64,000 nt of DNA from Sulfurospirillum diekertiae (GTDB lineage Bacteria; Campylobacterota; Campylobacteria; Campylobacterales; Sulfurospirillaceae), in contig NZ_CP039734.2 in NCBI RefSeq assembly GCF_011769985.2, positions 1,302,001-1,366,000 on the forward strand, given 5' to 3'. Of this stretch, positions 1-64,000 are shown piece by piece (the stretch's first letter is position 1; every line of letters begins with the position of its first letter). The position numbers were made by a program, and so were the translations under genes. Under the pieces are notes generated by a model. The model saw only the letters and a program-made list of their open reading frames with translations. It ran no database searches and had not been told where the DNA came from.

Positions 1-381
1 ACCTTGTGCTATGCTATTTTTAATGATATTGATAAAATTGCTCTTAAACAAGTCTTTTTTAGCCCCAAATCACAAAATGAAATTACAATCAAATTTCTCT
101 TTGAAGAAGAGCAACTTTGTGTCTCTGATGAGAGTTCTCTAATGTTTACATGTAAACTAATGGATAGCGGTGAGACTGTATGGAACGAGGAAGAAAGTAT
201 TGAATTAATGTTCGAAAAAGAAGGGATTTTATACCCTGAGAATATTCGTAAGTTAGTAGAGGGCTTGTGGCTTTCTTGGAGAAACTATGAAAGAACTCTT
301 GAAGAACTTGAAAAAGATCTAAATGCTTTAGTAGCATGGATTAATGCAATGACAAAAACAAAGCCCAATTTTATAGAATAA
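1..381 (+). CDS. Hypothetical protein, 5' end outside the window
   Basis: The reading frame is open from the first base and ends at a TAA at 379-381, so the N-terminus is probably missing; the TTG at 4-6 need not be the true start. The visible ~126 residues are acidic, with no membrane segment or signal peptide, and end in a helical stretch rich in Glu, Leu and Lys. I do not recognise a family. It lies 38 bases before a sensor kinase gene on the same strand and may be in the same transcript. Its codon use resembles its neighbours. It contains a copy of the TTTACATGTAAA palindrome at 145-156. Confidence 0.6.
   Translation, partial: TLCYAIFNDIDKIALKQVFFSPKSQNEITIKFLFEEEQLCVSDESSLMFTCKLMDSGETVWNEEESIELMFEKEGILYPENIRKLVEGLWLSWRNYERTLEELEKDLNALVAWINAMTKTKPNFIE
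145..156. repeat. TTTACATGTAAA palindrome, copy 1
   Basis: Inside the first gene; flanked by G/C to give a 14-base palindrome (144-157). Confidence 0.8.
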
Positions 382-419
382 GTTGAAAGTTTTTATAATT
401 CATGAGAAAGGAAAGCTAA

Positions 420-2102
420 ATGAAGTTGGAAAAAAAGATTATCCTTTCTATTATGGGAGGTATGCTCTTAGGATTTACGGCATTTCTTAGTATCAACTAT
501 TCTATGATGTATGAAACAACCAGTACAGAAATCTATGATAAACTTAAAGGTAAATCTGCTGATTTAACACGAGATATTGAAGAATGGTTGGGAGATAAGC
601 AGCGAACAGCTCTTGCTTTGGCTCGGCGTGCACAGAATCTTCAAGATAGATCACCTGCTAATGTACGAAACTATCTCTACCTCGTCAATCAATCTGCCAA
701 TATTGATGCTTCTATGGTTTACTACAAAGGTCAAACCCTCATTCATACAGAACCTGACTGGGCACTTACTCCACAAGAGGAAGAAGCCAATATGCCTTAT
801 CAAACGATGTTGGCTAATGGTTTTAATCCTACAATCAGTAAAGTTTTTAAAAGCCCTATTAATAAAATTGATAATATGGTTGCGGCGATTGCTCCTTTTA
901 ATGGAGATAGTGTGGCAACGTTGGTTGTTGAGATTAAAGATGTGGAAGAAAAAGTTTCTTCGAGTAACTTGGATGGAGGTTTTGCAGCACTTATCGATGT
1001 AGACCGAAGACTTCTTGTTGATCCAAATCCTAATTTTATCGGTAAGAAAATTTCTGAATTTAATCCAGAACTTGGCTGGATGGAAGAAAAAATATTTGCA
1101 CTAAAGTCAGGATATATTGAATACCTTGTAAAGGGGAAAGTTTATTTGGCTTTTTTTGATACGATTGAATCTACAGGATGGAAAGTGGTACTCACGTTAA
1201 AAAAAGAAACTGCTTTTGCAAATTTGACGGTGCAAACAAAGAAGTTGATCTTGATTAGTGTAATCTTTTTTATTCTAGGTGCTATATTTATTGTTATCAT
1301 TAATATTTTACATGAATATTGGAGACGCGAAATTGAGCTGAAACGAGATGAATATGAGTTTATTTTAGCACATCGTTCTCGCATCAGTGAGATAGGTGAA
1401 CTCATCTCTGGGATTAATCATCAATTGCATCAACCTTTGAATTCTTTAAGTCTTTTATCCTCTTCAATGCTTTCCAAATCAAAAAATAAAACACTGACTT
1501 CTGAAGTTTTAGAAGAGAACCTTATCATGTCTCAAAAAGCTATTGCGCTTATGTCTACGACTATTGGGATGTTTCGAAACTTTTATAGGTTTGATGGAAA
1601 TGCCACTACTTTTTGCTTAAAACAGTGTATAGACGGGGTTTTACAAGTTCTTTATATTGATTTTTCTCGTCACAATATCAGTGTTGAGATTGACTGTGAT
1701 AGATGTGACATGTTAAACATTACTTCTGTAGATAACTTCATTCAACAAGTATTACTGGTTCTGCTTCAAAATGCAAAAGAAGCATTACTGATGACGAATG
1801 ACAGAATAGATAATAAAATACAAATCCATGTTTCTCTTGATGGTGAATTAGTCAACGTTGATATTGCAGATTGGGGAGAGGGAATTAGTAAAGCGATTGA
1901 AGAAAAACTTTTTGACAATATTAAAAGTTCTAAAAAAACTTTAGGCAGTGGTATTGGGCTTTATTTTGCAAGAAAATTAGCCAGAGAAAAACTCAAAGGT
2001 GATCTTGTATTGGTGCAATCTTCAATGCCAACAATATTTAGATTTTCTTTTAAAAATTATTTATCTCCAAAGGAGCAAAACGATGCATCTGCAAACGCTT
2101 AA
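420..2102 (+). CDS. Membrane sensor histidine kinase with periplasmic Cache-like domain
   Basis: This 560-residue protein has a first membrane helix near residues 7-27, a large periplasmic region of the Cache/PDC type up to about 275, a second helix near 276-298, and a cytoplasmic kinase core. The probable phosphoacceptor is His334 in an H-box reading NHQLHQPLN. An N-box (LLQNAKEAL), a G1-like DWGEGIS and a G2-like GSGIGLYFA follow. AAGGAAAG lies just upstream of the ATG. The next gene, a response regulator, overlaps its 3' end by 20 bases. Its position just before a c-type cytochrome and flavoprotein reductase module suggests that it senses the acceptor of that module, which is inference from context. 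Confidence 0.9.
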   Translation: MKLEKKIILSIMGGMLLGFTAFLSINYSMMYETTSTEIYDKLKGKSADLTRDIEEWLGDKQRTALALARRAQNLQDRSPANVRNYLYLVNQSANIDASMVYYKGQTLIHTEPDWALTPQEEEANMPYQTMLANGFNPTISKVFKSPINKIDNMVAAIAPFNGDSVATLVVEIKDVEEKVSSSNLDGGFAALIDVDRRLLVDPNPNFIGKKISEFNPELGWMEEKIFALKSGYIEYLVKGKVYLAFFDTIESTGWKVVLTLKKETAFANLTVQTKKLILISVIFFILGAIFIVIINILHEYWRREIELKRDEYEFILAHRSRISEIGELISGINHQLHQPLNSLSLLSSSMLSKSKNKTLTSEVLEENLIMSQKAIALMSTTIGMFRNFYRFDGNATTFCLKQCIDGVLQVLYIDFSRHNISVEIDCDRCDMLNITSVDNFIQQVLLVLLQNAKEALLMTNDRIDNKIQIHVSLDGELVNVDIADWGEGISKAIEEKLFDNIKSSKKTLGSGIGLYFARKLAREKLKGDLVLVQSSMPTIFRFSFKNYLSPKEQNDASANA

Positions 2103-2772
2103 TTTACTTAATGATATCTGTGTACTTATAGTCGAAGATGATGAGATTGCAAGAACGACGATTAAACAAGATATTAAGCCCTATTGCAAAGCTTGCTATG
2201 AAGCGGCAGATGGACTAAGTGGATTGCAAAGTTTTAAAGAACATCATATTGATGTTATTATCACGGATATTCATATGCCTGGTATTAATGGACTGGATAT
2301 GATTAAAGAGATATTAAAACTCAAATCCGAACAATTGTTTATCGTTATGACTTCTTATGATAATGATAAAAACTTGATTGAGAGTATGAAAGAGGGAGCG
2401 TGTAGTTTTTTGCGTAAGCCTTTAGATATAGAAGAGTTACAAACAGCTCTTATAATGAGTTTAGGAAGAATCAAATATACGACAAAAATTCTTAGTGAAA
2501 GTGTTTATATTGATTACCAAAAAGAGATTATATATATAGATAATCAACCTGTTTTTCTCTCACATACAAGCAATAAAATATTTTGGTTATTGTCTTACAA
2601 TATAGGTCGTTTGGTTTCTTATAATATGATAGAAGATTACATTTACGATGGCGAATCTGTTAATAAAAATATCTTACACAATGCTATCCTGAGAATTAAA
2701 AAACAACTTCACTCTATTGATATTGAAAACATCCCAAGTGAAGGATATATTTTAAAAGTTAAAACATTGTAA
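2083..2772 (+). CDS. OmpR-type response regulator, partner of the preceding kinase
   Basis: The start at 2083 is chosen because AAGGAG lies at 2069-2074 and the protein then begins directly before the receiver domain; the frame is open further upstream. The 229-residue product has a receiver domain with the acidic pair Asp19/Asp20 and phosphoacceptor Asp62 (TDIHMPG), a Thr/Ser switch, and a conserved Lys in RKPLD. A winged-helix DNA-binding domain occupies about residues 140-229. It overlaps the kinase gene and is very probably its partner. The 259-base gap downstream, before the cytochrome gene, is the likely place for a regulated promoter. Confidence 0.9.
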   Translation: MHLQTLNLLNDICVLIVEDDEIARTTIKQDIKPYCKACYEAADGLSGLQSFKEHHIDVIITDIHMPGINGLDMIKEILKLKSEQLFIVMTSYDNDKNLIESMKEGACSFLRKPLDIEELQTALIMSLGRIKYTTKILSESVYIDYQKEIIYIDNQPVFLSHTSNKIFWLLSYNIGRLVSYNMIEDYIYDGESVNKNILHNAILRIKKQLHSIDIENIPSEGYILKVKTL

Positions 2773-3031
2773 TTAGTTTTAGCGAGTCAAATTAACTATC
2801 AAAAAATTTATTTCTGAAGCAAATGATTAAATGTACAGGACAGAATAGTGTTTTTGTTTGTGTACAAGGATATTTTATAAAGTAAAACTACTTCATTACA
2901 TGGTTTACATGTAAGCATTTTCTATCTTCAACACCTCCTTTAATTTTAAGTTTTTTTTAATTTTCAGATGAGTTCTCTGATAGTGTATTGCTTTATACTT
3001 AAACTTAGAAATTAAAAAGAAAGGTTGTAAC

Positions 3032-3496
3032 GTGAAAAGAGTTTTTCCAATACTTGGCATCTTTCTTTTTTCCATTGTGTTACTGTGTATCTCTGTACAG
3101 GCTGTTGACAATGCTATGTCACCTACTACTACAGCCAAAGAGGCTACACCTGTGATAGAAGTAAGCAAGGAATTAAGAGACCAATACCCAATCAAATCGC
3201 ACCATGCGAAGTTATCCATAGATTGTATTCACTGTCATGATGACCAAGGACGTGTTCCTGCTAAATTTGAATACATTGGGGATAAAGGGTGTCTTAGCTG
3301 TCATGGAAGTAAAGAAAAAATGGCCAAACGAACAGGATTTATGGATATGTTCCATACCAATCCTCATAATTCCTATCATGATGGCCCAACATTATCATGT
3401 GATGAGTGTCATAAAGAACATGAACCTTCACAAAATAGATGTATGGAGTGTCACGAAAAAGAGGTTCCTAATTGGATGAAGAAGGTAATGCCATGA
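3032..3496 (+). CDS. Periplasmic tetraheme cytochrome c (c3 / flavocytochrome heme-domain type)
   Basis: The 154-residue precursor has an N-terminal signal peptide (residues ~1-24) and four CxxCH heme sites at Cys65-His69, Cys87-His91, Cys123-His127 and Cys137-His141. Size and spacing resemble the separate small tetraheme subunit that serves flavocytochrome c-type reductases. It overlaps the next gene, a NapC-type quinol dehydrogenase, by an ATGA. Known family role: it carries electrons in the periplasm from the membrane quinol dehydrogenase to the flavoprotein encoded two genes on. The start is supported by AAAGAAAGG upstream. Confidence 0.9.
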   Translation: MKRVFPILGIFLFSIVLLCISVQAVDNAMSPTTTAKEATPVIEVSKELRDQYPIKSHHAKLSIDCIHCHDDQGRVPAKFEYIGDKGCLSCHGSKEKMAKRTGFMDMFHTNPHNSYHDGPTLSCDECHKEHEPSQNRCMECHEKEVPNWMKKVMP

Positions 3497-4131
3497 TAAA
3501 AAATATTTTTACGTCTATTAAAAAGAAAATTCCACTTCTTTTAGTTGTAGGAATTGTTGTAGGCTTTATCGTTTCTTATACATCCTATGAAGCAATATCA
3601 AGAACAGGAACGCCTCAGTTTTGTGTTGTTTGTCATGAAATGGCGCCGATGAGAGCATCATATGATAACGATGTTCATGGTGGCAACGGTAAAACAGGCA
3701 TAAGAGTCAATTGTGTTGATTGCCATCTTCCTCATAATAATCTTGTCAATTATGTTTTTACAAAAGCAAAAAATGGAATGTCTGAAGTAGGTACTCATTT
3801 TTTTGGAAATCCAGATGCTATAGACTGGCAACAAAAGAGAGAAGAGCGAGCTAAATTTGTTTATGATGATGGATGTATTAAGTGTCATAGCAATTATGCA
3901 ACAAATGAAAAAATAAGTCCAAAAGCTCGACAAATGCATGAGCATTATAATGGACTTCTTGGTACAAATAAAGAATTGGGTTGTGCAAGTTGTCATGCAG
4001 AGATAGGACATAACGGACTTAATAATATGTTAAATATTTATAAGCCAGAACACGCTCTTTATGAAAAAGGCTCTGCAAAAGAAAAAATTAAAATAAATGA
4101 AAAATTATACGGAAAAGGAAGTTCTAATTAA
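3493..4131 (+). CDS. NapC/NirT-family membrane tetraheme quinol dehydrogenase
   Basis: I take the ATG at 3493, which overlaps the previous stop as ATGA; the frame is open upstream to 3472. The 212-residue product has one N-terminal membrane anchor (~12-32) and four CxxCH sites at Cys44-His48, Cys74-His78, Cys128-His132 and Cys164-His168. This is the NapC/NirT arrangement, in which menaquinol is oxidised at the outer face of the inner membrane and electrons go to periplasmic cytochromes. The neighbours on both sides supply the carrier and the terminal reductase. The 91-base gap to the flavoprotein contains no obvious terminator. Confidence 0.92.
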   Translation: MIKNIFTSIKKKIPLLLVVGIVVGFIVSYTSYEAISRTGTPQFCVVCHEMAPMRASYDNDVHGGNGKTGIRVNCVDCHLPHNNLVNYVFTKAKNGMSEVGTHFFGNPDAIDWQQKREERAKFVYDDGCIKCHSNYATNEKISPKARQMHEHYNGLLGTNKELGCASCHAEIGHNGLNNMLNIYKPEHALYEKGSAKEKIKINEKLYGKGSSN

Positions 4132-4222
4132 CAAAGTATCCCCTAAAACAAAAATAAAAAACAGAACAGAATAAGGTGCTCGCAAGAGTCAATACATACG
4201 AAAAATCAAAAAAGGAAAAAAG

Positions 4223-5932
4223 ATGACAAATCAATCAAGACGAAATTTTTTTAAGACCAGTGCAATTGGTACAGGAGTTGTGGCATTAGGTGCAACAGGA
4301 ATTGGTTCAAGTTTGAGTGCTGCAGAAAAAGGTCCAGATTTAGATAAAGCAGCTGCGCAACCTTTTATCACTGAAAGAGGAATTGCTCCTTCAAAAAATC
4401 CTGCATATCCAAATACTTTACCAAAAGTTGATGCAAGCCAAGTTAAAGAGACTGTTGAAGCTGATATTATCGTCATTGGAGCTGGTTTTGCAGGTATGTG
4501 TGCAGCTATTTCTGCTGTAGAAGTTGGTGCAAAAGTAATTGTGTTGGAAAAATATAAAAGACCAGGTGCCCGTGGTGGCCATATTACTGCATTTGGTTCA
4601 GATTTTCAAGATAAACACGGAATCACTAAAGATATTCATCCAAGACAAATCGCGAAAGAACTTGAACGATGGGGACAAGGACGTGTTGATGAAGACTTAC
4701 TAAGACTCTTTATTGAAAAAAGTGGCGCATGTATGGATTGGCTCGATAACACATTGAAAACAAAAGGCTTTCAAAATGGTCAATGGTTTGAAGGTTGTAA
4801 AGATCCATTCTATTATGAACACCCAGTAACACATATGTTTAGAGATAAAAATGGCGTACCTGGTAACGCACCTGTGGTTGATGCTCTTGTTGAAATTGCA
4901 AAAGAGAAAGGCGTAGATGTAGTTTTTGAAGCGAGAGCACTTAAACTTGTTAAAGATGGTAATAAAGTTACAGCAGTTATTGCTAAAACCAAAAAAGGTT
5001 ATGTTCAATATGCAGCTAAAAAAGCTGTTATTATAGCATCAGGCGATTATGCTTCAAATCATGATATGGTTTCTTACTACTCTCAAACATCATCACTTGC
5101 AGATGCTCAAATTTATTTTCCAAGTAAATCCAATACCGGTGATGGTCATATGATTGCTATGGATATTGGTGGTGCTATGCAAAGAGATGCAAACCATGCT
5201 GCAGTTATTCACTTAGAAGCAGGTGCAAAAAGTTATAACTTTTTACATGTAAACGCATATGGTAAACGTTTTAAAAATGAAGATATCAATACACAATCAA
5301 TGAGTTGTGGTAAATTGTATCAAAAAGATGGCATTGCTTGGTCTGTTTATGATGCAAACGGTCTTAGCTATGCAGAAGAGATGATGAAGAAAAAAATTGG
5401 TGGTGGTTTATTCTTTGGCCAACAAGATAAAATTGTAGGCGTTAAAGAATGGAGCATGGACGATGAAAAACATATGCTTGAAAAACATATTTCTGAGGGA
5501 AAAGTTGTTGTTGCTAACACTCTCGAAGAACTTGCAGATAAAATGGGTGTTCCAAGAGCAGAATTTGTTAAAACTGTTAAAAGATACAATGAAATTGTCA
5601 AGGTTAAGAATGATACAGATTTTGGTAAAAGATCTGAATGTCTTTATCCTGTTGAAAAGGCACCTTTTTATGCTGGTAAGCTTTTGGCAACATTACTTAC
5701 AATGTGTGGCGGTCTTAGTACGGATGATAGAATGCTTGTTCTTGATAAAGATGATAAAGCATTTGATAACCTCTATGTTGCTGGTGCTGCACAAGGTAAC
5801 TTCTTTGCAGGCGATTACCCAACAATCTGTCCAGGTATTGGTCATGGACGTTGTATGACATTCGGACGCCTTACTGGTCTAGTTGCTGCAGGTAAGAGTG
5901 TTAATGATGTTAAAACAAAAATGACACTATAA
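4223..5932 (+). CDS. Tat-exported FAD-dependent reductase, fumarate reductase/UrdA-like flavoprotein
   Basis: The 569-residue protein starts with a twin-arginine signal (Arg6-Arg7, SRRNFFKTS, then a hydrophobic stretch ending near SLSAAE). A Rossmann FAD site, VIGAGFAGMCAA, follows at about residues 84-95, with a C-terminal FAD segment ending GHGRCMTFGRLTG. This is the flavocytochrome c fumarate reductase / urocanate reductase superfamily without a fused heme domain; the separate cytochrome gene upstream fills that role. In the segment where fumarate reductases have the His of an HTMGG-like motif this protein reads LTMCGGL, so I would not call it a fumarate reductase. The substrate, likely an unsaturated carboxylate or related compound, is not known from sequence. 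Confidence 0.85.
   Translation: MTNQSRRNFFKTSAIGTGVVALGATGIGSSLSAAEKGPDLDKAAAQPFITERGIAPSKNPAYPNTLPKVDASQVKETVEADIIVIGAGFAGMCAAISAVEVGAKVIVLEKYKRPGARGGHITAFGSDFQDKHGITKDIHPRQIAKELERWGQGRVDEDLLRLFIEKSGACMDWLDNTLKTKGFQNGQWFEGCKDPFYYEHPVTHMFRDKNGVPGNAPVVDALVEIAKEKGVDVVFEARALKLVKDGNKVTAVIAKTKKGYVQYAAKKAVIIASGDYASNHDMVSYYSQTSSLADAQIYFPSKSNTGDGHMIAMDIGGAMQRDANHAAVIHLEAGAKSYNFLHVNAYGKRFKNEDINTQSMSCGKLYQKDGIAWSVYDANGLSYAEEMMKKKIGGGLFFGQQDKIVGVKEWSMDDEKHMLEKHISEGKVVVANTLEELADKMGVPRAEFVKTVKRYNEIVKVKNDTDFGKRSECLYPVEKAPFYAGKLLATLLTMCGGLSTDDRMLVLDKDDKAFDNLYVAGAAQGNFFAGDYPTICPGIGHGRCMTFGRLTGLVAAGKSVNDVKTKMTL
5242..5253. repeat. TTTACATGTAAA palindrome, copy 2
   Basis: Inside the Tat flavoprotein gene, encoding Leu-His-Val-Asn. 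Confidence 0.8.
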
Positions 5933-5948
5933 GTTACATTTTTGAGAT

Positions 5949-6010
5949 AGGTCTGCTTGTAATAAGCAGACCTTGTATGTACCCTTGCGAGGTTATATAC
6001 AAGGTCTTTT
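5949..6010 (+). terminator. Two overlapping, mutually exclusive hairpins between the flavoprotein and ribA
   Basis: Hairpin 1 pairs 5949-5958 with 5964-5973 (10 perfect pairs, 5-base loop). Hairpin 2 pairs 5968-5978 with 5997-6007 (11 perfect pairs) and is followed by a short T run. The segment AGACCT at 5968-5973 belongs to both stems, so only one can form fully. Hairpin 2 looks like an intrinsic terminator. The arrangement could be a simple double terminator for the reductase module or an attenuator in front of the riboflavin genes. Confidence 0.65.
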
Positions 6011-6060
6011 ATCTTATATCTCTACATAGCAATAGATAAAACGTTATTAAAGGATATGGA

Positions 6061-6624
6061 ATGAACATTAAAATCTCAAATATTGCTAATCTTCCATCCA
6101 AATTTGGAAATTTAAAAATCCAATCTTTTCAAGAAGGTATTAAAGAGCATTTAGTGATTTTCAAAGAACCTCTTGGGCAGATTCCATTGGTTAGAATTCA
6201 TAGTGAATGTTTAACAGGGGATGCACTTGGCTCTTTAAAATGCGATTGTGGTGAACAGCTTGAGTTTGCATTGCAGAATATCTCATCACTTGGTGGAATG
6301 ATCATTTACTTACGTCAAGAAGGACGCAATATTGGTTTGTTTAATAAAGTAAATGCCTATGCGCTACAAGATCAAGGGTTCGATACTATTGAAGCAAATC
6401 ATCAGTTGGGTTTTAAAAGTGATGAACGTAGTTATGAAGTGGTAGAAACTATTTTAGAGCATTTTAAAATTGATAAAATTCGTTTGCTTACGAATAACCC
6501 TAAAAAAATGAGTTGTTTAAAAAACATTATGATTATTGAAAGATGGCCAATTATTATACCTTCAAATAATCATAACGTTGATTATTTGAAAACTAAAAAA
6601 GAAATGATGGGTCATTTACTTTAA
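6061..6624 (+). CDS. ribA: GTP cyclohydrolase II
   Basis: This 187-residue enzyme opens GTP to 2,5-diamino-6-ribosylamino-pyrimidinone 5'-phosphate, the first step of riboflavin synthesis. The zinc ligands are visible as Cys50, Cys61 and Cys63 in HSEC-x10-CDC. The RQEGRNIGL segment and the late TNNPKK motif are those of active GCHII. Length is close to the E. coli enzyme. AAAGGATATGG precedes the ATG. It is followed after 9 bases by a ribB-type fusion whose GCHII half lacks the zinc cysteines, so this gene is probably the only active GCHII of the cluster. No FMN-riboswitch core is visible upstream. Confidence 0.93.
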   Translation: MNIKISNIANLPSKFGNLKIQSFQEGIKEHLVIFKEPLGQIPLVRIHSECLTGDALGSLKCDCGEQLEFALQNISSLGGMIIYLRQEGRNIGLFNKVNAYALQDQGFDTIEANHQLGFKSDERSYEVVETILEHFKIDKIRLLTNNPKKMSCLKNIMIIERWPIIIPSNNHNVDYLKTKKEMMGHLL

Positions 6625-6633
6625 AGGAAAAAC

Positions 6634-7704
6634 ATGAATGCAATATTAAGCGATCAAAAAACATTCCAGGCTATTATCCGCGTTAATCAAGCGATTGAGG
6701 ATATTAGACAAGGCAAGATGGTTGTTATGGTAGATGATGAAGATAGAGAAAATGAAGGTGATTTAGTTTATGCTGCTTCTTTTTCTACACCACAAAAAGT
6801 TAATTTTATGGCAAGTCATGCAAAAGGGCTTATCTGTGTTGCTATTTCAAAAAAGATAGCAAATAGATTGCAATTAGAGCCTATGGTCAAAAAAAATGAT
6901 TCATCATATGAAACCGCTTTTACAATTACAGTCGATGCAAGAACAGCAGCAACGGGTATATCTGCAGGTGAGCGTGATATGACCATAAAAATTTTAGCAG
7001 ATGGTGGATCGCATGAATCAGAACTCGTTCGTCCCGGCCATATTTTTCCATTGATTGCTAAAGAGGGTGGTGCATTAGTAAGAATAGGTCATACTGAGGG
7101 TTCTGTAGATTTATGTCGTTTAGCAGGACAGGGTGACTCTGCCGTTATTTGTGAAATCATGAAAGAAGATGGAACAATGGCTAGACGTCCTGATCTGGAT
7201 ATCTTTTGTGCGAAGCATGAATTAAATATTGTCTATATTTCTGATATTGTAGAGTATCGCATGATGAATGAATCACTTATTCGTGTTATTGCCGAATCAA
7301 CAACGCAATTTTTAGGCAAAGATGCCAGACGTTATGACTTTGTGGATCATAATGATAACCATCATATAGCCTATGCGTTTGGAAATATTAAAAATAGATC
7401 AGCAGTAAAATTTCATAGTATTATGCCTGATAATGAACTTTTAGCTGATACAAAAAAATATAATAGCTTAATTCAAGCCATACACTATCTGCAAAAAAGT
7501 GGTGGAGTATTGATTTTTATGGATAATGGAACACAAGATATGTCTAAAATTCGTGAATACGGTATAGGTGCGCAAATAATTAAACATCTAGGTATAGAAA
7601 ATATAGAACTTTTAAGTGATAGTAAGAATAAAGAGTTTGTTGGCATTAGTGGGTTTGGCCTTAGCGTCATTAAAAGTACGAATGTTAATGAAACTGTTGC
7701 TTAA
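6634..7704 (+). CDS. ribB: 3,4-dihydroxy-2-butanone 4-phosphate synthase with degenerate GCHII-like C-terminus
   Basis: Residues ~15-210 form the DHBP synthase domain, with the acidic DDEDRENEGD loop and the HTEGSVDLCRLAG segment that bind ribulose 5-phosphate and magnesium. The remaining ~145 residues resemble GTP cyclohydrolase II in length and position but have no Cys-x10-Cys-x-Cys zinc site, so that half is probably inactive as a cyclohydrolase, as is common in Campylobacterota hybrid proteins. It makes the four-carbon unit used by lumazine synthase. It lies 9 bases after ribA, with AAAGGAAAA as ribosome binding site. Total length is 356 residues. Confidence 0.9.
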   Translation: MNAILSDQKTFQAIIRVNQAIEDIRQGKMVVMVDDEDRENEGDLVYAASFSTPQKVNFMASHAKGLICVAISKKIANRLQLEPMVKKNDSSYETAFTITVDARTAATGISAGERDMTIKILADGGSHESELVRPGHIFPLIAKEGGALVRIGHTEGSVDLCRLAGQGDSAVICEIMKEDGTMARRPDLDIFCAKHELNIVYISDIVEYRMMNESLIRVIAESTTQFLGKDARRYDFVDHNDNHHIAYAFGNIKNRSAVKFHSIMPDNELLADTKKYNSLIQAIHYLQKSGGVLIFMDNGTQDMSKIREYGIGAQIIKHLGIENIELLSDSKNKEFVGISGFGLSVIKSTNVNETVA

Positions 7705-7725
7705 AATAACAAGTATTTATTGTCA

Positions 7726-7851
7726 ATGAAAATAAAGAGTAAAAAAGGTATCAGTGTAATGGGTTTCTATCTTGTAGCGTATGGTTTAAGTTGTGTTGTG
7801 TTGGGAATGATGATTGGCACATGCATTCAATTCTCTAAAATTAATAAATGA
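7726..7851 (+). CDS. Possible 41-residue single-pass membrane protein
   Basis: A short frame starts at an ATG 21 bases after ribB and ends with TGA at 7849-7851. The product has a Lys-rich N-terminus (MKIKSKKG) and one strongly hydrophobic segment of about 24 residues with two cysteines, ending in a polar tail. The ribosome binding site is weak. It lies within the riboflavin cluster. Composition and topology look protein-like, but I know no homologue and it may be fortuitous. Confidence 0.35.
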   Translation: MKIKSKKGISVMGFYLVAYGLSCVVLGMMIGTCIQFSKINK

Positions 7852-7912
7852 GTCTGCAATGGATTATATCAGTATATCCATTTTGTTAAAATGTATGATA
7901 TGAAGGATAATA

Positions 7913-8383
7913 ATGAATATTGTAGAAGGTAAATTGTCCCTAAATGGTGACGAAAAAGTTGCTATTATTAATGCACGCTTTAACCATATCATCACAGATC
8001 GTTTGGTAGAAGGAGCGCGGGATGCCTATTTGAGACATGGTGGCAAAGATGAAAATTTAGATCTTGTTTTGGTACCGGGTGCATTTGAAATTCCAATGGC
8101 ACTTAATCGTCTTTTGGCTTGTAGTAAATACGATGCAGTATGTTGTTTAGGTGCAGTAATACGTGGTTCAACGCCACATTTTGACTATGTGTCTGCAGAA
8201 GTGACCAAAGGTGTGGCCAATGTAGCACTTCAATTTGCTAAACCAGTCGCTTTTGGTGTCCTGACAGTGGATAGCATTGAACAAGCAATTGAACGAGCAG
8301 GTAGTAAAGCAGGTAATAAAGGTTTTGAAGCAATGGTTACTGTCATTGAACTATTAAGTCTATACTCTGCATTAAAGAATTAA
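7913..8383 (+). CDS. ribH: 6,7-dimethyl-8-ribityllumazine synthase
   Basis: The 156-residue protein condenses the ribityl-aminopyrimidine with dihydroxybutanone phosphate to lumazine, the penultimate step of riboflavin synthesis. It has the typical N-terminal NARFNHIIT substrate segment, the [11 protein letters not shown] helix and the [14 protein letters not shown] loop containing the catalytic His. Length matches the family. AAGGATAATA precedes the ATG. With ribA and ribB it forms a three-gene set; ribD and ribE are not in this window. Together they supply FMN and FAD, which the preceding Tat flavoprotein needs. Confidence 0.95.
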
Positions 8384-8577
8384 GAAAAAGTTATAGATGT
8401 AGATATTGATAGAATTGATGGTGTTTTTTTGAGCATCGAGATAGATAGAAATACTACTGAATATTATTTAATGATTAAAGAATTAGTAGAAAAATTATTA
8501 TTATCTACAAACAACCTATAATTATTTTCTATACTTACATTTATAATAATTAAATATTTTAAAAATAAGGATAGAAT

Positions 8578-9111
8578 ATGGCACACATAGCACTTTGCGT
8601 CTATGAAAATATGAGTGATTCTGTTAAAAAACATGCGGATAAGAAATTGGAAAAAACGGGTAGCTTGGGTGAGATATTTCAGCTACTTGCATTAAATGAA
8701 GACGTTTATTTTGCTACAGATACTATGGTTTCCAAGTTTCTCTTGAAAGAAACATTACTCCCTTATGTCACCAAACAAAGAATTGCAATATTAGTATCAT
8801 TGGATAATGGGTGTAAAATGTGTGCAGGTGTACACAAGCAACTTGCACGGGCTTTAGGTGTGAGTGAGGTTGAAATTGAAGAAATAGCATTAGGTATTGA
8901 TGCCCTAAGTTGTAGTGAAGCTGAAAAAAGGTTACTTCATTTTTGTATTCGTGCCTCAAAAAAAGATAACTATAAAATCATGAAAGAAGATATAGAAGTT
9001 ATCAAGGCGTTTGGATACAGTGAAAAAGAGATCTTTGAAGCGGTTTGTATTGTTGGATATTTTAATTATATCAATACCTTATCTAATACATTTGGTCTTG
9101 GAAGCGAATAA
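8578..9111 (+). CDS. AhpD-like / carboxymuconolactone decarboxylase family protein
   Basis: The 177-residue, mostly helical protein contains the alkylhydroperoxidase D motif Cys79-x2-Cys82-x3-His86 (CKMCAGVH) with an upstream Glu, as in AhpD-fold peroxidase or disulfide-exchange enzymes. There is no signal peptide, so it should be cytoplasmic. AAGGATAGA lies before the ATG. It stands alone between ribH and pceA, separated from each by 190-360 bases. A role in thiol or peroxide chemistry is the family expectation; the actual substrate is unknown. A link to dehalogenation is only suggested by position. Confidence 0.8.
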   Translation: MAHIALCVYENMSDSVKKHADKKLEKTGSLGEIFQLLALNEDVYFATDTMVSKFLLKETLLPYVTKQRIAILVSLDNGCKMCAGVHKQLARALGVSEVEIEEIALGIDALSCSEAEKRLLHFCIRASKKDNYKIMKEDIEVIKAFGYSEKEIFEAVCIVGYFNYINTLSNTFGLGSE

Positions 9112-9381
9112 AACATAAAATATTAGGGACGACTTTTTATCTTACTTTTTTTTTAAAAGCGTTCCTTTAACACAAATTATTGTCTGATATATTGACAAAA
9201 TCTTTATAAAATCTCCAAAAATATAAAAAAAGAAAAGTATTTACTTATTACTTCGTAAATATTATTAACTTTCATTATTTTAAAATTAAAATCTATATCT
9301 TTCCTATAACAAAGCTATAACTTTTGTATATCATTCTTAAAATGTGAAATTAATTCATAAACACATTAAAAAATAAATAAC
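9112..9381 (+). other. Gene-free AT-rich stretch upstream of pceA
   Basis: These 270 bases hold no credible reading frame. There is a T-rich stretch at 9137-9153 that may end transcription of the AhpD-like gene, then very AT-rich sequence with no strong inverted repeat. The pceA promoter probably lies in its right part or in the conserved block that follows, but I cannot assign -35 and -10 elements with confidence. Confidence 0.4.
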
Positions 9382-9463
9382 TGTACTTGGGGTTATTTAT
9401 AAAAGGTTACAAGAAGGTTTGAATACCACTGTGTAAGTTGTTACTCTTGGTATTTTTTAAGGA
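9382..9463 (+). promoter_or_regulatory. pceA leader: conserved block plus hairpin before the ribosome binding site
   Basis: The leader has three parts: TGTACTTGGG at 9382-9391; AAAGGTTACAAGAAGGTTT at 9402-9420; and a hairpin pairing 9421-9428 with 9448-9455 around a 19-base loop. A T run and AAGGAGG follow directly. The same three parts, in the same order and nearly the same spacing, precede the second rdhA gene (14804-14886). There the stem sequence is different but pairing is kept. The conserved block may be a regulator site or RNA element; the hairpin resembles an intrinsic terminator placed just before the ribosome binding site. Confidence 0.7.
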
Positions 9464-9469
9464 GGAAGT

Positions 9470-10975
9470 ATGGAAAAGAAAAAAAAGCCTGAACTCTCAA
9501 GAAGAGATTTTGGTAAGTTGATTATCGGAGCTGGAGCTGCAGCAACGATAGCTCCATTTGGTGTACCAGGTGCAAATGCAGCTGAAAAAGAGAAAAATGC
9601 AGCTGAAATTCGTCAACAATTTGCAATGACTGCAGGTTCTCCCATCATAGTTAACGACAAATTGGAAAGATATGCTGAAGTACGAACAGCGTTTATTCAT
9701 CCAACCTCATTTTTTAAACCAAACTACAAAGGTGAAGTGAAACCTTGGTTTTTATCAGCATATGATGAGAAAGTACGTCAGATTGAAAATGGTGAAAATG
9801 GTCCTAAGATGAAAGCTAAAAATGTAGGAGAAGCTAGAGCAGGTCGTGCACTTGAAGCTGCTGGATGGACCTTAGATATTAACTATGGAAACCATTATCC
9901 AAATAGATTTTTTATGTTATGGTCTGGTGAGACTATGCCTAACACCCAATTGTGGGCACCAGCAGGGTTAGATAGAAGACCTCCAGATACAACTGATCCT
10001 GTGGAACTTACAAATTATGTAAAATTTGCTGCACGTATGGCAGGTGCTGATTTGGTAGGTGTTGCAAGATTAAATCGTAACTGGGTTTATTCTGAGGCAG
10101 TAACTATACCAGCTGACGTACCTTATGAACAATCTTTGCATAAACAGATTGAAAAGCCAATCGTTTTCAAAGATGTTCCACTACCAATAGAAACTGATGA
10201 TGAATTAATTATCCCTAATACTTGTGAAAATGTTATCGTTGCAGGTATCGCTATGAACCGCGAAATGATGCAAACAGCTCCTAACAGTATGGCATGTGCA
10301 GCAACATCATTTTGTTATTCACGTATGTGTATGTTCGATATGTGGTTATGCCAGTTTATTCGTTATATGGGTTACTATGCAATACCAAGCTGTAATGGTG
10401 TTGGACAATCAGTTGCCTTTGCTGTTGAAGCAGGTTTAGGACAAGCTAGTCGTATGGGTGCTTGTATTACTCCTGAATTTGGACCAAACGTAAGACTTAC
10501 AAAAGTCTTTACAAATATGCCTTTAGTTCCAGATAAGCCTATCGACTTTGGAGTAACAGAATTTTGTGAAACATGTAAAAAATGTGCACGTGAGTGTCCT
10601 TCAAAAACAATTACTGAAGGTCCAAGAACTTTTGAAGGACGAAGTATTCATAATCAATCAGGTAAATTACAGTGGCAAAATGACTATAATAAATGCTTAG
10701 ATTATTGGCCGAAATCTGGTGGATATTGTGGCATATGTGTAGCTGTTTGCCCCTTTACAAAAGGCAATATTTGGATTCATGATGGCGTTGAATGGCTTAT
10801 TGATAACACAAGATTCTTAGACCCATTAATGCTTGGTATGGATGATGCATTGGGCTATGGTGCAAAACGAAATATTACAGAAGTTTGGGATGGAAAGATT
10901 AATACATATGGTCTAGACGCAGACCATTTTAGAGACGCTGTAAGCTTTAGAAAGGATAGGGTTAAAAAATCATGA
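9470..10975 (+). CDS. pceA: Tetrachloroethene reductive dehalogenase, catalytic subunit
   Basis: The 501-residue precursor has a twin-arginine signal (Arg11-Arg12, LSRRDFGK) that should be cleaved after Ala37, leaving a periplasmic corrinoid and iron-sulfur enzyme. It replaces chlorine in tetrachloroethene with hydrogen as the terminal step of organohalide respiration. Using S. multivorans mature numbering (+37), the residues I recall as active-site parts are present: Phe38, Trp56, Trp96, Tyr102, Tyr246 (here Tyr283), Asn272 (Asn309), Arg305 (Arg342), Trp376 (Trp413). The two [4Fe-4S] sites use Cys366/369/372/376 and Cys409/420/423/427. AAGGAGGAAGT precedes the ATG. It overlaps pceB by ATGA. 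A few residues differ from the S. multivorans sequence as I remember it, for example Ile76. Confidence 0.96.
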   Translation: MEKKKKPELSRRDFGKLIIGAGAAATIAPFGVPGANAAEKEKNAAEIRQQFAMTAGSPIIVNDKLERYAEVRTAFIHPTSFFKPNYKGEVKPWFLSAYDEKVRQIENGENGPKMKAKNVGEARAGRALEAAGWTLDINYGNHYPNRFFMLWSGETMPNTQLWAPAGLDRRPPDTTDPVELTNYVKFAARMAGADLVGVARLNRNWVYSEAVTIPADVPYEQSLHKQIEKPIVFKDVPLPIETDDELIIPNTCENVIVAGIAMNREMMQTAPNSMACAATSFCYSRMCMFDMWLCQFIRYMGYYAIPSCNGVGQSVAFAVEAGLGQASRMGACITPEFGPNVRLTKVFTNMPLVPDKPIDFGVTEFCETCKKCARECPSKTITEGPRTFEGRSIHNQSGKLQWQNDYNKCLDYWPKSGGYCGICVAVCPFTKGNIWIHDGVEWLIDNTRFLDPLMLGMDDALGYGAKRNITEVWDGKINTYGLDADHFRDAVSFRKDRVKKS

Positions 10976-11196
10976 AATTATTAAATATTTTAAATTATAA
11001 AGCGCTTGGTTTGAGTTTACTTTATTTGGCATTGATTTTGGTTACTTTCCAAATTTCAATGGGAAGTTATGGAGAGGATGAGCCACAAGCTGGTAGTATA
11101 TTAATGGTTGCTGGATTGATTTTTTCGATCATCGGCGTTTTTCTTTTAATGAAGTTCAAGCCAACATATATTTTATGGGAAAAGCTTAAGCGTTAA
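10972..11196 (+). CDS. pceB: Putative membrane anchor of PceA
   Basis: The 74-residue, very hydrophobic protein has two predicted membrane helices (~13-33 and ~44-64) separated by a short acidic loop (GSYGEDEPQAG). This is smaller than the three-helix RdhB of Firmicutes but matches the Sulfurospirillum form. It is thought to hold the dehalogenase at the periplasmic side of the inner membrane. Its ATG overlaps the pceA stop (ATGA). The second rdhB in this window (16370-16594) is nearly identical at both protein and DNA level. Confidence 0.93.
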   Translation: MKLLNILNYKALGLSLLYLALILVTFQISMGSYGEDEPQAGSILMVAGLIFSIIGVFLLMKFKPTYILWEKLKR

Positions 11197-11213
11197 TTTC
11201 TAAATCTATGCAT

Positions 11214-11255
11214 AAAGTAGGGTTTACATCATTACATGTAAACCCTACTTTTCTC
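11214..11255 (+). terminator. Strong terminator after pceAB
   Basis: A perfect 16-base-pair stem pairs 11214-11229 with 11236-11251 across a 6-base loop, followed by a T-rich stretch. It ends the pceAB transcript. The right arm contains TTACATGTAA, the core of the palindrome that recurs through the first 43 kb of the window. Confidence 0.85.
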
Positions 11256-11325
11256 TTTTTCTAAGTCATAAATATGCTTAAATATACAGCACGTTTAGCT
11301 TGACATTCCCATTATTTTGGAGTGA

Positions 11326-11493
11326 CTCCAAAGCGCTGATGAAGTGGCTGACTTGATTATGACATTTATGCAGGGATTACGAGTTCAATCACGAAATCAA
11401 TACTCTGGTGATGCAATCAAGCGAGCCATAAAAACATTTTTGGCTTTGATAAAGTCAATGGAAAAGAAAAAAAGTATATTTTTAGGTTTGTAA
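11326..11493 (+). pseudogene. C-terminal remnant of a TetR/AcrR-family regulator
   Basis: After a stop at 11323-11325 the frame reads 55 codons to TAA at 11491-11493. The translation, with segments ADEVADLIMTFMQGLR and AIKRAIKTFLALI, has the look of the ligand-binding C-terminal helices of TetR-type regulators. There is no start codon or DNA-binding domain, and upstream frames are broken. It lies between the pceAB terminator and the IscU-like gene. Family assignment is by eye and only moderately sure. Apart from this remnant, the 11256-11592 gap holds nothing I can name. Confidence 0.5.
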
Positions 11494-11592
11494 TTGATAT
11501 AAGAAAACGTTATAACTTTTTTTTCAGTTTTAAGAGAGATGACTTGGTAAATAACTCTCTTTTGAGCTAGATCGCCAATTATCTCTCTTGTT

Positions 11593-12009
11593 TTAAAAAG
11601 TTAGAGTCGTAATGCGCTCTTCTTTCTCTTTTTCATAATAAGCTTCTACGCACTCTTTATACGCTGTTAAAAATAACATGCTGCATCGTGATTCTTTAGA
11701 ATCGTCATCTTTGATTTGTTTCAAAATATTACCAGCTAAAATGTAAGTCTCTGAAAGCGTAGCATTAAAAGCAGAATCTAAATAAAGCGAAGCTTGTGCA
11801 AGCAGTGATGGGCAACCTTTGATTTCAAAACCACATCTGACAGTCTTATCATCTTCAATTTGCATAGTAAGGACAACTTTACCTTTTCCATCGGGGTGAA
11901 GGCATGTCGCTTTGGCATTGTAATTATCTAATAGTCCATAAAAACGAGGGTTTTTCATATGGTCTTCTAATTGGCTTATGAGCCCTGTGTAGTCAAAATC
12001 ATCACGCAT
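11593..12009 (-). CDS. IscU/NifU-like iron-sulfur scaffold protein
   Basis: The 138-residue protein resembles the IscU/NifU N-terminal scaffold, with candidate cluster ligands at Cys36 (ATCLHPDGKG), Cys66 (KGCPSLL) and a late Cys near 109 (ESRCSML). The spacing fits the three-cysteine scaffold. It is transcribed against pceAB from the strand that also carries the kinase/regulator pair. Its position supports a role in supplying the two [4Fe-4S] clusters of PceA, which is inference. A ribosome binding site (AAAGGAATAAAC in the minus-strand sense) precedes the ATG. A related gene is known at this place in Sulfurospirillum dehalogenation regions. Confidence 0.8.
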   Translation of the reverse strand: MRDDFDYTGLISQLEDHMKNPRFYGLLDNYNAKATCLHPDGKGKVVLTMQIEDDKTVRCGFEIKGCPSLLAQASLYLDSAFNATLSETYILAGNILKQIKDDDSKESRCSMLFLTAYKECVEAYYEKEKEERITTLTF

Positions 12010-12159
12010 AGTGTTTATTCCTTTAGTTATAAATTTTAATTATGGCAAAAAAGTATAGGACGTTTATAGGTAAAATATAAGTTAATTAGACGAAAAAACC
12101 TATTATCTCATACTGCGCATTCCTAATGTCTAGAAGTATTTTCATACAAATATAGCATA

Positions 12160-13983
12160 TTAATTAACATGGCTAAGATCAATGATAAATTTTGCGCCTT
12201 TTTTAGAATTCTTTACATGTAAAGAACCACCGATGTTTTTTTCTATGATAATTTTTGCCATATAAAGCCCCAAACCAGTGCCATTTTTTTCTTTTTTAGT
12301 GCTAAAGTATGGGTCAAATATCTTCTCAATGATCTCAAGATCAATTCCTTCTGCATTATCTTCTATGAATATTTCTTTGTTTTTGATAGTAATCCATATC
12401 TGTTTGTCTTCTTTGGTTTTCAAGGCATCTTTGGCGTTGCTCATGAGAATGGTTAAGACTTGAATGAGTTCATTTTTACATCCAATGATAGTACTTTCAT
12501 CGCTCTTTACATGTAAAGAAATTTGTTCTTGTTTAAAAGGTGTTCGGAGTAATACCATGGCACTCTCAACGGCGCTTTTAAGGAGAAAAACACGCTCCTC
12601 TTTTTTTGTAGAAAAGAAATTTAAAAAATCATTGATAGTATTTGACATGTATTTTATCTGTGTATTGGCTTCATGGACCTTTGTTTTCAATTTTTCATGT
12701 GAAAGCATTTGAAGTTCACTGGTCATTTCAATGTTGGCCAAAGTTGTTGAGACATTGTTAAGAGGTTGTCGCCATTGGTGAGCGATACTTGCAATCATCT
12801 CGCCCATTGCAGCAAGGCGTGATTTGGCTAAAAGCTCTTTTTGAAAAGAGAGTTTTTCATAAAAGAGTTTACTCAACCTGATATAAATAGAAAAGCACAG
12901 TAAAATTGCAGCAATAGTATTGGTGACCTGCATATTGTTGATGTAGGTGCCCTTGTTTAAGTAGGTATCAAAGAATTTGATATCAAATGAAGAAAAATAG
13001 AAGATAAATGGGTAGTAGATAAAGGCTGAGCTGATGATGTATAAAACGGAGACTGTGAAATCTTTTTTGAGGTTGACAATACCAACCATGAAAAAAAAGG
13101 GTAGAATTAATGCTGCTATAATGTAGCTGTAGTGGTCAAAGATAAAATTGTAGATATTTAATATTAAAGAGAAGAGAAGGCTTATATTGATAAATTTATC
13201 AACCCAAAGATAATTATTTTCTGTTTCAAAAAAGTATTTAGTAAAGAGTAGAAAAGTGATAATGTGAAGGGCAGGGAAGAAGATATTAAAAAGGACAATG
13301 ATATTTTTATTGGAAAAGTTTAACCACTCTAATAAGACGACAATATCAGGAGAACAGTAGAGTGTTGGGGGTAAAAGTACCAAGCAATAGTATCCCAAAC
13401 TTTTTTCTTTGATAGAAAAAAATACGATTAAGTTAAAGAAAAATATACTAATTAAAATTCCGAAAAAGAATCCATTGTCAAAATAAGACTTATCTGTTGA
13501 AATAACACTAAAGGTTTTTTCTTGATTAACTATTTTTATGGATTTAAAGACATCATACCCTTTTTTTTCATTAGATTTTACATATAGGGTTAAAGTTTCA
13601 TTGGGGCTAATGATAAAATTATCAAATACAAACCCAGTGCGATCTTGGTCATAAAGTGAAGAATGTTTTAGTATTTGATTATGTTTAACATAATAAAGAT
13701 CCAATTTGGCGTTGTACCAAAAGAAGATAATGCTTTTTTCAAGTTGTTGAACATTATTATTGGACATAGGTATTTTTATCCAAAAATTTCTGTTATCTAA
13801 ATTTCGCATATCAGAGTATTGTAGATTTACTTTCGAAAAACTAGGATTATTAATAGCTTCATCAATAGATATATCTTTTTTAAGGAGATACGTTGATGGA
13901 TTTTCTAAATTAATATAAGGCAAAGCACAAGCAGGAGAAAGTATTAATAAATAAACAATCAAAAAAGAGCGTAGTAGTTTCAT
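12160..13983 (-). CDS. Sensor histidine kinase with 7TM-DISM input, unit 1
   Basis: The 607-residue protein starts with a signal peptide, followed by a periplasmic all-beta region (to ~170) and a block of seven membrane helices (~175-370) typical of 7TMR-DISM sensors. The cytoplasmic kinase has His402 in an HQWRQPLNN H-box, an N-box (LMSNAKDALK) and GTGLGLYMAK. It overlaps its regulator gene by ATGA (13980-13983). A two-component system of this sort is reported to control tetrachloroethene respiration in Sulfurospirillum; the signal is presumably the chlorinated ethene or a membrane effect of it. Two copies of TTTACATGTAAA lie inside the gene, at 12212 and 12506. Confidence 0.92.
   Translation of the reverse strand: MKLLRSFLIVYLLILSPACALPYINLENPSTYLLKKDISIDEAINNPSFSKVNLQYSDMRNLDNRNFWIKIPMSNNNVQQLEKSIIFFWYNAKLDLYYVKHNQILKHSSLYDQDRTGFVFDNFIISPNETLTLYVKSNEKKGYDVFKSIKIVNQEKTFSVISTDKSYFDNGFFFGILISIFFFNLIVFFSIKEKSLGYYCLVLLPPTLYCSPDIVVLLEWLNFSNKNIIVLFNIFFPALHIITFLLFTKYFFETENNYLWVDKFINISLLFSLILNIYNFIFDHYSYIIAALILPFFFMVGIVNLKKDFTVSVLYIISSAFIYYPFIFYFSSFDIKFFDTYLNKGTYINNMQVTNTIAAILLCFSIYIRLSKLFYEKLSFQKELLAKSRLAAMGEMIASIAHQWRQPLNNVSTTLANIEMTSELQMLSHEKLKTKVHEANTQIKYMSNTINDFLNFFSTKKEERVFLLKSAVESAMVLLRTPFKQEQISLHVKSDESTIIGCKNELIQVLTILMSNAKDALKTKEDKQIWITIKNKEIFIEDNAEGIDLEIIEKIFDPYFSTKKEKNGTGLGLYMAKIIIEKNIGGSLHVKNSKKGAKFIIDLSHVN
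12209..12226. repeat. TTTACATGTAAA palindrome, copy 3, extended to 18 bases
   Basis: Inside kinase 1; extended symmetrically by TTC/GAA to an 18-base perfect palindrome. Confidence 0.8.
12506..12517. repeat. TTTACATGTAAA palindrome, copy 4
   Basis: Inside kinase 1, about 300 bases from copy 3; C/G flanks give 14 bases. Confidence 0.8.
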
Positions 13984-14651
13984 TTATAGAGTTTCAATTT
14001 ATAACCAAGTCTTGCTACATTAATAATAGTCTCTGGAGGCAAATGTTTTCGGATATCTCGTACTAACGAACGAATAGCGGCACTACTCATACCTTCTTCC
14101 CAGATATTATTTTCAAACTCTTGATAACTAACAATTTCATTAACACGTTTTAGTAAATATTCTAAAAAAGTGATTTCACTTCTTCTCAAAATTACATCTT
14201 TCTCATTGACAAAAAGAGCACGTTTAATAGTGTCATAATAAACTATATCAGAAAAATAAATTTTTTCATTTTTATTGTTTTTAAGATTAGCAACACATTT
14301 TTTAAGAGCATTTTTGAGATCAATCGCGGTGACAGGTTTTAGGATATAAGCTGCTAGATTAAGTTCAACGGCTTTTAAAAAATACTCAGTGTCTGTATAA
14401 GCAGTAGCAATGACAAGAGGTATTTTTTGGTTAAATTCACGAATTTGTTCACACACTTCAAGTCCATTAAAGTAGGGCATTTCGATGTCAAAAATAGCAA
14501 TATCAATAGTATTGTTTTGAAAGATTTGAAGAGCTTCTTTCCCATCTTTGGCTAAATATACTTTTTTGCAAAAAAGAGAAAGTATTTCTCCTATGTTTTC
14601 ACGAGTTTGTTCTTCATCATCTGCATAGAGTATTGTATAAGAAGCGAGCAT
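13980..14651 (-). CDS. OmpR-type response regulator, unit 1
   Basis: The 223-residue regulator has a receiver domain with Asp11/Asp12, phosphoacceptor Asp55 (FDIEMPYFNG) and Lys105, then a winged-helix DNA-binding domain (~130-223). It is transcribed first, with the kinase overlapping its stop, and runs divergently from the second rdhA across a 240-base spacer. By position it could act on pceA, on rdhA2 or on both. The homologue at 18554-19225 shares the overall layout and many segments, so the two systems look like paralogues. Confidence 0.92.
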   Translation of the reverse strand: MLASYTILYADDEEQTRENIGEILSLFCKKVYLAKDGKEALQIFQNNTIDIAIFDIEMPYFNGLEVCEQIREFNQKIPLVIATAYTDTEYFLKAVELNLAAYILKPVTAIDLKNALKKCVANLKNNKNEKIYFSDIVYYDTIKRALFVNEKDVILRRSEITFLEYLLKRVNEIVSYQEFENNIWEEGMSSAAIRSLVRDIRKHLPPETIINVARLGYKLKLYK

Positions 14652-14803
14652 GTTAAATCCCTGAAATTTTATGAATAATGTACGTATTATAAAAAAAGAA
14701 ATATAGAACTTGTAGATAAAAAATATTTTCCTTCTATTTTAGTTATACAACGGTTGCATAAGTTTTAAATACAATTTTCATAATAAGTCAGATGTTAAAT
14801 GGT

Positions 14804-14886
14804 TGTACTTGGGATCATTTAATTAAAGGTTACAAGAAGGTTTAAAATCATTATCATGATTGTATGGTAGATGATTTTTTAAGGAG
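14804..14886 (+). promoter_or_regulatory. rdhA2 leader: same conserved block and hairpin as pceA
   Basis: TGTACTTGGG is at 14804-14813, AAAGGTTACAAGAAGGTTT at 14825-14843, and a hairpin pairs 14844-14851 with 14871-14878 around a 19-base loop. A T run and AAGGAG follow. Relative to the pceA leader, at least four stem positions differ on both arms so that pairing is kept. The block lies in the divergent spacer between the unit 1 regulator (minus strand) and rdhA2. It probably controls rdhA2 the same way as the pceA leader controls pceA. Confidence 0.7.
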
Positions 14887-14891
14887 TAAAT

Positions 14892-16373
14892 ATGGAAAAG
14901 AAAAAACCTGAACTTTCACGTAGAGATTTTGGAAAGATAGTTGCTGGCGTTGGTGTTGCGGTTACTATTGCACCATTTGGGGGCACAGATGCTCATGCAA
15001 AAGAAAAAGCATCGCAAGAGATTCGTCATCAATTCGCGATGCCAGATGGGGTATCTCCTATCAAAATCAATGAAAAGTATGAAAGATTTAATGAGGGGCA
15101 TGTGGCATTTTATCATCCCTCTTCAGTGATGATTCCAAACTTCAAAGGAGAAACTAAGTTTTGGGTGTTTTCTATGATGGACCAAAAGCAAAATTTGATT
15201 AATACAGCACAACATGCACCTGGCGTTAAAGCTCCAAGTGTTGCTGAGGCAAGATCTGCTAGAGCATGGGAATCAGCTGCGTGGACACTGAATGAAATGC
15301 TAGGATATGGAAAGCCAAATAGAAAGATGCATTTATGGGATAATTTTAAAGCAGCAAAGGATTGGCCACATATCTATAACAAAGCACCAGATGAAAAAGA
15401 TCCTGCCATATTAACAAATCAGATTAAATACGTTACAAGATTAGCAGGGGCTGACTTAGTGGGTATTGCAAGATTGAACCGAAATTGGATCTTTAAAGAG
15501 GCTTTTACTACAGTATCAGATAAGCCTGAGGATGATAATAACTTTATCACAAAGCCAATTAACTTTAAAGATATTGAAAAACCAACGGAAACAGAAGATG
15601 AATACATTATTCCAAATAGCTTTGCCAATGTTATCGTTTCTGCTTTTGCGATGAACCGTGATATGATGCAGTGTTTGGCTACTTCTATGGCACATGCAGC
15701 TGCGGCACTTTGTTACTCTCGTATGGTGGCGCATGATATGTGGATTTGTCAGTTTATTCGTAACCAAGGCTACTATGCAATACCAAGCTGTAATGGTGTT
15801 GGACAATCAGTTGCCTTTGCTGTTGAAGCAGGTTTAGGACAAGCTAGTCGTATGGGAACTATCATCACCCCTGAGTATGGACCAATGGTTCGTCTTTCTA
15901 AGATCTTTACCAATATGCCTCTTATTCCCGATAAACCAATTGATTTTGGTGTTACAGAGTTTTGTGAAACATGTAAAAAATGTGCAAGAGACTGTCCTTC
16001 CAAGGCAATCTCAGAAGGGCCACAATCCTATGAAGCACGAGATATTCATAATGCAAATGGCCGCTACCAATGGCACAATGACCATAAAAAATGTTTACAG
16101 TATTGGGTTGAATCGGGCGGAGACTGTGGCATATGTGTAGCTGTTTGCCCCTTTACAAAAGGCAATATTTGGATTCATGATGGCGTTGAATGGTTGATTG
16201 ATAAAACAAGATTCCTTGATCCTGTAATGCTAGGTATGGATGATGCACTGGGTTATGGTAAAACACGAAATGTAGAAGAAGTATGGAAAGGTAAAATCAA
16301 TACCTATGGTTTAGATACATCTCACTTTAAAGATACGGAGACAACAGGAAAGGATAGGGTAAAAAAATCATGA
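14892..16373 (+). CDS. rdhA: Second reductive dehalogenase catalytic subunit, substrate unknown
   Basis: The 493-residue precursor has a twin-arginine signal (LSRRDFGK; likely cleavage after AHA, residue 36). It keeps the residues matching PceA's catalytic Tyr (Tyr275), Asn (Asn301), Arg (Arg334) and Trp (Trp405), and both cysteine sets of the [4Fe-4S] clusters (CETCKKCARDCP; then CLQYW and CGICVAVCP). It therefore looks functional. It differs from PceA over much of the substrate-lining N-terminal half but is identical at DNA level in two blocks (15771-15856 and 16125-16193). AAGGAGTAAAT precedes the ATG. It overlaps rdhB by ATGA. The substrate cannot be read from sequence. Confidence 0.93.
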   Translation: MEKKKPELSRRDFGKIVAGVGVAVTIAPFGGTDAHAKEKASQEIRHQFAMPDGVSPIKINEKYERFNEGHVAFYHPSSVMIPNFKGETKFWVFSMMDQKQNLINTAQHAPGVKAPSVAEARSARAWESAAWTLNEMLGYGKPNRKMHLWDNFKAAKDWPHIYNKAPDEKDPAILTNQIKYVTRLAGADLVGIARLNRNWIFKEAFTTVSDKPEDDNNFITKPINFKDIEKPTETEDEYIIPNSFANVIVSAFAMNRDMMQCLATSMAHAAAALCYSRMVAHDMWICQFIRNQGYYAIPSCNGVGQSVAFAVEAGLGQASRMGTIITPEYGPMVRLSKIFTNMPLIPDKPIDFGVTEFCETCKKCARDCPSKAISEGPQSYEARDIHNANGRYQWHNDHKKCLQYWVESGGDCGICVAVCPFTKGNIWIHDGVEWLIDKTRFLDPVMLGMDDALGYGKTRNVEEVWKGKINTYGLDTSHFKDTETTGKDRVKKS

Positions 16374-16594
16374 AATTATTAAATATTTTAAATTATAAAG
16401 CAATTGGTTTGAGTTTACTTTATTTGGCATTGATTTTGGTTACTTTCCAAATTTCAATGGGAAGTTATGGAGAAGATGAGCCACAAGCTGGTAGTATATT
16501 AATGGTTGCTGGATTGATTTTTTCGATCATCGGTGTTTTTCTTGCAATGAAGTTTAAGCCAAACTATATTTTATGGGATAAACTTGAGCGTTAA
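16370..16594 (+). CDS. rdhB: Putative membrane anchor of the second dehalogenase
   Basis: This is a 74-residue two-helix membrane protein, differing from PceB at only about six positions and nearly identical to pceB in DNA sequence. It should anchor the second dehalogenase at the inner membrane. The ATG overlaps the rdhA stop (ATGA). The extreme similarity of the two rdhB genes compared with the much lower similarity of the rdhA N-terminal halves points to recent exchange between the two units, or to strong constraint on this small protein. Confidence 0.92.
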   Translation: MKLLNILNYKAIGLSLLYLALILVTFQISMGSYGEDEPQAGSILMVAGLIFSIIGVFLAMKFKPNYILWDKLER

Positions 16595-16615
16595 TCTTTG
16601 AATTGATTATTAAAT

Positions 16616-16663
16616 AAAAGGTACAAAGTCTACCATTTTTTGGAAGTAATGTACCTTTTTTGT
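16616..16663 (+). terminator. Terminator after rdhAB unit 2
   Basis: AAAAGGTAC at 16616-16624 pairs with GTACCTTTT at 16651-16659 (9 pairs) across a 26-base loop that can itself form a small CCA/TGG pairing. A T run follows. It lies between the convergent rdhB2 and kinase 2 genes. On the minus strand the A run gives a T run as well, so it may serve both directions. Confidence 0.65.
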
Positions 16664-16730
16664 TTTGTATTTCTGTTAAAGCGATATTTTTGGGAGTAAT
16701 GGCGATAGTACTATTTTAAAAAACAAGAGA

Positions 16731-18557
16731 CTATGGAAGTTTTAAGATAAACTCGGCTCCTCTTTTATTGTTTGCAACTTGAATACTCCCTTTTATATTA
16801 TTTTCCATAATGATTTTTGCTGTGTAGAGTCCAAGTCCTGTTCCATTCTTTTCAAGTTTTGTTGAAAAATAAGGCTCAAAAATTCGATGAATAATTTTGC
16901 TATCAATTCCCCCTGCATTATCGCTAATGGATATCTCATTTTTACTTGTTTTAAAATAAATCTTTCGATCTTCTTCAGGATTATCTTTGAGTGCATCTTT
17001 TGCATTCGTTAAGATGGTGATAATGACTTGTATAAGTTCATTTTTATATGTATTGATTTCAAACATTGCATCGCACTGTGTGTAAATTTGAATATGATTG
17101 CTTTCAAAGGATGTGCGCATAAAAGAGAGTGAATCATCAATGATTTCTTTACATGAAAAAGTAGATTTTTGCTTTTTCTGAGAAAAAAAGTTCATGAAAT
17201 CTTCTATGGTATTGGTCATATGACGAATCTGCAAATGCATCTCATTGAGTTTGTCTTGTAAGGTTTTTGGTGAGAGTTTATCAAGCTGGCTGTGCATGTC
17301 TATATTGACAACGATAGAGGAAAGATGACTCAGTGGTTGCCTCCATTGATGGGCAATATTGGCAATCATTTCTCCCATCGCACTAAAGCGTGAGCGTACA
17401 AGTATCTCTTTTTCAAATTGCCTTTTTTCTTCTAAGATCGAGAGTAGCTTTATATGGGTTACAATGCTTAGGCATAAAGAGCATAGTGTGCTGGTGACTT
17501 GAAGGTAATTGTTCATATTTTGTACACCATCAAAATTGAATATTCTAATAAAGGACTCCATAAATAGAGGGTAGATTAATAAAATCATCGCGATAGAATA
17601 AAGGGAAGCTTGCAGTTTGTCTTGTTTTAACATAATGAGACCAATTAAAATAAAACCTGGTAATAATATACCTGGATAAAAAATAATCAAAGATCCATTT
17701 GAAAAGATGAACTGTATAATTACCATTAGTATACAAGAGAGCATGTAAAAATTTAAAATGCTATTAATCGTGGCATGCTTATATTTGAGATCAAAAAACT
17801 CTTTGGTGAAAAGGGTAAGTGTCATCAAAATACTAAAAGGATTAGCCACTTTCATAATGTTATAGAGTATTGACTTTTCAAGGTATGGACTCAGTGCTGA
17901 GTAAAAGCTCCAGTGTAAGTTTGAGGTAATGAAGATAATGGACATTACAAACAAGACATAATAAAAGTAGCTTTTTAAGGATGTCATAAAGTACATAAAT
18001 AAACTTGCAAAAAGAATGGTAAGTAAAATACCAAATAAAAGACCATGTTTATAAACGCTCCCATAGTTACTAATTTCTGATATAAGTTGTTCAGTATTGA
18101 TGATATAAGCAGCAGAAAAATCATCCACTAATGGGTGATCATTGACTTTGATATAGATGGTACTTTCTTCATTAGGTCCTATAATGAAAGAGTAGTAAGA
18201 AATACCATTGTTTATGCCATCACTTACAGACTTAGTTTCGATGATTTTATTGTCTTTGCTATAGTAAACTTGGAGGTTGATATTCTTCCAGTAAAAAAGA
18301 AGTGTTTTATCTAGCTCTTTATTGAGTGTGTTTTTGAGAGGTATTTTTAACCAATAGTTCTTTGTAAATTGCTTTCTTAAAAAAACGGAAAGGTTATTGT
18401 TTTTGATGAAATCGCTATGCTTGAGAGCATCTTCTATAAAGATATTTTCATTTAAAAGATACGTATTTCGATGTAATAAGAGTTTCTCTTCATTTAAAGT
18501 AATTACGCCACTAAATAAAGAGAGTGTCAAAAGAAAAAAAAGAAAGAAGAACTTCAT
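16731..18557 (-). CDS. Sensor histidine kinase with 7TM-DISM input, unit 2
   Basis: I choose the ATG at 18557, which overlaps the regulator stop as ATGA and starts directly with a signal peptide; the frame is open 120 bases further upstream. The 608-residue product has a periplasmic domain, seven membrane helices (~185-385) and a kinase core with His403 (HQWRQPLSH), an N-box (LTNAKDALK), DNAGGI and GTGLGLYTAK. Layout matches the unit 1 kinase throughout, but the periplasmic domains are clearly divergent, so the two probably sense different ligands. Confidence 0.92.
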   Translation of the reverse strand: MKFFFLFFLLTLSLFSGVITLNEEKLLLHRNTYLLNENIFIEDALKHSDFIKNNNLSVFLRKQFTKNYWLKIPLKNTLNKELDKTLLFYWKNINLQVYYSKDNKIIETKSVSDGINNGISYYSFIIGPNEESTIYIKVNDHPLVDDFSAAYIINTEQLISEISNYGSVYKHGLLFGILLTILFASLFMYFMTSLKSYFYYVLFVMSIIFITSNLHWSFYSALSPYLEKSILYNIMKVANPFSILMTLTLFTKEFFDLKYKHATINSILNFYMLSCILMVIIQFIFSNGSLIIFYPGILLPGFILIGLIMLKQDKLQASLYSIAMILLIYPLFMESFIRIFNFDGVQNMNNYLQVTSTLCSLCLSIVTHIKLLSILEEKRQFEKEILVRSRFSAMGEMIANIAHQWRQPLSHLSSIVVNIDMHSQLDKLSPKTLQDKLNEMHLQIRHMTNTIEDFMNFFSQKKQKSTFSCKEIIDDSLSFMRTSFESNHIQIYTQCDAMFEINTYKNELIQVIITILTNAKDALKDNPEEDRKIYFKTSKNEISISDNAGGIDSKIIHRIFEPYFSTKLEKNGTGLGLYTAKIIMENNIKGSIQVANNKRGAEFILKLP

Positions 18558-19225
18558 TTTTGAAGAACCAGCTTGTATCCAACTTTTGGAATATTTTGAA
18601 TGCTCTCTTTGGTTAGGTGCTTTCTTAGATCTTTGACAAGGGTTCGAATAGCTGGACCACTCATCCCTTCTTCCCAAATATTATACTCAAATTCACTATA
18701 GTTGATAACTCTATTAGGATTTTTCAACATATATTCAAGAAATTGCATTTCAATATTCGTTAATCTGACTTCACTATTATTGATATACAGTGTTCGTTCA
18801 CCTACATTATAATATGCGCTCTGATTGATGTGAATTTCGCTATTTTTAGAATAACTTAATTGCTCTTCACATTTTTTAAGTGCTTTTTTCAAATCAGAAG
18901 TTTCTATTGGTTTTAAAATATAAGAGGTTAGATTTAATTCAACTGCTTTTAAAAAATATGCCGTGTCTGTATAAGCTGTAGCCATGACAATCGGGATATT
19001 TTTATTGCTTTTTCTGATTTTTTCGGCCACTTCTAAGCCATTAAGATAGGGCATCTCAATATCGAGTACCATGATATCTGGAGACTCATTTTGATACAAT
19101 TCATATGCCTTTTCCCCATCTTGTGCTAGAAGTACATCATCAAAAAGAAGAGAAAGAATTTCTCCAATATTTTTACGAATTCCTGCATCATCTTCTGCAT
19201 AAAGTACTTTATAGTTTTTAAACAT
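18554..19225 (-). CDS. OmpR-type response regulator, unit 2
   Basis: The 223-residue regulator has a receiver domain with Glu11/Asp12/Asp13, phosphoacceptor Asp55 (LDIEMPYLNG), and a C-terminal winged-helix domain with EEGMSGPAIRTLVKDLR, close to the EEGMSSAAIRSLVRDIR of the unit 1 regulator. The near-identity of these recognition-region segments suggests that both regulators may bind similar sites. It is the first gene of its minus-strand pair and is divergent from the DUF4405-like gene across 218 bases. Confidence 0.92.
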   Translation of the reverse strand: MFKNYKVLYAEDDAGIRKNIGEILSLLFDDVLLAQDGEKAYELYQNESPDIMVLDIEMPYLNGLEVAEKIRKSNKNIPIVMATAYTDTAYFLKAVELNLTSYILKPIETSDLKKALKKCEEQLSYSKNSEIHINQSAYYNVGERTLYINNSEVRLTNIEMQFLEYMLKNPNRVINYSEFEYNIWEEGMSGPAIRTLVKDLRKHLTKESIQNIPKVGYKLVLQK

Positions 19226-19443
19226 GTGTGAACCTATCCTATAGTTTATAACTATGATTCTATCAGATATTTTGTTAAAAATTAACTTAAAAGAGTAAAA
19301 ATTATCTATTTAATAGTTACCTATAAATATTCATAAAATTCAAGGTTCTCTCTTTATTGCACACAAAGTTACTACAAGTTTTATGTACTATGGAGTTTTA
19401 GTGTTGAATGTTGATTGTATTAATACAAAAATAAAGGAACGAC

Positions 19444-19779
19444 ATGTTTAGACAAGTAGTATCGTTGACGTTATTGGTTTCATTGCTGGCAGTTGGGAGC
19501 TCTGGTATTTTGATGATTATACTGAATAGTTTTGAGTTTCAGTTTCAGATGCATCCTGTTCATAAGATTTTTGGAGTCTTGATGGTTTTATCCGGTAGTC
19601 TACACCTGTATCTTAACTTCGGTTCAGTAAAAAAATACTTGAATATAAAAAAGATGGCACTTTTTACAGGAGTATTGAGCATAATAATGGTTTTACTTTA
19701 TGGTGTAGGTATTAATAAACCATTAAACATAGAAAAAATAAAGCAGATGGAAAATATTGCAAAAACATTAGAAGAGTAA
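19444..19779 (+). CDS. Small membrane protein, DUF4405-like, possible heme b carrier
   Basis: The 111-residue protein has three predicted membrane helices. Histidines at 37, 40 and 54 (HPVHK and LHLYLNF) lie at helix ends, where they could bind heme b, as proposed for DUF4405 and cytochrome b561-like families. AAAGGAACGAC precedes the ATG. It lies 270 bases before the NapG/NapH-like genes and after the two dehalogenase units. A role in electron transfer from the quinone pool to the dehalogenase is plausible from context but unproven. Confidence 0.75.
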   Translation: MFRQVVSLTLLVSLLAVGSSGILMIILNSFEFQFQMHPVHKIFGVLMVLSGSLHLYLNFGSVKKYLNIKKMALFTGVLSIIMVLLYGVGINKPLNIEKIKQMENIAKTLEE

Positions 19780-19831
19780 ACAAAATTTCCTCAGAACTGG
19801 GTTAAAACTTCTCTGAATATCTACACATAAT

Positions 19832-19862
19832 GAAGGACTTTATGATAAAAGTCCTTCTTCTA
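19832..19862 (+). terminator. Hairpin after the DUF4405-like gene
   Basis: GAAGGACTTT at 19832-19841 pairs perfectly with AAAGTCCTTC at 19848-19857 across a 6-base loop. A moderately T-rich tail follows. It probably ends the DUF4405 transcript, so the NapG/NapH-like pair would have its own promoter within the next 180 bases. Confidence 0.65.
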
Positions 19863-20048
19863 TCTTATTTGATTTTATGACTACAAAGAGATAAAACTTT
19901 ATGTTGTATTAAAAAAAAGGTAAAATTTTTTATTCATCTATTTTCTCCGCACAACTTATCTATTTTTTTTTCTTATCATTACATAGCAATAAAAATAAGT
20001 AATGATAAGAGAGTCTTAGTGCTAGGACAATCTTTAAGAGAGAAAAAG

Positions 20049-20696
20049 ATGAATTTTAATCGAAGAAAATTTTTAATTTACAGCGCAGAAGCAGGAGCGA
20101 TGTTCGGTCTTGTTGGAGCTGTTCCGTTAATGTCAGGAGAACATCACTACTTACGACCTCCAGGCGCCATTAAAGACGATACTTTTTATAAAGCATGTAT
20201 TAAATGTGGTGCTTGTGTTTCAGCATGCCCCACTAAAGCGGTGACACTTATTGATCTTTGTTGGGATGTTAAAAATATCGGCACACCTATAATTGATATC
20301 AAAAATGGTGGCTGTATTGCTTGGGGAAAAGAGTGTCTTTTATGTGTTAAAGCTTGTCCAACAGATGTTTTGAGTGTAGTTAAAGATTTAAAAGAAGAAA
20401 AGCTTGGTCTTGCCATTATAAAAGAAGAAGAGTGTGTGAATTGTATGGTTTGTTTTTTACATTGCCCCATTGAGGGAGTAGTACTCTTTCCAAATCCAGA
20501 AGTTCCTGATAAACCTTATACTAAAGAACGTGATATACCTACAAAAATAAAACTCAAAGATTCCCCGTTAAAGCCTTATATTGTTAAAGATAAATGCATT
20601 GGGTGTGGATTGTGTGCTCATTATTGTCCTCCACGGTGCATTGATATGATTCCTATAGCAGACGTAAAAAAGGTAGCAAAAAATGAATCAAATTAA
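20049..20696 (+). CDS. napG: NapG-like periplasmic ferredoxin, Tat-exported
   Basis: I take the ATG at 20049, which puts the twin-arginine motif (NRRKFLIYS) at the N-terminus; a GTG at 20019 is also in frame. The 215-residue protein has four [4Fe-4S] cysteine sets: CIKCGACVSACP, CLLCVKACP with an upstream Cys, CVNCMVCFLHCP and CIGCGLCAHYCP. That is the NapG/MauM layout. With the NapH-like membrane protein it would form a quinol dehydrogenase. Since there is no napA here and the genes follow the dehalogenase units, electron delivery towards PceA is the usual hypothesis. It overlaps the next gene by 14 bases. Confidence 0.9.
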   Translation: MNFNRRKFLIYSAEAGAMFGLVGAVPLMSGEHHYLRPPGAIKDDTFYKACIKCGACVSACPTKAVTLIDLCWDVKNIGTPIIDIKNGGCIAWGKECLLCVKACPTDVLSVVKDLKEEKLGLAIIKEEECVNCMVCFLHCPIEGVVLFPNPEVPDKPYTKERDIPTKIKLKDSPLKPYIVKDKCIGCGLCAHYCPPRCIDMIPIADVKKVAKNESN

Positions 20697-21600
20697 TAAA
20701 GTTATTAATGTAAAAAAATTACAAATCATTAGAAAAAGTGTACATAACTTTTCTATGCTAAGCATTATACTAGGTGCATTTGGCATCATAACTGTTGCCG
20801 GAACATGTTATGTAAGTATTGGTTATTTTAGGCTTATTTGTCCAGTTGGTTTTATAGAGCTCTCTCTAGCAACACACACTATTAATACAAAACTTATCGT
20901 ACCTTTTTTAACAATTTCAGTTCTTCTTTTTTTAGCGGGAAGATCGTTTTGTTCTTGGGGTTGTCCTACGTCTTATATGGGCGGAATTATACGTAAAATG
21001 ACATCTAATGAGACCTATAAAAAATACACTAAAGTAAAAAATAAAGTGCAAAAGTATGTACCGCAACCTGGTATGGATGATATCTTTGTCATGATGATAG
21101 GTACATTAATAGGAATATTTGTATTTCAGTATCCACTACCTTGCACAATTTGTCCATTAGGAATCATTTCACGGGCTCTTATTGAAACAGTCAATCATTC
21201 TACAATTACGCATTTTCACATTGCACTACGTTATGACACTTTATTGTTAATAATTCCTATCGTATCTATGTTTTTATTTGTAAGAGGTTGGTCACAAGTT
21301 TGCCCTGTCGGTTCATTGAAAGGGCTTATGTCAACGTATAACAAGACAATCGTTCCTTCAACAACAGAAGCATGTGTCAACTGTAAGTTATGTGAACAAG
21401 TATGTCCTGTTAATATTGGACATCATAGAGGGCTTCCTGATATGAGTATTTGTATCAAATGTATGCTATGTGCAGAATATTGTCCGCAACATGCCATAGA
21501 CATTGTTGCTTTATACGAGCATAAAAAAACAAAATTTAAAGAAGTAAAAGATGTGAATGTACTGAATACATCCATTGAAACAATGAATAAAACAGCTTAA
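20683..21600 (+). CDS. napH: NapH-like membrane quinol dehydrogenase with ferredoxin domain
   Basis: The 305-residue protein has four predicted membrane helices. Cytoplasmic CxxxCP motifs (CSWGCP, CPVG, CTICPLG) are those of NapH, and a C-terminal two-cluster ferredoxin domain follows (CVNCKLCEQVCP and CIKCMLCAEYCP). NapGH oxidises menaquinol in other systems. The pair is the most likely quinol-linked electron source encoded in this region for the periplasmic dehalogenase, although this has not been shown from sequence. It ends 26 bases before a TonB-receptor remnant. Confidence 0.9.
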   Translation: MNQINKVINVKKLQIIRKSVHNFSMLSIILGAFGIITVAGTCYVSIGYFRLICPVGFIELSLATHTINTKLIVPFLTISVLLFLAGRSFCSWGCPTSYMGGIIRKMTSNETYKKYTKVKNKVQKYVPQPGMDDIFVMMIGTLIGIFVFQYPLPCTICPLGIISRALIETVNHSTITHFHIALRYDTLLLIIPIVSMFLFVRGWSQVCPVGSLKGLMSTYNKTIVPSTTEACVNCKLCEQVCPVNIGHHRGLPDMSICIKCMLCAEYCPQHAIDIVALYEHKKTKFKEVKDVNVLNTSIETMNKTA

Positions 21601-21625
21601 TTAACTTTACAAAAGGGATTATAAA

Positions 21626-21787
21626 ATGGGCGTAACCAATGGTTACAAGAAAAAGTATATAAGTTTGGCGGCTATTCTCACTTGTGCCGTTAGAACAATA
21701 TTTTTTTCTGAAGAGGTTAAAGTGAATAATATTGAAACTATATCGGTTCTTTCCTTTTTGAGAAGAGATGATTATGTGTGTTATTGA
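21626..21787 (+). pseudogene. N-terminal remnant of a TonB-dependent receptor, possibly btuB
   Basis: AAAGGGATTATAAA precedes an ATG, and 53 codons follow. The product starts with a Lys-rich n-region and a hydrophobic signal segment (SLAAILTCAV), then SEEVKVNNIETISVL, which resembles the beginning of the plug domain and TonB box of outer-membrane receptors. After that the frame ends at TGA 21785-21787 and the following DNA shows no barrel. Located directly upstream of the cobamide operon, it may be the leftover of a corrinoid receptor. The spacer 21788-21900 holds a 6-pair AAAGAG/CTCTTT hairpin and nothing else evident. Confidence 0.45.
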
Positions 21788-21900
21788 AGATACTTTTAAT
21801 ATCACAAGCGCTCTATCTCACGTTGCATTAATACAATGTCTTAAATTGTTTAACTAAAGAGGTTATCTCTTTGATTAAACTCAAGAAAAAAGGATAAAGA

Positions 21901-22812
21901 ATGAATACCGCATTAATAGCTTTTTTTGCGTATATCGTCGATAAATTTGTTGGTGAATTTACAGTTATAACGCATCCAGTCATTTTTATTGGGCGTTATA
22001 TAAGTTGGTTTGAAAAAAAATTTTATAAAAATACTTTTCAACGAGGCTTAGTGCTTGCTGTGAGTACATTAGGACTTACATACGTAGCTATTTGGCTGTT
22101 AGAAACTCTTTTATCTTCTCTTCCACATGGTATTTCAATATTTATTTCAATCGTGATTGCTTCGATGTTTTTGGCGCATCATATGCTCTATCATTCTGTT
22201 TTGGACGTCATCAATTCTTCTGTTCCAAAAGAAAAAATAAAGTATTTAGTCAGTCGTGACACTGAAGATATGGATGACCACGAAATCTACAAGGCATGTA
22301 TAGAAACGTATACTGAAAATATTAATGATGGGGTTATAGCACCTTTATTTTATCTTCTTCTTTTTGGACTAAAGGGGCTTATTATTTTTAAAGCGATTAG
22401 CACATTAGACTCCATGGTGGGTTATAAAAATGAACGTTACTCTCATTTTGGAACTGCAGGAGCAAGGTTGGATGATATTGTAGGATGGATTCCTGCTCGT
22501 ATTAGTGCATTACTTATTTATTTAGCTGCTAAAGGATCGTACAGCTTTAATACGTTAAAAAAGTATGCTTCAGGGCATGAAAGTCCTAATTCAGGCTGGC
22601 CCATTGCAGCAGCTGGATTGGCATTTCATTTAAAACTTGGTGGTCCTACACGCTATTTTGGTGCAATCAAAAATAAGCCTTATCTTGGGGATGGTTCCCT
22701 TCCCTTAACACAGCAAGACGTATGTAATGTACTCACGCTGCATTCAAAGATTGACTATATTGTATTGGGAAGTATGGCAGCAATGATTACATTTCTATGG
22801 TTGATACAATGA
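21901..22812 (+). CDS. cbiB: Adenosylcobinamide-phosphate synthase (amide-linking membrane enzyme)
   Basis: The 303-residue inner-membrane protein of the CbiB/CobD family joins adenosylcobyric acid to the aminoalcohol phosphate. It shows the ETYTENINDGVIAPLFY and GAARLDD motifs and a conserved GWPIAAAGLAF region. It is the first gene of the long cobamide operon, with AAAAAGGATAAAG before the ATG. In Sulfurospirillum the linked aminoalcohol is ethanolamine phosphate, giving norcobamides, which agrees with the PLP decarboxylase encoded next. It overlaps that gene by 4 bases. Confidence 0.93.
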   Translation: MNTALIAFFAYIVDKFVGEFTVITHPVIFIGRYISWFEKKFYKNTFQRGLVLAVSTLGLTYVAIWLLETLLSSLPHGISIFISIVIASMFLAHHMLYHSVLDVINSSVPKEKIKYLVSRDTEDMDDHEIYKACIETYTENINDGVIAPLFYLLLFGLKGLIIFKAISTLDSMVGYKNERYSHFGTAGARLDDIVGWIPARISALLIYLAAKGSYSFNTLKKYASGHESPNSGWPIAAAGLAFHLKLGGPTRYFGAIKNKPYLGDGSLPLTQQDVCNVLTLHSKIDYIVLGSMAAMITFLWLIQ

Positions 22813-23975
22813 ATGCACGTAACACTCAATTTACGAAAGCGTTTCATGCGTTAAAACAGAATGCGGGAAGTCATAGTCCAAGTATGGAAGACTTGAAAAA
22901 AATGTTCCCAACATTGGAAATCAAGATCGATGCATGCTATTTGTCAAATCCTTATGCTTCTGAGCTAGTACTTGATTATATTGACCGTGAATTAATTCAA
23001 ACCAATGCCTATAAAAAGGTACTGACACACTACCCATCACAGCAACGTTCTTTGCAAAAAGTTATGGCGGAGTCTTTACATGTAAAGCCTGAAAATATAT
23101 TTATCGGGAATGGTGCCACTGAAATTATTCAGATGCTTCTACAACAAGAAGAGGTTCAAAAAGTTGCCTTAATGATTCCTACTTTTTCATCGTATTATGA
23201 GTTTGTGGGCAAAGGGTGTGAAGTTGTTTATTTTCCATTGAATGAACGTGATGATTATAGCTTTGATGCGGATAAATACTGCCAATTTATTGAAAATGAA
23301 CAACCCGATACCGTTGTGTTGATTAATCCAAATAATCCAAATGGTGCCTATCTTTCTTTAGAAAAGATGCACATTTTATTGAAACGCTTAGCCTTTGTGC
23401 CGCGCATTATTATTGATGAAAGTTTTATTCATTTTGCCTATGAAGACGAGGCATTGACATGTCTTAGCTCAACTGTTTTATTTGATATGTATCCTAATGT
23501 CATCATTGTTAAAAGTCTCTCTAAAGATTTTGGCATAGCAGGGGTTCGCCTTGGGTATGCCTTGATGGATTCACGTAAGATTGATGCACTTTTAGAGCAT
23601 GGATTTTTATGGAATATCAATGGTATTGGTGAGTATTGTCTTCGACTTTTTGTAAGGGAAGATTTTTTAAAGCGCTATGAAGAAGCTAGAAAGCAGTATA
23701 TCAAAGAGATGTGCAGATTTAAAGAAGCGCTTTTAGGGATAGAAAATGTGTATGTCTATCCTTCGATGGCTAACTTTGTGATGCTCAAACTTCCGTCTAG
23801 AATAAAAGCAAGTTTTGTGATTAGTGCACTCCTTGTTGAGTATGGAATTTATGTTCGCACCATGGCAGATAAAATTGGTGTTGAGGGCGAATGTATTCGT
23901 ATTGCAGGAAGAACGCGTGAAGAGAATAACTGCATCGTTATGGCGCTCAAAAGCATACTAAAGGATAGTAAGTGA
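22809..23975 (+). CDS. cobD: CobD-like PLP decarboxylase making ethanolamine phosphate
   Basis: I prefer the ATG at 22809, which overlaps the cbiB stop as ATGA; an ATG at 22797 would add four residues. The ~388-residue fold-type I PLP enzyme shows the substrate/phosphate loop GNGATEIIQ, the Asn-Pro-Asn-Asn-Pro-Asn-Gly segment, the Asp of IIDES, and the Schiff-base Lys in SLSKDFGIAGVRLGY. Classical CobD decarboxylates threonine phosphate. The S. multivorans homologue at this locus (SMUL_1544) is reported to act on serine phosphate, giving ethanolamine phosphate for norpseudo-B12. One TTTACATGTAAA copy lies at 23075-23086. Confidence 0.9.
   Translation: MNARNTQFTKAFHALKQNAGSHSPSMEDLKKMFPTLEIKIDACYLSNPYASELVLDYIDRELIQTNAYKKVLTHYPSQQRSLQKVMAESLHVKPENIFIGNGATEIIQMLLQQEEVQKVALMIPTFSSYYEFVGKGCEVVYFPLNERDDYSFDADKYCQFIENEQPDTVVLINPNNPNGAYLSLEKMHILLKRLAFVPRIIIDESFIHFAYEDEALTCLSSTVLFDMYPNVIIVKSLSKDFGIAGVRLGYALMDSRKIDALLEHGFLWNINGIGEYCLRLFVREDFLKRYEEARKQYIKEMCRFKEALLGIENVYVYPSMANFVMLKLPSRIKASFVISALLVEYGIYVRTMADKIGVEGECIRIAGRTREENNCIVMALKSILKDSK
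23075..23086. repeat. TTTACATGTAAA palindrome, copy 5
   Basis: Inside cobD, encoding Leu-His-Val-Lys; C/G flanks. Confidence 0.8.
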
Positions 23976-24523
23976 TTACATTTATCACCGGTGGTGGACG
24001 TAGCGGGAAAAGTCTGTTTGCAGAAGATAGGGCTAAACGCTATAAAAATAAATGCTACGTAGCAACCGCCATTGCTTTTGATGACGAAATGAAATACCGC
24101 GTTAAAAAACATTTAGAGCAGCGTGGAAGTGATTGGGTTACTATTGAACAATACGAAGGTATCGCAAAAGCTTTACATGTAAAGGCAAAAGATGCACAGG
24201 TTGTCTTGGTAGATTGTTTAACAAATTTGGTCAGCAATATGATGATTATGAACCGCGATGTGGATTGGGAAACGCTCAGTGATGAAGCAGTTTATGAAAT
24301 TGAACAAGAGATATTAGAAGAAGTGAATGCATTGGTGCTGTTTGGGCATGAGTTTGCTGGTGAAATGATTATCGTGTCCAATGAAGTAGGTATGGGACTC
24401 ATTCCTGAATATCCCTTAGGACGTCGCTTTAGAGATATTGCAGGACGAATGAATCAGCACGTAGCACGTGCAAGTGATGAAGCATACTTGGTAGTCGCAG
24501 GATTACCGATGAAATTAAAATAG
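23972..24523 (+). CDS. cobU: Adenosylcobinamide kinase / guanylyltransferase
   Basis: The 183-residue bifunctional enzyme phosphorylates adenosylcobinamide and transfers GMP. It has the P-loop TGGGRSGKS at residues ~6-14, the VDCLTNLVSN segment and the C-terminal SNEVGMGLIPEYPLGRRFRD signature. The start is a GTG overlapping the cobD stop (GTGA). Length is normal for CobU/CobP. A copy of TTTACATGTAAA at 24172-24183 encodes Leu-His-Val-Lys. Confidence 0.94.
   Translation: MITFITGGGRSGKSLFAEDRAKRYKNKCYVATAIAFDDEMKYRVKKHLEQRGSDWVTIEQYEGIAKALHVKAKDAQVVLVDCLTNLVSNMMIMNRDVDWETLSDEAVYEIEQEILEEVNALVLFGHEFAGEMIIVSNEVGMGLIPEYPLGRRFRDIAGRMNQHVARASDEAYLVVAGLPMKLK
24172..24183. repeat. TTTACATGTAAA palindrome, copy 6
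   Basis: Inside cobU, encoding Leu-His-Val-Lys; C/G flanks. Confidence 0.8.
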
Positions 24524-24531
24524 AGACACTA

Positions 24532-26016
24532 ATGAAACATAAAAATTTAATGGTTTACGGTACAGGTTCGGATGTTGGTAAGAGCGTTATTGTGGCAGGA
24601 TTATGCCGTATTCTTAAGCAAGATGGTGTGCGAGTTTGCCCTTTTAAATCTCAAAATATGGCCTTAAATTCTTATATCACCAAAGATGGAAAAGAGATGG
24701 GACGTGCCCAAGTGGTGCAAGCAGAAGCCGCAGGGCTGGAGCCTGATGTGATGATGAATCCTATATTGCTGAAACCTTCAACAGACCGCAAGGCACAAGT
24801 CATCTTGCATGGAAAAGCTTTACGCAATATGGATGCTCGAGAGTATTTCACCAATCGTGGTGCTATGAAAATAGAGGTTATGAAGGCTTATAACAAGATA
24901 CGCGAAAACTATGATGTATCTATTATCGAAGGAGCTGGAAGTCCTGCTGAGATTAATTTGAAAGTAGATGACTTGGTCAATACCGGTATGGCAGAAATGG
25001 CTGATGCGCCAGCTGTTTTGGTTGCAGACATTGATAAAGGAGGCGTTTTTGCCTCAATATATGGAACGATAAAACTTTTGGAAAAACATGAAAGTGCTCG
25101 TATCAAAGGGGTTATTATCAATAAGTTTCGTGGTGATGTAACCTTACTTGAACCAGGGCTTCGTATGATTGAAGAAAAAATCAATATTCCTGTTCTTGGC
25201 GTTATCCCTTATATACAACTGGGTATTGAAGAAGAAGATGGTTTTGGTGATAGGCATTTAGAAAAAAAAGCACGTGGGGCAATTGATATCGCCGTTATTG
25301 TACCTAAGCGCATTTCAAATTTTACCGACATGGATGCCCTTTTGAGACACAGTGATGTAACCGTGCGTTATGTTCGAAAAGTACATGAGATTGAAAATCC
25401 AGATGTTATTATCTTGCCAGGGTCAAAAAACACTATCGAGGATATGCTGGATCTTCAACAAAGAGGCATGGCCGAAGCGGTGATTAAACATGCAAAAAAT
25501 GGGGTGATTATCTTTGGTATTTGTGGTGGATTTCAGATGTTAGGTCAAAAAATTCAAGATGAATTTGGAATTGAATCTTCCATTCAAGAAATAACCGGAC
25601 TGGGTCTTTTAGATATCGAAACAACGATGTTAAAAGAAAAGACAACGACGCAATTTGAAGGCTTACTCAGTTGTAATACAGGTTTTCTTCAAGGAATGAC
25701 TAAATGCCGTATCAAAGGATATGAAATCCATCAAGGCATCACGTATGGCAATGAAGCCAATTTATTTGAAGGTACTGAGGCATTACTCGGGGCAATACGG
25801 GACAATGTTATAGGAACCTATATCCATGGGGTGTTTGATAATTCTGACTTTACCACTGAATTTTTAAATCGTATTCGTGAGAAAAAAGGCATTACAAAAG
25901 TCGATGAAGTCTTTGACTATGACGCTTATAAACAAGGTGAGTACGACAAGTTGGCTTTATTGTTACGTGAAAATCTAGATATGAGAGCTATTTACAACAT
26001 TATAGGAGTTGAATGA
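24532..26016 (+). CDS. cbiP: Cobyric acid synthase (glutamine-dependent amidase)
   Basis: The 494-residue enzyme amidates side chains b, d, e and g of the corrin ring. The N-terminal synthetase has GTGSDVGKS as an ATP loop and FKSQNMALNS; the C-terminal glutaminase domain has the nucleophile Cys in IFGICGGFQMLG and a late HGVFDN. Length fits the CbiP/CobQ family. It follows cobU by 8 bases and overlaps cobT by ATGA. Confidence 0.95.
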   Translation: MKHKNLMVYGTGSDVGKSVIVAGLCRILKQDGVRVCPFKSQNMALNSYITKDGKEMGRAQVVQAEAAGLEPDVMMNPILLKPSTDRKAQVILHGKALRNMDAREYFTNRGAMKIEVMKAYNKIRENYDVSIIEGAGSPAEINLKVDDLVNTGMAEMADAPAVLVADIDKGGVFASIYGTIKLLEKHESARIKGVIINKFRGDVTLLEPGLRMIEEKINIPVLGVIPYIQLGIEEEDGFGDRHLEKKARGAIDIAVIVPKRISNFTDMDALLRHSDVTVRYVRKVHEIENPDVIILPGSKNTIEDMLDLQQRGMAEAVIKHAKNGVIIFGICGGFQMLGQKIQDEFGIESSIQEITGLGLLDIETTMLKEKTTTQFEGLLSCNTGFLQGMTKCRIKGYEIHQGITYGNEANLFEGTEALLGAIRDNVIGTYIHGVFDNSDFTTEFLNRIREKKGITKVDEVFDYDAYKQGEYDKLALLLRENLDMRAIYNIIGVE

Positions 26017-27047
26017 TGCATCTATTAGAAGAGACTTTACTTGCTATAACCGGAGTAAATGAAGAAAACCAAAAAAACCAAAAAGAATATATTGCGACAT
26101 TATTGAAGACGCCTGATGGGCTTGGTAAATTAGAAAAGATGAATATTCAACTGAGTGGAATAGAAAAAGAGTACCGCGTTAAGAAAAAAGCAGTCGTCGT
26201 GATGGCTGCAGATAATGGTGTTGAAGAAGAGGGCGTGAGTGCTTCTAAGCGTGTGATAACACAATATGTCGTTGAAGCGATGGTTGCGGGGGAAGCGTCT
26301 ATTAGTTCACTGTGCAAATCATTGGGCAGTGAACTTTTTGTGATTGATCTTGGCATTGATTCGACACGTGTTTTCAAAGGGGCAATTACGCATAAAATTA
26401 TGCCTACAGGGACATATAACATTCGAAAAGGCCCAGCAATGAGCCGTGAACAGGCCATTGAAGCTATTGAAGTTGGTATTGATATCGTTCGTGAACTCGT
26501 AGAAAAAGATTACAACCTTTTTGCTGTGGGTGAAATGGGTATTGGCAATACAACAACTAGTAGTGCCTGCTTAAAAGCCTTAACGAATCTTCCGTTAGTT
26601 GAACTTGTGGGATATGGCAGTGGTATTGATGAGCGAACATTAGGATTGAAAATAGCCGTTGTAGAGGATGCCGTTCGTATCAATAAGCCTGATGTGAATG
26701 ACCCTATCGACATCATCCAAAAATTGGGTGGTCTTGATATCGCCGCCATGACGGGGGTCTATTTGGGTGCGGCTAGGTATAAAGTACCTATTGTTTTAGA
26801 TGGCCTTATCTCAGGCGTTTCTGCCTTGCTTGCATACCGCATGAACGCGCATGCAAGAGATTACATGATTCCTTCTCACATCAGTGAAGAGCCTGGTGCA
26901 AAGTGGATAATGGAAGCACTTTGCTTTAATCCGATGCTTCATATGAACATGAAACTTGGTGAAGGTAGTGGTGCGGTACTCGTGTTTCCTTTGGTTGAAG
27001 CGGCTAGTAATCTAACACGCGATATTCGTGTCTACCCAGAGGTATAA
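26013..27047 (+). CDS. cobT: Nicotinate-nucleotide:base phosphoribosyltransferase
   Basis: The 344-residue enzyme activates the lower-ligand base with nicotinate mononucleotide. It shows the DNGVEEEGVSASKR loop, the GEMGIGNTTTSSA segment and the catalytic Glu region near GEGSGAVLVFPLVEAA. In this genus the natural lower ligand is adenine (norpseudo-B12), but base preference cannot be read from the gene. It overlaps cbiP by ATGA and is followed after one base by the Cys-rich gene. Confidence 0.94.
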   Translation: MMHLLEETLLAITGVNEENQKNQKEYIATLLKTPDGLGKLEKMNIQLSGIEKEYRVKKKAVVVMAADNGVEEEGVSASKRVITQYVVEAMVAGEASISSLCKSLGSELFVIDLGIDSTRVFKGAITHKIMPTGTYNIRKGPAMSREQAIEAIEVGIDIVRELVEKDYNLFAVGEMGIGNTTTSSACLKALTNLPLVELVGYGSGIDERTLGLKIAVVEDAVRINKPDVNDPIDIIQKLGGLDIAAMTGVYLGAARYKVPIVLDGLISGVSALLAYRMNAHARDYMIPSHISEEPGAKWIMEALCFNPMLHMNMKLGEGSGAVLVFPLVEAASNLTRDIRVYPEV

Positions 27048-27048
27048 G

Positions 27049-27306
27049 ATGAGCTATAAATTTGTACAAAATAAAGCGTGTGAGTATTTTCCTTGTCATA
27101 AGATAGAAGAGGACACTACCTTTAATTGTCTTTTTTGCTATTGCCCTTTGTATGCTTTGGGTGAGCAGTGTGGCGGAAAATTTACCTATACAAAAAATGG
27201 AATCAAAAGTTGTGTGGAATGTGATGTTGTTCATCATAAAGATACGGGCTATGAATACGTCCAAGCGAAAATGCATTACATCATAAAACTGGCAGTACAG
27301 AAATGA
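27049..27306 (+). CDS. Cysteine-rich small-domain protein of cobamide operons
   Basis: I take the ATG at 27049; the frame is open 21 bases upstream into cobT. The 85-residue protein has Cys in CEYFPCH, CLFCYCP, a single C before GGK and CVEC, probably a zinc or iron-sulfur site. It matches the 'cysteine-rich small domain' family (PF04071 from memory), which is often found in cobalamin gene clusters but has no known function. It overlaps cobS by ATGA. Confidence 0.8.
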   Translation: MSYKFVQNKACEYFPCHKIEEDTTFNCLFCYCPLYALGEQCGGKFTYTKNGIKSCVECDVVHHKDTGYEYVQAKMHYIIKLAVQK

Positions 27307-28025
27307 ACGGGATACTGTTATTAATTCAATTTATGACACGCCTTCCTGTATTTAGTAAAACAACCTATGACCCTATTGCGATTGGGCGTGCTATAAAGTT
27401 TTTTCCCTTCGTTGGTTTGCTTATCGGTTTAATTTTATGTGCGGTGTTTATGGTCATCAATCCTTTGATTGACAATAAATTAATTGTTGCCTTAATCATT
27501 GTTGTAGTTGAGATTTTACTCACGGGAGGGCTTCATCTTGATGGTTTATCGGACAGTTTTGATGGCTTGTTTAGTTACAGAGATAAAGAGCGCATCTTAG
27601 AGATTATGAAAGACTCTTGTATCGGGGTCAATGGGGCGTTAGCGCTTATTGTCTATGTGGTTGCCAAAATTTTATTTCTGAGTGAACTTGGCTGGGAATA
27701 TATCGTTTTTATACCTGTCGTGGCACGTTTAAATACTGTTCTTCATGCAGGCTTAGGAAGGTATGCAAGAGAAGAAGGCATGGGAAAAAGTATTGTGGAT
27801 GAAACGAGTATCCAAGGCGTATTTTTTGCCATTTTGAGTGTCTTAGTCATAGGCTTTATCCTCCTAGGTTTAGATGCGCTTTGGCTTGTTGTGGGTGCTT
27901 TGAGTTTTGGTTTTATGAGCCTTTATTATATTCAAAAGCGCATTGATGGCATCACAGGTGACACGATGGGAGCAGTATTAGAATTAACATCTTTAGTTGT
28001 GTTATTTATAGGAGTACTTTTATGA
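27303..28025 (+). CDS. cobS: Adenosylcobinamide-GDP ribazoletransferase (cobamide synthase)
   Basis: The 240-residue inner-membrane enzyme joins adenosylcobinamide-GDP to the activated lower-ligand nucleoside. It has the TGGLHLDGLSDSFDGL Asp-rich motif and RILEIMKDSCIGVNGAL that are typical of CobS, with several membrane helices. It overlaps the Cys-rich gene and cobC by ATGA each, which shows very tight translational coupling in this part of the operon. Confidence 0.94.
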   Translation: MNGILLLIQFMTRLPVFSKTTYDPIAIGRAIKFFPFVGLLIGLILCAVFMVINPLIDNKLIVALIIVVVEILLTGGLHLDGLSDSFDGLFSYRDKERILEIMKDSCIGVNGALALIVYVVAKILFLSELGWEYIVFIPVVARLNTVLHAGLGRYAREEGMGKSIVDETSIQGVFFAILSVLVIGFILLGLDALWLVVGALSFGFMSLYYIQKRIDGITGDTMGAVLELTSLVVLFIGVLL

Positions 28026-28663
28026 AAACAGAAATTTACCTTCTTCGCCATGGAGAGACAGGATTAAATAGGCAAAAAGTTTATTTTGGCCATTTAGATG
28101 CTGCTATGAATGAGTTAGGCAAAGAATGTATTGCGCATGTGGCAAATAACTTTTTTGGGCCATTAGATGTGATTATTTCTAGTGATTTGGAGCGTTGTGC
28201 CGAGTCAGCAAGAATATTTAGTCGCTCAAAAAAGATTAAGGTCACCTATGATCAGCGTTTACGTGAATTGGACTTTGGTGTCTTTGAAGGACGAACCTAT
28301 GCGTCATTAATGGAAGAGTTTCCCAAAGAAGCTGAGCAGTTTTTTAGTGGCGATTATGATTTTGTGATACCCAAAGGTGAAAGTGTCAAAATGCTTTTTG
28401 AACGCACATATGAAGCGTTTGAAGAAATCATAGCAAACCATGCTGGTAAGCATATTCTTATCTCAACACATGGTGGCGCGATAAGGGCAATTCTTTCTCG
28501 CTACCTTGCAGGCAATAAAAAAGCTTACTGGAAGTTTGCCGTTGAACATGCTTCTTTGACAAAGCTCGTCCATGAAGATGGCTTTGTGTACCTGGAATAC
28601 CTAGGAAGAGGAGAGAAAATTCAACAATTAGCCGTGAGTACAAAGATGAAAAAAGGAGCATGA
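28022..28663 (+). CDS. cobC: Alpha-ribazole phosphatase, histidine phosphatase family
   Basis: The 213-residue protein has the phosphohistidine loop LRHGETGLN at the N-terminus, the conserved SSDLERCAESA and ELDFGVFEGR segments, and the late His in STHGGAIR. It removes phosphate from the cobamide phosphate or its nucleotide precursor at the end of the pathway. It overlaps cobS by ATGA and is followed after one base by cbiK. It is a member of a broad family, but the neighbours make the CobC call safe. Confidence 0.9.
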   Translation: MKTEIYLLRHGETGLNRQKVYFGHLDAAMNELGKECIAHVANNFFGPLDVIISSDLERCAESARIFSRSKKIKVTYDQRLRELDFGVFEGRTYASLMEEFPKEAEQFFSGDYDFVIPKGESVKMLFERTYEAFEEIIANHAGKHILISTHGGAIRAILSRYLAGNKKAYWKFAVEHASLTKLVHEDGFVYLEYLGRGEKIQQLAVSTKMKKGA

Positions 28664-28664
28664 A

Positions 28665-29567
28665 ATGAAAAAAACTATAATGCTGATCTCTATGATGATG
28701 ATAGTGTTTATATTTAATGGGTTTACGCTGTTTCAAAACAAAGACAAAAAAGCGATTCTTTTTGTTAATTTTGGAACGACATATAATGATACAAGAGTCG
28801 CTACAATTGATACGTTGCAGAAAAAAATAGCAGATACCTATAAAGACTATGATGTTAGATTGGCGTATACATCAAGACAAATCATTCGAAAACTCAGTGA
28901 GCGTGATGGTATTCGAATCGATACGCCCGAAGAGGCTCTTAAAAAGTTAAAAGCTGATGGATACGGTACGGTTATCGTTCAAGCAACGCATATCATTAAT
29001 GGTGAGGAAGCGGATTATCTTAAACGCGAAGTTGCCTCCCTAAAAGATGATTTCTATGTCATTAAATTAGGTCATCCACTTTTGACGCATATTAAAGATT
29101 ATGAGTTGACAATGAAGGCGCTTCAGTTGCAATATTCTGAATTAAAGGCAGATGAGGCTGTTGTGCTTATTGGACATGGTACACATCATCCTTCTACCTC
29201 TGCGTATGCCATGATTGATTATTTCTTCCAAGACGCATCTCAAAATGTCTATTTTGGAACCGTGGAAGGGTTTCCCTCTTATGACAATGTTCTCACAAGA
29301 CTTAAGAAAAATGGTATTAGAACAGTAACTTTGATGCCGTTTCTATTTGTAGCAGGCGATCATGCAAACAATGATATTGCCGGTGACGAAGAAGATTCTT
29401 GGAAAAGTATGCTTTTAAAAGAGGGTTTTAACGTCAATGTTTATCTTCATGGCTTAGGTGAAAACGAAGCGATTCAACAGATTTTTATTGAGCATATTGA
29501 ACATGCAATTACGAATAAAGAAATAGATATGAAACGAAAGAAAGCAGGTTATGCACTTGGCAAGTAA
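28665..29567 (+). CDS. cbiK: Sirohydrochlorin cobaltochelatase with N-terminal signal/anchor
   Basis: The 300-residue protein matches anaerobic CbiK: VNFGTTYNDTR near the N-terminus of the domain, VQATHIINGEE, and the metal/catalytic His in LIGHGTHHPS. It inserts cobalt into sirohydrochlorin. Unlike cytoplasmic CbiK, it begins with a Lys-Lys and a strongly hydrophobic stretch (~residues 4-22), which looks like a signal peptide or membrane anchor. This recalls the periplasmic CbiK of Desulfovibrio vulgaris. AAAAAGGAGCATGAA precedes the ATG. It overlaps the following permease gene by 17 bases. Confidence 0.9.
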   Translation: MKKTIMLISMMMIVFIFNGFTLFQNKDKKAILFVNFGTTYNDTRVATIDTLQKKIADTYKDYDVRLAYTSRQIIRKLSERDGIRIDTPEEALKKLKADGYGTVIVQATHIINGEEADYLKREVASLKDDFYVIKLGHPLLTHIKDYELTMKALQLQYSELKADEAVVLIGHGTHHPSTSAYAMIDYFFQDASQNVYFGTVEGFPSYDNVLTRLKKNGIRTVTLMPFLFVAGDHANNDIAGDEEDSWKSMLLKEGFNVNVYLHGLGENEAIQQIFIEHIEHAITNKEIDMKRKKAGYALGK

Positions 29568-30582
29568 AACACATTTTCTATCATCCGACACCAAATTTTT
29601 AGTTTGGACGCTTGGTGGAATTTTATTAACGCTTAGTGGCGTGATTGCATTTGCCGGAATGGGATATATCGATATCCCCTTCTTTGATGTCTGTAAAATC
29701 ATGATAGGCAGTAAAGAAAATGTAATAGGTTCTACGGAGTGGTTTGTCGTGCATGATATACGATTGCCACGTATTTTAACAGCGATTTTAACCGGCGTTG
29801 CATTAAGTTTAAGTGGGCTTGTCTTTCAAGGGGTTCTCCTTAACCCTTTGGCAGACCCTTATACTTTAGGTATCTCCTCAGGTGCATCATTTGGTGCCGC
29901 ATTAGCGTTGTTATTAGGATTGAGTGGCGTGATGATTCAAGGAAGTGCTTTTTTCTTTGCGATAATCAGCCTTGGAATTGTGTTGCGTTTGGCAACGTTT
30001 GAAGGGCGCATCATTCCTGTATCGTTGATTCTATCCGGTGTTATCATTGGAGCTTTTTTCTCCGCAGGGCTTAGTTTTTCAAAATACCTAGCAGGGGATG
30101 AAATAGCGTCTATTTTCTTTTGGTTATTAGGTAGTTTTCAAGGTAAAACATGGATGGAAGTGATGATTCTTTTGGCTGTTGTTTCCTTTGGCTCTATGGT
30201 GATTTACTTTTATGCCGAGGAAATCAATATTTTGTCATTGGGAGAGAAAAATGCTAGCTCAATGGGCGTAGATACACACCGTGTACGTCTTATTTTACTC
30301 GTTGTTGCCTCATTGATGTCCTCAGTGACCGTATCTATTTGTGGGATTATCGGTTTTGTGGGATTGATAATCCCTCATATGATGCGATTTTTAGTGGGAA
30401 CGGACAACAAAAAACTCATCATTGTTTGTTCTTTGTGGGGCGGAATTCTTCTCTCAATGGCTGATAATGTTTCTCGTGCGTTACTTCCACATGAAGTCCC
30501 TATTGGGATACTCACAGCGCTTTTAGGTGCACCATTCTTTGCCATAGTTTTTAGAAATAAGATGCGAGGGAAAAAGAGATGA
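29551..30582 (+). CDS. BtuC/FecCD-family ABC permease
   Basis: The 343-residue protein has about nine or ten membrane helices and the family segments RLPRILTAILTGVALSLSG and GLIIPHMMRFLVG. It belongs to the vitamin B12 / siderophore / heme importer permeases. Because it lies inside the cobamide operon with an ATPase and a binding protein, import of corrinoids, or of cobalt in chelated form, is the likely function. It overlaps cbiK upstream and the ATPase gene downstream (ATGA). Confidence 0.9.
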   Translation: MHLASKTHFLSSDTKFLVWTLGGILLTLSGVIAFAGMGYIDIPFFDVCKIMIGSKENVIGSTEWFVVHDIRLPRILTAILTGVALSLSGLVFQGVLLNPLADPYTLGISSGASFGAALALLLGLSGVMIQGSAFFFAIISLGIVLRLATFEGRIIPVSLILSGVIIGAFFSAGLSFSKYLAGDEIASIFFWLLGSFQGKTWMEVMILLAVVSFGSMVIYFYAEEINILSLGEKNASSMGVDTHRVRLILLVVASLMSSVTVSICGIIGFVGLIIPHMMRFLVGTDNKKLIIVCSLWGGILLSMADNVSRALLPHEVPIGILTALLGAPFFAIVFRNKMRGKKR

Positions 30583-31346
30583 GTGCTTTACATGTAAAGA
30601 ATCTTGGCTATAAAAGTGGGTCTACTTCTATCTTAGAAAACATCAACTTGAGCCTTGAGGTGGGAAAATTCTATGGAATTTTGGGGCCTAATGGCAGTGG
30701 TAAAACAACACTATTGGATTGTTTGGCTGGTTTAGTACCAAAATCACATGGTGAGATTGAAATATTTAATGTGCCTTGTCATACCTATTCTCGTAAAGAG
30801 TTCGCCCAACAAATAGCACTTGTTCCTCAAAATTTTGATATTTCCTTTCCCTATAAGGTTCAGGAAATCTTAGAAATGGGACGTTATCCCTTTAAAAAAA
30901 GAATGCATGGGCTTTCAGCAAAAGAGTATGCCTTAATTGATCAGATTAAGGATGTTTTTGAATTGAACTTTTTGGTAGATAAAGAGGTTACAAACCTCAG
31001 TGGTGGAGAAAAGCAACGCGTGGCTTTCGCTAAAGCATTAATTCAAGATACGCCTATTTTATTTCTGGATGAATCAACATCAAACATGGATCCTTATTTT
31101 GCACATTTTGTTTTAAAAGAGGTGCAAAAACGAACGAAGAATGAACAAAAAACAGTTCTTGCGGTCTTTCACGATATGAATCTTGCCTCACGTTATTGTG
31201 ACGAGATCATCATGCTTAAAGATGGAGGACTTTTAGAAATGGGTACTACAAAAAAAGTATTAACACCGATCAATATCAAAAGACTTTTTGGTATCGAAAG
31301 TATTGCCGTTCATGATAACGACAAGAGCTATATTATTCCAGTTTAA
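30579..31346 (+). CDS. BtuD/FecE-family ABC ATPase
   Basis: The 255-residue ATPase has a Walker A (GPNGSGKTT), Q-loop, LSGGEKQR signature and Walker B (ILFLDEST) followed by the His switch (VFHDMN). It powers the permease encoded upstream, with which it overlaps by ATGA. A TTTACATGTAAA copy lies in its fourth to seventh codons (30587-30598), encoding Leu-His-Val-Lys. Confidence 0.92.
   Translation: MSALHVKNLGYKSGSTSILENINLSLEVGKFYGILGPNGSGKTTLLDCLAGLVPKSHGEIEIFNVPCHTYSRKEFAQQIALVPQNFDISFPYKVQEILEMGRYPFKKRMHGLSAKEYALIDQIKDVFELNFLVDKEVTNLSGGEKQRVAFAKALIQDTPILFLDESTSNMDPYFAHFVLKEVQKRTKNEQKTVLAVFHDMNLASRYCDEIIMLKDGGLLEMGTTKKVLTPINIKRLFGIESIAVHDNDKSYIIPV
30587..30598. repeat. TTTACATGTAAA palindrome, copy 7
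   Basis: At the start of the BtuD-like ATPase gene, encoding Leu-His-Val-Lys; C/G flanks. Confidence 0.8.
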
Positions 31347-31355
31347 GGAGCGAAA

Positions 31356-32264
31356 ATGAAAATATTATGGTTAGTGGCTTTGCTGATATCAAGCCATCTT
31401 TATGCGCTAGAAATTGAAGATCAGAATGGAAACAAAATTATTTTTGACAAACCTTTTAAACGTGTTATCTCTTTATATCCTGCACATACAGATCTTATCG
31501 ATGATTTAGGAGCAGGAGCATTATTAATAGGTGTTTCTATTGATTTAGATAATCCTGATAAATTCAAAGATATACCTACGTACTCCTATTATGATAATGC
31601 AGAAAAGTTCATTAGTGCAAAGCCTGATCTTATCTTGATTCGACCAATGATTGCCAATAAATTCAAAGGTATGATAGACCTTTTAAAATCACGAGGAATT
31701 GAAGTTGTTTCACTCCAACCTTCAACCTACCAAGAGTTACCAACGTATTGGAATAAGATTGGAAAATTAGTAGGAAAAGAAGAAGCTTCCACTCGATATG
31801 TAGAATCTTTTGAGAATGAAGTTGCAAAGATTAAAGCTAAGGTAGCTTCCATTCCTAGTGAAAATAAAAAAGGACTTTTCTTTGAAACGCGTCATAAAGA
31901 TTTTTTGACAACCAGTCCTGGAAGTATGCCTTATACAATCATTGAGATTTTAGGTGTAAAAAATATTGCGAAAGATGCTAAATCAATCAGAAATGGTTCC
32001 ACTGTTGCGCCCTATGAGATTGAAAAAATTCTTTCTCATGCGCAGGATATTGATGTTTATATCGCACAGAATGGAGCGATGAACCGTGTTAGTGAAGAAG
32101 ATATTTATAATACACCTGGTTTTAAAGCAATTAATGCCATCAAAAATAAACACGTCTATTTAATTCCTGAAGAGATCGTTTCAAGGCCCACAAAAAAATT
32201 GCTTGACGGAATGTGGGCACTCGGTCAGATTATCTATCCCAATTATTTTAAAGAAAGGATTTAA
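31356..32264 (+). CDS. BtuF-like periplasmic substrate-binding protein
   Basis: The 302-residue precursor has a cleavable signal (~1-18, ending LYA) and the TroA/BtuF-type fold with KRVISLYPAHTDLIDDLG and a helical linker. The mature protein should capture the substrate in the periplasm for the BtuCD-like pair. AAGGAGCGAAA precedes the ATG. Substrate is inferred from the operon only; siderophore-type ligands cannot be excluded by sequence. Confidence 0.88.
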   Translation: MKILWLVALLISSHLYALEIEDQNGNKIIFDKPFKRVISLYPAHTDLIDDLGAGALLIGVSIDLDNPDKFKDIPTYSYYDNAEKFISAKPDLILIRPMIANKFKGMIDLLKSRGIEVVSLQPSTYQELPTYWNKIGKLVGKEEASTRYVESFENEVAKIKAKVASIPSENKKGLFFETRHKDFLTTSPGSMPYTIIEILGVKNIAKDAKSIRNGSTVAPYEIEKILSHAQDIDVYIAQNGAMNRVSEEDIYNTPGFKAINAIKNKHVYLIPEEIVSRPTKKLLDGMWALGQIIYPNYFKERI

Positions 32265-32266
32265 CC

Positions 32267-32911
32267 ATGTCGTATGAAAGACGGCCAATGAGTATTGAAC
32301 AAAAGAGTTTTGAGATTATTACCCAAGAGATGGGAAGTGCTATTGATGCCTTTGATGCTACGTTGCAACCTGTTGTTAAACGTGTCATTCATACCACGGC
32401 TGATTTTGAGTATACCGATCTTTTAGATTTTTCTGATGATGCAGTCCAGAGTACGTTTGATGCCCTCAAAAGTGGATGTAAAATCTATTGTGATACCAAT
32501 ATGATTGTTAATGGCCTCAGTAAAGTTGCCTTAGGGAAATTTTCTTGCAAACCGTACTGCCTTGTGAGTGATGAAGATGTCAGTAAAGAAGCTAAAGAAC
32601 GTGGTGTTACAAGATCAATTGTAGGCATGGAACATGCGGCAAAAGATCCAGAAACTAAAATATTTTTAATCGGCAATGCCCCAACAGCACTTTATACTCT
32701 ATTGGAGATGATTAAATCAGGTGATTGTGCAAAACCTTCCCTTATCGTCGCTGTACCTGTTGGATTTGTGGGAGCGGCTGAATCTAAAGAAGAAGTTCTA
32801 AAATATGATGTTCCTTATATTCGAGTAAGAGGTAGAAAAGGTGGAAGTACGGTTGCCGTTGCTATTTTACACGGTCTTATCTACCAAATTTTTCAAAGAG
32901 AAGGCATCTAA
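32267..32911 (+). CDS. cbiC: Cobalt-precorrin-8 methylmutase
   Basis: The 214-residue enzyme moves the methyl group from C-11 to C-12 to form cobyrinate. The conserved catalytic His lies in RVIHTTADFEY, and GNAPTALYTL and VPVGFVGAAESKE are family signatures. AAAGGATTTAACC precedes the ATG. It opens the block of ring-contraction and methylation genes that runs to cbiJ. Confidence 0.95.
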   Translation: MSYERRPMSIEQKSFEIITQEMGSAIDAFDATLQPVVKRVIHTTADFEYTDLLDFSDDAVQSTFDALKSGCKIYCDTNMIVNGLSKVALGKFSCKPYCLVSDEDVSKEAKERGVTRSIVGMEHAAKDPETKIFLIGNAPTALYTLLEMIKSGDCAKPSLIVAVPVGFVGAAESKEEVLKYDVPYIRVRGRKGGSTVAVAILHGLIYQIFQREGI

Positions 32912-32914
32912 AAA

Positions 32915-34033
32915 ATGCAAAAGTATGTGATTCATGAGGGAAAGAAGCTTCGATACGGTTTTACGACTGGCTCATCCGCTGCAGCTGCTACAAAAGCGGC
33001 ATGTATGTTATTAATGAATGCGCCTTTAAAAAAAACCGTTGCAATCACTTTACCAACAAATGAAATATTACACATACCTATTTATACGGCAAAGAAAGAA
33101 AAAGAGTTGGCAATTGTTACTGTTATTAAAGATGGTGGTGATGATGCAGATGTGACGAGTGGACTAGAAATAGGAGCACGCGTCTCTTTTTCTGAGGAGA
33201 GAGGCATTCATATCAAAGGAGGCGAGGGTGTTGGTGTGGCAACTAAAAAAGGCTTACCTATTGGTGTAGGCGAACCCGCTATCAATCCAGTCCCTCAAGT
33301 GATGATTAAACAAAGCGTGATTGAGGTGATAGATATTTTAAAGCAAGGGATTGAAGTAGAAATTTTTGTTCCAAAAGGTGAAGAGATTGCCAAGCGAACG
33401 CTTAATTATAAATTAGGAATTCACGGGGGTATTTCCATATTGGGATCAACTGGTATCGTTAAACCTATGTCTGAAGAAGCATATAAAGACTCTTTGTCTA
33501 TTGAGTTAAAAGCAATGTACCAACAGCAAGATACCGATACCTTTGTCTTTACCTTTGGTAATTATGGACGCAAATTTGCCACAAACAATCTTGGATTAGT
33601 GGATGAAAATATCATCATTATCAGTAATTTTGTAGGATTTATGTTGGAGAAGGCCTGTGAGTTTGGTATCAAAAAAATACTGTTTGTTGGCAATATCGGA
33701 AAGATTGTCAAAGTAGCTGGAGGTATATTTCATACCCATAGTCGCGTATCGGATGCAAGGCTTGAAATTATGGCGGCAAATGCAATAAAAGCAGGAGAAA
33801 AACTTGATGTTATTCAAAAAATACTCAAAGCCAATACCACAGAAGAAGCAGTGGAAATGTTAAACAGAAAAGATACGTTTGACATAATGGCACAAGAAAT
33901 ACGAGAAAAGTGCGAAACTCATGTGAGACGTAGTGGATATGAGTTAGAGGTGGCTGCATTGATTTATTCAAGTGAACAGGGAGAATTAGCGCGAACGGAT
34001 AATTTTTATGTTGGAAATCATACCAATGCTTAA
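32915..34033 (+). CDS. cbiD: Cobalt-precorrin-5B C1-methyltransferase
   Basis: The 372-residue protein is CbiD of the anaerobic pathway, with the N-terminal YGFTTGSSAAAATKAA segment and KDGGDDADVTSGLEIGA typical of the family. It methylates C-1 after acetaldehyde release by CbiG. It follows cbiC by 3 bases, and its 3' end overlaps the start I choose for cbiE by 8 bases. Confidence 0.95.
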   Translation: MQKYVIHEGKKLRYGFTTGSSAAAATKAACMLLMNAPLKKTVAITLPTNEILHIPIYTAKKEKELAIVTVIKDGGDDADVTSGLEIGARVSFSEERGIHIKGGEGVGVATKKGLPIGVGEPAINPVPQVMIKQSVIEVIDILKQGIEVEIFVPKGEEIAKRTLNYKLGIHGGISILGSTGIVKPMSEEAYKDSLSIELKAMYQQQDTDTFVFTFGNYGRKFATNNLGLVDENIIIISNFVGFMLEKACEFGIKKILFVGNIGKIVKVAGGIFHTHSRVSDARLEIMAANAIKAGEKLDVIQKILKANTTEEAVEMLNRKDTFDIMAQEIREKCETHVRRSGYELEVAALIYSSEQGELARTDNFYVGNHTNA

Positions 34034-34673
34034 GATTCATATACTTGGAATGGGTCCTGGAAGTATAGATTTTATTGCACCTTATGTGCTGACATGTATA
34101 AAGGACGCAGACATACTTATTGGTGGAAAAAGACATTTTCAAGAGATAGAAGTGGAAGCATCAGGAAAAGTCTGTCAATACATAAGTAGTGATTTATTAG
34201 GACTTGTGGATTACATCAAAACAAACAGAAATAAAAAAATTGCGGTATTGGTCTCTGGTGACCCAGGATTTTATAGTTTTTTAGTGTATTTAAAAAAGCA
34301 TTTTAGCAATGAGGAGTTAGTGGTAATACCAGGACTTTCTTCTATGCAGTATATGTTTTGCAAGATTGGGTTACCTTGGCAAGACGCTGTGATTAAAAGT
34401 CTTCATGGTAAAACGTTTGATTTTATTGAAGCTTTAAATGATTCTGGACTTGTAGGGGTGCTAACGGATAGTGCTTTTACACCTCAATTGATCGCAAAAG
34501 AGTTAGTAACTCACGGACTAGGAAACGTATTAGTATATGTAGGAGAAGAACTTTCTTATGCGGAAGAAAAAATAACAACGATGATAGCAACGCAAATGGC
34601 TAATAATGAACGAAATTTTGGCATGAATGTTGTGGTTATTGAAAGGACTGAAAATGTTTCATATAAAAGATAG
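34026..34673 (+). CDS. cbiE: Cobalt-precorrin-7 C5-methyltransferase
   Basis: I take the ATG at 34026, where the protein begins directly with the methyltransferase strand (MLKIHILGMGPGSID); the frame is open from 34008. The 215-residue product has the GxGPG motif, VSGDPGFYSFL and the VVIPGLSSMQYM segment of CbiE. It pairs functionally with CbiT, which is encoded next and overlaps it by 20 bases. Together they methylate C-5 and C-15. Confidence 0.93.
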   Translation: MLKIHILGMGPGSIDFIAPYVLTCIKDADILIGGKRHFQEIEVEASGKVCQYISSDLLGLVDYIKTNRNKKIAVLVSGDPGFYSFLVYLKKHFSNEELVVIPGLSSMQYMFCKIGLPWQDAVIKSLHGKTFDFIEALNDSGLVGVLTDSAFTPQLIAKELVTHGLGNVLVYVGEELSYAEEKITTMIATQMANNERNFGMNVVVIERTENVSYKR

Positions 34674-35232
34674 TGAATTTATTAGGGGCAATGTGCCTAT
34701 GACAAAAGATGAAGCACGTGTTGTTTGTATATCAAAACTTGAACTTGATAGCAATAGTGTCTTGATTGATGTGGGTGCAGGAACAGGTAGTGTCGGTATA
34801 GAGGCTAGTAGGTATTTAAGCTCTGGTAAAGTCATTGGTATAGAAGTTAATGAAGAAGCCAATGCTTTGATAGAAGCAAATCTAAAAAAATTTGACATAA
34901 CGAATTACGAGTTATACAAAGGTTATGCTCCACAAGAACTACCAACTATTGCCTTCGATGCCATGTTTATTGGTGGCTCTAAAGGGAAACTTGGTGATAT
35001 ATTTCAGTATTTTGATGATCATGCCAAAGTAGGCGCTAGGTTGGTTATTAATGCCATTGTCCTTGAAACTTTTACTAAAACACTTAGTTTGATGAAAGAG
35101 TATGGCTTTCATGACATTGAGGTTGTTTCATTAAATATCTCAAAAAATAGATTACTTGGTCAATATAACATGATGATGGCTGAGAATCCTATATTTATTT
35201 TAAGTGCGAAAAAAGGAGAAAAAAATGTCTAA
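34654..35232 (+). CDS. cbiT: Cobalt-precorrin-6B C15-methyltransferase (decarboxylating)
   Basis: I take the ATG at 34654, with GAAAGGACTGAAA upstream; the frame is open to 34627. The 192-residue Rossmann methyltransferase has the SAM site DVGAGTGSVGIE and the N-terminal RGNVPMTKDEAR that marks CbiT. It methylates C-15 and removes the C-12 acetate carboxyl. It overlaps cbiE by 20 bases and cbiL by 8. Confidence 0.94.
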   Translation: MFHIKDSEFIRGNVPMTKDEARVVCISKLELDSNSVLIDVGAGTGSVGIEASRYLSSGKVIGIEVNEEANALIEANLKKFDITNYELYKGYAPQELPTIAFDAMFIGGSKGKLGDIFQYFDDHAKVGARLVINAIVLETFTKTLSLMKEYGFHDIEVVSLNISKNRLLGQYNMMMAENPIFILSAKKGEKNV

Positions 35233-35929
35233 ATTAATAGGAATTGGTGTAGGAGTTGGCGATCCTGAAATGTTAACCATCAAAGCAGTGAATGCTTTAA
35301 GAGAAGCAGATGCGGTCATCTTACCAAGGGCTAATACGAAAACGTATAGTACGGCTTTTGAAATTGCAAAGCAGTATATGAAAGATGATATTGAAAAAAT
35401 CTATGCAGATTTTACAACGGTTGATGATGATAAGCTTAGAGAAGAAGATAGATTACTGTATGCCAAGGTAGTCAATGATTGTATTAAAGCTGGAAAAACA
35501 GTAGCGTTTATCACCATTGGTGATCCTATGACGTTTAGTACTTTTGTTTATGTCATGGAACTTTTAGAAAAAGATGTAGAAGTCCAAACTATACCAGGGA
35601 TAACATCATTTGCTTCCATTGCTGCACGTCTGAATACTCCACTTGTTATGGGTGATGAAACACTCAAAATAGTACCTATTTCAAAAGATACAGATATTGT
35701 AAAAGAGATTAATAGCTCTGATAACGTTGTTTTTATGAAAGTTACACGTAACCTTGAACGACTCAAAGATGCTTTTAAAAAAACAGGCAACATGGATAAT
35801 GTCGTACTTGTTTCTAATTGTGGAAAAGCGGATGAAAAAGTAATTTATGATCTTGAAAATATAACGCGTGAGGATATCTCTTACTTCTCAACCATTCTCC
35901 TTAAAAAAGGAGGGCTGAGTTATGTCTAA
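35225..35929 (+). CDS. cbiL: Cobalt-factor II C20-methyltransferase
   Basis: I take the ATG at 35225 behind AAAGGAGAAAAAA; the frame is open to 35204. The 234-residue enzyme has the N-terminal GVGVGDPEMLT, the TIGDPMTFSTF loop and TIPGITSFASIAA of CbiL/CobI. It adds the C-20 methyl group to cobalt-factor II, just after CbiK acts. It overlaps cbiF by 8 bases. Confidence 0.93.
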   Translation: MSKLIGIGVGVGDPEMLTIKAVNALREADAVILPRANTKTYSTAFEIAKQYMKDDIEKIYADFTTVDDDKLREEDRLLYAKVVNDCIKAGKTVAFITIGDPMTFSTFVYVMELLEKDVEVQTIPGITSFASIAARLNTPLVMGDETLKIVPISKDTDIVKEINSSDNVVFMKVTRNLERLKDAFKKTGNMDNVVLVSNCGKADEKVIYDLENITREDISYFSTILLKKGGLSYV

Positions 35930-36686
35930 AGTTTATTTTATAGGAGCAGGGCCGGGTGATCCTGAACTTATTACTATCAAAGGTCAGCGCCTTGTAAGGG
36001 AAGCAGATATCATCATATATGCGGGCTCGCTTGTTCCTATAGAAGTTATTGCATGTCATAAGGAGGGAGCAGAAATTTATAACAGTGCCAGTATGGATTT
36101 GGATGAAGTGATGGATATTACTATTGCAGGTGTTAAAGAAGGAAAAAGTGTTGCAAGAGTTCATACAGGAGATCCTTCTATCTATGGGGCTCATCGTGAA
36201 CAAATGGACATTTTGGAGAGTCATGGTATAGATTTTGATGTCATACCAGGTGTTAGCTCATTTTTAGCATCAGCAGCAGCCCTTAAAAAAGAGTTCACGC
36301 TTCCAGATGTATCGCAAACGGTTATTTGCACACGATTAGAAGGTCGCACTCCCGTTCCAGAAGCAGAATCCTTAGATAAATTAGCCTCTCATCAAGCTTC
36401 TATGGCTATCTTTTTATCCGTTCAAATGATTGATAAAGTAGTGGAAAAACTTGTGCTTCATTACCCGCCTAATACTCCAGTAGCAATTATTCAGCGTGCT
36501 AGTTGGCCGGATCAAAAAATTGTTGAGGGAACGCTTGAGACTATTGAAGAAAAAGTCAAAGAAGCCAATATCACTAAAACAGCGCAAATTCTTGTGGGAT
36601 GGTTTATGGGAAATGAGTACTCTAAATCTAGGCTATATGACAAGTATTTTACCCATGAATACCGAGAAGGTATGGCACGCTCATGA
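35922..36686 (+). CDS. cbiF: Cobalt-precorrin-4 C11-methyltransferase
   Basis: The 254-residue enzyme has GAGPGDPELITIKG, YAGSLVP, HTGDPSIYGAHREQ and VIPGVSSFLASAA, which identify CbiF/CobM. AAAAGGAGGGCTGAGTT precedes the ATG. It methylates C-11 of cobalt-precorrin-4. It overlaps cbiG by ATGA. Confidence 0.95.
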   Translation: MSKVYFIGAGPGDPELITIKGQRLVREADIIIYAGSLVPIEVIACHKEGAEIYNSASMDLDEVMDITIAGVKEGKSVARVHTGDPSIYGAHREQMDILESHGIDFDVIPGVSSFLASAAALKKEFTLPDVSQTVICTRLEGRTPVPEAESLDKLASHQASMAIFLSVQMIDKVVEKLVLHYPPNTPVAIIQRASWPDQKIVEGTLETIEEKVKEANITKTAQILVGWFMGNEYSKSRLYDKYFTHEYREGMARS

Positions 36687-37675
36687 AAAAAGAACTTGCC
36701 ATTATTAGCGTAAGTAAGCAAGGATTAGAGAAAGCAAATTCTTTACATGTAAAGAACGCAGACATTTATGCCTTGCCAAAATACAGTGATGGCAAGTGCA
36801 TAGAGATGATAGAGGGTTTTACACTTACAGTAGAGCGAATTTTTTCTCAATACAAAACGCTTTTGTTTATCATGGCTAGCGGGATTGTGGTTCGTACCAT
36901 TGCGCCACTTCTTAAAGGTAAAGATATAGACCCCGCTATTTTGGTGATGGACGAACAAGGTATCTTTGTAAACTCTTTGCTTAGTGGCCATTTAGGTGGA
37001 GCAAACGAGATGGCAGAAATCATTGCCAAAGCATGTGATGCAATTCCTGTGATATCAACAGCCTCTGATGTCAGTCATAAAATAGCCGTTGATACGATTG
37101 CTATGAAATTAAATGCAAAAATAGATTCTTTGAAAAAAGCAAAGAATGTGACTGCTTTGATACTTAATGGGCAGAGAGTAGCGCTATGTTTACCTGAGAA
37201 TATAGTCGTTGAGAATAAAAATATATCAGGGGTTATTGTGGTGTCAAATAAGTTACATGTAGAGATGAGTCAAATTATTCCACAAAATATCATAGTGGGT
37301 ATTGGGTGCAAAAAAGATATCCCAAAAGAGGCGATTATTGAAGCTGTCAAAAAAGAGTTTAAAAAATTAAACCTTAGAGAAGATTCGATTAAACATTTTG
37401 CGACAGGATGGGTAAAAGCAGAAGAAAAAGGTCTGCTTGAAGCCGTTAACTATTTTGAGCGAGAGCTAAAAATAATAGAAAAAGAAGAAATAAGAGCAGT
37501 ACAAGATAAATTTTGTGGATCAGATTTTGTAGAAAAAACCATTGGTGTACGCTCCATCTCAGCACCTAGTGCCTATGTAAGTTCTAGTAAAAAAGGAGTG
37601 TTTTTGTTAGAAAAAAATAAAAATTGCGGAATTACCATTTCGATTTATGAAGAGGAAGTTGGAAATGAAAAATAA
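36683..37675 (+). CDS. cbiG: Cobalt-precorrin-5A hydrolase
   Basis: The 330-residue protein opens the delta-lactone and releases acetaldehyde. It shows the CbiG N-terminal half (IMASGIVVRTIAPLL, LLSGHLGGANEMAE) and the C-terminal half (VGIGCKKDIPKEAI and a late GVRSISAPSA). It is full-length and not fused to cbiH. The gene contains an 18-base perfect palindrome around TTTACATGTAAA at 36739-36756. It overlaps cbiF by 4 bases and cbiH by 11. Confidence 0.92.
   Translation: MKKELAIISVSKQGLEKANSLHVKNADIYALPKYSDGKCIEMIEGFTLTVERIFSQYKTLLFIMASGIVVRTIAPLLKGKDIDPAILVMDEQGIFVNSLLSGHLGGANEMAEIIAKACDAIPVISTASDVSHKIAVDTIAMKLNAKIDSLKKAKNVTALILNGQRVALCLPENIVVENKNISGVIVVSNKLHVEMSQIIPQNIIVGIGCKKDIPKEAIIEAVKKEFKKLNLREDSIKHFATGWVKAEEKGLLEAVNYFERELKIIEKEEIRAVQDKFCGSDFVEKTIGVRSISAPSAYVSSSKKGVFLLEKNKNCGITISIYEEEVGNEK
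36739..36756. repeat. TTTACATGTAAA palindrome, copy 8, extended to 18 bases
   Basis: Inside cbiG; the same 18-base palindrome as copy 3. Confidence 0.8.
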
Positions 37676-38393
37676 TATTTATGTTGTAGGTATCGGGCCA
37701 GGCTCATTGGAACATTTGAGTTTTAGAGCATATCATGTTTTAAAAGAGGTAAATGTCATCATTGGGCATAAAACCTATGTCAATTTAGTAAAAGAGTATT
37801 TTCCTGAGAAAGTGTTCATTAAATCAGGAATGAAAAGAGAAGTGGAGCGTTGCCTCGAGACTTTGGAAATAGCCAAGAGTGGTAAAAGTGTCGCCCTTAT
37901 CTCTAGTGGTGATGCCGGAGTTTACGGCATGGCGGGCATTATGCTAGAAATTGCTCTTGATAATGGCTTTAATGTAGAAATTATCCCAGGGATTACCTCT
38001 GCCAATGCCTCCGCTTCAGTCGTAGGTGCACCCATTATGCATGATCATGCGACGATTAGTTTGAGTGATTTATTGACGGATTGGGAGCTCATCAAAAAGC
38101 GTGTTGATTTGGCATCACAAGGAGATTTTGTGATCTCTTTTTACAATCCTAAAAGTAAAAGTCGTCTAACTCAAATTGCTGAAGCAAGAGAAATTATGCT
38201 GAAGCATAAAAATAAAGATACGGTTGTTGCCATTGTGCGAAACACGGGACGAGAGGGCGAAAATCACGTTCTTACATCATTGGAAAATATGTTAGAGCAT
38301 GAAATTGACATGTTTACGACGGTAATCGTTGGAAACTCAAAGACGTTTATCAAAGAAAACAAAATGATCACTCCTCGTGGGTATCACTACTAA
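37665..38393 (+). CDS. cbiH: Cobalt-factor III C17-methyltransferase
   Basis: I take the ATG at 37665 behind GAGGAAGTTGGAA; the frame is open to 37647. The 242-residue enzyme has GIGPGSLEHLS, ISSGDAGVYGMAG, IPGITSANASA and the late FYNPKSKSR, the pattern of CbiH/CobJ. It adds the C-17 methyl and performs ring contraction. It overlaps the end of cbiG. Confidence 0.94.
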   Translation: MKNNIYVVGIGPGSLEHLSFRAYHVLKEVNVIIGHKTYVNLVKEYFPEKVFIKSGMKREVERCLETLEIAKSGKSVALISSGDAGVYGMAGIMLEIALDNGFNVEIIPGITSANASASVVGAPIMHDHATISLSDLLTDWELIKKRVDLASQGDFVISFYNPKSKSRLTQIAEAREIMLKHKNKDTVVAIVRNTGREGENHVLTSLENMLEHEIDMFTTVIVGNSKTFIKENKMITPRGYHY

Positions 38394-38406
38394 AACAGGA
38401 AAAAAG

Positions 38407-39924
38407 ATGAAAACAGGAAAAGTATATATCGCAGGTGCAGGTTGTGGAGATTTTGAATTGATGACATTAAAACTCAAGATGTTGATTGAAGAAGCAGAGT
38501 GTATTATTTATGATCGTCTTGTTAATAAGGAAATTCTTGCGTTAGCACCCAAAAGTGCCGAACTTATTTATTATGGTAAAGATAATTGCGAAGGCGGCCT
38601 TATCCAAGAAAAAATTAATGCAACATTAATCGAAAAAGCCAAAGAGGGCAAGAATGTTTTACGCCTTAAAGGAGGACACCCTTTTGTCTTTGGACGAGGT
38701 GGGGAAGAGGCCTTGGACTTAGTAGATGCAGGCATAGAATTTGAAATTATTCCAGGTGTTACTTCTGCTATTTCAGTACCCGCTTATGCAGGCATTCCTA
38801 TAAGCCATAGAGGTATCAATACATCATTTCATGTTTTTACAGGACATAGTAAAGATGATGGAGAAAAAATTGACTTTGAAACAGTATCCAAGCTGAGTGG
38901 CACTTTAGTTTTTTTAATGGGTATTAAAAATATAGAGATGATCACTTCAAATCTTGTAAATTTTGGAAAAATATCATCCACACCTGTTGCAGTAATTGAA
39001 AATGGATCGACATGTCATCAACGAACGGTTGTCGGAAACCTAGAAACTATTTCAAAGATTGTTGAAGAAAATCATATTCAGTCACCTTCTATCATTATTA
39101 TAGGTGATGTAGTAAATTTACGCGAAAAACTTGCTTGGTTTGAGCATAAAGCATTGCACGGGCATAAGGTTCTGGTAACATCAGAAAAAACCCAAGCAAA
39201 AGTGACTTCACGGTTGGTCCGAAGTTTAGGTGGAGAGAGTGTAGAATGTCCTTTTTTTACATTAGATAAAAAATCGTTTACTATTCCAAGACTTATTAAT
39301 TTTGATACTGTGCTCTTTACAAGCCCTCAAAGTTTACATGCTTTTTTTGAAAAAATAGAAGATATACGCCAGTTACTTCATTTGCGTATTGGTGTGGCCG
39401 GCGAAAAAACTAAAGAAGCATTAAACACGTATAAATTACAAGCCAATATTTATTCGAACAGCTATCGCACACAAGAGTTGCTTAATCTCTTAACTGAAAA
39501 AGAAGAGAAAGTACTTTTAGTCAGATCTACCTCAATTTCAGCAGAACTTGCTGTATATTCTCAATCTATTACTGAACTTGAGACCTATTATGTTGATAAA
39601 GTTTTGCGAAGTGATGAAGAAGTAATTGCTTATATCAATGATGTCGATATTATCGCTTTTCCTAATGCATGTACGGTTAAAACATTAATAGATAGTGTAG
39701 GGCGTGAAATATTAGCCACCAAATTAATTATTGCTTCAAATGAAAATACAGCATTAAAAATCAAGTCTTATGGTTTACATGTAAACGCTTTTGGCAATGG
39801 TGAAATCACAGAAGAAACATTTAAAACATGCATGGAAACAGAGCATTGTATCAAAGGGAAAAAAGATGGTGTGGTTAATCGGAGGAACAAAGGATTCACG
39901 CATTCTGCTCGAGCAGCTAGTTGA
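38407..39924 (+). CDS. cobA: Uroporphyrinogen-III methyltransferase fused to uroporphyrinogen-III synthase
   Basis: I take the ATG at 38407 behind CAGGAAAAAAG; the frame is open to 38377. Residues 1-~245 are the CobA/SUMT domain (LKGGHPFVFGRGGEE, IPGVTSAISVPAYAGIP, HRG, VVGNL); its first loop reads GAGCGDFEL instead of the usual GAGPGDPEL. Residues ~255-500 resemble HemD, the uroporphyrinogen-III synthase. Together they make precorrin-2 from hydroxymethylbilane. The 3' end overlaps cbiJ by 59 bases in another frame, so the last ~20 residues are constrained by, or dispensable for, that overlap. Confidence 0.9.
   Translation: MKTGKVYIAGAGCGDFELMTLKLKMLIEEAECIIYDRLVNKEILALAPKSAELIYYGKDNCEGGLIQEKINATLIEKAKEGKNVLRLKGGHPFVFGRGGEEALDLVDAGIEFEIIPGVTSAISVPAYAGIPISHRGINTSFHVFTGHSKDDGEKIDFETVSKLSGTLVFLMGIKNIEMITSNLVNFGKISSTPVAVIENGSTCHQRTVVGNLETISKIVEENHIQSPSIIIIGDVVNLREKLAWFEHKALHGHKVLVTSEKTQAKVTSRLVRSLGGESVECPFFTLDKKSFTIPRLINFDTVLFTSPQSLHAFFEKIEDIRQLLHLRIGVAGEKTKEALNTYKLQANIYSNSYRTQELLNLLTEKEEKVLLVRSTSISAELAVYSQSITELETYYVDKVLRSDEEVIAYINDVDIIAFPNACTVKTLIDSVGREILATKLIIASNENTALKIKSYGLHVNAFGNGEITEETFKTCMETEHCIKGKKDGVVNRRNKGFTHSARAAS
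39774..39785. repeat. TTTACATGTAAA palindrome, copy 9
   Basis: Near the 3' end of cobA-hemD, encoding Leu-His-Val-Asn; G/C flanks. Confidence 0.8.
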
Positions 39925-40624
39925 ATATCACGACCAGTTTATCGTGAGCATTACTACGAGTTATGGAAAAAAACTTTTAGAAAATTATAACGTTAAAATT
40001 ATTGATAAACGTCTCAGTAAAGAAGAAAAAAAAGTATTGATAGAAAATGAATGTATAACTTTAATTCTTGATACGAGCCATCCTTATGCGGAAGGAATTT
40101 CGCATAGTGCTATGGAAATAGCAAAAGAGTGTGGTGTTGAGTATTTACGCTTTGAGCGCAAAAATCTTGAATATGAGGGTGCTAAACATTTTGAGGATAT
40201 TACGTCATTGGTAGACTATATTAATCTTACATGTAAAGGTGAAAAAGTGCTGAGTACGTTAGGCATAAAAAACTTGGAAGACCTTCAAAAAATCAAGGAT
40301 CAAGAAAACCTTTTTATTCGTCTTTTACCCGTCGTTATATCAATACAAAAAGCAGAAACTTTGGGTTTTTTAGCCAAAAATATTATCGCGATACAAGGAC
40401 CTTTTAGTAAAGAGTTTAATACTGCAATAATTAAAAACTATGGGATACAATATCTTATAACAAAAGAGAGTGGTGATGAAGGAGGAGAGATGGAAAAAGT
40501 TTTAGCGTGCAAGGAAGAGGGAGTTCAACTTTTAGTACTAAAACGTCCTTTTATCAATTATCTAAAGACATGGGACTCTCTTCAAGAGATTGTTGACGAA
40601 TTAAAGTGTAGATTGAGTTTATGA
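39866..40624 (+). CDS. cbiJ: Cobalt-precorrin-6A reductase
   Basis: I take the ATG at 39866, where the protein begins with MVWLIGGTKDSR, the NAD(P)-binding start of CbiJ/CobK; the frame is open 75 bases further upstream inside cobA-hemD. The 252-residue product has DTSHPYAEGIS and the RFERK segment typical of the family. It reduces cobalt-precorrin-6A. It overlaps cobA-hemD by 59 bases and the ABC exporter gene by ATGA. Confidence 0.9.
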   Translation: MVWLIGGTKDSRILLEQLVEYHDQFIVSITTSYGKKLLENYNVKIIDKRLSKEEKKVLIENECITLILDTSHPYAEGISHSAMEIAKECGVEYLRFERKNLEYEGAKHFEDITSLVDYINLTCKGEKVLSTLGIKNLEDLQKIKDQENLFIRLLPVVISIQKAETLGFLAKNIIAIQGPFSKEFNTAIIKNYGIQYLITKESGDEGGEMEKVLACKEEGVQLLVLKRPFINYLKTWDSLQEIVDELKCRLSL

Positions 40625-42348
40625 TGCGCTATATTTGGAGCTATTATCAAAATCACTTATCATTGTTTTATACAACGGTGGCCAGTACTTTTCTTTTAGC
40701 TTTTTTGGATATTTTATTTCCTTATATTGTACAATTAATGATATCTGAGGATTTCATTGCTTCCAATGGAATGAAGATGACATTGATGTTTTTACTTTTG
40801 GGTGGGATTATTATTTTACGCTCACTTGCCGTATGGGTACGGAACTATTGGGGAAGCTTGCTTGGGATAAATGTTGAATTCGATATGCGCAATGATTTGT
40901 TTAAGCATATCAATACGCTTTCCTTTTCGTATTTTGATAACACCAAGACGGGTTCATTAATGTCTCGAGTGGTGAGTGATATCGCTGAAGTTTCCAAAGT
41001 TGTTACGGAGATTCCTAGAGATTTATTGCTTATTCCTATTACGTTAATTGGGGCCATTGGTGTGATGCTTAGCCTTAATTTAAAACTGGGAATGGTTGTA
41101 CTGTTATTGATGCCTGTTTTGATTTTCTTTACATACTATAAAAACACCAAGTTACGACATGCGTATATGTCCTCAAAGCGTAAAATTGCACATCTAAACG
41201 CTCAGTTAACAGATAGCTTTGAAGGCATTCGTGTCGTTCAAGCGTTTAGCAACGAAGCCCATGAGATGCATAAGTTTAAGCAGAGCAATCAAGCCTATAA
41301 AGAGATGACAGCCAAAGCGTTTAAGGCATTGGCAGACTTGCGAAGTATCAGTAACTTTTTCTCGGGAGCCTTGCAAGTTATCATTATCGCTTATGGTATT
41401 TACCTTGTGCAGTACGAACACATGTCTATAGGTGTACTATTTGCCTTTGTCCTTTATATCGATCGTTTTATGCGCCCCATTCGAAATTTTATCTCATTGA
41501 CAGAGGTTTATCAAAAAGGTTTAGTTGGCATGGATAGGTTTCAAGAGTTGATGCAAATAAAGAGCACTGTGCGAGATGATGCAAAAGAAGAGATGGAATC
41601 CGTTAAAGGGCATATCGCCTTTAATAATGTAAATTTTACATATGAAGAACAAGGGGAAGGTATTTTAAAAGATATCAATTTTACTATCACTCCTCAAGAG
41701 CATATTGCATTAGTGGGAGGTACGGGTAGTGGTAAAAGCACCTTGTGTGCGTTGATTATGCGTTTTTATGAGCCTCAAATTGGCTCCATAAAGATTGATG
41801 GTAAGGATATCAAAGAGGTGTCTGTTAAGTCATTAAGAAGGCAAATCGGCATTGTACAACAAGATGTTTTTTTATTTAATGGAACTATCAAAGAAAATAT
41901 TTTATACGGACGTTTAGAAGCAAGCGAAGAAGAGGTCATAGCAGCCGCTAAAAAAGCAAATATTCATGAATTTGTGATGGGATTAGCAGAGGGGTATGAG
42001 AGTGTTGTTGGGGAGCGTGGGATAAAACTTTCAGGTGGTCAAAAACAGCAACTTTCTATTGCCCGTATCTTTTTAAAAGATCCGGCTATTTTGATTTTAG
42101 ATGAAGCAACCTCTGCCCTTGATAATATCACAGAACATTATGTGCAAAAATCACTTGATGCCTTGGCTCAAAATAGAACGGTTATTACCATCGCTCATCG
42201 ATTAAGTTCAGTGAAAAATGCATCAAAGATTTTGGTCATGAAGAATGGAAGGATTGCAGAAGAGGGGACACATAAAGAATTACTTTCTTTTAATGGGGTA
42301 TATCAAACACTGCATGACTTACAGTTTCGGGAAGGAAAAGAGCGTTAA
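40621..42348 (+). CDS. ABC exporter half-transporter (permease-ATPase fusion) inside the cobamide operon
   Basis: The 575-residue protein has an N-terminal six-helix exporter domain (~15-310) and a C-terminal ATPase domain with Walker A (GGTGSGKSTL), signature (LSGGQKQQ), Walker B (ILILDEATSALD) and AHRLSS. It is of the MsbA/McjD type and probably works as a homodimer. The gene is joined to cbiJ by ATGA and to cbiA by TAATG, so it is made with the pathway enzymes. Substrate is unknown; export of a corrinoid intermediate or of a lipid/heme compound are both possible. This is not a usual member of cobalamin operons. Confidence 0.88.
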   Translation: MMRYIWSYYQNHLSLFYTTVASTFLLAFLDILFPYIVQLMISEDFIASNGMKMTLMFLLLGGIIILRSLAVWVRNYWGSLLGINVEFDMRNDLFKHINTLSFSYFDNTKTGSLMSRVVSDIAEVSKVVTEIPRDLLLIPITLIGAIGVMLSLNLKLGMVVLLLMPVLIFFTYYKNTKLRHAYMSSKRKIAHLNAQLTDSFEGIRVVQAFSNEAHEMHKFKQSNQAYKEMTAKAFKALADLRSISNFFSGALQVIIIAYGIYLVQYEHMSIGVLFAFVLYIDRFMRPIRNFISLTEVYQKGLVGMDRFQELMQIKSTVRDDAKEEMESVKGHIAFNNVNFTYEEQGEGILKDINFTITPQEHIALVGGTGSGKSTLCALIMRFYEPQIGSIKIDGKDIKEVSVKSLRRQIGIVQQDVFLFNGTIKENILYGRLEASEEEVIAAAKKANIHEFVMGLAEGYESVVGERGIKLSGGQKQQLSIARIFLKDPAILILDEATSALDNITEHYVQKSLDALAQNRTVITIAHRLSSVKNASKILVMKNGRIAEEGTHKELLSFNGVYQTLHDLQFREGKER

Positions 42349-43610
42349 TGAAAAAAGCAATTTGTATTGGTGCAACGAAATCTAATGATGGTAAAACACT
42401 TCTAACAACGGCACTCTTGCACCATTTCAAGAAAGATGTATCAGCGTTTAAATGTGGACCAGATTATATCGATCCACAGTTTCATGATGCCATTACAGGA
42501 GGCCATAGCGTCAATCTTGATGGTTATTTGATGAATGAAGAACAACTTCGATGGACATTTGAGCATTATCATCACAACTCTTTCGCAGTTATCGAAGGTG
42601 TCATGGGTTTTTACGATGGCATGGATAAGGGTGCTAGTGCGTACGATGTGGCAAAATCTTTACACGTTCCAAGTGTCATTGTCGTGGATGCCAGTGGAAG
42701 CTATATCACTATTGCCGCGGTCATCAAAGGATTGTTAACCTTTAGAGACGATCATACCATCAAAGGAGTGATTTTAAATAAAGTTAGTTCATCCATGCAT
42801 TTTTCACTTTTAGAAAAAGTAATAGAAGAAGAATTGCCTCACATCGCCGTTCTTGGTTGGATAAAAAAAGACCTCATTACTTTAGAATCAACGCATCTAG
42901 GGCTTGATCTCGAACATTTGGATAGGGAGCTTTTAGCACTCGTTTCAAAAGAAGTTTTAGAACATATCGATTTGGAGCTTCTGATGAGTTTAGCTACGTT
43001 TGAGCCTTTACATGTAAAGATTTATCCATTTGAAAAAATACCAAAAATACCACAAAAATTAGCCATCGTTCATGATGCAAATTTCTCTTTTTTATACCAT
43101 GATAATGTAAATTTTTTAAAAGAGGTCTTTGATGAGGTTGTGATGGTATCTGCTGTGAATGACGAAAAATGTGAAGCAGATGTTTTATATATCCCTGGAG
43201 GGTATGTCGAAACCAAAGAAGCGTATAAACGCATCGAAAATTCTCACACCTTTAAACACAGTGTGCTAGAGCATGCAAAAAACAAGCCAATTTATGGTGA
43301 GTGTGCAGGACTTATTTTTCTTGGAAAAAAGATTGATGAAAAACCAATGCTTGGGCTTTTAGATGTTGAGTTTAGTTTGCAAAAACGTTTTAAACGCATG
43401 GGGTATTATGATGCTGATTTTGATGGCATAAACACCAAAGGTCATGCTTTTCATTATAGTAGCCCCCATGATTTAGCAAACGGATATTTTCCTCTAGTTA
43501 AAAGAGATAACGGAGAGAATGGCGTATGGAAAAAAGATAAAGTATTTGGAACTTATTTACATACTTTTTTTAGAACGAATCCCCATTTGATCAAACAATA
43601 TTTTAGTTAA
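42348..43610 (+). CDS. cbiA: Cobyrinate a,c-diamide synthase
   Basis: The 420-residue glutamine-dependent amidase has the N-terminal ATP loop GATKSNDGKTLLT, FKCGPDYIDPQFH, and a C-terminal glutaminase with Cys in YGECAGLIFLG and His in YLHTFFR. It amidates the a and c acetates. The ATG overlaps the exporter stop (TAATG). A TTTACATGTAAA copy is at 43007-43018. It is the last committed corrin-ring enzyme of the operon. Confidence 0.94.
   Translation: MKKAICIGATKSNDGKTLLTTALLHHFKKDVSAFKCGPDYIDPQFHDAITGGHSVNLDGYLMNEEQLRWTFEHYHHNSFAVIEGVMGFYDGMDKGASAYDVAKSLHVPSVIVVDASGSYITIAAVIKGLLTFRDDHTIKGVILNKVSSSMHFSLLEKVIEEELPHIAVLGWIKKDLITLESTHLGLDLEHLDRELLALVSKEVLEHIDLELLMSLATFEPLHVKIYPFEKIPKIPQKLAIVHDANFSFLYHDNVNFLKEVFDEVVMVSAVNDEKCEADVLYIPGGYVETKEAYKRIENSHTFKHSVLEHAKNKPIYGECAGLIFLGKKIDEKPMLGLLDVEFSLQKRFKRMGYYDADFDGINTKGHAFHYSSPHDLANGYFPLVKRDNGENGVWKKDKVFGTYLHTFFRTNPHLIKQYFS
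43007..43018. repeat. TTTACATGTAAA palindrome, copy 10
   Basis: Inside cbiA, encoding Leu-His-Val-Lys; C/G flanks. Confidence 0.8.
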
Positions 43611-43634
43611 TATTTTTTAAAGTAAAGTGGCATT

Positions 43635-43835
43635 ATGAATAATAAAGATGAAAAAATTTGTCCATTGTGTGGAGAACGTAATGCTTGTCAGGTTGGAACT
43701 TCAAATCAATGCTGGTGCCATACTATTAAAGTGCCACAGGATTTATTAGACAAAATACCGCAAGAGAAAAAAGGTAAAGCTTGTATTTGTTATTTGTGTA
43801 TTAAAGAATATTTACAACATCAAAAAATAAAATAG
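43635..43835 (+). CDS. Cysteine-rich CWC-type small protein
   Basis: The 66-residue protein has eight cysteines in the pattern CPLCG, C, CWCH, CICYLC, matching the cysteine-rich CWC family, likely a zinc or iron-sulfur binding fold. There is no signal peptide. It sits 24 bases after cbiA and 16 bases before the precorrin-2 dehydrogenase-like gene. Function is unknown; metal handling for corrin or siroheme synthesis is only a guess from position. Confidence 0.75.
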   Translation: MNNKDEKICPLCGERNACQVGTSNQCWCHTIKVPQDLLDKIPQEKKGKACICYLCIKEYLQHQKIK

Positions 43836-43851
43836 TAGACTAGGACTAAAA

Positions 43852-44457
43852 ATGACATACATGCCTCTTTTATTTTCTCTGGAAGGAAAAAAAGTTTTGT
43901 TGATAGGTGCTGGTGCTATTGGACAACGAAAATTGGAAAAACTTTTGAATTATACTAGCTCAATTACTATTATGACAAAAGAGTGTTCTCACTCAATGAA
44001 AAAAATCATACATGAAAACAAGCTAATATTAATTACTAAAAGTTATGAACCAAATGATGTAAAAGACTATGATATTATCATAGCCACTATCGATAATCTT
44101 GATCTTCAAAAAAGCATCTATCAAGAGGCTAAGAAGTACTCAAAGCTCTATAACTGTGTTGATTTCCCAGAATATTGTGATTTCATGTTTCCTTCTATTG
44201 TACAAAAAGGAGATTTACAAATAGCGTTTTCAACAGGAGGGTATTCTCCTGGATTAGCAAAAGCGTTACGTGCGTTATTTGAGAGGATTATTCCTGATGC
44301 TGTAATTCCATTTTTAGAGGAAATGAAAGTGTTACGAAAAATGCATCCGAAAGGAGAAAATAGGCAAAAAATTTTTCATGATAAAGTTAATGTATTTGTA
44401 AAACAGCACTTTATAATGCCTACTAATGGAGAAGATTTAAATGGCAAGACCCGTTAA
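43852..44457 (+). CDS. Precorrin-2 dehydrogenase-like protein (siroheme synthase N-terminal domain)
   Basis: The 201-residue protein is of the CysG-N/Met8p/SirC type, with the NAD site LLIGAGAIGQRKLEKLL near residues 15-31, then ATIDNLDLQKSIY and FPSIVQKGDLQIAFSTGG. It should oxidise precorrin-2 to sirohydrochlorin, providing the substrate of CbiK and of siroheme synthesis. It overlaps the following TetR-type gene by 17 bases. It closes the set of enzymes between uroporphyrinogen and cobamide in this window. Confidence 0.9.
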   Translation: MTYMPLLFSLEGKKVLLIGAGAIGQRKLEKLLNYTSSITIMTKECSHSMKKIIHENKLILITKSYEPNDVKDYDIIIATIDNLDLQKSIYQEAKKYSKLYNCVDFPEYCDFMFPSIVQKGDLQIAFSTGGYSPGLAKALRALFERIIPDAVIPFLEEMKVLRKMHPKGENRQKIFHDKVNVFVKQHFIMPTNGEDLNGKTR

Positions 44458-45003
44458 ATACGATTTAATAAAAATACTTGATGATGCAATGGAACTTTTT
44501 TGGGAAAAAGGGTTTGAAAATGTATCAATTGTAGACTTGATTCTACATACAGGTATCAATCGAAGTACAATGTACTCTTTATTTTCAGATAAAGAGGCGT
44601 TATTTAAAGAAGCACTCCATCACTATTATGCAAAAAGAGCTTCAATGATGATAGGAATATTGCAAACGAATACCGGTAAAAAAGGTGTAGAACTATTTTT
44701 AGGTAAGTTCATTTTTCGTGAAGAATTTAGAGCTTGTCTTTTTAGCATCTGTATGGGAAAAGGCGACTTTATGCGAGAAGAAGTATTTGATGTTCCAAAG
44801 AAGTTTTTTTTAGATTTAAGACAGCAACTTGAAAAAAATTTAATGGATGCCTCTGCAAATGGTGAATTTAATGGTAATGCAAAAGCAATAGCACTTACCA
44901 TCGTAACTATATAGTTCATGGCTTTAGCATTCATGGTAAATATAACCACCAAAAAGAAGATGGCGAATTAATTATACAAACCATACTAGCACTGCTCAAA
45001 TAA
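44441..45003 (+). pseudogene. TetR-family regulator broken by a frameshift
   Basis: The first frame (44441-44914, 157 residues) has a good TetR helix-turn-helix (VSIVDLILHTGINRSTMYSLF) in the N-terminal ~55 residues and ends abruptly at TAG 44912-44914. The frame starting at 44911 continues without a break to TAA 45001-45003 with plausible C-terminal regulator sequence (IVHGFSIHG, then ELIIQTILALLK). Removing two bases in the ATATAT-like run at 44909-44913 restores one frame. It is therefore a recent frameshift, a phase-variable site or a sequencing error. The full protein would have ~186 residues and could have controlled the redox cluster that follows. Confidence 0.75.
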
Positions 45004-45148
45004 TCACACAACTCCTAACTAAGTTTAAATTATCTTAAATAGTATTTTGGAACAAATATTCCAGAATACGTGATTATCTACTTTTACTCCACAAGTTACC
45101 TATATATTTTCATTATAATCTTCAAATATAACAAAGAAGGAAGAACAA

Positions 45149-45799
45149 ATGAAAGTTTTAGGAGTATCCGGCTCACCGATTAAAAATAGTAATAGTGATC
45201 GTGCTTTGCAAGCTGTGCTCGACGCAATTGGATTGGAATCAGAATTTATTAAATTATCAGACTATACCGTTGGACCATGCAACGCCTGTTTGGGATGCGT
45301 GACAACGAATCGTTGCGTTATAAAGGATGATGGAAATACATTGTGCGATAAAGTTAAAGAAGCGGATGTTCTAGTGGTATCAGGATTTACTCCCTATTCA
45401 ACATTAGATTCAAGAACAAAAGCCTTTATGGAGCGGCTCTACCCTTTGCGCCACAACAATGGATATTTGGCCGGTAAACTCGGTGCTGCTGTTATTACTT
45501 CGTGCGTAACTGCACCAAGTGAAATGTTGCCTCCTGCTGCACAATTGGGTGCAAATGCTATTCATTATTTTATGATGGAAGAAGGAATGAACTTTGTAGG
45601 ATCACTTCTAGTCCACGGTAATGTCCCTTGTGTTAAGTGTGGGAATGGCGATGTATGTCAAATGTCTGGATTTAAAATGCTCTATGGTGCTGAGGCTACG
45701 GTTGATTCTGTGGGTATTCATGCGTTTGAAAATCAACTAGAAATCATACAACAAGCAAAAGATTTGGGAAAAAAACTACGAGAATCATTAGTATTTTAA
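45149..45799 (+). CDS. Flavodoxin-fold NAD(P)H-dependent oxidoreductase
   Basis: The 216-residue protein begins with the FMN phosphate loop GVSGSPIKNSNSDRAL. A cysteine-rich insertion CNACLGCVTTNRC follows near residues 44-56, as in iron-sulfur flavoprotein-like reductases. A second cluster, CVKCGNGDVC, lies near 162-171. It probably binds FMN and perhaps an iron-sulfur cluster. AAGAAGGAAGAACAA precedes the ATG. It is the first gene of a four-gene cluster ending at the terminator near 47182; the frameshifted TetR gene lies just upstream. Confidence 0.8.
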   Translation: MKVLGVSGSPIKNSNSDRALQAVLDAIGLESEFIKLSDYTVGPCNACLGCVTTNRCVIKDDGNTLCDKVKEADVLVVSGFTPYSTLDSRTKAFMERLYPLRHNNGYLAGKLGAAVITSCVTAPSEMLPPAAQLGANAIHYFMMEEGMNFVGSLLVHGNVPCVKCGNGDVCQMSGFKMLYGAEATVDSVGIHAFENQLEIIQQAKDLGKKLRESLVF

Positions 45800-45809
45800 A
45801 GGATTATAT

Positions 45810-46229
45810 ATGGATAACATTACATTTTTAAAGAGAGGATTTTTTGAAAGAGTTTCAGGAAAACCTGCAACACATGAGCCTAAAGATAGTAGTTGTTGGG
45901 GATATTTAGATGGGAAAATTTGTATTGACCTAAATAAGGCTGATGAATTAAAAATACGTGGTGGTGCAGTTCGTCTTGAAGGGAAAAGCCTTCCTTTAAG
46001 AGTGTTGGTAATACAGAGTAAAAGTGGAGAATACAAAGCATATCAAAATAAATGTACACATATGGGAAGGCGGTTAGATTTAGTGCCTGGTACGGATACA
46101 GTGCAATGCTGTAGCTTGAATAAAGCGACCTTTGATCTTTATGGAAATAAACTTTATGGTCCTGTTTCAAAATCTATCAAGTGTTATACTGTGATAAAGG
46201 AGGATGACAATCTTATAATTTCAATTTAA
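45810..46229 (+). CDS. Rieske-type ferredoxin-like protein with an altered ligand motif
   Basis: The 139-residue protein has the Rieske fold pattern. The first motif is CTHMGRRLDL; the second reads QCCSLNKATFDL, where Rieske proteins normally have C-x2-H followed by G-x-x-F-D. The position of the second His is therefore Asn. Either the [2Fe-2S] site uses another ligand, or the protein binds no standard Rieske cluster. AAAGGATTATAT precedes the ATG. It lies 10 bases after the flavodoxin-fold gene, so the two probably work together. The codon is AAT in the given sequence. Confidence 0.75.
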   Translation: MDNITFLKRGFFERVSGKPATHEPKDSSCWGYLDGKICIDLNKADELKIRGGAVRLEGKSLPLRVLVIQSKSGEYKAYQNKCTHMGRRLDLVPGTDTVQCCSLNKATFDLYGNKLYGPVSKSIKCYTVIKEDDNLIISI

Positions 46230-46307
46230 AATCATTACTTTAGGCGTAGGTGGACGGTGTATAAAACTTGTCTCAAAATGATAAAAAAATTAAAAAAGGA
46301 AAATAGT

Positions 46308-46706
46308 ATGATCACAATACCAGATAATGTAGCAACTTTGCTCAATGACGACGGAGCATCAAAAGTTTTAACAACAGTAGCTGAAGACGGTGTACCACAC
46401 TCTATTGTTGTAGGCAGCATCATGGCGCCAGATAGTCAAACAATTTGTGCAGCTGAAATATTGATGAAAAAAACTGCTAAAAATCTAGAGACCAATAAAA
46501 ACATCGCAGTTTTATGTCTTAAAGGAACAGAGTCTTATCTTGTAAACGCTACTGTCGTTGAAAGACAAACTGAGGGCGAGTTATTTGAGAGCGTAGCTGC
46601 GCAAATGAAAAAAGCAGGATTACCAATGAGTGCTTTATGGATATTTAAACCAACAGCTATATTTGATCAAAGTGCCGGAGAAAATGCTGGTACACAAATC
46701 GCATAA
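46308..46706 (+). CDS. Pyridoxamine 5'-phosphate oxidase-like flavin-binding protein
   Basis: I take the ATG at 46308 behind AAAAAGGAAAATAGT; the frame is open to 46257. The 132-residue protein has the split-barrel pattern of the PNPOx-like family (KVLTTVAEDGVPHSIVVGS, then KKTAKNLETNKNIAVLCL). Such proteins bind FMN, F420 or heme; this one is too short for true PNPOx. It belongs to the four-gene redox cluster. Function is unknown. Confidence 0.75.
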   Translation: MITIPDNVATLLNDDGASKVLTTVAEDGVPHSIVVGSIMAPDSQTICAAEILMKKTAKNLETNKNIAVLCLKGTESYLVNATVVERQTEGELFESVAAQMKKAGLPMSALWIFKPTAIFDQSAGENAGTQIA

Positions 46707-46737
46707 TCAATACAATAAATTTTAGAGGATGTATACT

Positions 46738-47097
46738 ATGAGTTCATTTCAAATTGATTTTTTAGGTATGTCAATTATGAATAATACACCTGTTCACTTT
46801 TTTCTTTCAGGGATAATGATAGGTTTATTCGTTTGGGCAACATTTTTTGCAAATGAAGAGCAAAAAGTAAAAGCAGTAAAAATAATGAAAGTTTGGTTTG
46901 CTTTGGTCTTGTTATCTGGATGTTACGTGTGGACGCTTGTTCCTTTTAGCATTCCATTACTCATCAAAAGCGTTGGTGGAATATTCTTGTTTTGGTTTAT
47001 GCTACAAATTGTTAAAGATCCAACAAGTAAACCATTTTGGGGTCTTGCTGTGCTTACAACAATTGTCGGTCTAGGGTTAGCATTCACTGTTATTTAA
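46738..47097 (+). CDS. Small membrane protein of the redox cluster
   Basis: I prefer the ATG at 46738 because AGAGGA at 46722-46727 is too close to the ATG at 46729. The ~119-residue protein has four hydrophobic segments and few charged residues. I do not recognise a family. It ends the cluster of flavodoxin-fold, Rieske-like and PNPOx-like genes and may link it to the membrane. A terminator follows at 47182. Confidence 0.65.
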   Translation: MSSFQIDFLGMSIMNNTPVHFFLSGIMIGLFVWATFFANEEQKVKAVKIMKVWFALVLLSGCYVWTLVPFSIPLLIKSVGGIFLFWFMLQIVKDPTSKPFWGLAVLTTIVGLGLAFTVI

Positions 47098-47181
47098 AGC
47101 ACAGAAAATTTATAATAAAAGAGTTTCCCTATAATTTTATATTGAAGCTATAAACCTTTCATCTTTTCATAAACGAAGAGT

Positions 47182-47214
47182 GAGACTATCGATTTAAAAT
47201 AGATAGTCTCTTTA
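47182..47214 (+). terminator. Terminator after the redox cluster
   Basis: GAGACTATC at 47182-47190 pairs with GATAGTCTC at 47202-47210 across an 11-base AT-rich loop, followed by TTT. It ends the plus-strand cluster and marks the left border of the accessory region. Confidence 0.7.
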
Positions 47215-47312
47215 AATAATCTTAAGGTATTGTCTTTTGTCATACGAATAGCAATATTAAACGTATTATTAAAAACATATGCTTAATTTAGGATTTAGTG
47301 TAAATTTATCAT

Positions 47313-47495
47313 TTATAAAATTGAACTTCGTCTGCTATTTGGTTCTTTTTTTACGTGTTTGTCGTGAGTTTTAGCCCTTTTTTCATTTAAAATTTTCATC
47401 ATTTCCTCATGAAAAATAAAGTGATCTTTGTTGGCTTTATTTTTGAGGCGCTCTTCAATCAAAGGGGGCAAGCTCTTTAGCCTCTTCTTTGTCAT
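47313..47495 (-). CDS. Possible 60-residue basic protein at the end of the small-protein cassette
   Basis: A frame starting at the ATG at 47495, overlapping the end of the preceding gene by 41 bases, gives a 60-residue basic, helical protein (KSLPPLIEERLKNK, then KILNEKRAKTHDKHVKK). A longer start at 47561 is possible. There is no membrane segment, unlike the other genes in the cassette. I do not recognise it. It could be the second member of a small toxin-antitoxin-like pair with the preceding gene, which has a Phd-like segment, but this is speculation. Confidence 0.4.
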   Translation of the reverse strand: MTKKRLKSLPPLIEERLKNKANKDHFIFHEEMMKILNEKRAKTHDKHVKKEPNSRRSSIL

Positions 47496-47799
47496 AACAC
47501 TCTTGTAATATCTTATACTCCGCATAAGGCAGTAAAACACATTGAGGAATTTCTTTTTCATCGGTGATAATCACACTTTGAATTTTATACGAAGCCACTT
47601 TGTCTAAGATTGTCCATAGATGTCGTTCAAACTTGACACGGGTGGTGGTGAGAAACATAACATAATCCAGTAATGCCTTTTCTTCCTGACGGCGTTGTGC
47701 ACGCTGTTTGGATTCCTCTTTTTCAATCTTGTATAACCAGTAGGCTACAGCCATCATAAATAGGCATATAATCGCTTTCCCTAGTGTTGTTTCACCCAT
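47455..47799 (-). CDS. 114-residue protein: one membrane helix plus Phd/YefM-like segment
   Basis: I take the ATG at 47799 (MGETTLGKAI), which overlaps the previous stop as TAATG and follows AAAGGAGAAGAA; the frame is open to 47838. A single membrane helix (~8-24) is followed by a charged coiled region (EKEESKQRAQRRQEEK). A C-terminal part, SVIITDEKEIPQCVLLPYAEYKIL, resembles the strand-turn-helix of Phd/YefM antitoxins. I do not know this combination. It belongs to the seven-gene minus-strand cassette. Confidence 0.6.
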   Translation of the reverse strand: MGETTLGKAIICLFMMAVAYWLYKIEKEESKQRAQRRQEEKALLDYVMFLTTTRVKFERHLWTILDKVASYKIQSVIITDEKEIPQCVLLPYAEYKILQECYDKEEAKELAPFD

Positions 47800-47882
47800 T
47801 ATTTCTTCTCCTTTATTTGCCTTAAATAATAGACCCATAGAGCCAACGCGGTTACGAATATCATTGTTGGTGTTATTTCCAT
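47799..47882 (-). CDS. 27-residue single-pass membrane peptide
   Basis: A very small frame with a clear ribosome binding site (AGGAGAAATATA before the ATG, minus strand) and a TAATG junction to the next gene. The product is one hydrophobic helix (TMIFVTALALWVYYLRQ) with a basic tail. Good spacing and coupling on both sides make it likely to be translated. Function unknown. Confidence 0.55.
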   Translation of the reverse strand: MEITPTMIFVTALALWVYYLRQIKEKK

Positions 47883-47892
47883 TATATTTCTC

Positions 47893-48261
47893 CTATTTTC
47901 TCCATGCCGAAAAAAGCCATCGAGTGCTTTTACGTATCGTTTGTATCAGCTGCATCTGTTGAAGGATGCGTTTTGCGGTGAAATAATCCCATAAGAGCCA
48001 AGCAAGTACCATGACCACCAAAGCAGCATAGATTGAAACAAAGCAGAGCATGTATAAGGCAACTGCATAGATTCCTGCTACAAGAGTGGCAAAAGGGTAT
48101 TTAAACACCTTCACATCCCAAATCCTAACAGCCCAATACCATCCTAACCAATAAGCAGGTATCAGGATTATCATTACAAGTATGAGTCCTAGAATAAGTG
48201 CGATACCACCTCCTGCTTCTTCATTGTTAATACACCACTGTGGTCCATAATTATCGGACAT
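47893..48261 (-). CDS. 122-residue multi-pass membrane protein
   Basis: The protein has a short polar N-terminus (MSDNYGPQWC), three to four hydrophobic helices rich in Trp, and a basic C-terminal tail. AAGAAGGAGAAAAAGC precedes the ATG on the minus strand. No family recognised. It is the largest member of the small membrane protein cassette. Its G+C appears higher than that of the island genes to the right. Confidence 0.65.
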   Translation of the reverse strand: MSDNYGPQWCINNEEAGGGIALILGLILVMIILIPAYWLGWYWAVRIWDVKVFKYPFATLVAGIYAVALYMLCFVSIYAALVVMVLAWLLWDYFTAKRILQQMQLIQTIRKSTRWLFSAWRK

Positions 48262-48276
48262 AGCTTTTTCTCCTTC

Positions 48277-48462
48277 TTAAAATAAACGATCCAGCCATTT
48301 CTTCACCCAAGGATGATGACCAAATAGCACAAGCCCTAAAGCAACTATGCCTAAGAACACACAATAGAGTAAAAAGACAACCATCTCTGTTTTCATCCCT
48401 GGTTCATAGAGCACGTAAGAGCCCAAAAACAAGAACAGTGCTAGTGCACTGTTGTTAAACAT
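48277..48462 (-). CDS. 61-residue two-helix membrane protein
   Basis: Two hydrophobic helices are separated by a short polar turn (YEPGMKTE), with a basic C-terminus (HHPWVKKWLDRLF). Its ATG overlaps the previous stop (TAATG), so it is translationally coupled. Function unknown. Confidence 0.6.
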   Translation of the reverse strand: MFNNSALALFLFLGSYVLYEPGMKTEMVVFLLYCVFLGIVALGLVLFGHHPWVKKWLDRLF

Positions 48463-48659
48463 TAAGACTCCTCTTTTAGTGCTTGAATGGGATGGCTATC
48501 AGCAGCCACTAAACGCCTAAACTCTTTAAGCGCACTCTGTAGCATTAAGTCCTCTTTAGCTTCTCTTTGTTCATGATAGTTAGAGGAGATAAAAAGTATC
48601 CAGAAAATAAAGAGAGCTGGCCACACTAGCGCAAGGGTAGGGAAATCAAAGCAGCTCAT
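48462..48659 (-). CDS. 65-residue single-helix membrane protein
   Basis: One membrane helix (~8-25) is followed by an amphipathic, charged C-terminal half (NYHEQREAKEDLMLQSALKEFRR). It overlaps the upstream gene by ATGA and the downstream gene by TAATG. The layout, one helix then a coiled segment, repeats that of the neighbouring 65-residue protein. Function unknown. Confidence 0.6.
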   Translation of the reverse strand: MSCFDFPTLALVWPALFIFWILFISSNYHEQREAKEDLMLQSALKEFRRLVAADSHPIQALKEES

Positions 48660-48853
48660 ATCTTTTTCTCCTCTTTAAGACTTTCATAAAGTTTTCGGGC
48701 TATGGTTTTAGCCAATAGAACATCTTCAATATGTGCTTGCCTTCTCTCTAAGCGGTGTAATATCCCGTATACAATAGCGCCAATACTGATTCCCACGATA
48801 ATGGTGATTAGAAACGGTGTGTTAACACAGATGAGATGGTTTAAATCCATCAT
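48656..48853 (-). CDS. 65-residue single-helix membrane protein, first gene of the cassette
   Basis: The ATG at 48853 (or the adjacent one at 48850) follows AAAAAAAGGAGAAAGC on the minus strand. One hydrophobic helix (~12-31) is followed by a charged helical tail (HRLERRQAHIEDVLLAKTIARKLYESL). It is the first gene of the minus-strand cassette. The sequence 48854-49270 upstream of it should contain the promoter; I see only a small CCCTT/AAGGG hairpin at about 48970-48988 and an AT-rich block there, and no gene. Confidence 0.6.
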   Translation of the reverse strand: MMDLNHLICVNTPFLITIIVGISIGAIVYGILHRLERRQAHIEDVLLAKTIARKLYESLKEEKKI

Positions 48854-49270
48854 GCTTTCTCCTTTTTTTAGGCATAGTTTTATCCTTGTTTTTTTTCTAA
48901 AAACCTGTTTTTTTAGACAGAACTAGGGTAGGGTGGTTTTTACATAATGCTCAAATGGTTAGGAAATATTCCCTTAAAGAATAAGGGCTAAGAAGGCAGT
49001 GATCCACGAGGGAGATGCGAAAAGAAAAAAGCTTGGTATCTAAAAAGCACCATGGTTTTACAAATGAACTTGATGGTTAAACACATGGTCTTTTACTCCT
49101 TTTTTCTTTTTTTACACATCATATTATAATCCTAAAATAATGCAAAGTCAAGCGGGTAAATGCCGATAGAATAGGGCTTAGATGCATTGTTGAGCGCTTT
49201 GATTTTTGAATAATTTTAGCTATAATGGCGCACGCACGCACTCCTGCTAAGAGAAATTTAAGCTCTTTTT

Positions 49271-49570
49271 TCATTTTTTCAAAAGGGTATCATTTAAATT
49301 CTCTTGTTTTTTATCACCTAAATCGTAAGAGGGTGTTATAACACTATGATAAAGCCCATGGCTTTTTACCCAATCGTATAAACACTTTTCACAAATATCC
49401 ATGTTGAGTCTACTTATATCTTCCAATAAGGCACCGTCATACCCAAAGGTATGCTCACTGTGTATCAACTCTTTATGCAAGCTATTACTTTCATAATGTT
49501 CACCACAGACATCACACCGTATTTGGTTTAAGACATCCACTTCTTGTAACTCTTTTTTAAAATAATGCAT
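49271..49570 (-). CDS. 99-residue protein with two CxxC pairs
   Basis: The protein contains CDVCGEHY near residues 19-26 and CEKC near 60-63, probably a zinc site, with a conserved-looking helical middle. No membrane segment. It lies 12 bases after a 34-residue frame on the same strand and may be in one operon with it. Function unknown. It is in the accessory region, and I do not recognise a phage or plasmid family. Confidence 0.55.
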   Translation of the reverse strand: MHYFKKELQEVDVLNQIRCDVCGEHYESNSLHKELIHSEHTFGYDGALLEDISRLNMDICEKCLYDWVKSHGLYHSVITPSYDLGDKKQENLNDTLLKK

Positions 49571-49582
49571 GAGCTCTTCTTG

Positions 49583-49687
49583 CTACAGAGCATGCACAAG
49601 ATGCACAATAAACTCAACACTAATGACAAACAGTGCATAATGATGCTCTCTAGTAATCAGTTTTCGCTCGTTTATTTTTTGTTTCAT
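49583..49687 (-). CDS. Possible 34-residue small protein upstream of the CxxC gene
   Basis: The ATG at 49687 is preceded on the minus strand by AAGGAGAATACGAAC, a good ribosome binding site. The product is basic at the N-terminus (MKQKINERK) with a moderately hydrophobic C-terminal half. It ends 12 bases before the CxxC gene. Could be a leader peptide or a small membrane peptide. Confidence 0.45.
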   Translation of the reverse strand: MKQKINERKLITREHHYALFVISVEFIVHLVHAL

Positions 49688-49834
49688 GTTCGTATTCTCC
49701 TTGTGTTTTAGTACAGTAATTATAAAATAAATTCGAAAAAAATACAAGAGCCTAAATATTTAAATAAATACAAAGAATAATTATAATATAATTATATAAG
49801 CATAAAAAGCACTAAAAGTCAAGCAAGGAAAACC

Positions 49835-50053
49835 ATGGAGCGAGAAAAACTCAATACACTTTTTAAACACGCAGGCCTCAGTAAAAAAGAGTTTGCTCAA
49901 AAGCTATCAATGAATTACCAAAGTGTTAACCAATGGGAATCTACCCAAAACGCTCCTTTATGGGTATGGTCTTGGTTAGAGAACTATGCTAAAGCGAGAA
50001 AGTTTGATGAAATGATGGCATTAGGGAAAAGTATGGAGGAGGGTAAGCGATAG
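49835..50053 (+). CDS. Small HTH (XRE-like) DNA-binding protein
   Basis: The 72-residue protein is almost entirely a helix-turn-helix domain (GLSKKEFAQKLSMNYQSVNQWES), with a short helical tail. It is divergent from the 49583-49687 / 49271-49570 genes, which is the classic position for a local repressor of an accessory operon. AAGGAAAACC precedes the ATG. It probably regulates the minus-strand genes and itself. Confidence 0.75.
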   Translation: MEREKLNTLFKHAGLSKKEFAQKLSMNYQSVNQWESTQNAPLWVWSWLENYAKARKFDEMMALGKSMEEGKR

Positions 50054-50950
50054 ATTTCTTTATTGCTCGTCGTCTGTCAATAATACTATTAAAGCTTTTT
50101 ATAGAACACAAAATCCCATATTAATGCAAAATGCTTTGATGCTTTAAAAGCTGAAGCGAATAGTTATAAAGAATATTCATTTATAGTAAAAACATTATTG
50201 AAAAACAAAGAAATTCTATAACAAAACCTAGCAGTGAACGCATGGCGTCACTGAAGTAAAACATTAAATGATAAAACTACTATCACATCATAAAAAATCA
50301 TAACTCTCCTTATGTTGTATTAACTACACTCTGCGGTTGTAGTGACCGAAAACTCAGTTGAATATAGTCTGCACTTTTATAGCATTGCATCGTGCTTGAT
50401 AGAAGCTTTCTATCCCCTTTGAGAGCGAAGGTTGGCGCGTTATGTAACGTAATGTACATAAATGATACGCGTGTAGGCTATGCGCGTAACACCTAATAGC
50501 TAATTTGTAGCTATATAACAAGAATAGTAAAATAATAAGATAGTGAAAGTATAGCATGTAAATAAGTCTCTCTTTGCCTTTTTACCGTTTTGGTATAGAA
50601 ATAAAAATGCGTTTATAAAGATAATAAATGCTTATTGGCGGGCTTTAAAACAAAAAAAATACAATCACAATTTATAATTATTCAATACTAAAATTCAATT
50701 ATTTTTTCAACGTTTTATATCGATTGAACATGCTATTACAAAAATATTATTAAATATATCAGTAAGAAGACTAAGTACTATATCTTAAAACAAACAATGC
50801 AAAAGTAAAATAAAAATTACAAAATTCAATTTGGAGTATTTTAAATTTGCAAGTAAAAAAAGTTTTTTGACTTTATAATAACTATCAATATGACATTGAG
50901 TATCTTAATAATACAATGTAAGTAAATATATTTATCAGGAATAGGTACAG
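50054..50950. other. Gene-poor stretch with small remnants
   Basis: I see no intact gene. At about 50128-50220 a frame without a start encodes a stretch like FDALKAEANSYKEYSF ending at TAA, which looks like the C-terminal end of a lost protein. The remainder is AT-rich with many stops in all frames. This region and the hsdM pseudogene after it appear to be a graveyard of accessory genes. Confidence 0.5.
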
Positions 50951-50952
50951 TG

Positions 50953-51436
50953 AACTTTGTACGAGTGCCGATGAACTTCAAGGCAGAATGGATGCAAGTG
51001 AGTATAAAAATTATATATTTACTTTACTATTTTAAAATATTCACAGATAAAAAAAGATGATGCAAGCAGTTTAATAGAAGTGCCAGAAAGTGCAAGTTTT
51101 ATGATATGGAAAAGCTTGTAGTTGACAAGATCAACAAAATCATCTCAGCTCTTGCAGAAGCAAATAACTTAAAATGTGTCATCGATAAAGCTGATTTTAA
51201 TGACAAAACTAAGCTTGGCGATTGCAAGAACTCTATCAAAATATTTAACAATCTTGAGCTTGATGGCAACACCGCAGAAGGCAATGATATACTTGGTAAT
51301 ACGCTACTTTGCAACAGAATGTGGCAAAAGTAAAAGACAGTTTTATAGACCATCTGAAGTCTCCAATATTATATCGCAAATTATCGTCATAAAGAAAAAT
51401 ACCACTCAAAATCAAACGATTTATAAAACAAAACAT
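50953..51436 (+). pseudogene. hsdM: Type I restriction methyltransferase (hsdM) N-terminal remnant
   Basis: Segments in three changing frames match HsdM in order: SADELQGRMDASEYKNY at ~50964, LIEVPESASF at ~51068, then MEKLVVDKINKII and DFNDKTKLGDCKNS from 51106. YFATECGKSKRQFYRPSEVS follows from ~51303 and TIYK near 51418. At least three frameshifts and a stop at ~51036 interrupt it, and the methyltransferase core (the NPPF motif) is absent. It is the decayed remains of a type I restriction-modification locus. Confidence 0.8.
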
Positions 51437-51571
51437 GTGGAAGTGTGTCGCTCTTTTTAAAAGCCTTTTCTAATTCTTTTAAATTTAAGTTTATTTTAAC
51501 ATTCCTATGAGACATTGGTTAGTTCTTTTATCTAAAATACTATTGATAAAATTTATTTAAAGGAACTTACC

Positions 51572-52048
51572 ATGAAAAAGACGCTTAGTCTGCTTGTTAG
51601 TAGTGTTGCGCTATTGGCTGTAACAGGAGGTGCATTAAACGCATCTGAACAAATTGCAAAATATGACAATTTAAATCATGTTGTCAACCCGGATGGCAAA
51701 AAGGCATATGTCTTAAACTATGTTGAAACAGCGGATGGAAAGCCTGATAAAAAACTAACAATTAATATTCCAGAACTTCCCTACAAAGCCAGCTTCAATT
51801 TATGTCCAAATGTTGAAGAAGCAGATAAATGCAAAGGGTCTGTCTTTGTTAGAAAAAATGACGCTGAATTTTTAGTAGACTACAATGTAGTATTTTTAGA
51901 CAGCATGAAAGACAAAAAACCAGCTATAACACAAATTGAGAGTACAGAGGTCCCAATGGCTCTAAATGTCAAAAGCGATGAAGAGGAATTGTTTCTTTAC
52001 CAAACATTGAGCGTTCACAACCGTTATTGGATGTTAAAAAACAAATAA
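51572..52048 (+). CDS. Secreted hypothetical protein
   Basis: The 158-residue precursor has a clear signal peptide (Lys-Lys, hydrophobic core, cleavage near GALNA, residue ~24). The mature part has two cysteines (LCPNVEEADKCKG) that may form a disulfide, and a mainly beta-type pattern. No family recognised. AAAGGAACTTACC precedes the ATG. It stands alone between the hsdM remnant and a peptidase-like fragment. A hairpin with a T run follows at 52058-52096. Confidence 0.65.
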   Translation: MKKTLSLLVSSVALLAVTGGALNASEQIAKYDNLNHVVNPDGKKAYVLNYVETADGKPDKKLTINIPELPYKASFNLCPNVEEADKCKGSVFVRKNDAEFLVDYNVVFLDSMKDKKPAITQIESTEVPMALNVKSDEEELFLYQTLSVHNRYWMLKNK

Positions 52049-52057
52049 AACCTTGTG

Positions 52058-52096
52058 AAGAAGTGGGTTTTAACAAGAAAGAGCCTGCTTCTTTTT
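52058..52096 (+). terminator. Imperfect terminator after the secreted protein gene
   Basis: AAGAAG at 52058-52063 pairs with CTTCTT at 52088-52093, with an additional GG/CC pairing inside the loop and a T run after it. The stem is short and imperfect. Confidence 0.45.
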
Positions 52097-52278
52097 AAAA
52101 CATTGCTCTTACCTTTCTATTTTTCTATTTTAACATCGTTTTTAAGCCATAAAACTTAATCAAAAGTGCCGTCCCTCTTTTTGAAGACTTAATATATCAA
52201 TACATTCAGATTATGATTGTGTACTTGAAGATGAAATACTCACGCTTGAGAGTTACAGATTTATTATGCGTTTAAACT

Positions 52279-52572
52279 TTAAAGCTTGAAATTTTGAATC
52301 AATGGATAAACAACTCATCAGAAACTATTTCATCATTAGCGGCAAAAGAGCGATTGATTAGCAAAAAGTGTATTAAAAAGAAAAAAATACTCTTAAATTT
52401 TGAGCTTGCAAAACAGCCTATTGAGTGTATAAAATATATCATCGTTCATGAGATGATTCATCTACTTGAGCGATACCACAATGATAATTTTAAATCTTTG
52501 ATGGATAAATATATGCCAAATTGGATTGAGAGAAAAAAACTCCTTGAATATTATCCTCTTTGTTGCTGTTGA
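52279..52572 (+). pseudogene. C-terminal fragment of a YgjP/M48-type metallopeptidase
   Basis: The frame has no good ATG; the first possible start is TTG at 52294. It encodes ELAKQPIECIKYIIVHEMIH, containing the zinc-binding HExxH, followed by LLERYHNDNF and YMPNWIERKK, the pattern of the YgjP-like (DUF45) family. The N-terminal part and the usual WGSC segment are missing or scrambled (SKKCIKKKK). Such genes often accompany type I restriction loci, which agrees with the hsdM remnant 0.8 kb upstream. Confidence 0.7.
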
Positions 52573-52595
52573 TTGAAATAATTATACTGGAGTTT

Positions 52596-53627
52596 TTACC
52601 CTAAATAATGCTCTGAGATATTAGCTCTTTCATGTTTCATGGCCCAAGAAACCTCCTGAAGAGCTTGTACGTAAGAAAGCCCACCAATAACTTGAATTTT
52701 AAAAAATCGCTCTTGTGCGTAATTCCATCGTAATCCATGAGTCGCATCATATTTTTGCCCTGTCTGATTTGCTGCTTTTTTAAGAGCTAATCGATACTTA
52801 TTTTTATTAATAATGAATTTTGAGTGTTGTATAAGATAAGCTTTTAGCTCTTGATAAGTTTCAACTTTAACCGATAAGTTCCCTGGCTTTCCTCCTTTCT
52901 CAACATCAAATATTCTTCCTTTTTGCATAGCCTCATATGTGTCGTATTCGTAGCCTTGCAGTTGAGGCACGCTAGAGTATGTATCATCTACTCTTGCATA
53001 CTCAATAGTGTCACTTAGCGTATTATCTTTTAACTTATGCGTTTGCACTCTCATATATTCATCAATACGTAAGACCCCTTCTAATCTAGCCCCTGATTCA
53101 TATTGAATTTTTGCAGCAAGTTTGTACAAAGGATCTTCAATAGCATTAATAAGTGCTTTGGGGTTTTCATAAATGCGTGAAAAGTTAGGATCAGCACTGG
53201 TCTCTATCACGAGTTTGTGTTTTCTTGCATCATTAAGGATGGTTTGGCGAATGCTAAAATCGTATACATAGTGCGTATTCGTTGCATATCTTTGTTGTTC
53301 TTCAATAAATTTCTCATGAAGCATTGTTAATGCATGTTCAAGCTTACCAATTGCGCAACTAATGGTTTCAAGATATTGTTCACTTACTCCTTGAAATACC
53401 TTTTTCATCATAAAGCCCATGATATACTCTGGGGTAAGCTTTTGAAGATCTTTAATGCCATAGTTGTCTTTTACATAATTACCTAATTGATTCCATATCT
53501 CTCTATATGTTTGAATCGTCCTAGTATTGGCTAGCTCTCCAGTTTGTTTTTGAAGAGCCTTGGATAGTCCTGGATGAAAAATGACTTCTGAGAGTAGTCC
53601 TGTTTGGTATTCAATTTTACTTCTCAT
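52596..53627 (-). CDS. Tyrosine recombinase-like protein
   Basis: The 343-residue protein has an N-terminal SAM-like helical region and a catalytic-type C-terminal half. The likely catalytic Arg is in YESGARLEGVLR, His-x2-Arg in THGLRWNYAQ, and a terminal MKHERANISEHYLG provides the His and the probable nucleophilic Tyr. The spacing is unusual for phage integrases, and it may be a relative used by Campylobacterota mobile elements. It overlaps the next minus-strand gene by 4 bases and probably forms an operon with 53624-54160, 54233-54742 and 54749-54952. Confidence 0.7.
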   Translation of the reverse strand: MRSKIEYQTGLLSEVIFHPGLSKALQKQTGELANTRTIQTYREIWNQLGNYVKDNYGIKDLQKLTPEYIMGFMMKKVFQGVSEQYLETISCAIGKLEHALTMLHEKFIEEQQRYATNTHYVYDFSIRQTILNDARKHKLVIETSADPNFSRIYENPKALINAIEDPLYKLAAKIQYESGARLEGVLRIDEYMRVQTHKLKDNTLSDTIEYARVDDTYSSVPQLQGYEYDTYEAMQKGRIFDVEKGGKPGNLSVKVETYQELKAYLIQHSKFIINKNKYRLALKKAANQTGQKYDATHGLRWNYAQERFFKIQVIGGLSYVQALQEVSWAMKHERANISEHYLG

Positions 53628-54160
53628 TCGTACACCTTAGGTGTTTTGAGTTTAAATGATTTTTCACTGTAAAAACATTCGACACTTTCATTGAGTGCTT
53701 CTTCAACGATTGTCCCACTATGTAAATAGTAATGCAATTGTCTTACCAAAATACGACATTCAACTTTACATAATGTTTCAGCTAAGATAAAATTCTTTGC
53801 TTTCCTATCAAACACTTCGATACAAATATTGGTTGGCTTTTTAGGGTGCAAATAGAGCTTGATTCCATTCGCTCTTTCATAATTAAATATGGCATAGTTC
53901 TTTTGACTCATAAGCTGGGAATGGATAAATGCCAGTAGAATCTCTTGAAAATGAATAATGAAGATACGATTCACCAAAGGTGTTGTTCTCCAATAAAGTG
54001 TATCTATTTCGTAATAGGGATGACTTTTTTGTAACACATACCCACTCTCAATTTTTCCATTTTTCCCAGCACTGGTTGGGATAATCTTATTTTCTGGGAT
54101 TTCTATTCTATCTGTAGCAAGATAAAACTCTTGAATCAATGGTATTACATGTAAACTCAT
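53624..54160 (-). CDS. Hypothetical protein of the recombinase operon
   Basis: The 178-residue soluble protein shows no membrane segment or known motif that I can identify. It overlaps the recombinase start by 4 bases (ATGA), so it is probably made with it and may assist in recombination or replication of the element. A TTACATGTAA core is found at 54145-54154, the only copy seen in the accessory region. Confidence 0.55.
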   Translation of the reverse strand: MSLHVIPLIQEFYLATDRIEIPENKIIPTSAGKNGKIESGYVLQKSHPYYEIDTLYWRTTPLVNRIFIIHFQEILLAFIHSQLMSQKNYAIFNYERANGIKLYLHPKKPTNICIEVFDRKAKNFILAETLCKVECRILVRQLHYYLHSGTIVEEALNESVECFYSEKSFKLKTPKVYE

Positions 54161-54232
54161 ACGAACTCCTTATATAGTTTTTTTGTAAAGATAAAACCCT
54201 ATAGATACTATTCGTTTTAAAAAGCATAATTT

Positions 54233-54742
54233 TTAAAAATCACTCTTTACTTGCCTTACAGCATATTTAAGATCTTCATCTTTTTGTTTTATGTTGGGAT
54301 AAAGTCTGGCTATAAGAGTATGATCTACTTTGAAAGAATGGTGTTTTGCTAAAAAGGCCTTTACTTTTGGAAAACTAAAATGTTCTTCTTTAACTAAGCG
54401 ATAGACCAAAGGGGCATAGTGTCCTAATTGCTTAGACGACTTGGTAACCTTTTTCTTTTTGTGGGCTGCTAATGTCACTTTTATTTGCATGTTAAATTTC
54501 TCCTCTAGGGTAGTTAATTCCTTTGAATGCTTTTTTGCAGAACCAAGGTGTAAGGTATGGTAATGTGCTTCAAGGGAGAATAGAAGCGCACTATGTAAAA
54601 GATGAGAGCGATTTAGCTTAGAATCATTTCGTGATTTAAGAGCGTAGTAACGCTCTAAACTATTTTCCAAAATTTCACATTGCGTTACATCTGGTATTTT
54701 TGAAAATTTCCGTAAAAGCTGCTCTTGGGTATATGTTTTCAA
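54233..54742 (-). CDS. Hypothetical basic protein of the recombinase operon
   Basis: The 169-residue protein is helical and strongly basic in the middle (AHKKKKVTKSSKQLG). Its C-terminal third (FSFPKVKAFLAKHHSFKVDHTLIARLYP) could form a DNA-binding helical domain. I do not recognise a family. It lies between the AlpA-like gene (6 bases upstream) and the 178-residue gene (72 bases downstream), all on the minus strand. Confidence 0.55.
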   Translation of the reverse strand: MKTYTQEQLLRKFSKIPDVTQCEILENSLERYYALKSRNDSKLNRSHLLHSALLFSLEAHYHTLHLGSAKKHSKELTTLEEKFNMQIKVTLAAHKKKKVTKSSKQLGHYAPLVYRLVKEEHFSFPKVKAFLAKHHSFKVDHTLIARLYPNIKQKDEDLKYAVRQVKSDF

Positions 54743-54748
54743 GAAATA

Positions 54749-54952
54749 TTATTTAGATTTATTTTGTAGATTTATTTCATAAGCTATAGGATCTTTTAAA
54801 TATTCCATTAATTCACTTTCCCTCCACCGTGGGCTCCTAGAGCCTAAATAGATGGGAGAAGGCGCTTTTTTTAATTTCATTAGATTGCGCCAGCTACCTT
54901 CTTTTTTATTAACTATTTGAAGTACATTTGCAAGACGATATAATTTATCCAT
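54749..54952 (-). CDS. AlpA-like small DNA-binding protein
   Basis: The 67-residue protein has the AlpA/MerR-like excisionase pattern: helices LANVLQIVNKKEGSWRNLM, then PSPIYLGSRSPRWRESELMEYL, where the late Arg-Trp-x-x-x-Glu signature is typical. Such proteins regulate integrase expression or act as excisionase. It is the first gene of the minus-strand recombinase operon and is divergent from the CI-like gene at 55249; the 296-base spacer has no gene and probably holds the operators. Confidence 0.7.
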   Translation of the reverse strand: MDKLYRLANVLQIVNKKEGSWRNLMKLKKAPSPIYLGSRSPRWRESELMEYLKDPIAYEINLQNKSK

Positions 54953-55248
54953 TTTTTATTCCTAGTATGATATATTTTTTTACAAAATAAATCTGCATTT
55001 ATTGCGGTATAATATTGTATATTTTATTAATATTAGCTTATAAATGCAGTTATTTGCATATTTTACGGTTTATTTATACTACTTTAACTATTTAATTATA
55101 TGATATTGTCTAATACTTCACTTAGATGATAAAACTTTTTTATCATTCCTTGCCTTTTTTGTGATATAATGATGTAATTAAGAATTTAATGCGCTTTATT
55201 CGCGGTATATTATTGTATTTAAATTTAATAAGCTTTAAAAGGGGATAT

Positions 55249-55656
55249 ATGCAGTTTAATGCAAATTATTTTATCGACCGATTACTTGATTACTATAAAG
55301 TTGCAACCATTGTTGCACTATCTTCTAAAATGCAAATATCGCAACAAACTATAACGTCATGGCGGACACGTAATTCTGTTTCAGCAATTCGTAAAAAGTG
55401 CCGAGAATTAGGTATTTATCACGATATTTTTAATAATTTAATATCTTCAAACAATAATTTTCAAAATGCAAATTTAAGTGGCGGTGCTACTGGAGTTGAA
55501 ATTGGCTCCATAAACAAATCAATTCATTCTATTGCGAATAATGATTTTGGTTGTGATGATCTTGTCAAATCTCTTGTTAAAGAGCTTTGCAAGAAATATA
55601 AAGACGATATGGACACTCTTAAAACTTTATTGTTTCAACTAACTCTCCAGAAGTAA
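55249..55656 (+). CDS. CI-repressor-like HTH protein
   Basis: I take the ATG at 55249 behind AAAAGGGGATAT; the frame is open to 55189. The 135-residue protein has an N-terminal domain like phage CI repressors (FIDRLLDYYKVATIVALSS then QQTITSWRTRNSVSA), a central low-complexity segment (NNFQNANLSGGATGVEIG) and a helical C-terminus. It is 4 bases upstream of a membrane protein gene that carries a similar short segment (DFRDANFQDESAGVKL). Probably a regulator of the divergent recombinase operon. Confidence 0.65.
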   Translation: MQFNANYFIDRLLDYYKVATIVALSSKMQISQQTITSWRTRNSVSAIRKKCRELGIYHDIFNNLISSNNNFQNANLSGGATGVEIGSINKSIHSIANNDFGCDDLVKSLVKELCKKYKDDMDTLKTLLFQLTLQK

Positions 55657-55660
55657 AAAA

Positions 55661-56218
55661 ATGGATAATTCAGATATTACTACTTCTATTGATACGATAA
55701 AGAATGATTTTAGAGATGCAAATTTCCAAGATGAATCAGCAGGGGTTAAATTAAATAATTGCAAAATCAACTTATTGACTAATCAATTTAATTTCCCAAA
55801 ACTTCATTGCATCTTTGATAAACCAAAATTTGATTCTCAAAAATTTATACAAACTGGGGCACATACTCTTGTCTATTTTTTAATTATTATTGTTAGTGCT
55901 TTTTTGATTTTAGTAACTGTATTCGATTCGCAATTTAAAAATTTAAAAGATTTAGAACCTTATCTTGTAAAAATTCTAATTGATTTAATTATGTTGGTTT
56001 TGGTACTTGTGGCTTTTTTTGAGGTTTTCTATCGAAAATATAAAATAAATTTTTCAAATAAGCTATGCTCTATTATTAGAAAAAGTTTTCTTTTCTACAT
56101 TTTACTTTTTACTTTTTTAACATTATTATATATTTATTTTGGTTTGTACAAGTTTGCATTGCTATTTTTTATGGCCGCCACATACACTTTAGTTATTTTA
56201 TTTCTGGTAAAAAAATAA
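55661..56218 (+). CDS. Membrane protein paired with the CI-like gene
   Basis: The 185-residue protein has a soluble N-terminus of ~65 residues and four predicted membrane helices (~67-90, 100-122, 136-158, 162-183). Near residue 17 it has FRDANFQDESAGVKLN, similar in pattern to the middle of the preceding HTH protein. It starts 4 bases after that gene. Convergent with the integrase gene at 56244. Family and function are unknown. Confidence 0.6.
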   Translation: MDNSDITTSIDTIKNDFRDANFQDESAGVKLNNCKINLLTNQFNFPKLHCIFDKPKFDSQKFIQTGAHTLVYFLIIIVSAFLILVTVFDSQFKNLKDLEPYLVKILIDLIMLVLVLVAFFEVFYRKYKINFSNKLCSIIRKSFLFYILLFTFLTLLYIYFGLYKFALLFFMAATYTLVILFLVKK

Positions 56219-56243
56219 CTATAGTAGTTTTAAATTAATTTGT

Positions 56244-57467
56244 TTAAATACTTAACTTCAACTGGTCTAAATAATCACTCCACCATTGCATTAATATCTT
56301 TCTTTCTTTTAAATATTCAGCATGATTGTATGCGGCTTTTACACCAGAGCGTTCAGCGTGAGCCAATTGCCTTTCTATAGCATCACTATGAATTCCATGC
56401 TCACTGATTTGTTCATGTAAGATTGTTGAAGCCATTGCGCGAAATCCATGATAGACAATTTCTTCTTTTGAATATCCTAACCGTCTCAGAGCATAGTTAA
56501 GCGTGTTTTCACTCATTATTTTTATATTAGAGATTGAAGAAGGGAAAACATATAGACTACAATGTGCATTAATTGAATATGCGTGTTTCAAAATTTCTAT
56601 TGTTCGATCTGTAAGTGGAACAATATGAGGAGCTTTCATTTTCATTTTAGCTGCTGGAATTCTAATTTCTCTTTTTTCAAAATCTATTTCTTTCCACTCT
56701 AATGATCTTATATTAGAAGACCGTAAAAAAATATAAGGTGAAATCATCAAAGCTAGTTTAGTGTTAATATCACCTTTGTAGCCATCAATAGCGCGGAGGA
56801 GGGCACCAACTTCTTGTGAATCTGTTATTGTTGGGAAATGCCTACGCTCTTGCGCTTGAATAACCATACTTTTTTCAATATCGGCAATAATATTATGCTC
56901 AACAATTTGCATAGTAACAGCATAACGCCAAATATTATTGAGCATGTTTAAAACTCGATCAGCTACTTCAAAAGCACCTTTATTTTGGATTTCTTTTAAT
57001 ATAGCTATTACTTCTAAACGACTAATTGTTTTGATATCCTTTTGCCCAATACTAATATATACATGATTAACTAAAAAGCTTTTTTTCTTTTGAATAGTTG
57101 TTTGAGCAAGTTTTCCAGCTTTTATATTAAACCATTCTTCTGATATATTTTGTAGAGTTGTACAATGTGCCAATTCTTTTTTATTATCTTTACGCTCTTG
57201 AGACGGATCAATGCTCTTGAATATTTTTTCTTTTGATTCCTGTCTTAACTTTCTAGCTTGTGCAAGTGTTATTTCTGGATATGTTCCAAAAGAGATTGTT
57301 TTTCGTGTACCTTGAAATCTGTAATCAAAACCCCATCTTTTATTTCGTTCTTTTTTAGACCAAATAATAATATATAGTCCATCACCATCATAAAGTTTAT
57401 AGTCTTTTTCTTTTCGCTTAGCATTTTTTATCTGCATCTCAGATAGCGGTATAATCGACTTAGCCAT
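56244..57467 (-). CDS. int: P4-type tyrosine integrase
   Basis: The 407-residue protein has the P4/CP4-type N-terminal domain (YDGDGLYIIIW, then FGTYPEITLAQARKLRQ), a core-binding domain, and a catalytic domain with Arg (FLRSSNIRSLEWKE), HGFRAMAST, and a terminal HAERSGVKAAYNHAEY with the nucleophilic Tyr. It recombines at tRNA genes. A tRNA 3'-end fragment lies 190 bases upstream of its start (57657-57680), and three TACTGTCA motifs lie between, so the gene is in the usual place next to its attachment site. Confidence 0.92.
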   Translation of the reverse strand: MAKSIIPLSEMQIKNAKRKEKDYKLYDGDGLYIIIWSKKERNKRWGFDYRFQGTRKTISFGTYPEITLAQARKLRQESKEKIFKSIDPSQERKDNKKELAHCTTLQNISEEWFNIKAGKLAQTTIQKKKSFLVNHVYISIGQKDIKTISRLEVIAILKEIQNKGAFEVADRVLNMLNNIWRYAVTMQIVEHNIIADIEKSMVIQAQERRHFPTITDSQEVGALLRAIDGYKGDINTKLALMISPYIFLRSSNIRSLEWKEIDFEKREIRIPAAKMKMKAPHIVPLTDRTIEILKHAYSINAHCSLYVFPSSISNIKIMSENTLNYALRRLGYSKEEIVYHGFRAMASTILHEQISEHGIHSDAIERQLAHAERSGVKAAYNHAEYLKERKILMQWWSDYLDQLKLSI

Positions 57468-57473
57468 GATAAA

Positions 57474-57533
57474 TGACAGTACCTCACTTTATTTTTTTTG
57501 TAATTGTAGCATGTACTGTCAAAAATACTGTCA
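57474..57533. promoter_or_regulatory. Three copies of TACTGTCA between int and the att site
   Basis: TGACAGTA at 57474-57481 (reverse orientation) and TACTGTCA at 57514-57521 and 57526-57533 lie just upstream of the integrase start. They may be arm-type integrase or excisionase sites or operators controlling int. Confidence 0.5.
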
Positions 57534-57656
57534 TATATTTTGAATGTCAGTAAATTTATCTGATGTTATTTGAAGGTAAATAGAGCACATAAAGCGCTAT
57601 TTAAAAGGGTTTTATGAGGTTAAATGAACTTTTATGATTGTGTTTAAAAGAAGAGA

Positions 57657-57680
57657 TGGTACCTGAGGCCGGACTCGAAC
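57657..57680 (-). other. att site: 3'-end fragment of a tRNA gene
   Basis: On the minus strand these 24 bases read as a T-loop (TTCGAGT), the 3' half of a T-stem, an acceptor arm and an encoded CCA end, so they equal the 3' end of a tRNA gene, probably tRNA-Leu. The rest of the tRNA is absent on the 5' side (positions above 57680), so this is a duplicated att fragment, not a gene. The surrounding 57534-58060 holds no gene; it is AT-rich. Confidence 0.8.
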
Positions 57681-58060
57681 TCATAGAAATAAATACGAAA
57701 AATCCCTAAATATAGGCATTTCATCAATTATTTGTTAGCCAAGAACACACTCATCTTAGTAGAATTATTGACACTTTTAATTATATTAATACATAATATA
57801 TTATGTATTAATATTTGTATATGTTTCCTAATAAGTTTTCTAGTTTTCGTTTTATCCTACAAACTTTTATCATAATACGTGTCTTATATCTTATCAATAA
57901 ATAATTACCTCATTAACAATAATGTCATAAAATTTCCACTTTTTTACACTAAAAATTGGAAATTTCTACGAATCACTTGATATTACATAGCTAATATGAA
58001 ATTTTTTGATACAATTTAAATTATCTAGAGTTCTAGTCATCTACATTATTGAGGTTTAAA

Positions 58061-59242
58061 ATGCAAAAAATACAAGGTGAAGTTTTTGAAATACAAGGTA
58101 TTCGTGATATATTGAATGGCCAAGCACAGTTATCTGCAGATTTAATAAATGATAAATATAGACGTGGTGAAATTAGAATTATAACTGAACAAGCTAGATA
58201 TCCAATTGATAGTATAACAACTATGCTTGATAGTAAAAAATATAAATTAAATCCAGAGTATCAAAGAAGAAAAAGATGGGATAATTTAAGAAAATCTCGT
58301 TTGATTGAATCATTTATAATGAATGTGCCAATACCGCCAATTTTTTTATATGAAGTCAATTATTCAGAGTATGAAGTAATGGACGGATTACAAAGATTAA
58401 CAACAATATATGATTTTTATGATGGTCAATTCAGATTAGAGGGGTTACTGTATTGGAAAGAATTAAATGGAATGACATACAATGAACTTCCAAGTGAAGT
58501 TCAAAAAGGAATTGATCGTAGATACCTCTCATCCATAGTTTTACTTCAAGAAACTGCAAAAAATAGAACAGAAGCAGAATCATTAAAGCAAATTGTTTTT
58601 GAGAGATTAAATAGCGGTGGAGAAAAATTAGAACCACAGGAAATTCGTAATGCTTTATATAATGGCTCTTTTAATCAAAAATGTATTACATTAGCAGAAA
58701 ATAAGCACTTCAAAGAAATGTGGAATATTGTCGATTTTAATCAACAACCAAAGCAAGCAAGCGAATCATATAGAAAAATGGAAGATGTAGAGTTGGTTTT
58801 AAGATTCTTTGCTTATCGTTTTATTGATAAACTTAGTGGCTATACTGTTGAAAAATTTTTGGATGAATATTTAAAGGAAGCAAATAAATTCAATAATACA
58901 ACGATTCAGCAATTAGAAAAGTTATTTAGTGAAACTATTGAAACAGTTTTTACTATTTTTGGTAAAAAAGCTTTTGTTCTCCCAAAAATCAAGCGAGAAA
59001 CTTCAAAGCCTACGAAAACAGTTTATGATCCTCTTATGCAATCAGTTGCAATATTTATTTTAGATGGTAAAAAAGATTTATTAATACAAAACGCAACAAT
59101 ATTATCAAGTGCAAAATTTGCCGATGAAAGTAAAATTATTAATTCAGAAGGTAAAGCGTTATTTGATGGACGATATAATTCCAATATTGAAGTAAGTAAA
59201 AGAATATTATATTTTAATGATTTGATTAATTCAAATATTTAA
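58061..59242 (+). CDS. DUF262 (ParB-like nuclease fold) protein
   Basis: I take the ATG at 58061 behind TTGAGGTTTAAA. The 393-residue protein has the DUF262 signature: PEYQRRKRWDNLRKSRLIES, IPPIFLYE, the catalytic-type MDGLQRLTTIYDFY (Asp108-Gly-Leu-Gln-Arg112) and FERLNSGGEKLEPQEIRNA from Phe180. DUF262 is the GmrS-like domain of type IV restriction enzymes; there is no GmrD/HNH domain here. Five bases downstream is a HEPN-domain gene, so the partner may be supplied separately. Probably part of an anti-phage system carried by the island. No signal or membrane segment. Confidence 0.88.
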   Translation: MQKIQGEVFEIQGIRDILNGQAQLSADLINDKYRRGEIRIITEQARYPIDSITTMLDSKKYKLNPEYQRRKRWDNLRKSRLIESFIMNVPIPPIFLYEVNYSEYEVMDGLQRLTTIYDFYDGQFRLEGLLYWKELNGMTYNELPSEVQKGIDRRYLSSIVLLQETAKNRTEAESLKQIVFERLNSGGEKLEPQEIRNALYNGSFNQKCITLAENKHFKEMWNIVDFNQQPKQASESYRKMEDVELVLRFFAYRFIDKLSGYTVEKFLDEYLKEANKFNNTTIQQLEKLFSETIETVFTIFGKKAFVLPKIKRETSKPTKTVYDPLMQSVAIFILDGKKDLLIQNATILSSAKFADESKIINSEGKALFDGRYNSNIEVSKRILYFNDLINSNI

Positions 59243-59247
59243 AATAC

Positions 59248-60282
59248 ATGAACTATATTAATTTTCATTCAACAATTCATGATGAACTAGATAATATCGA
59301 TAACTATATAGAATATTTAAAATTATCTAAAGAAATTATATTGGTTTCAGGAGAACTTAATAATTCTAAATATATTTCAAAAGTTGAATTAGTTAGGCAA
59401 TACAAAGCAAGGTTTGAATATAAAAGTATACTTATTTCTTTATATGGACTTATAGAAAAGACTATAGAAGATTTTTTTACATTGCATATTGGTTTTATTA
59501 ATATAAATACAAAAATTTATAGGACACTTAGTTCTTCGTTCCAAGAGCAGTACCCATTAGCATCTCTGAACCTTTTAAAAATTATATATGAGAATAGAAC
59601 AACAAAATATAACTACTTACAAGTACATGATGGTTTAGATAATTTAACAAGTTGTATTCAAAATAAAAAACGATATAAATTAAATAGTGAAGCTTTTATT
59701 TCTCAAGCAGGTAGTAATTATAAACATCAAAAAATCAATGAATTATTTAATAAATCTGAAATAAAGATCACAGAAAATATTCAAAAAAATAAAAGATTTA
59801 AAAAATATATACAGGAGAAAAAACTTCAAAGAGACTATTTTAAGATCATTAATAATTTAGTTGATCGAAGAAATATTATAGCCCATGGAGCAGAAGAAGC
59901 GGATCTTTTAAATTTAGATGATCTAAAAAATTATGCAGAATATTTACGATATTACTTATTTGCTCTTTATGAAACAATCCTTTCTGCAGAACTTGCTAAA
60001 ACGATTCAGCAATATAAAGAAATAGGGCTTATTGATGTATATAATGGGAAGATTATTGCTTTTTCTATTAAAAATTATAAAATCAAAAAAGGTGATTATA
60101 TTATTGTAAAACATGAAGATATATATTACAGATTTGAAATTATTGAGCTAGAAAAAGATCATATACAATATGATGAATTACAGATTCGACGTACCCTCAC
60201 AAATATAAGTGTTAAAATAGATTCCAATTTTAGGTTAAGGAATACTATACATTTCAAGTATTTTATTTTGATTAAACCTTAA
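59248..60282 (+). CDS. HEPN-domain protein, probable RNase partner of the DUF262 protein
   Basis: The 344-residue protein is helical with a HEPN domain in the first ~240 residues; its catalytic-type motif is Arg208-Asn-Ile-Ile-Ala-His213 followed by Gly (RNIIAHG). This fits the MAE_28990-type HEPN group, known from comparative work to occur beside ParB/DUF262 genes. The C-terminal ~100 residues form a beta-rich domain (KKGDYIIVKHEDIYYRFEI). HEPN proteins are typically RNases or nucleotide-transferase targets in defence and toxin systems. It starts 5 bases after the DUF262 gene. Confidence 0.8.
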   Translation: MNYINFHSTIHDELDNIDNYIEYLKLSKEIILVSGELNNSKYISKVELVRQYKARFEYKSILISLYGLIEKTIEDFFTLHIGFININTKIYRTLSSSFQEQYPLASLNLLKIIYENRTTKYNYLQVHDGLDNLTSCIQNKKRYKLNSEAFISQAGSNYKHQKINELFNKSEIKITENIQKNKRFKKYIQEKKLQRDYFKIINNLVDRRNIIAHGAEEADLLNLDDLKNYAEYLRYYLFALYETILSAELAKTIQQYKEIGLIDVYNGKIIAFSIKNYKIKKGDYIIVKHEDIYYRFEIIELEKDHIQYDELQIRRTLTNISVKIDSNFRLRNTIHFKYFILIKP

Positions 60283-60286
60283 GATA

Positions 60287-61384
60287 ATGTATGAATTTGA
60301 GCTCATTAATGAAACCCTTATAAAACAATACGCAGAAGCTATGAATGGGATGCTCAAGCAAGAAAATCCGTATCCAATAGTTTTTAGTGTTGTTAAACGA
60401 TCATTTAAAGCACTTGTTCCAAATACTGCCGATCATATTATTAAACCCTATGTCAAGAGTATTCTTTCACCTCTATATGAGCTATTAAAAAACAAATATA
60501 ATCTTCGTAAATTCGAATCAGAAGAAGAAGCCAAAACGCTTTATAATGAAGCAGAAAAAGTTTATCGTTCCAAAATTTTAGATAATGAAATTATTGACGA
60601 ATTTGCAAACTTCTTTTATGATTTATTAGAATATGATTTATGCATTGAGGAAAATGAAGCACAATTTTTACATTCTTATTCAACAATCTTTAATATGTCA
60701 CGTTCTCATATTCAAGCTGTTATAAAATGGAACAAACTTTTTAGAAAAAAGCCTGATGAAGAAAATTTTGATATTGCTGTAAATACGCAAACATCACGAA
60801 AGAAAATGATAGCCTTTAAATTAAATGCGATTGAACGTGATCTTTTGCATGATAATGTATTTGAAAAAGAATCTTTAATGAGTCAGAGAGAAATACTACA
60901 AGACTTCATAACACACAATCACTTGACTGTTCGTTTCATTGCAGAACTTCGCAAATATGTTCACTCCCTCCCTCATGATAATATGACAACATCAAATTTA
61001 AAATTAAGCCATATTCTTAATGCAGATCGACCTATTGATAAAATGTGGATTTATCAAAGTTTTTTTACGGTTATTATTGGCATTTATAAAAAATCATGCG
61101 CAATACACAAGAAAAAAGTGCCTTACAAAAAACTCTATACTTTTGCTGATAAACTAACGAAATTTGTTTTTCCTGAATTAGCTAATCTCAAAAAACCTCT
61201 TTTTACATACGATAAAATTCAAAAACCAATTAAAGAGATTGCTATCTTTGATGGATTACGCCTTATTTCTTTTGAAGACAATCGTTTTACAATTCATAAA
61301 GAACAAGATGAAATCGACTTAACTGAACAGTATTTTAAAAATATTATCAAATTTTCAAAACGTTATACTTTAAGCAAAAGTTAA
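60287..61384 (+). CDS. Unknown protein, third gene of the DUF262-HEPN operon
   Basis: The 365-residue protein starts 4 bases after the HEPN gene. It is soluble, predicted to be mostly helical, with charged regions (ESEEEAKTLYNEAEKVYRS) and late segments PEDRPIDKMW-like (ADRPIDKMWIYQSF). I find no motif of a known nuclease, ATPase or transmembrane protein. Its coupling to the two putative defence genes suggests it belongs to the same system, or it may belong to the replication module 130 bases downstream. Function unknown. Confidence 0.6.
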   Translation: MYEFELINETLIKQYAEAMNGMLKQENPYPIVFSVVKRSFKALVPNTADHIIKPYVKSILSPLYELLKNKYNLRKFESEEEAKTLYNEAEKVYRSKILDNEIIDEFANFFYDLLEYDLCIEENEAQFLHSYSTIFNMSRSHIQAVIKWNKLFRKKPDEENFDIAVNTQTSRKKMIAFKLNAIERDLLHDNVFEKESLMSQREILQDFITHNHLTVRFIAELRKYVHSLPHDNMTTSNLKLSHILNADRPIDKMWIYQSFFTVIIGIYKKSCAIHKKKVPYKKLYTFADKLTKFVFPELANLKKPLFTYDKIQKPIKEIAIFDGLRLISFEDNRFTIHKEQDEIDLTEQYFKNIIKFSKRYTLSKS

Positions 61385-61480
61385 ATTCTCAAGACATTGC
61401 AAAACGCCTTTTTTACTACTGACTTTTACCCCTCACTTATGTGACACTTACACTATCAGATTCTGAAAATCAAAAAAACG

Positions 61481-61494
61481 AACTAGCGCTAGTT
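61481..61494. repeat. 14-base palindrome upstream of the small replication-module gene
   Basis: AACTAGCGCTAGTT is a perfect palindrome 17 bases before the ATG at 61511. It could be an operator for the replication module. Confidence 0.5.
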
Positions 61495-61510
61495 TCCAAA
61501 AGGAAACACA

Positions 61511-61768
61511 ATGTTAAATATTCGAGGTACATTGCTCAATATATTCACATCAAGTGATTATATGAACAAAGAAACCAATGAGGTAACTAAGGGTAAAACA
61601 AAGTTACAGCTCTTAGTCAAAGTTCCACTTAAAAACGGTGGTCATAAAAACACGTTGTATGATCTAACTATACCGCCTGAAAAGCTTCCAAAGTACACCA
61701 ACAGCATCAACAAAGAAGTGGATGTGGAAGTAGGCATCATGGGTGAGCATAAGTTTTATGGCATCTAG
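61511..61768 (+). CDS. Small beta-rich protein, possible single-stranded DNA-binding protein
   Basis: The 85-residue protein starts behind AAAAGGAAACACA. It has a beta-type pattern with conserved-looking basic and aromatic residues, an N-terminal MLNIRGTLLNIF and a C-terminal VDVEVGIMGEHKFYG. Size and position just before a Rep_trans gene are those of the ssDNA-binding protein of filamentous-phage-like replication modules. I cannot confirm the fold from sequence alone. Confidence 0.5.
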   Translation: MLNIRGTLLNIFTSSDYMNKETNEVTKGKTKLQLLVKVPLKNGGHKNTLYDLTIPPEKLPKYTNSINKEVDVEVGIMGEHKFYGI

Positions 61769-61798
61769 GATAGGGAAATAGGATACACATAAAGTAAT

Positions 61799-61890
61799 CC
61801 TTTGGTAGCGTGAAAAGCGAAAGAAGCGCGTGCGCTCTTGAGCGTTCACGCATCCAAAGGTAACTCTTAGGGGTATATAGTAATACCCCT
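61799..61890. other. Hairpin-rich putative replication or transfer origin
   Basis: 61799-61814 pairs with 61845-61860 (16 positions, a 2-base mismatch in the middle). The enclosed 30 bases can pair again around GCGCgtGCGC. A second hairpin pairs 61869-61876 with 61883-61890 (AGGGGTAT/ATACCCCT, 6-base loop). Both lie in the 150-base gap between the small gene and rep. Such structures are typical of nick sites of rolling-circle Rep proteins or of oriT. Confidence 0.6.
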
Positions 61891-61918
61891 TCCTAAACGT
61901 AAGAGGAACACCATTACA

Positions 61919-63280
61919 ATGAAAAACTTTGAAGATATAAAATACATTTGTGGCATTGATACCCTTTATTACTTCTGTGAGAGTTCATTAACTTATGATG
62001 ATCTTTTCTTAGATATCTTAGATCAAATGGAGTGTGTCAAAGGCAAGTTTGAGAAAAAAGAGATTGAATATGACAATGCTGATATTTCTATCAGCATCAA
62101 TCAGGTCACTCTTTCCTCTCTTGGAAAAAGTGAAGGTTATTATTGGTTTAAAGACATCAATGAGTTTTTTAAAATAGGATTCAAAGATACTCAAACCAAT
62201 AGAGGACTTCACGATATTAGAGTTCAATTACTGGGTAATGGTATTTACACCCTAGGGATAAAATCCATTGTTGAATTTATTGATGCTATGATAGAAGGTT
62301 TTATCATTAAAGAGCATCCCATAACACGGATTGATCTAAATACATTCATTCAATACGATCTAGGCTTTATTGATAAAAGTATGTTTGTTACACGAAAACG
62401 CAATTACTCCACTATAAGTGAGATTGGAGGTGCAAATGAGATTCAAACCCTTTATGTCGGAAAACCGCCTTTTAAACTCAGGGTTTACAATAAAGCACTT
62501 GAACTCAAACAGTCTAAAAAACAAGAGGTTATGGAAGAATATTTTAGAGTCAATGGGTTTGACCTAGTGCAACCCATTTTTAATGTAGAGTTTGAGATGC
62601 ACAGAAGCCATTTAAGAGCGTTTAACATCATTACCATTGATGATGCACTCAGTAATGCTCAAAAGCTCTTTAAACAAGCCATGGATGATATAAGACTCAT
62701 TGATCTAAACACCATTAGTAATAAAGACATTGAGAACAATACAAAAAACCGTGCTAAGACACTTCCTATATGGGAGTTTATTAAAGAGTGTTACAGTATT
62801 GAAGATTTCTTACAAGTAACATCACCACTTGAGAGGATTAAACGAAAAGCAACAATCTATGATGATACAAGCTTTACAAAAGAGCATAAGCTCTTGATTC
62901 GTAAAGGGTTGATTAACTCTGTAACTATCACGAAAGAATTACTTATTCAAAATTTGGATGAAACAGTACAAGAGTTACATGAGCCAACGAGTCCAATGCC
63001 TAAACCGTTTCACTATCCTAAAGATTTTATACCTCTTGAGATTAAACAGTTTGATGGAACGAAACAGCATTTTAGATTACTAAGAAACGGTCAACTTATT
63101 AAACCCGTTAATGTGCTTTCAGTAACAAGACTCAGTGACTTTGAACTGCTTCAATACTTGGATGATATAACAGCAGATTTCAAAAAAGAAGGTATGGATT
63201 TCAATACTACCAATAAGCGTTATAAGGTAGCTTATGATGAAGCGGTTAGGCGTAAGTTAAAGCCTGAGATTCCGTTTTAG
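61919..63280 (+). CDS. rep: Rep_trans-family replication initiator (or MobT-type relaxase)
   Basis: The 453-residue protein has the pattern of the Rep_trans / 'replication initiation factor' family: ITRIDLNTFIQYD near residue ~140, then TLYVGKPPFKLRVYNKALEL near ~178-197 containing a candidate Tyr/Asp site, and FNVEFEMHRSHLRAF. Members start rolling-circle replication in filamentous phages and plasmids; others (MobT) nick oriT of integrative elements. GTAAGAGGAACACC precedes the ATG. The hairpins directly upstream are good candidates for its target. Confidence 0.75.
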   Translation: MKNFEDIKYICGIDTLYYFCESSLTYDDLFLDILDQMECVKGKFEKKEIEYDNADISISINQVTLSSLGKSEGYYWFKDINEFFKIGFKDTQTNRGLHDIRVQLLGNGIYTLGIKSIVEFIDAMIEGFIIKEHPITRIDLNTFIQYDLGFIDKSMFVTRKRNYSTISEIGGANEIQTLYVGKPPFKLRVYNKALELKQSKKQEVMEEYFRVNGFDLVQPIFNVEFEMHRSHLRAFNIITIDDALSNAQKLFKQAMDDIRLIDLNTISNKDIENNTKNRAKTLPIWEFIKECYSIEDFLQVTSPLERIKRKATIYDDTSFTKEHKLLIRKGLINSVTITKELLIQNLDETVQELHEPTSPMPKPFHYPKDFIPLEIKQFDGTKQHFRLLRNGQLIKPVNVLSVTRLSDFELLQYLDDITADFKKEGMDFNTTNKRYKVAYDEAVRRKLKPEIPF

Positions 63281-63293
63281 TGGTGGTGGCATC

Positions 63294-63533
63294 ATGTTAA
63301 TAGATCGTATAAGTAACCTTGAAAATGAAGTGAAAGCGATGAAAACAATACTTTTGAAATTGCCAACATGGTTTCCTTTAACATCAGAATTTGCGCAAGA
63401 GCATCACATGAGCATGAATGGTTTACGTAAATGGTGTTTGAAAAATTTACATCCTGATAGCTTTGTGAAACGTGGGCGGTTTTGGTATATCCATAAAAGT
63501 GAGATTGCAAATGTGCGTCCAAACATTGTATGA
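63294..63533 (+). CDS. Excisionase-like HTH protein
   Basis: The 79-residue protein has a short N-terminal coiled stretch (ISNLENEVKAMKTILLKL) and a winged-helix/MerR-like segment (FAQEHHMSMNGLRKWCLK, then GRFWYIHKSEI), the pattern of excisionase and phage DNA-binding adaptors. It lies between rep and an integrase gene, which is the usual xis position. It starts 13 bases after rep. Confidence 0.7.
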   Translation: MLIDRISNLENEVKAMKTILLKLPTWFPLTSEFAQEHHMSMNGLRKWCLKNLHPDSFVKRGRFWYIHKSEIANVRPNIV

Positions 63534-63551
63534 TTTCATTGTTCTTGGCTA

Positions 63552-63572
63552 ACTTGAAAGGAGCTTTCAAGT
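63552..63572 (+). promoter_or_regulatory. Perfect hairpin covering the integrase ribosome binding site
   Basis: ACTTGAAAG at 63552-63560 pairs with CTTTCAAGT at 63564-63572 across the 3-base loop GAG. The ribosome binding site AAAGGAG and the first bases of the GTG start lie inside the stem-loop, so translation of the integrase may be held back when it folds. Confidence 0.6.
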
Positions 63573-64000
63573 GGCAAGTGTATTTCAACATCCCAAAACA
63601 GGGAACGTTCTTTTAGAAAACAATGTTAACGGTAAAATAATCCGCCTATCAACGGGCAAAAAAGCTACTGGTAGACTTATTGGGTGGTATAAGGCTCGTG
63701 CAGAAGATGAGTTTTGGAAATTATATTACCAAAAACACAAAGAAGCTGATCAGCGTATGACTTTTTCTGAGTATGCAAGATACATTGTTGATATTACGCA
63801 CAGTAATCGCAATGAATTTTCACAACGAGGAGAGATTAAAAAGGCTGAGAGGCTTATCAAGTATTTTGGTGATATAGCGTTAGATGATATTAAACCTTCA
63901 ACCATTCAAGCATGGCAAGATACTTTTTTAAAAACTCTTGCACCTAAAACGGTGAAAGAGTATCGAAGTACGCTAAGTGTCGTGTTTAAATTTGCGTTTA
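63571..64000 (+). CDS. int: Tyrosine integrase, 3' end outside the window
   Basis: The gene starts with GTG at 63571, with AAAGGAG 8 bases upstream, and runs open to the window end (143 codons). The visible part has an N-terminal arm-binding-like region (KIIRLSTGKKATGRLI) and a SAM-like core-binding domain (MTFSEYARYIVDITH, then IKKAERLIKYFGDIALDDIKPSTIQAWQ), typical of phage-type integrases. The catalytic domain is beyond the window. With rep and the xis-like gene it completes the mobility module of the right-hand island. Confidence 0.85.
   Translation, partial: MASVFQHPKTGNVLLENNVNGKIIRLSTGKKATGRLIGWYKARAEDEFWKLYYQKHKEADQRMTFSEYARYIVDITHSNRNEFSQRGEIKKAERLIKYFGDIALDDIKPSTIQAWQDTFLKTLAPKTVKEYRSTLSVVFKFAF

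Follow-up and report, generated by a model that had tools for sequence, protein, structure and literature searches.

A candidate structured 5′ leader shared by the pceA and rdhA2 reductive dehalogenase genes of Sulfurospirillum

Introduction

An invariant 8-nt loop is not among the defining features of ribosome standby sites or of stabilizing 5′-UTR hairpins. Structured leaders of reductive dehalogenase (rdhA) genes have been proposed previously, since the literature lists the rdhA motif (WRC-34-1) of Dehalococcoides among weak riboswitch candidates (PMC11109978); it is a structured RNA of unknown function located immediately 5′ of reductive dehalogenase genes. In Sulfurospirillum, the regulator PceP (RR2), whose regulon is marked by the element CTATW-N17-CTATW, exerts its effect on the DNA, either at the −35 box or further upstream (PMC7755780). 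Without PCE, transcription in the region was reported for the TCS2 genes only and none for pceA (PMC7755780); control of pceA is therefore exerted at initiation.

We analyzed a 64,000-nt window of Sulfurospirillum diekertiae (NZ_CP039734.2, positions 1,302,001 to 1,366,000, forward strand; coordinates given below are relative to the window) and compared the leaders of its two dehalogenase genes, pceA and rdhA2, with these systems. The leaders share with WRC-34-1 their location directly 5′ of dehalogenase genes; they differ in source, WRC-34-1 having been found in Dehalococcoides and environmental sequences (PMC11109978), and the comparison covered location and source, the WRC-34-1 consensus being available only as a figure. 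The region upstream of an rdhA gene of Dehalococcoides pDhc6, which we inspected and folded, had no visible resemblance to the Sulfurospirillum leaders. With standby sites and 5′-UTR hairpins the leaders have in common a purine-rich single-stranded stretch between hairpins, just 5′ of the Shine-Dalgarno sequence, and they differ in possessing an invariant 8-nt loop, as predicted from sequence and folding. PceP controls the same pceA promoter, and the study describing its regulon is also the source of the transcription start site used here; its text mentions no leader, hairpin, UTR, or riboswitch (PMC7755780), nor was the Sulfurospirillum leader structure mentioned in the literature search made for it.

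Results

Architecture of the two leaders

Direct reading of the window identified leaders containing a shared block and a hairpin, P2, ahead of the Shine-Dalgarno sequence in both pceA (9373–9458) and rdhA2 (14794–14880) (Table 1). The block, whose position had been given correctly in a preliminary description of this DNA, consists of GTACTTGGG, 10 (pceA) or 11 (rdhA2) bases, and then AAAGGTTACAAGAAGGTTT. Folding detected a second hairpin, P1, that the preliminary description had overlooked, and the shared TGTACTTGGG proved to be its 8-nt loop, GUACUUGG. The order in both genes is P1 with its invariant loop, a 19-nt linker that is likewise invariant, P2, whose sequence is free, a U6 run, and the Shine-Dalgarno sequence.

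Table 1. Features of the pceA and rdhA2 leaders and genes, in window coordinates
Feature	Position	Strand	Evidence
pceA promoter: CTATA repeats at 9293, 9304, and 9315 and TATCAT −10 box at 9329–9334	9293–9334	+	sequence, PMC7755780, promoter scan
Start of pceA transcription, carried over from S. multivorans	9342	+	published TSS, 128-nt leader of identical sequence
P1, pceA leader: ATAAATAACT / loop GTACTTGG (9383–9390) / GGTTATTTAT, 10 bp	9373–9400	+	folding
Invariant linker AAAGGTTACAAGAAGGTTT, pceA leader	9402–9420	+	sequence, alignment
P2, pceA leader: 8-bp outer stem (9421–9428/9448–9455) and GTAA/TTAC inner stem	9421–9455	+	folding, pair table
T6 run (9453–9458) and Shine-Dalgarno AAGGAGG (9459–9465), pceA	9453–9465	+	sequence
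pceA, PCE reductive dehalogenase, 501 aa	9470–10975	+	
P1, rdhA2 leader: GTTAAATGGTT / loop GTACTTGG (14805–14812) / GATCATTTAAT, 11 bp	14794–14823	+	folding
Invariant linker AAAGGTTACAAGAAGGTTT, rdhA2 leader	14825–14843	+	sequence, alignment
P2, rdhA2 leader: 8-bp outer stem (14844–14851/14871–14878), extended by TATCAT/ATGGTA	14844–14878	+	folding, pair table
T6 run (14875–14880) and Shine-Dalgarno AAGGAG (14881–14886), rdhA2	14875–14886	+	sequence
rdhA2, second reductive dehalogenase, 493 aa, reported untranscribed	14892–16373	+	

Position of the element in the transcript

Start sites in S. multivorans were mapped by dRNA-seq by Esken et al. 2020 (PMC7755780, Table A10), who placed the pceA transcription start site (TSS) at 1491183, 128 nt 5′ of the ATG at 1491311. 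The G006 genome fits S. multivorans, with the published coordinates falling at the expected distances from its genes; the last two units of Table A10, whose values are apparently interchanged or mistyped, were excluded from use. The 128-nt pceA leader holds the whole element, and the TSS lies upstream of the shared block, P1, and P2, which places the element inside the pceA mRNA; a start downstream of the hairpin, the arrangement that the preliminary description had named as contrary to its proposal, was not what was found. The pceA leader is unusually long compared with those of five other start sites in the region, which span 24 to 48 nt (AhpD-like, 35 nt; NifU-like, 24 nt; TCS1, 28 nt; TCS2, 24 nt; small membrane protein, 48 nt).

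The pceA promoter was described, with EMSA, in the same study (PMC7755780); its CTATA repeats match the published PceP binding element, and our promoter scan flagged 9306–9334. PceP controls pceA initiation at this promoter, upstream of the leader element (PMC7755780). The rdhAB genes were reported as untranscribed, with no mapped start and a promoter inferred by alignment (PMC7755780), and an rdhA2 start at approximately 14777 is our own estimate. A promoter inside the shared block was considered and rejected, the scan having found a −35/−10-like pair in rdhA2 only.

Distribution among genomes

Relatives of PceA were found in 5 of 24 Sulfurospirillum genomes, and no rdhA types other than pceA and rdhA2 were encountered in the genus. 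A search of 397 Campylobacterota genomes with Pfam PF13486, of incomplete sensitivity in that it detected just one of the two rdhA genes per genome, found no other rdhA beyond the five Sulfurospirillum genomes. The leaders in those five genomes and on plasmid pSulSP of Sulfurospirillum sp. 'SP' match those of the window, with 230 of 230 nt identical on pSulSP when one copy of each gene was compared. A covariance model of P1 plus linker gave two strong matches per genome in these five, a further four on pSulSP, where the second copy of the organohalide-respiration island was assessed solely by this model, and nothing else convincing among the 24 genus and 397 phylum genomes; the weak extra matches that were inspected lay in coding sequence or covered part of the model, as expected by chance. 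No convincing leader element was detected in viral contigs and phages, and among plasmids only pSulSP carries the leaders. Rfam 15 covariance models, including searches at permissive thresholds, produced chance matches only and none near the gathering cut-off, and we rejected assignment to a known Rfam riboswitch or leader family. The element appears to be restricted to pceA and rdhA2, and all the data contain just two distinct leader sequences.

The pSulSP island (NZ_CP118374.1; L027, L029) is present as two inverted copies on the 200-kb plasmid, and IS21 and Tn3 elements adjoin the copies. A plasmid of this kind is a possible route for spread of the island; an earlier study saw no indication that mobile elements surround the rdh genes (PMC7755780).

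Two hairpins of unequal support

The arms of P1 differ between pceA and rdhA2 and yet pair in both, around an identical loop. Of the 10 pairs compared, three differ in both arms and one in a single arm; the remaining six, five of which lie mid-stem, are the same. The predicted pair probability of P1 exceeds 0.95 in both full leaders, its stability is greater than that of shuffled sequences (z of −4.0 and −3.2 for the two leaders), and a stem of 10 or more pairs closing the fixed loop arose from shuffled flanks in only 0.2% (pceA) and 0.02% (rdhA2) of cases. On these folding results P1 is the better supported of the two hairpins.

P2 is the hairpin of the preliminary description, and its eight pairs with a 19-nt loop are present in both leaders at the positions claimed. 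The pair table bore out four pairs with both arms changed and added a single-sided change (G·U to A-U), with none broken. The loops had been called unrelated: they are indeed just 26% identical by hand count, less than the 59% identity of pceA and rdhA2 at fourfold sites, and they are themselves partly paired (GTAA/TTAC in pceA; TATCAT/ATGGTA in rdhA2). Because of this low loop identity, and because a MAFFT alignment arranges the P2 region differently, column-by-column homology of P2 is unsure. When the two P2 segments were shuffled, an 8-bp stem of some kind arose in 16% and 33% of cases, and the same geometry in both arose in 0.19%, so that the support given by P2 taken alone is modest.

In the full pceA RNA, the mean pair probability of P2 is only 0.02–0.12, as the U run and UCUUG are engaged by the linker in a competing fold that beats P2 by 1–2 kcal/mol. 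This linker pairing is worth −10.0 kcal/mol in pceA versus −3.0 in rdhA2, where it is not conserved. Sequestration of the Shine-Dalgarno sequence was also considered and rejected; the site is predicted to be mostly unpaired in both leaders (0.50–0.77), and there is therefore no clear sequestor.

When P1 and P2 are taken together, both partners have changed in 7 of the 18 pairs and a single partner in 2, and no pair is broken. All 18 pairs were kept in 0 of 200,000 trials under a random-site null and with a probability of 0.002 under a null conditional on the sites that actually changed, and single hairpins scored z values of −2.9 to −4.0 against shuffles; these statistics are post hoc, the structures having been picked after the sequences were viewed, and they come from two related sequences. 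Shuffle tests also showed that the AT-rich background pairs readily. The earlier proposal of selection for RNA structure is thus moderately supported, and better through P1 than through the P2 hairpin on which it was based. Aligning the rdhA leaders of the genus, the check suggested at the time, placed the element in both rdhA types and added no covariation, as the leaders are identical across strains; the covariation rests on two paralogues because each of the six dehalogenating Sulfurospirillum sequences carries the same pair of leaders.

Exchange between the paralogues

Although pceA and rdhA2 are approximately 70% identical overall, pceB (10972–11196) and rdhB (16370–16594) are 95% identical in DNA (213 of 225 positions). 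At the 3′ end of pceA of JPD-1 (L009/G004), a 114-nt stretch (alignment codons ~470–507) matches rdhA2 at all 36 informative sites, and in pceA of pSulSP (L027; codons ~339–346) a 21-nt stretch does so at 9 of 9. We read these tracts as gene conversion, with rdhA2 as the donor and pceA as the recipient. Comparison of pceA among G000, G004, G005, G006, G011, and SP found that the differences between several strains are nearly all nonsynonymous, with nonsynonymous:synonymous counts of 14:0 for G000/G006 and 36:2 for G000/G011; in strain SP, the 5.4 kb behind pceA are 99.96% identical and the leader is identical. Such a pattern points to strong diversifying selection on pceA or to targeted change, and rdhA2, invariant and reported as untranscribed, seems to behave like a silent template for pceA diversification. 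A donor role of rdhA2 would account for a pattern left open by earlier papers, pceA being the fast-changing partner.

Because of the conversion from rdhA2 to pceA and the 95% identity of pceB and rdhB, identity of the shared block is weaker evidence for selection than it appears, and it could partly reflect homogenization. The whole leader pattern might be accounted for in the same way, by ancestry and gene conversion only, the block being left over or homogenized and the hairpins arising by chance in AT-rich DNA. The two conversion tracts and the near identity of pceB and rdhB speak for this explanation, as do the frequency of P2-like stems in shuffles and the 59% identity that pceA and rdhA2 still retain at fourfold sites. 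It nevertheless appears unlikely: two perfectly kept pieces flank ~10 changed bases that coincide with P1 arm positions and have changed in pairs, the pattern is common to all strains, and the joint test of 18 pairs lies well below chance expectation. The paired changes in P1 are stronger evidence than the identity of the block.

Discussion

We tentatively propose, with somewhat less than even confidence, that the pceA and rdhA2 mRNAs share a homologous structured 5′ leader that acts after transcription initiation and tunes translation or mRNA stability. P1 would present the invariant GUACUUGG loop, followed by the invariant purine-rich linker (AAAGGUUACAAGAAGGUUU), P2, U6, and the Shine-Dalgarno sequence. 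The P1 loop and linker would be recognized as RNA, either by a protein or by the ribosome, which would use them as a standby region flanked by the two hairpins; recognition of these parts is the simplest reading because they are the invariant pieces. P2 may keep the ribosome binding site open or protect the message, so that dehalogenase mRNAs would be translated or stabilized at a set level once PceP has activated the promoter. As a working hypothesis, the leader element probably sets the amount of enzyme made. The direct basis of the proposal is threefold: the pceA transcript contains the element within its leader, P1 and P2 can form in both copies, and loop and linker are invariant between the paralogues. 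From this we infer selection on the RNA structure, an effect on translation or stability, and a binding partner. Counting against it are the number of sequences, which is two, the post hoc choice of structures, the disfavored P2 of pceA, and the reported absence of rdhAB transcription.

The linker could instead be a DNA site, a direct repeat AAGGTTACAAG-AAGGTTT of the OmpR/PhoB form at which the TCS1 regulator (13980–14651) blocks or modulates transcription downstream of the start. The repeat has an 11-bp period in both leaders, within the ~10–11 bp of OmpR-type sites, an OmpR-type regulator gene lies between pceA and rdhA2, and the published binding assays concerned RR2 only (PMC7755780). We nonetheless regard this as distinctly unlikely, for it leaves unexplained the changes in the P1 arms that keep pairing, AAGGTT-N5-AAGGTT is hardly enriched in the genome (five matches versus four for controls), and the AAGGTT repeat with an ACAAG spacer is confined to these leaders; PceP (RR2), for its part, binds and needs the CTATA element rather than the shared block (PMC7755780).

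Of the two roles raised in the preliminary description, control of translation is possible; the other, transcription attenuation, would have P2 and U6 as an intrinsic terminator, to which the linker could be added as the competing strand that breaks P2. Six T residues do directly follow the hairpin in both leaders, and the strong pairing of the pceA linker with UCUUG and the U run is mutually exclusive with P2. We give attenuation little credence, however: in place of a GC-rich stem, P2 has an AU-rich outer stem with one or two G-C pairs, it is weak (−9.6 and −9.3 kcal/mol versus −21.1 for the terminator behind pceB), disfavored in the pceA leader, and absent from the calls of a terminator scan, rdhA2 does not retain the antiterminator pairing, and the response to PCE is reported at initiation (PMC7755780). 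The suggested connection to the slow loss of pce expression found no evidence in its favor, PceP controlling initiation.

Pairing of CUUG in the P1 loop with CAAG in the linker (4 bp) would form a compact H-type pseudoknot that gates translation of the dehalogenase, an enzyme in need of a cofactor, via a small ligand, such as a cobamide intermediate or halogenated substrate, or otherwise via a dedicated protein; we consider this highly doubtful, and if true it would define a novel class of riboswitch-like elements particular to organohalide respiration. Leader-peptide control, in which the linker encodes the end of a short upstream frame whose stop lies at the foot of P2 and whose ribosomes would control access to the rdhA start, seems very improbable, since the frames of both genes end in IKGYKKV-stop (14792–14845 in rdhA2; 9378–9422 in pceA) with a synonymous ATA/ATT difference and TGA and TAA both serving as stops, but that of pceA has no Shine-Dalgarno sequence and no ATG, just a TTG inside the P1 loop, a good start codon exists only in rdhA2, and the conserved loop is read in different frames in the two genes.

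We regard the Sulfurospirillum leader, with moderate confidence, as a new orphan cis-acting leader RNA. If the proposed post-initiation leader is real, expression of pceA has a second layer, acting after initiation, beside the PceP two-component system, and the element would matter for heterologous dehalogenase production and in accounting for the enzyme levels of strains used in bioremediation.
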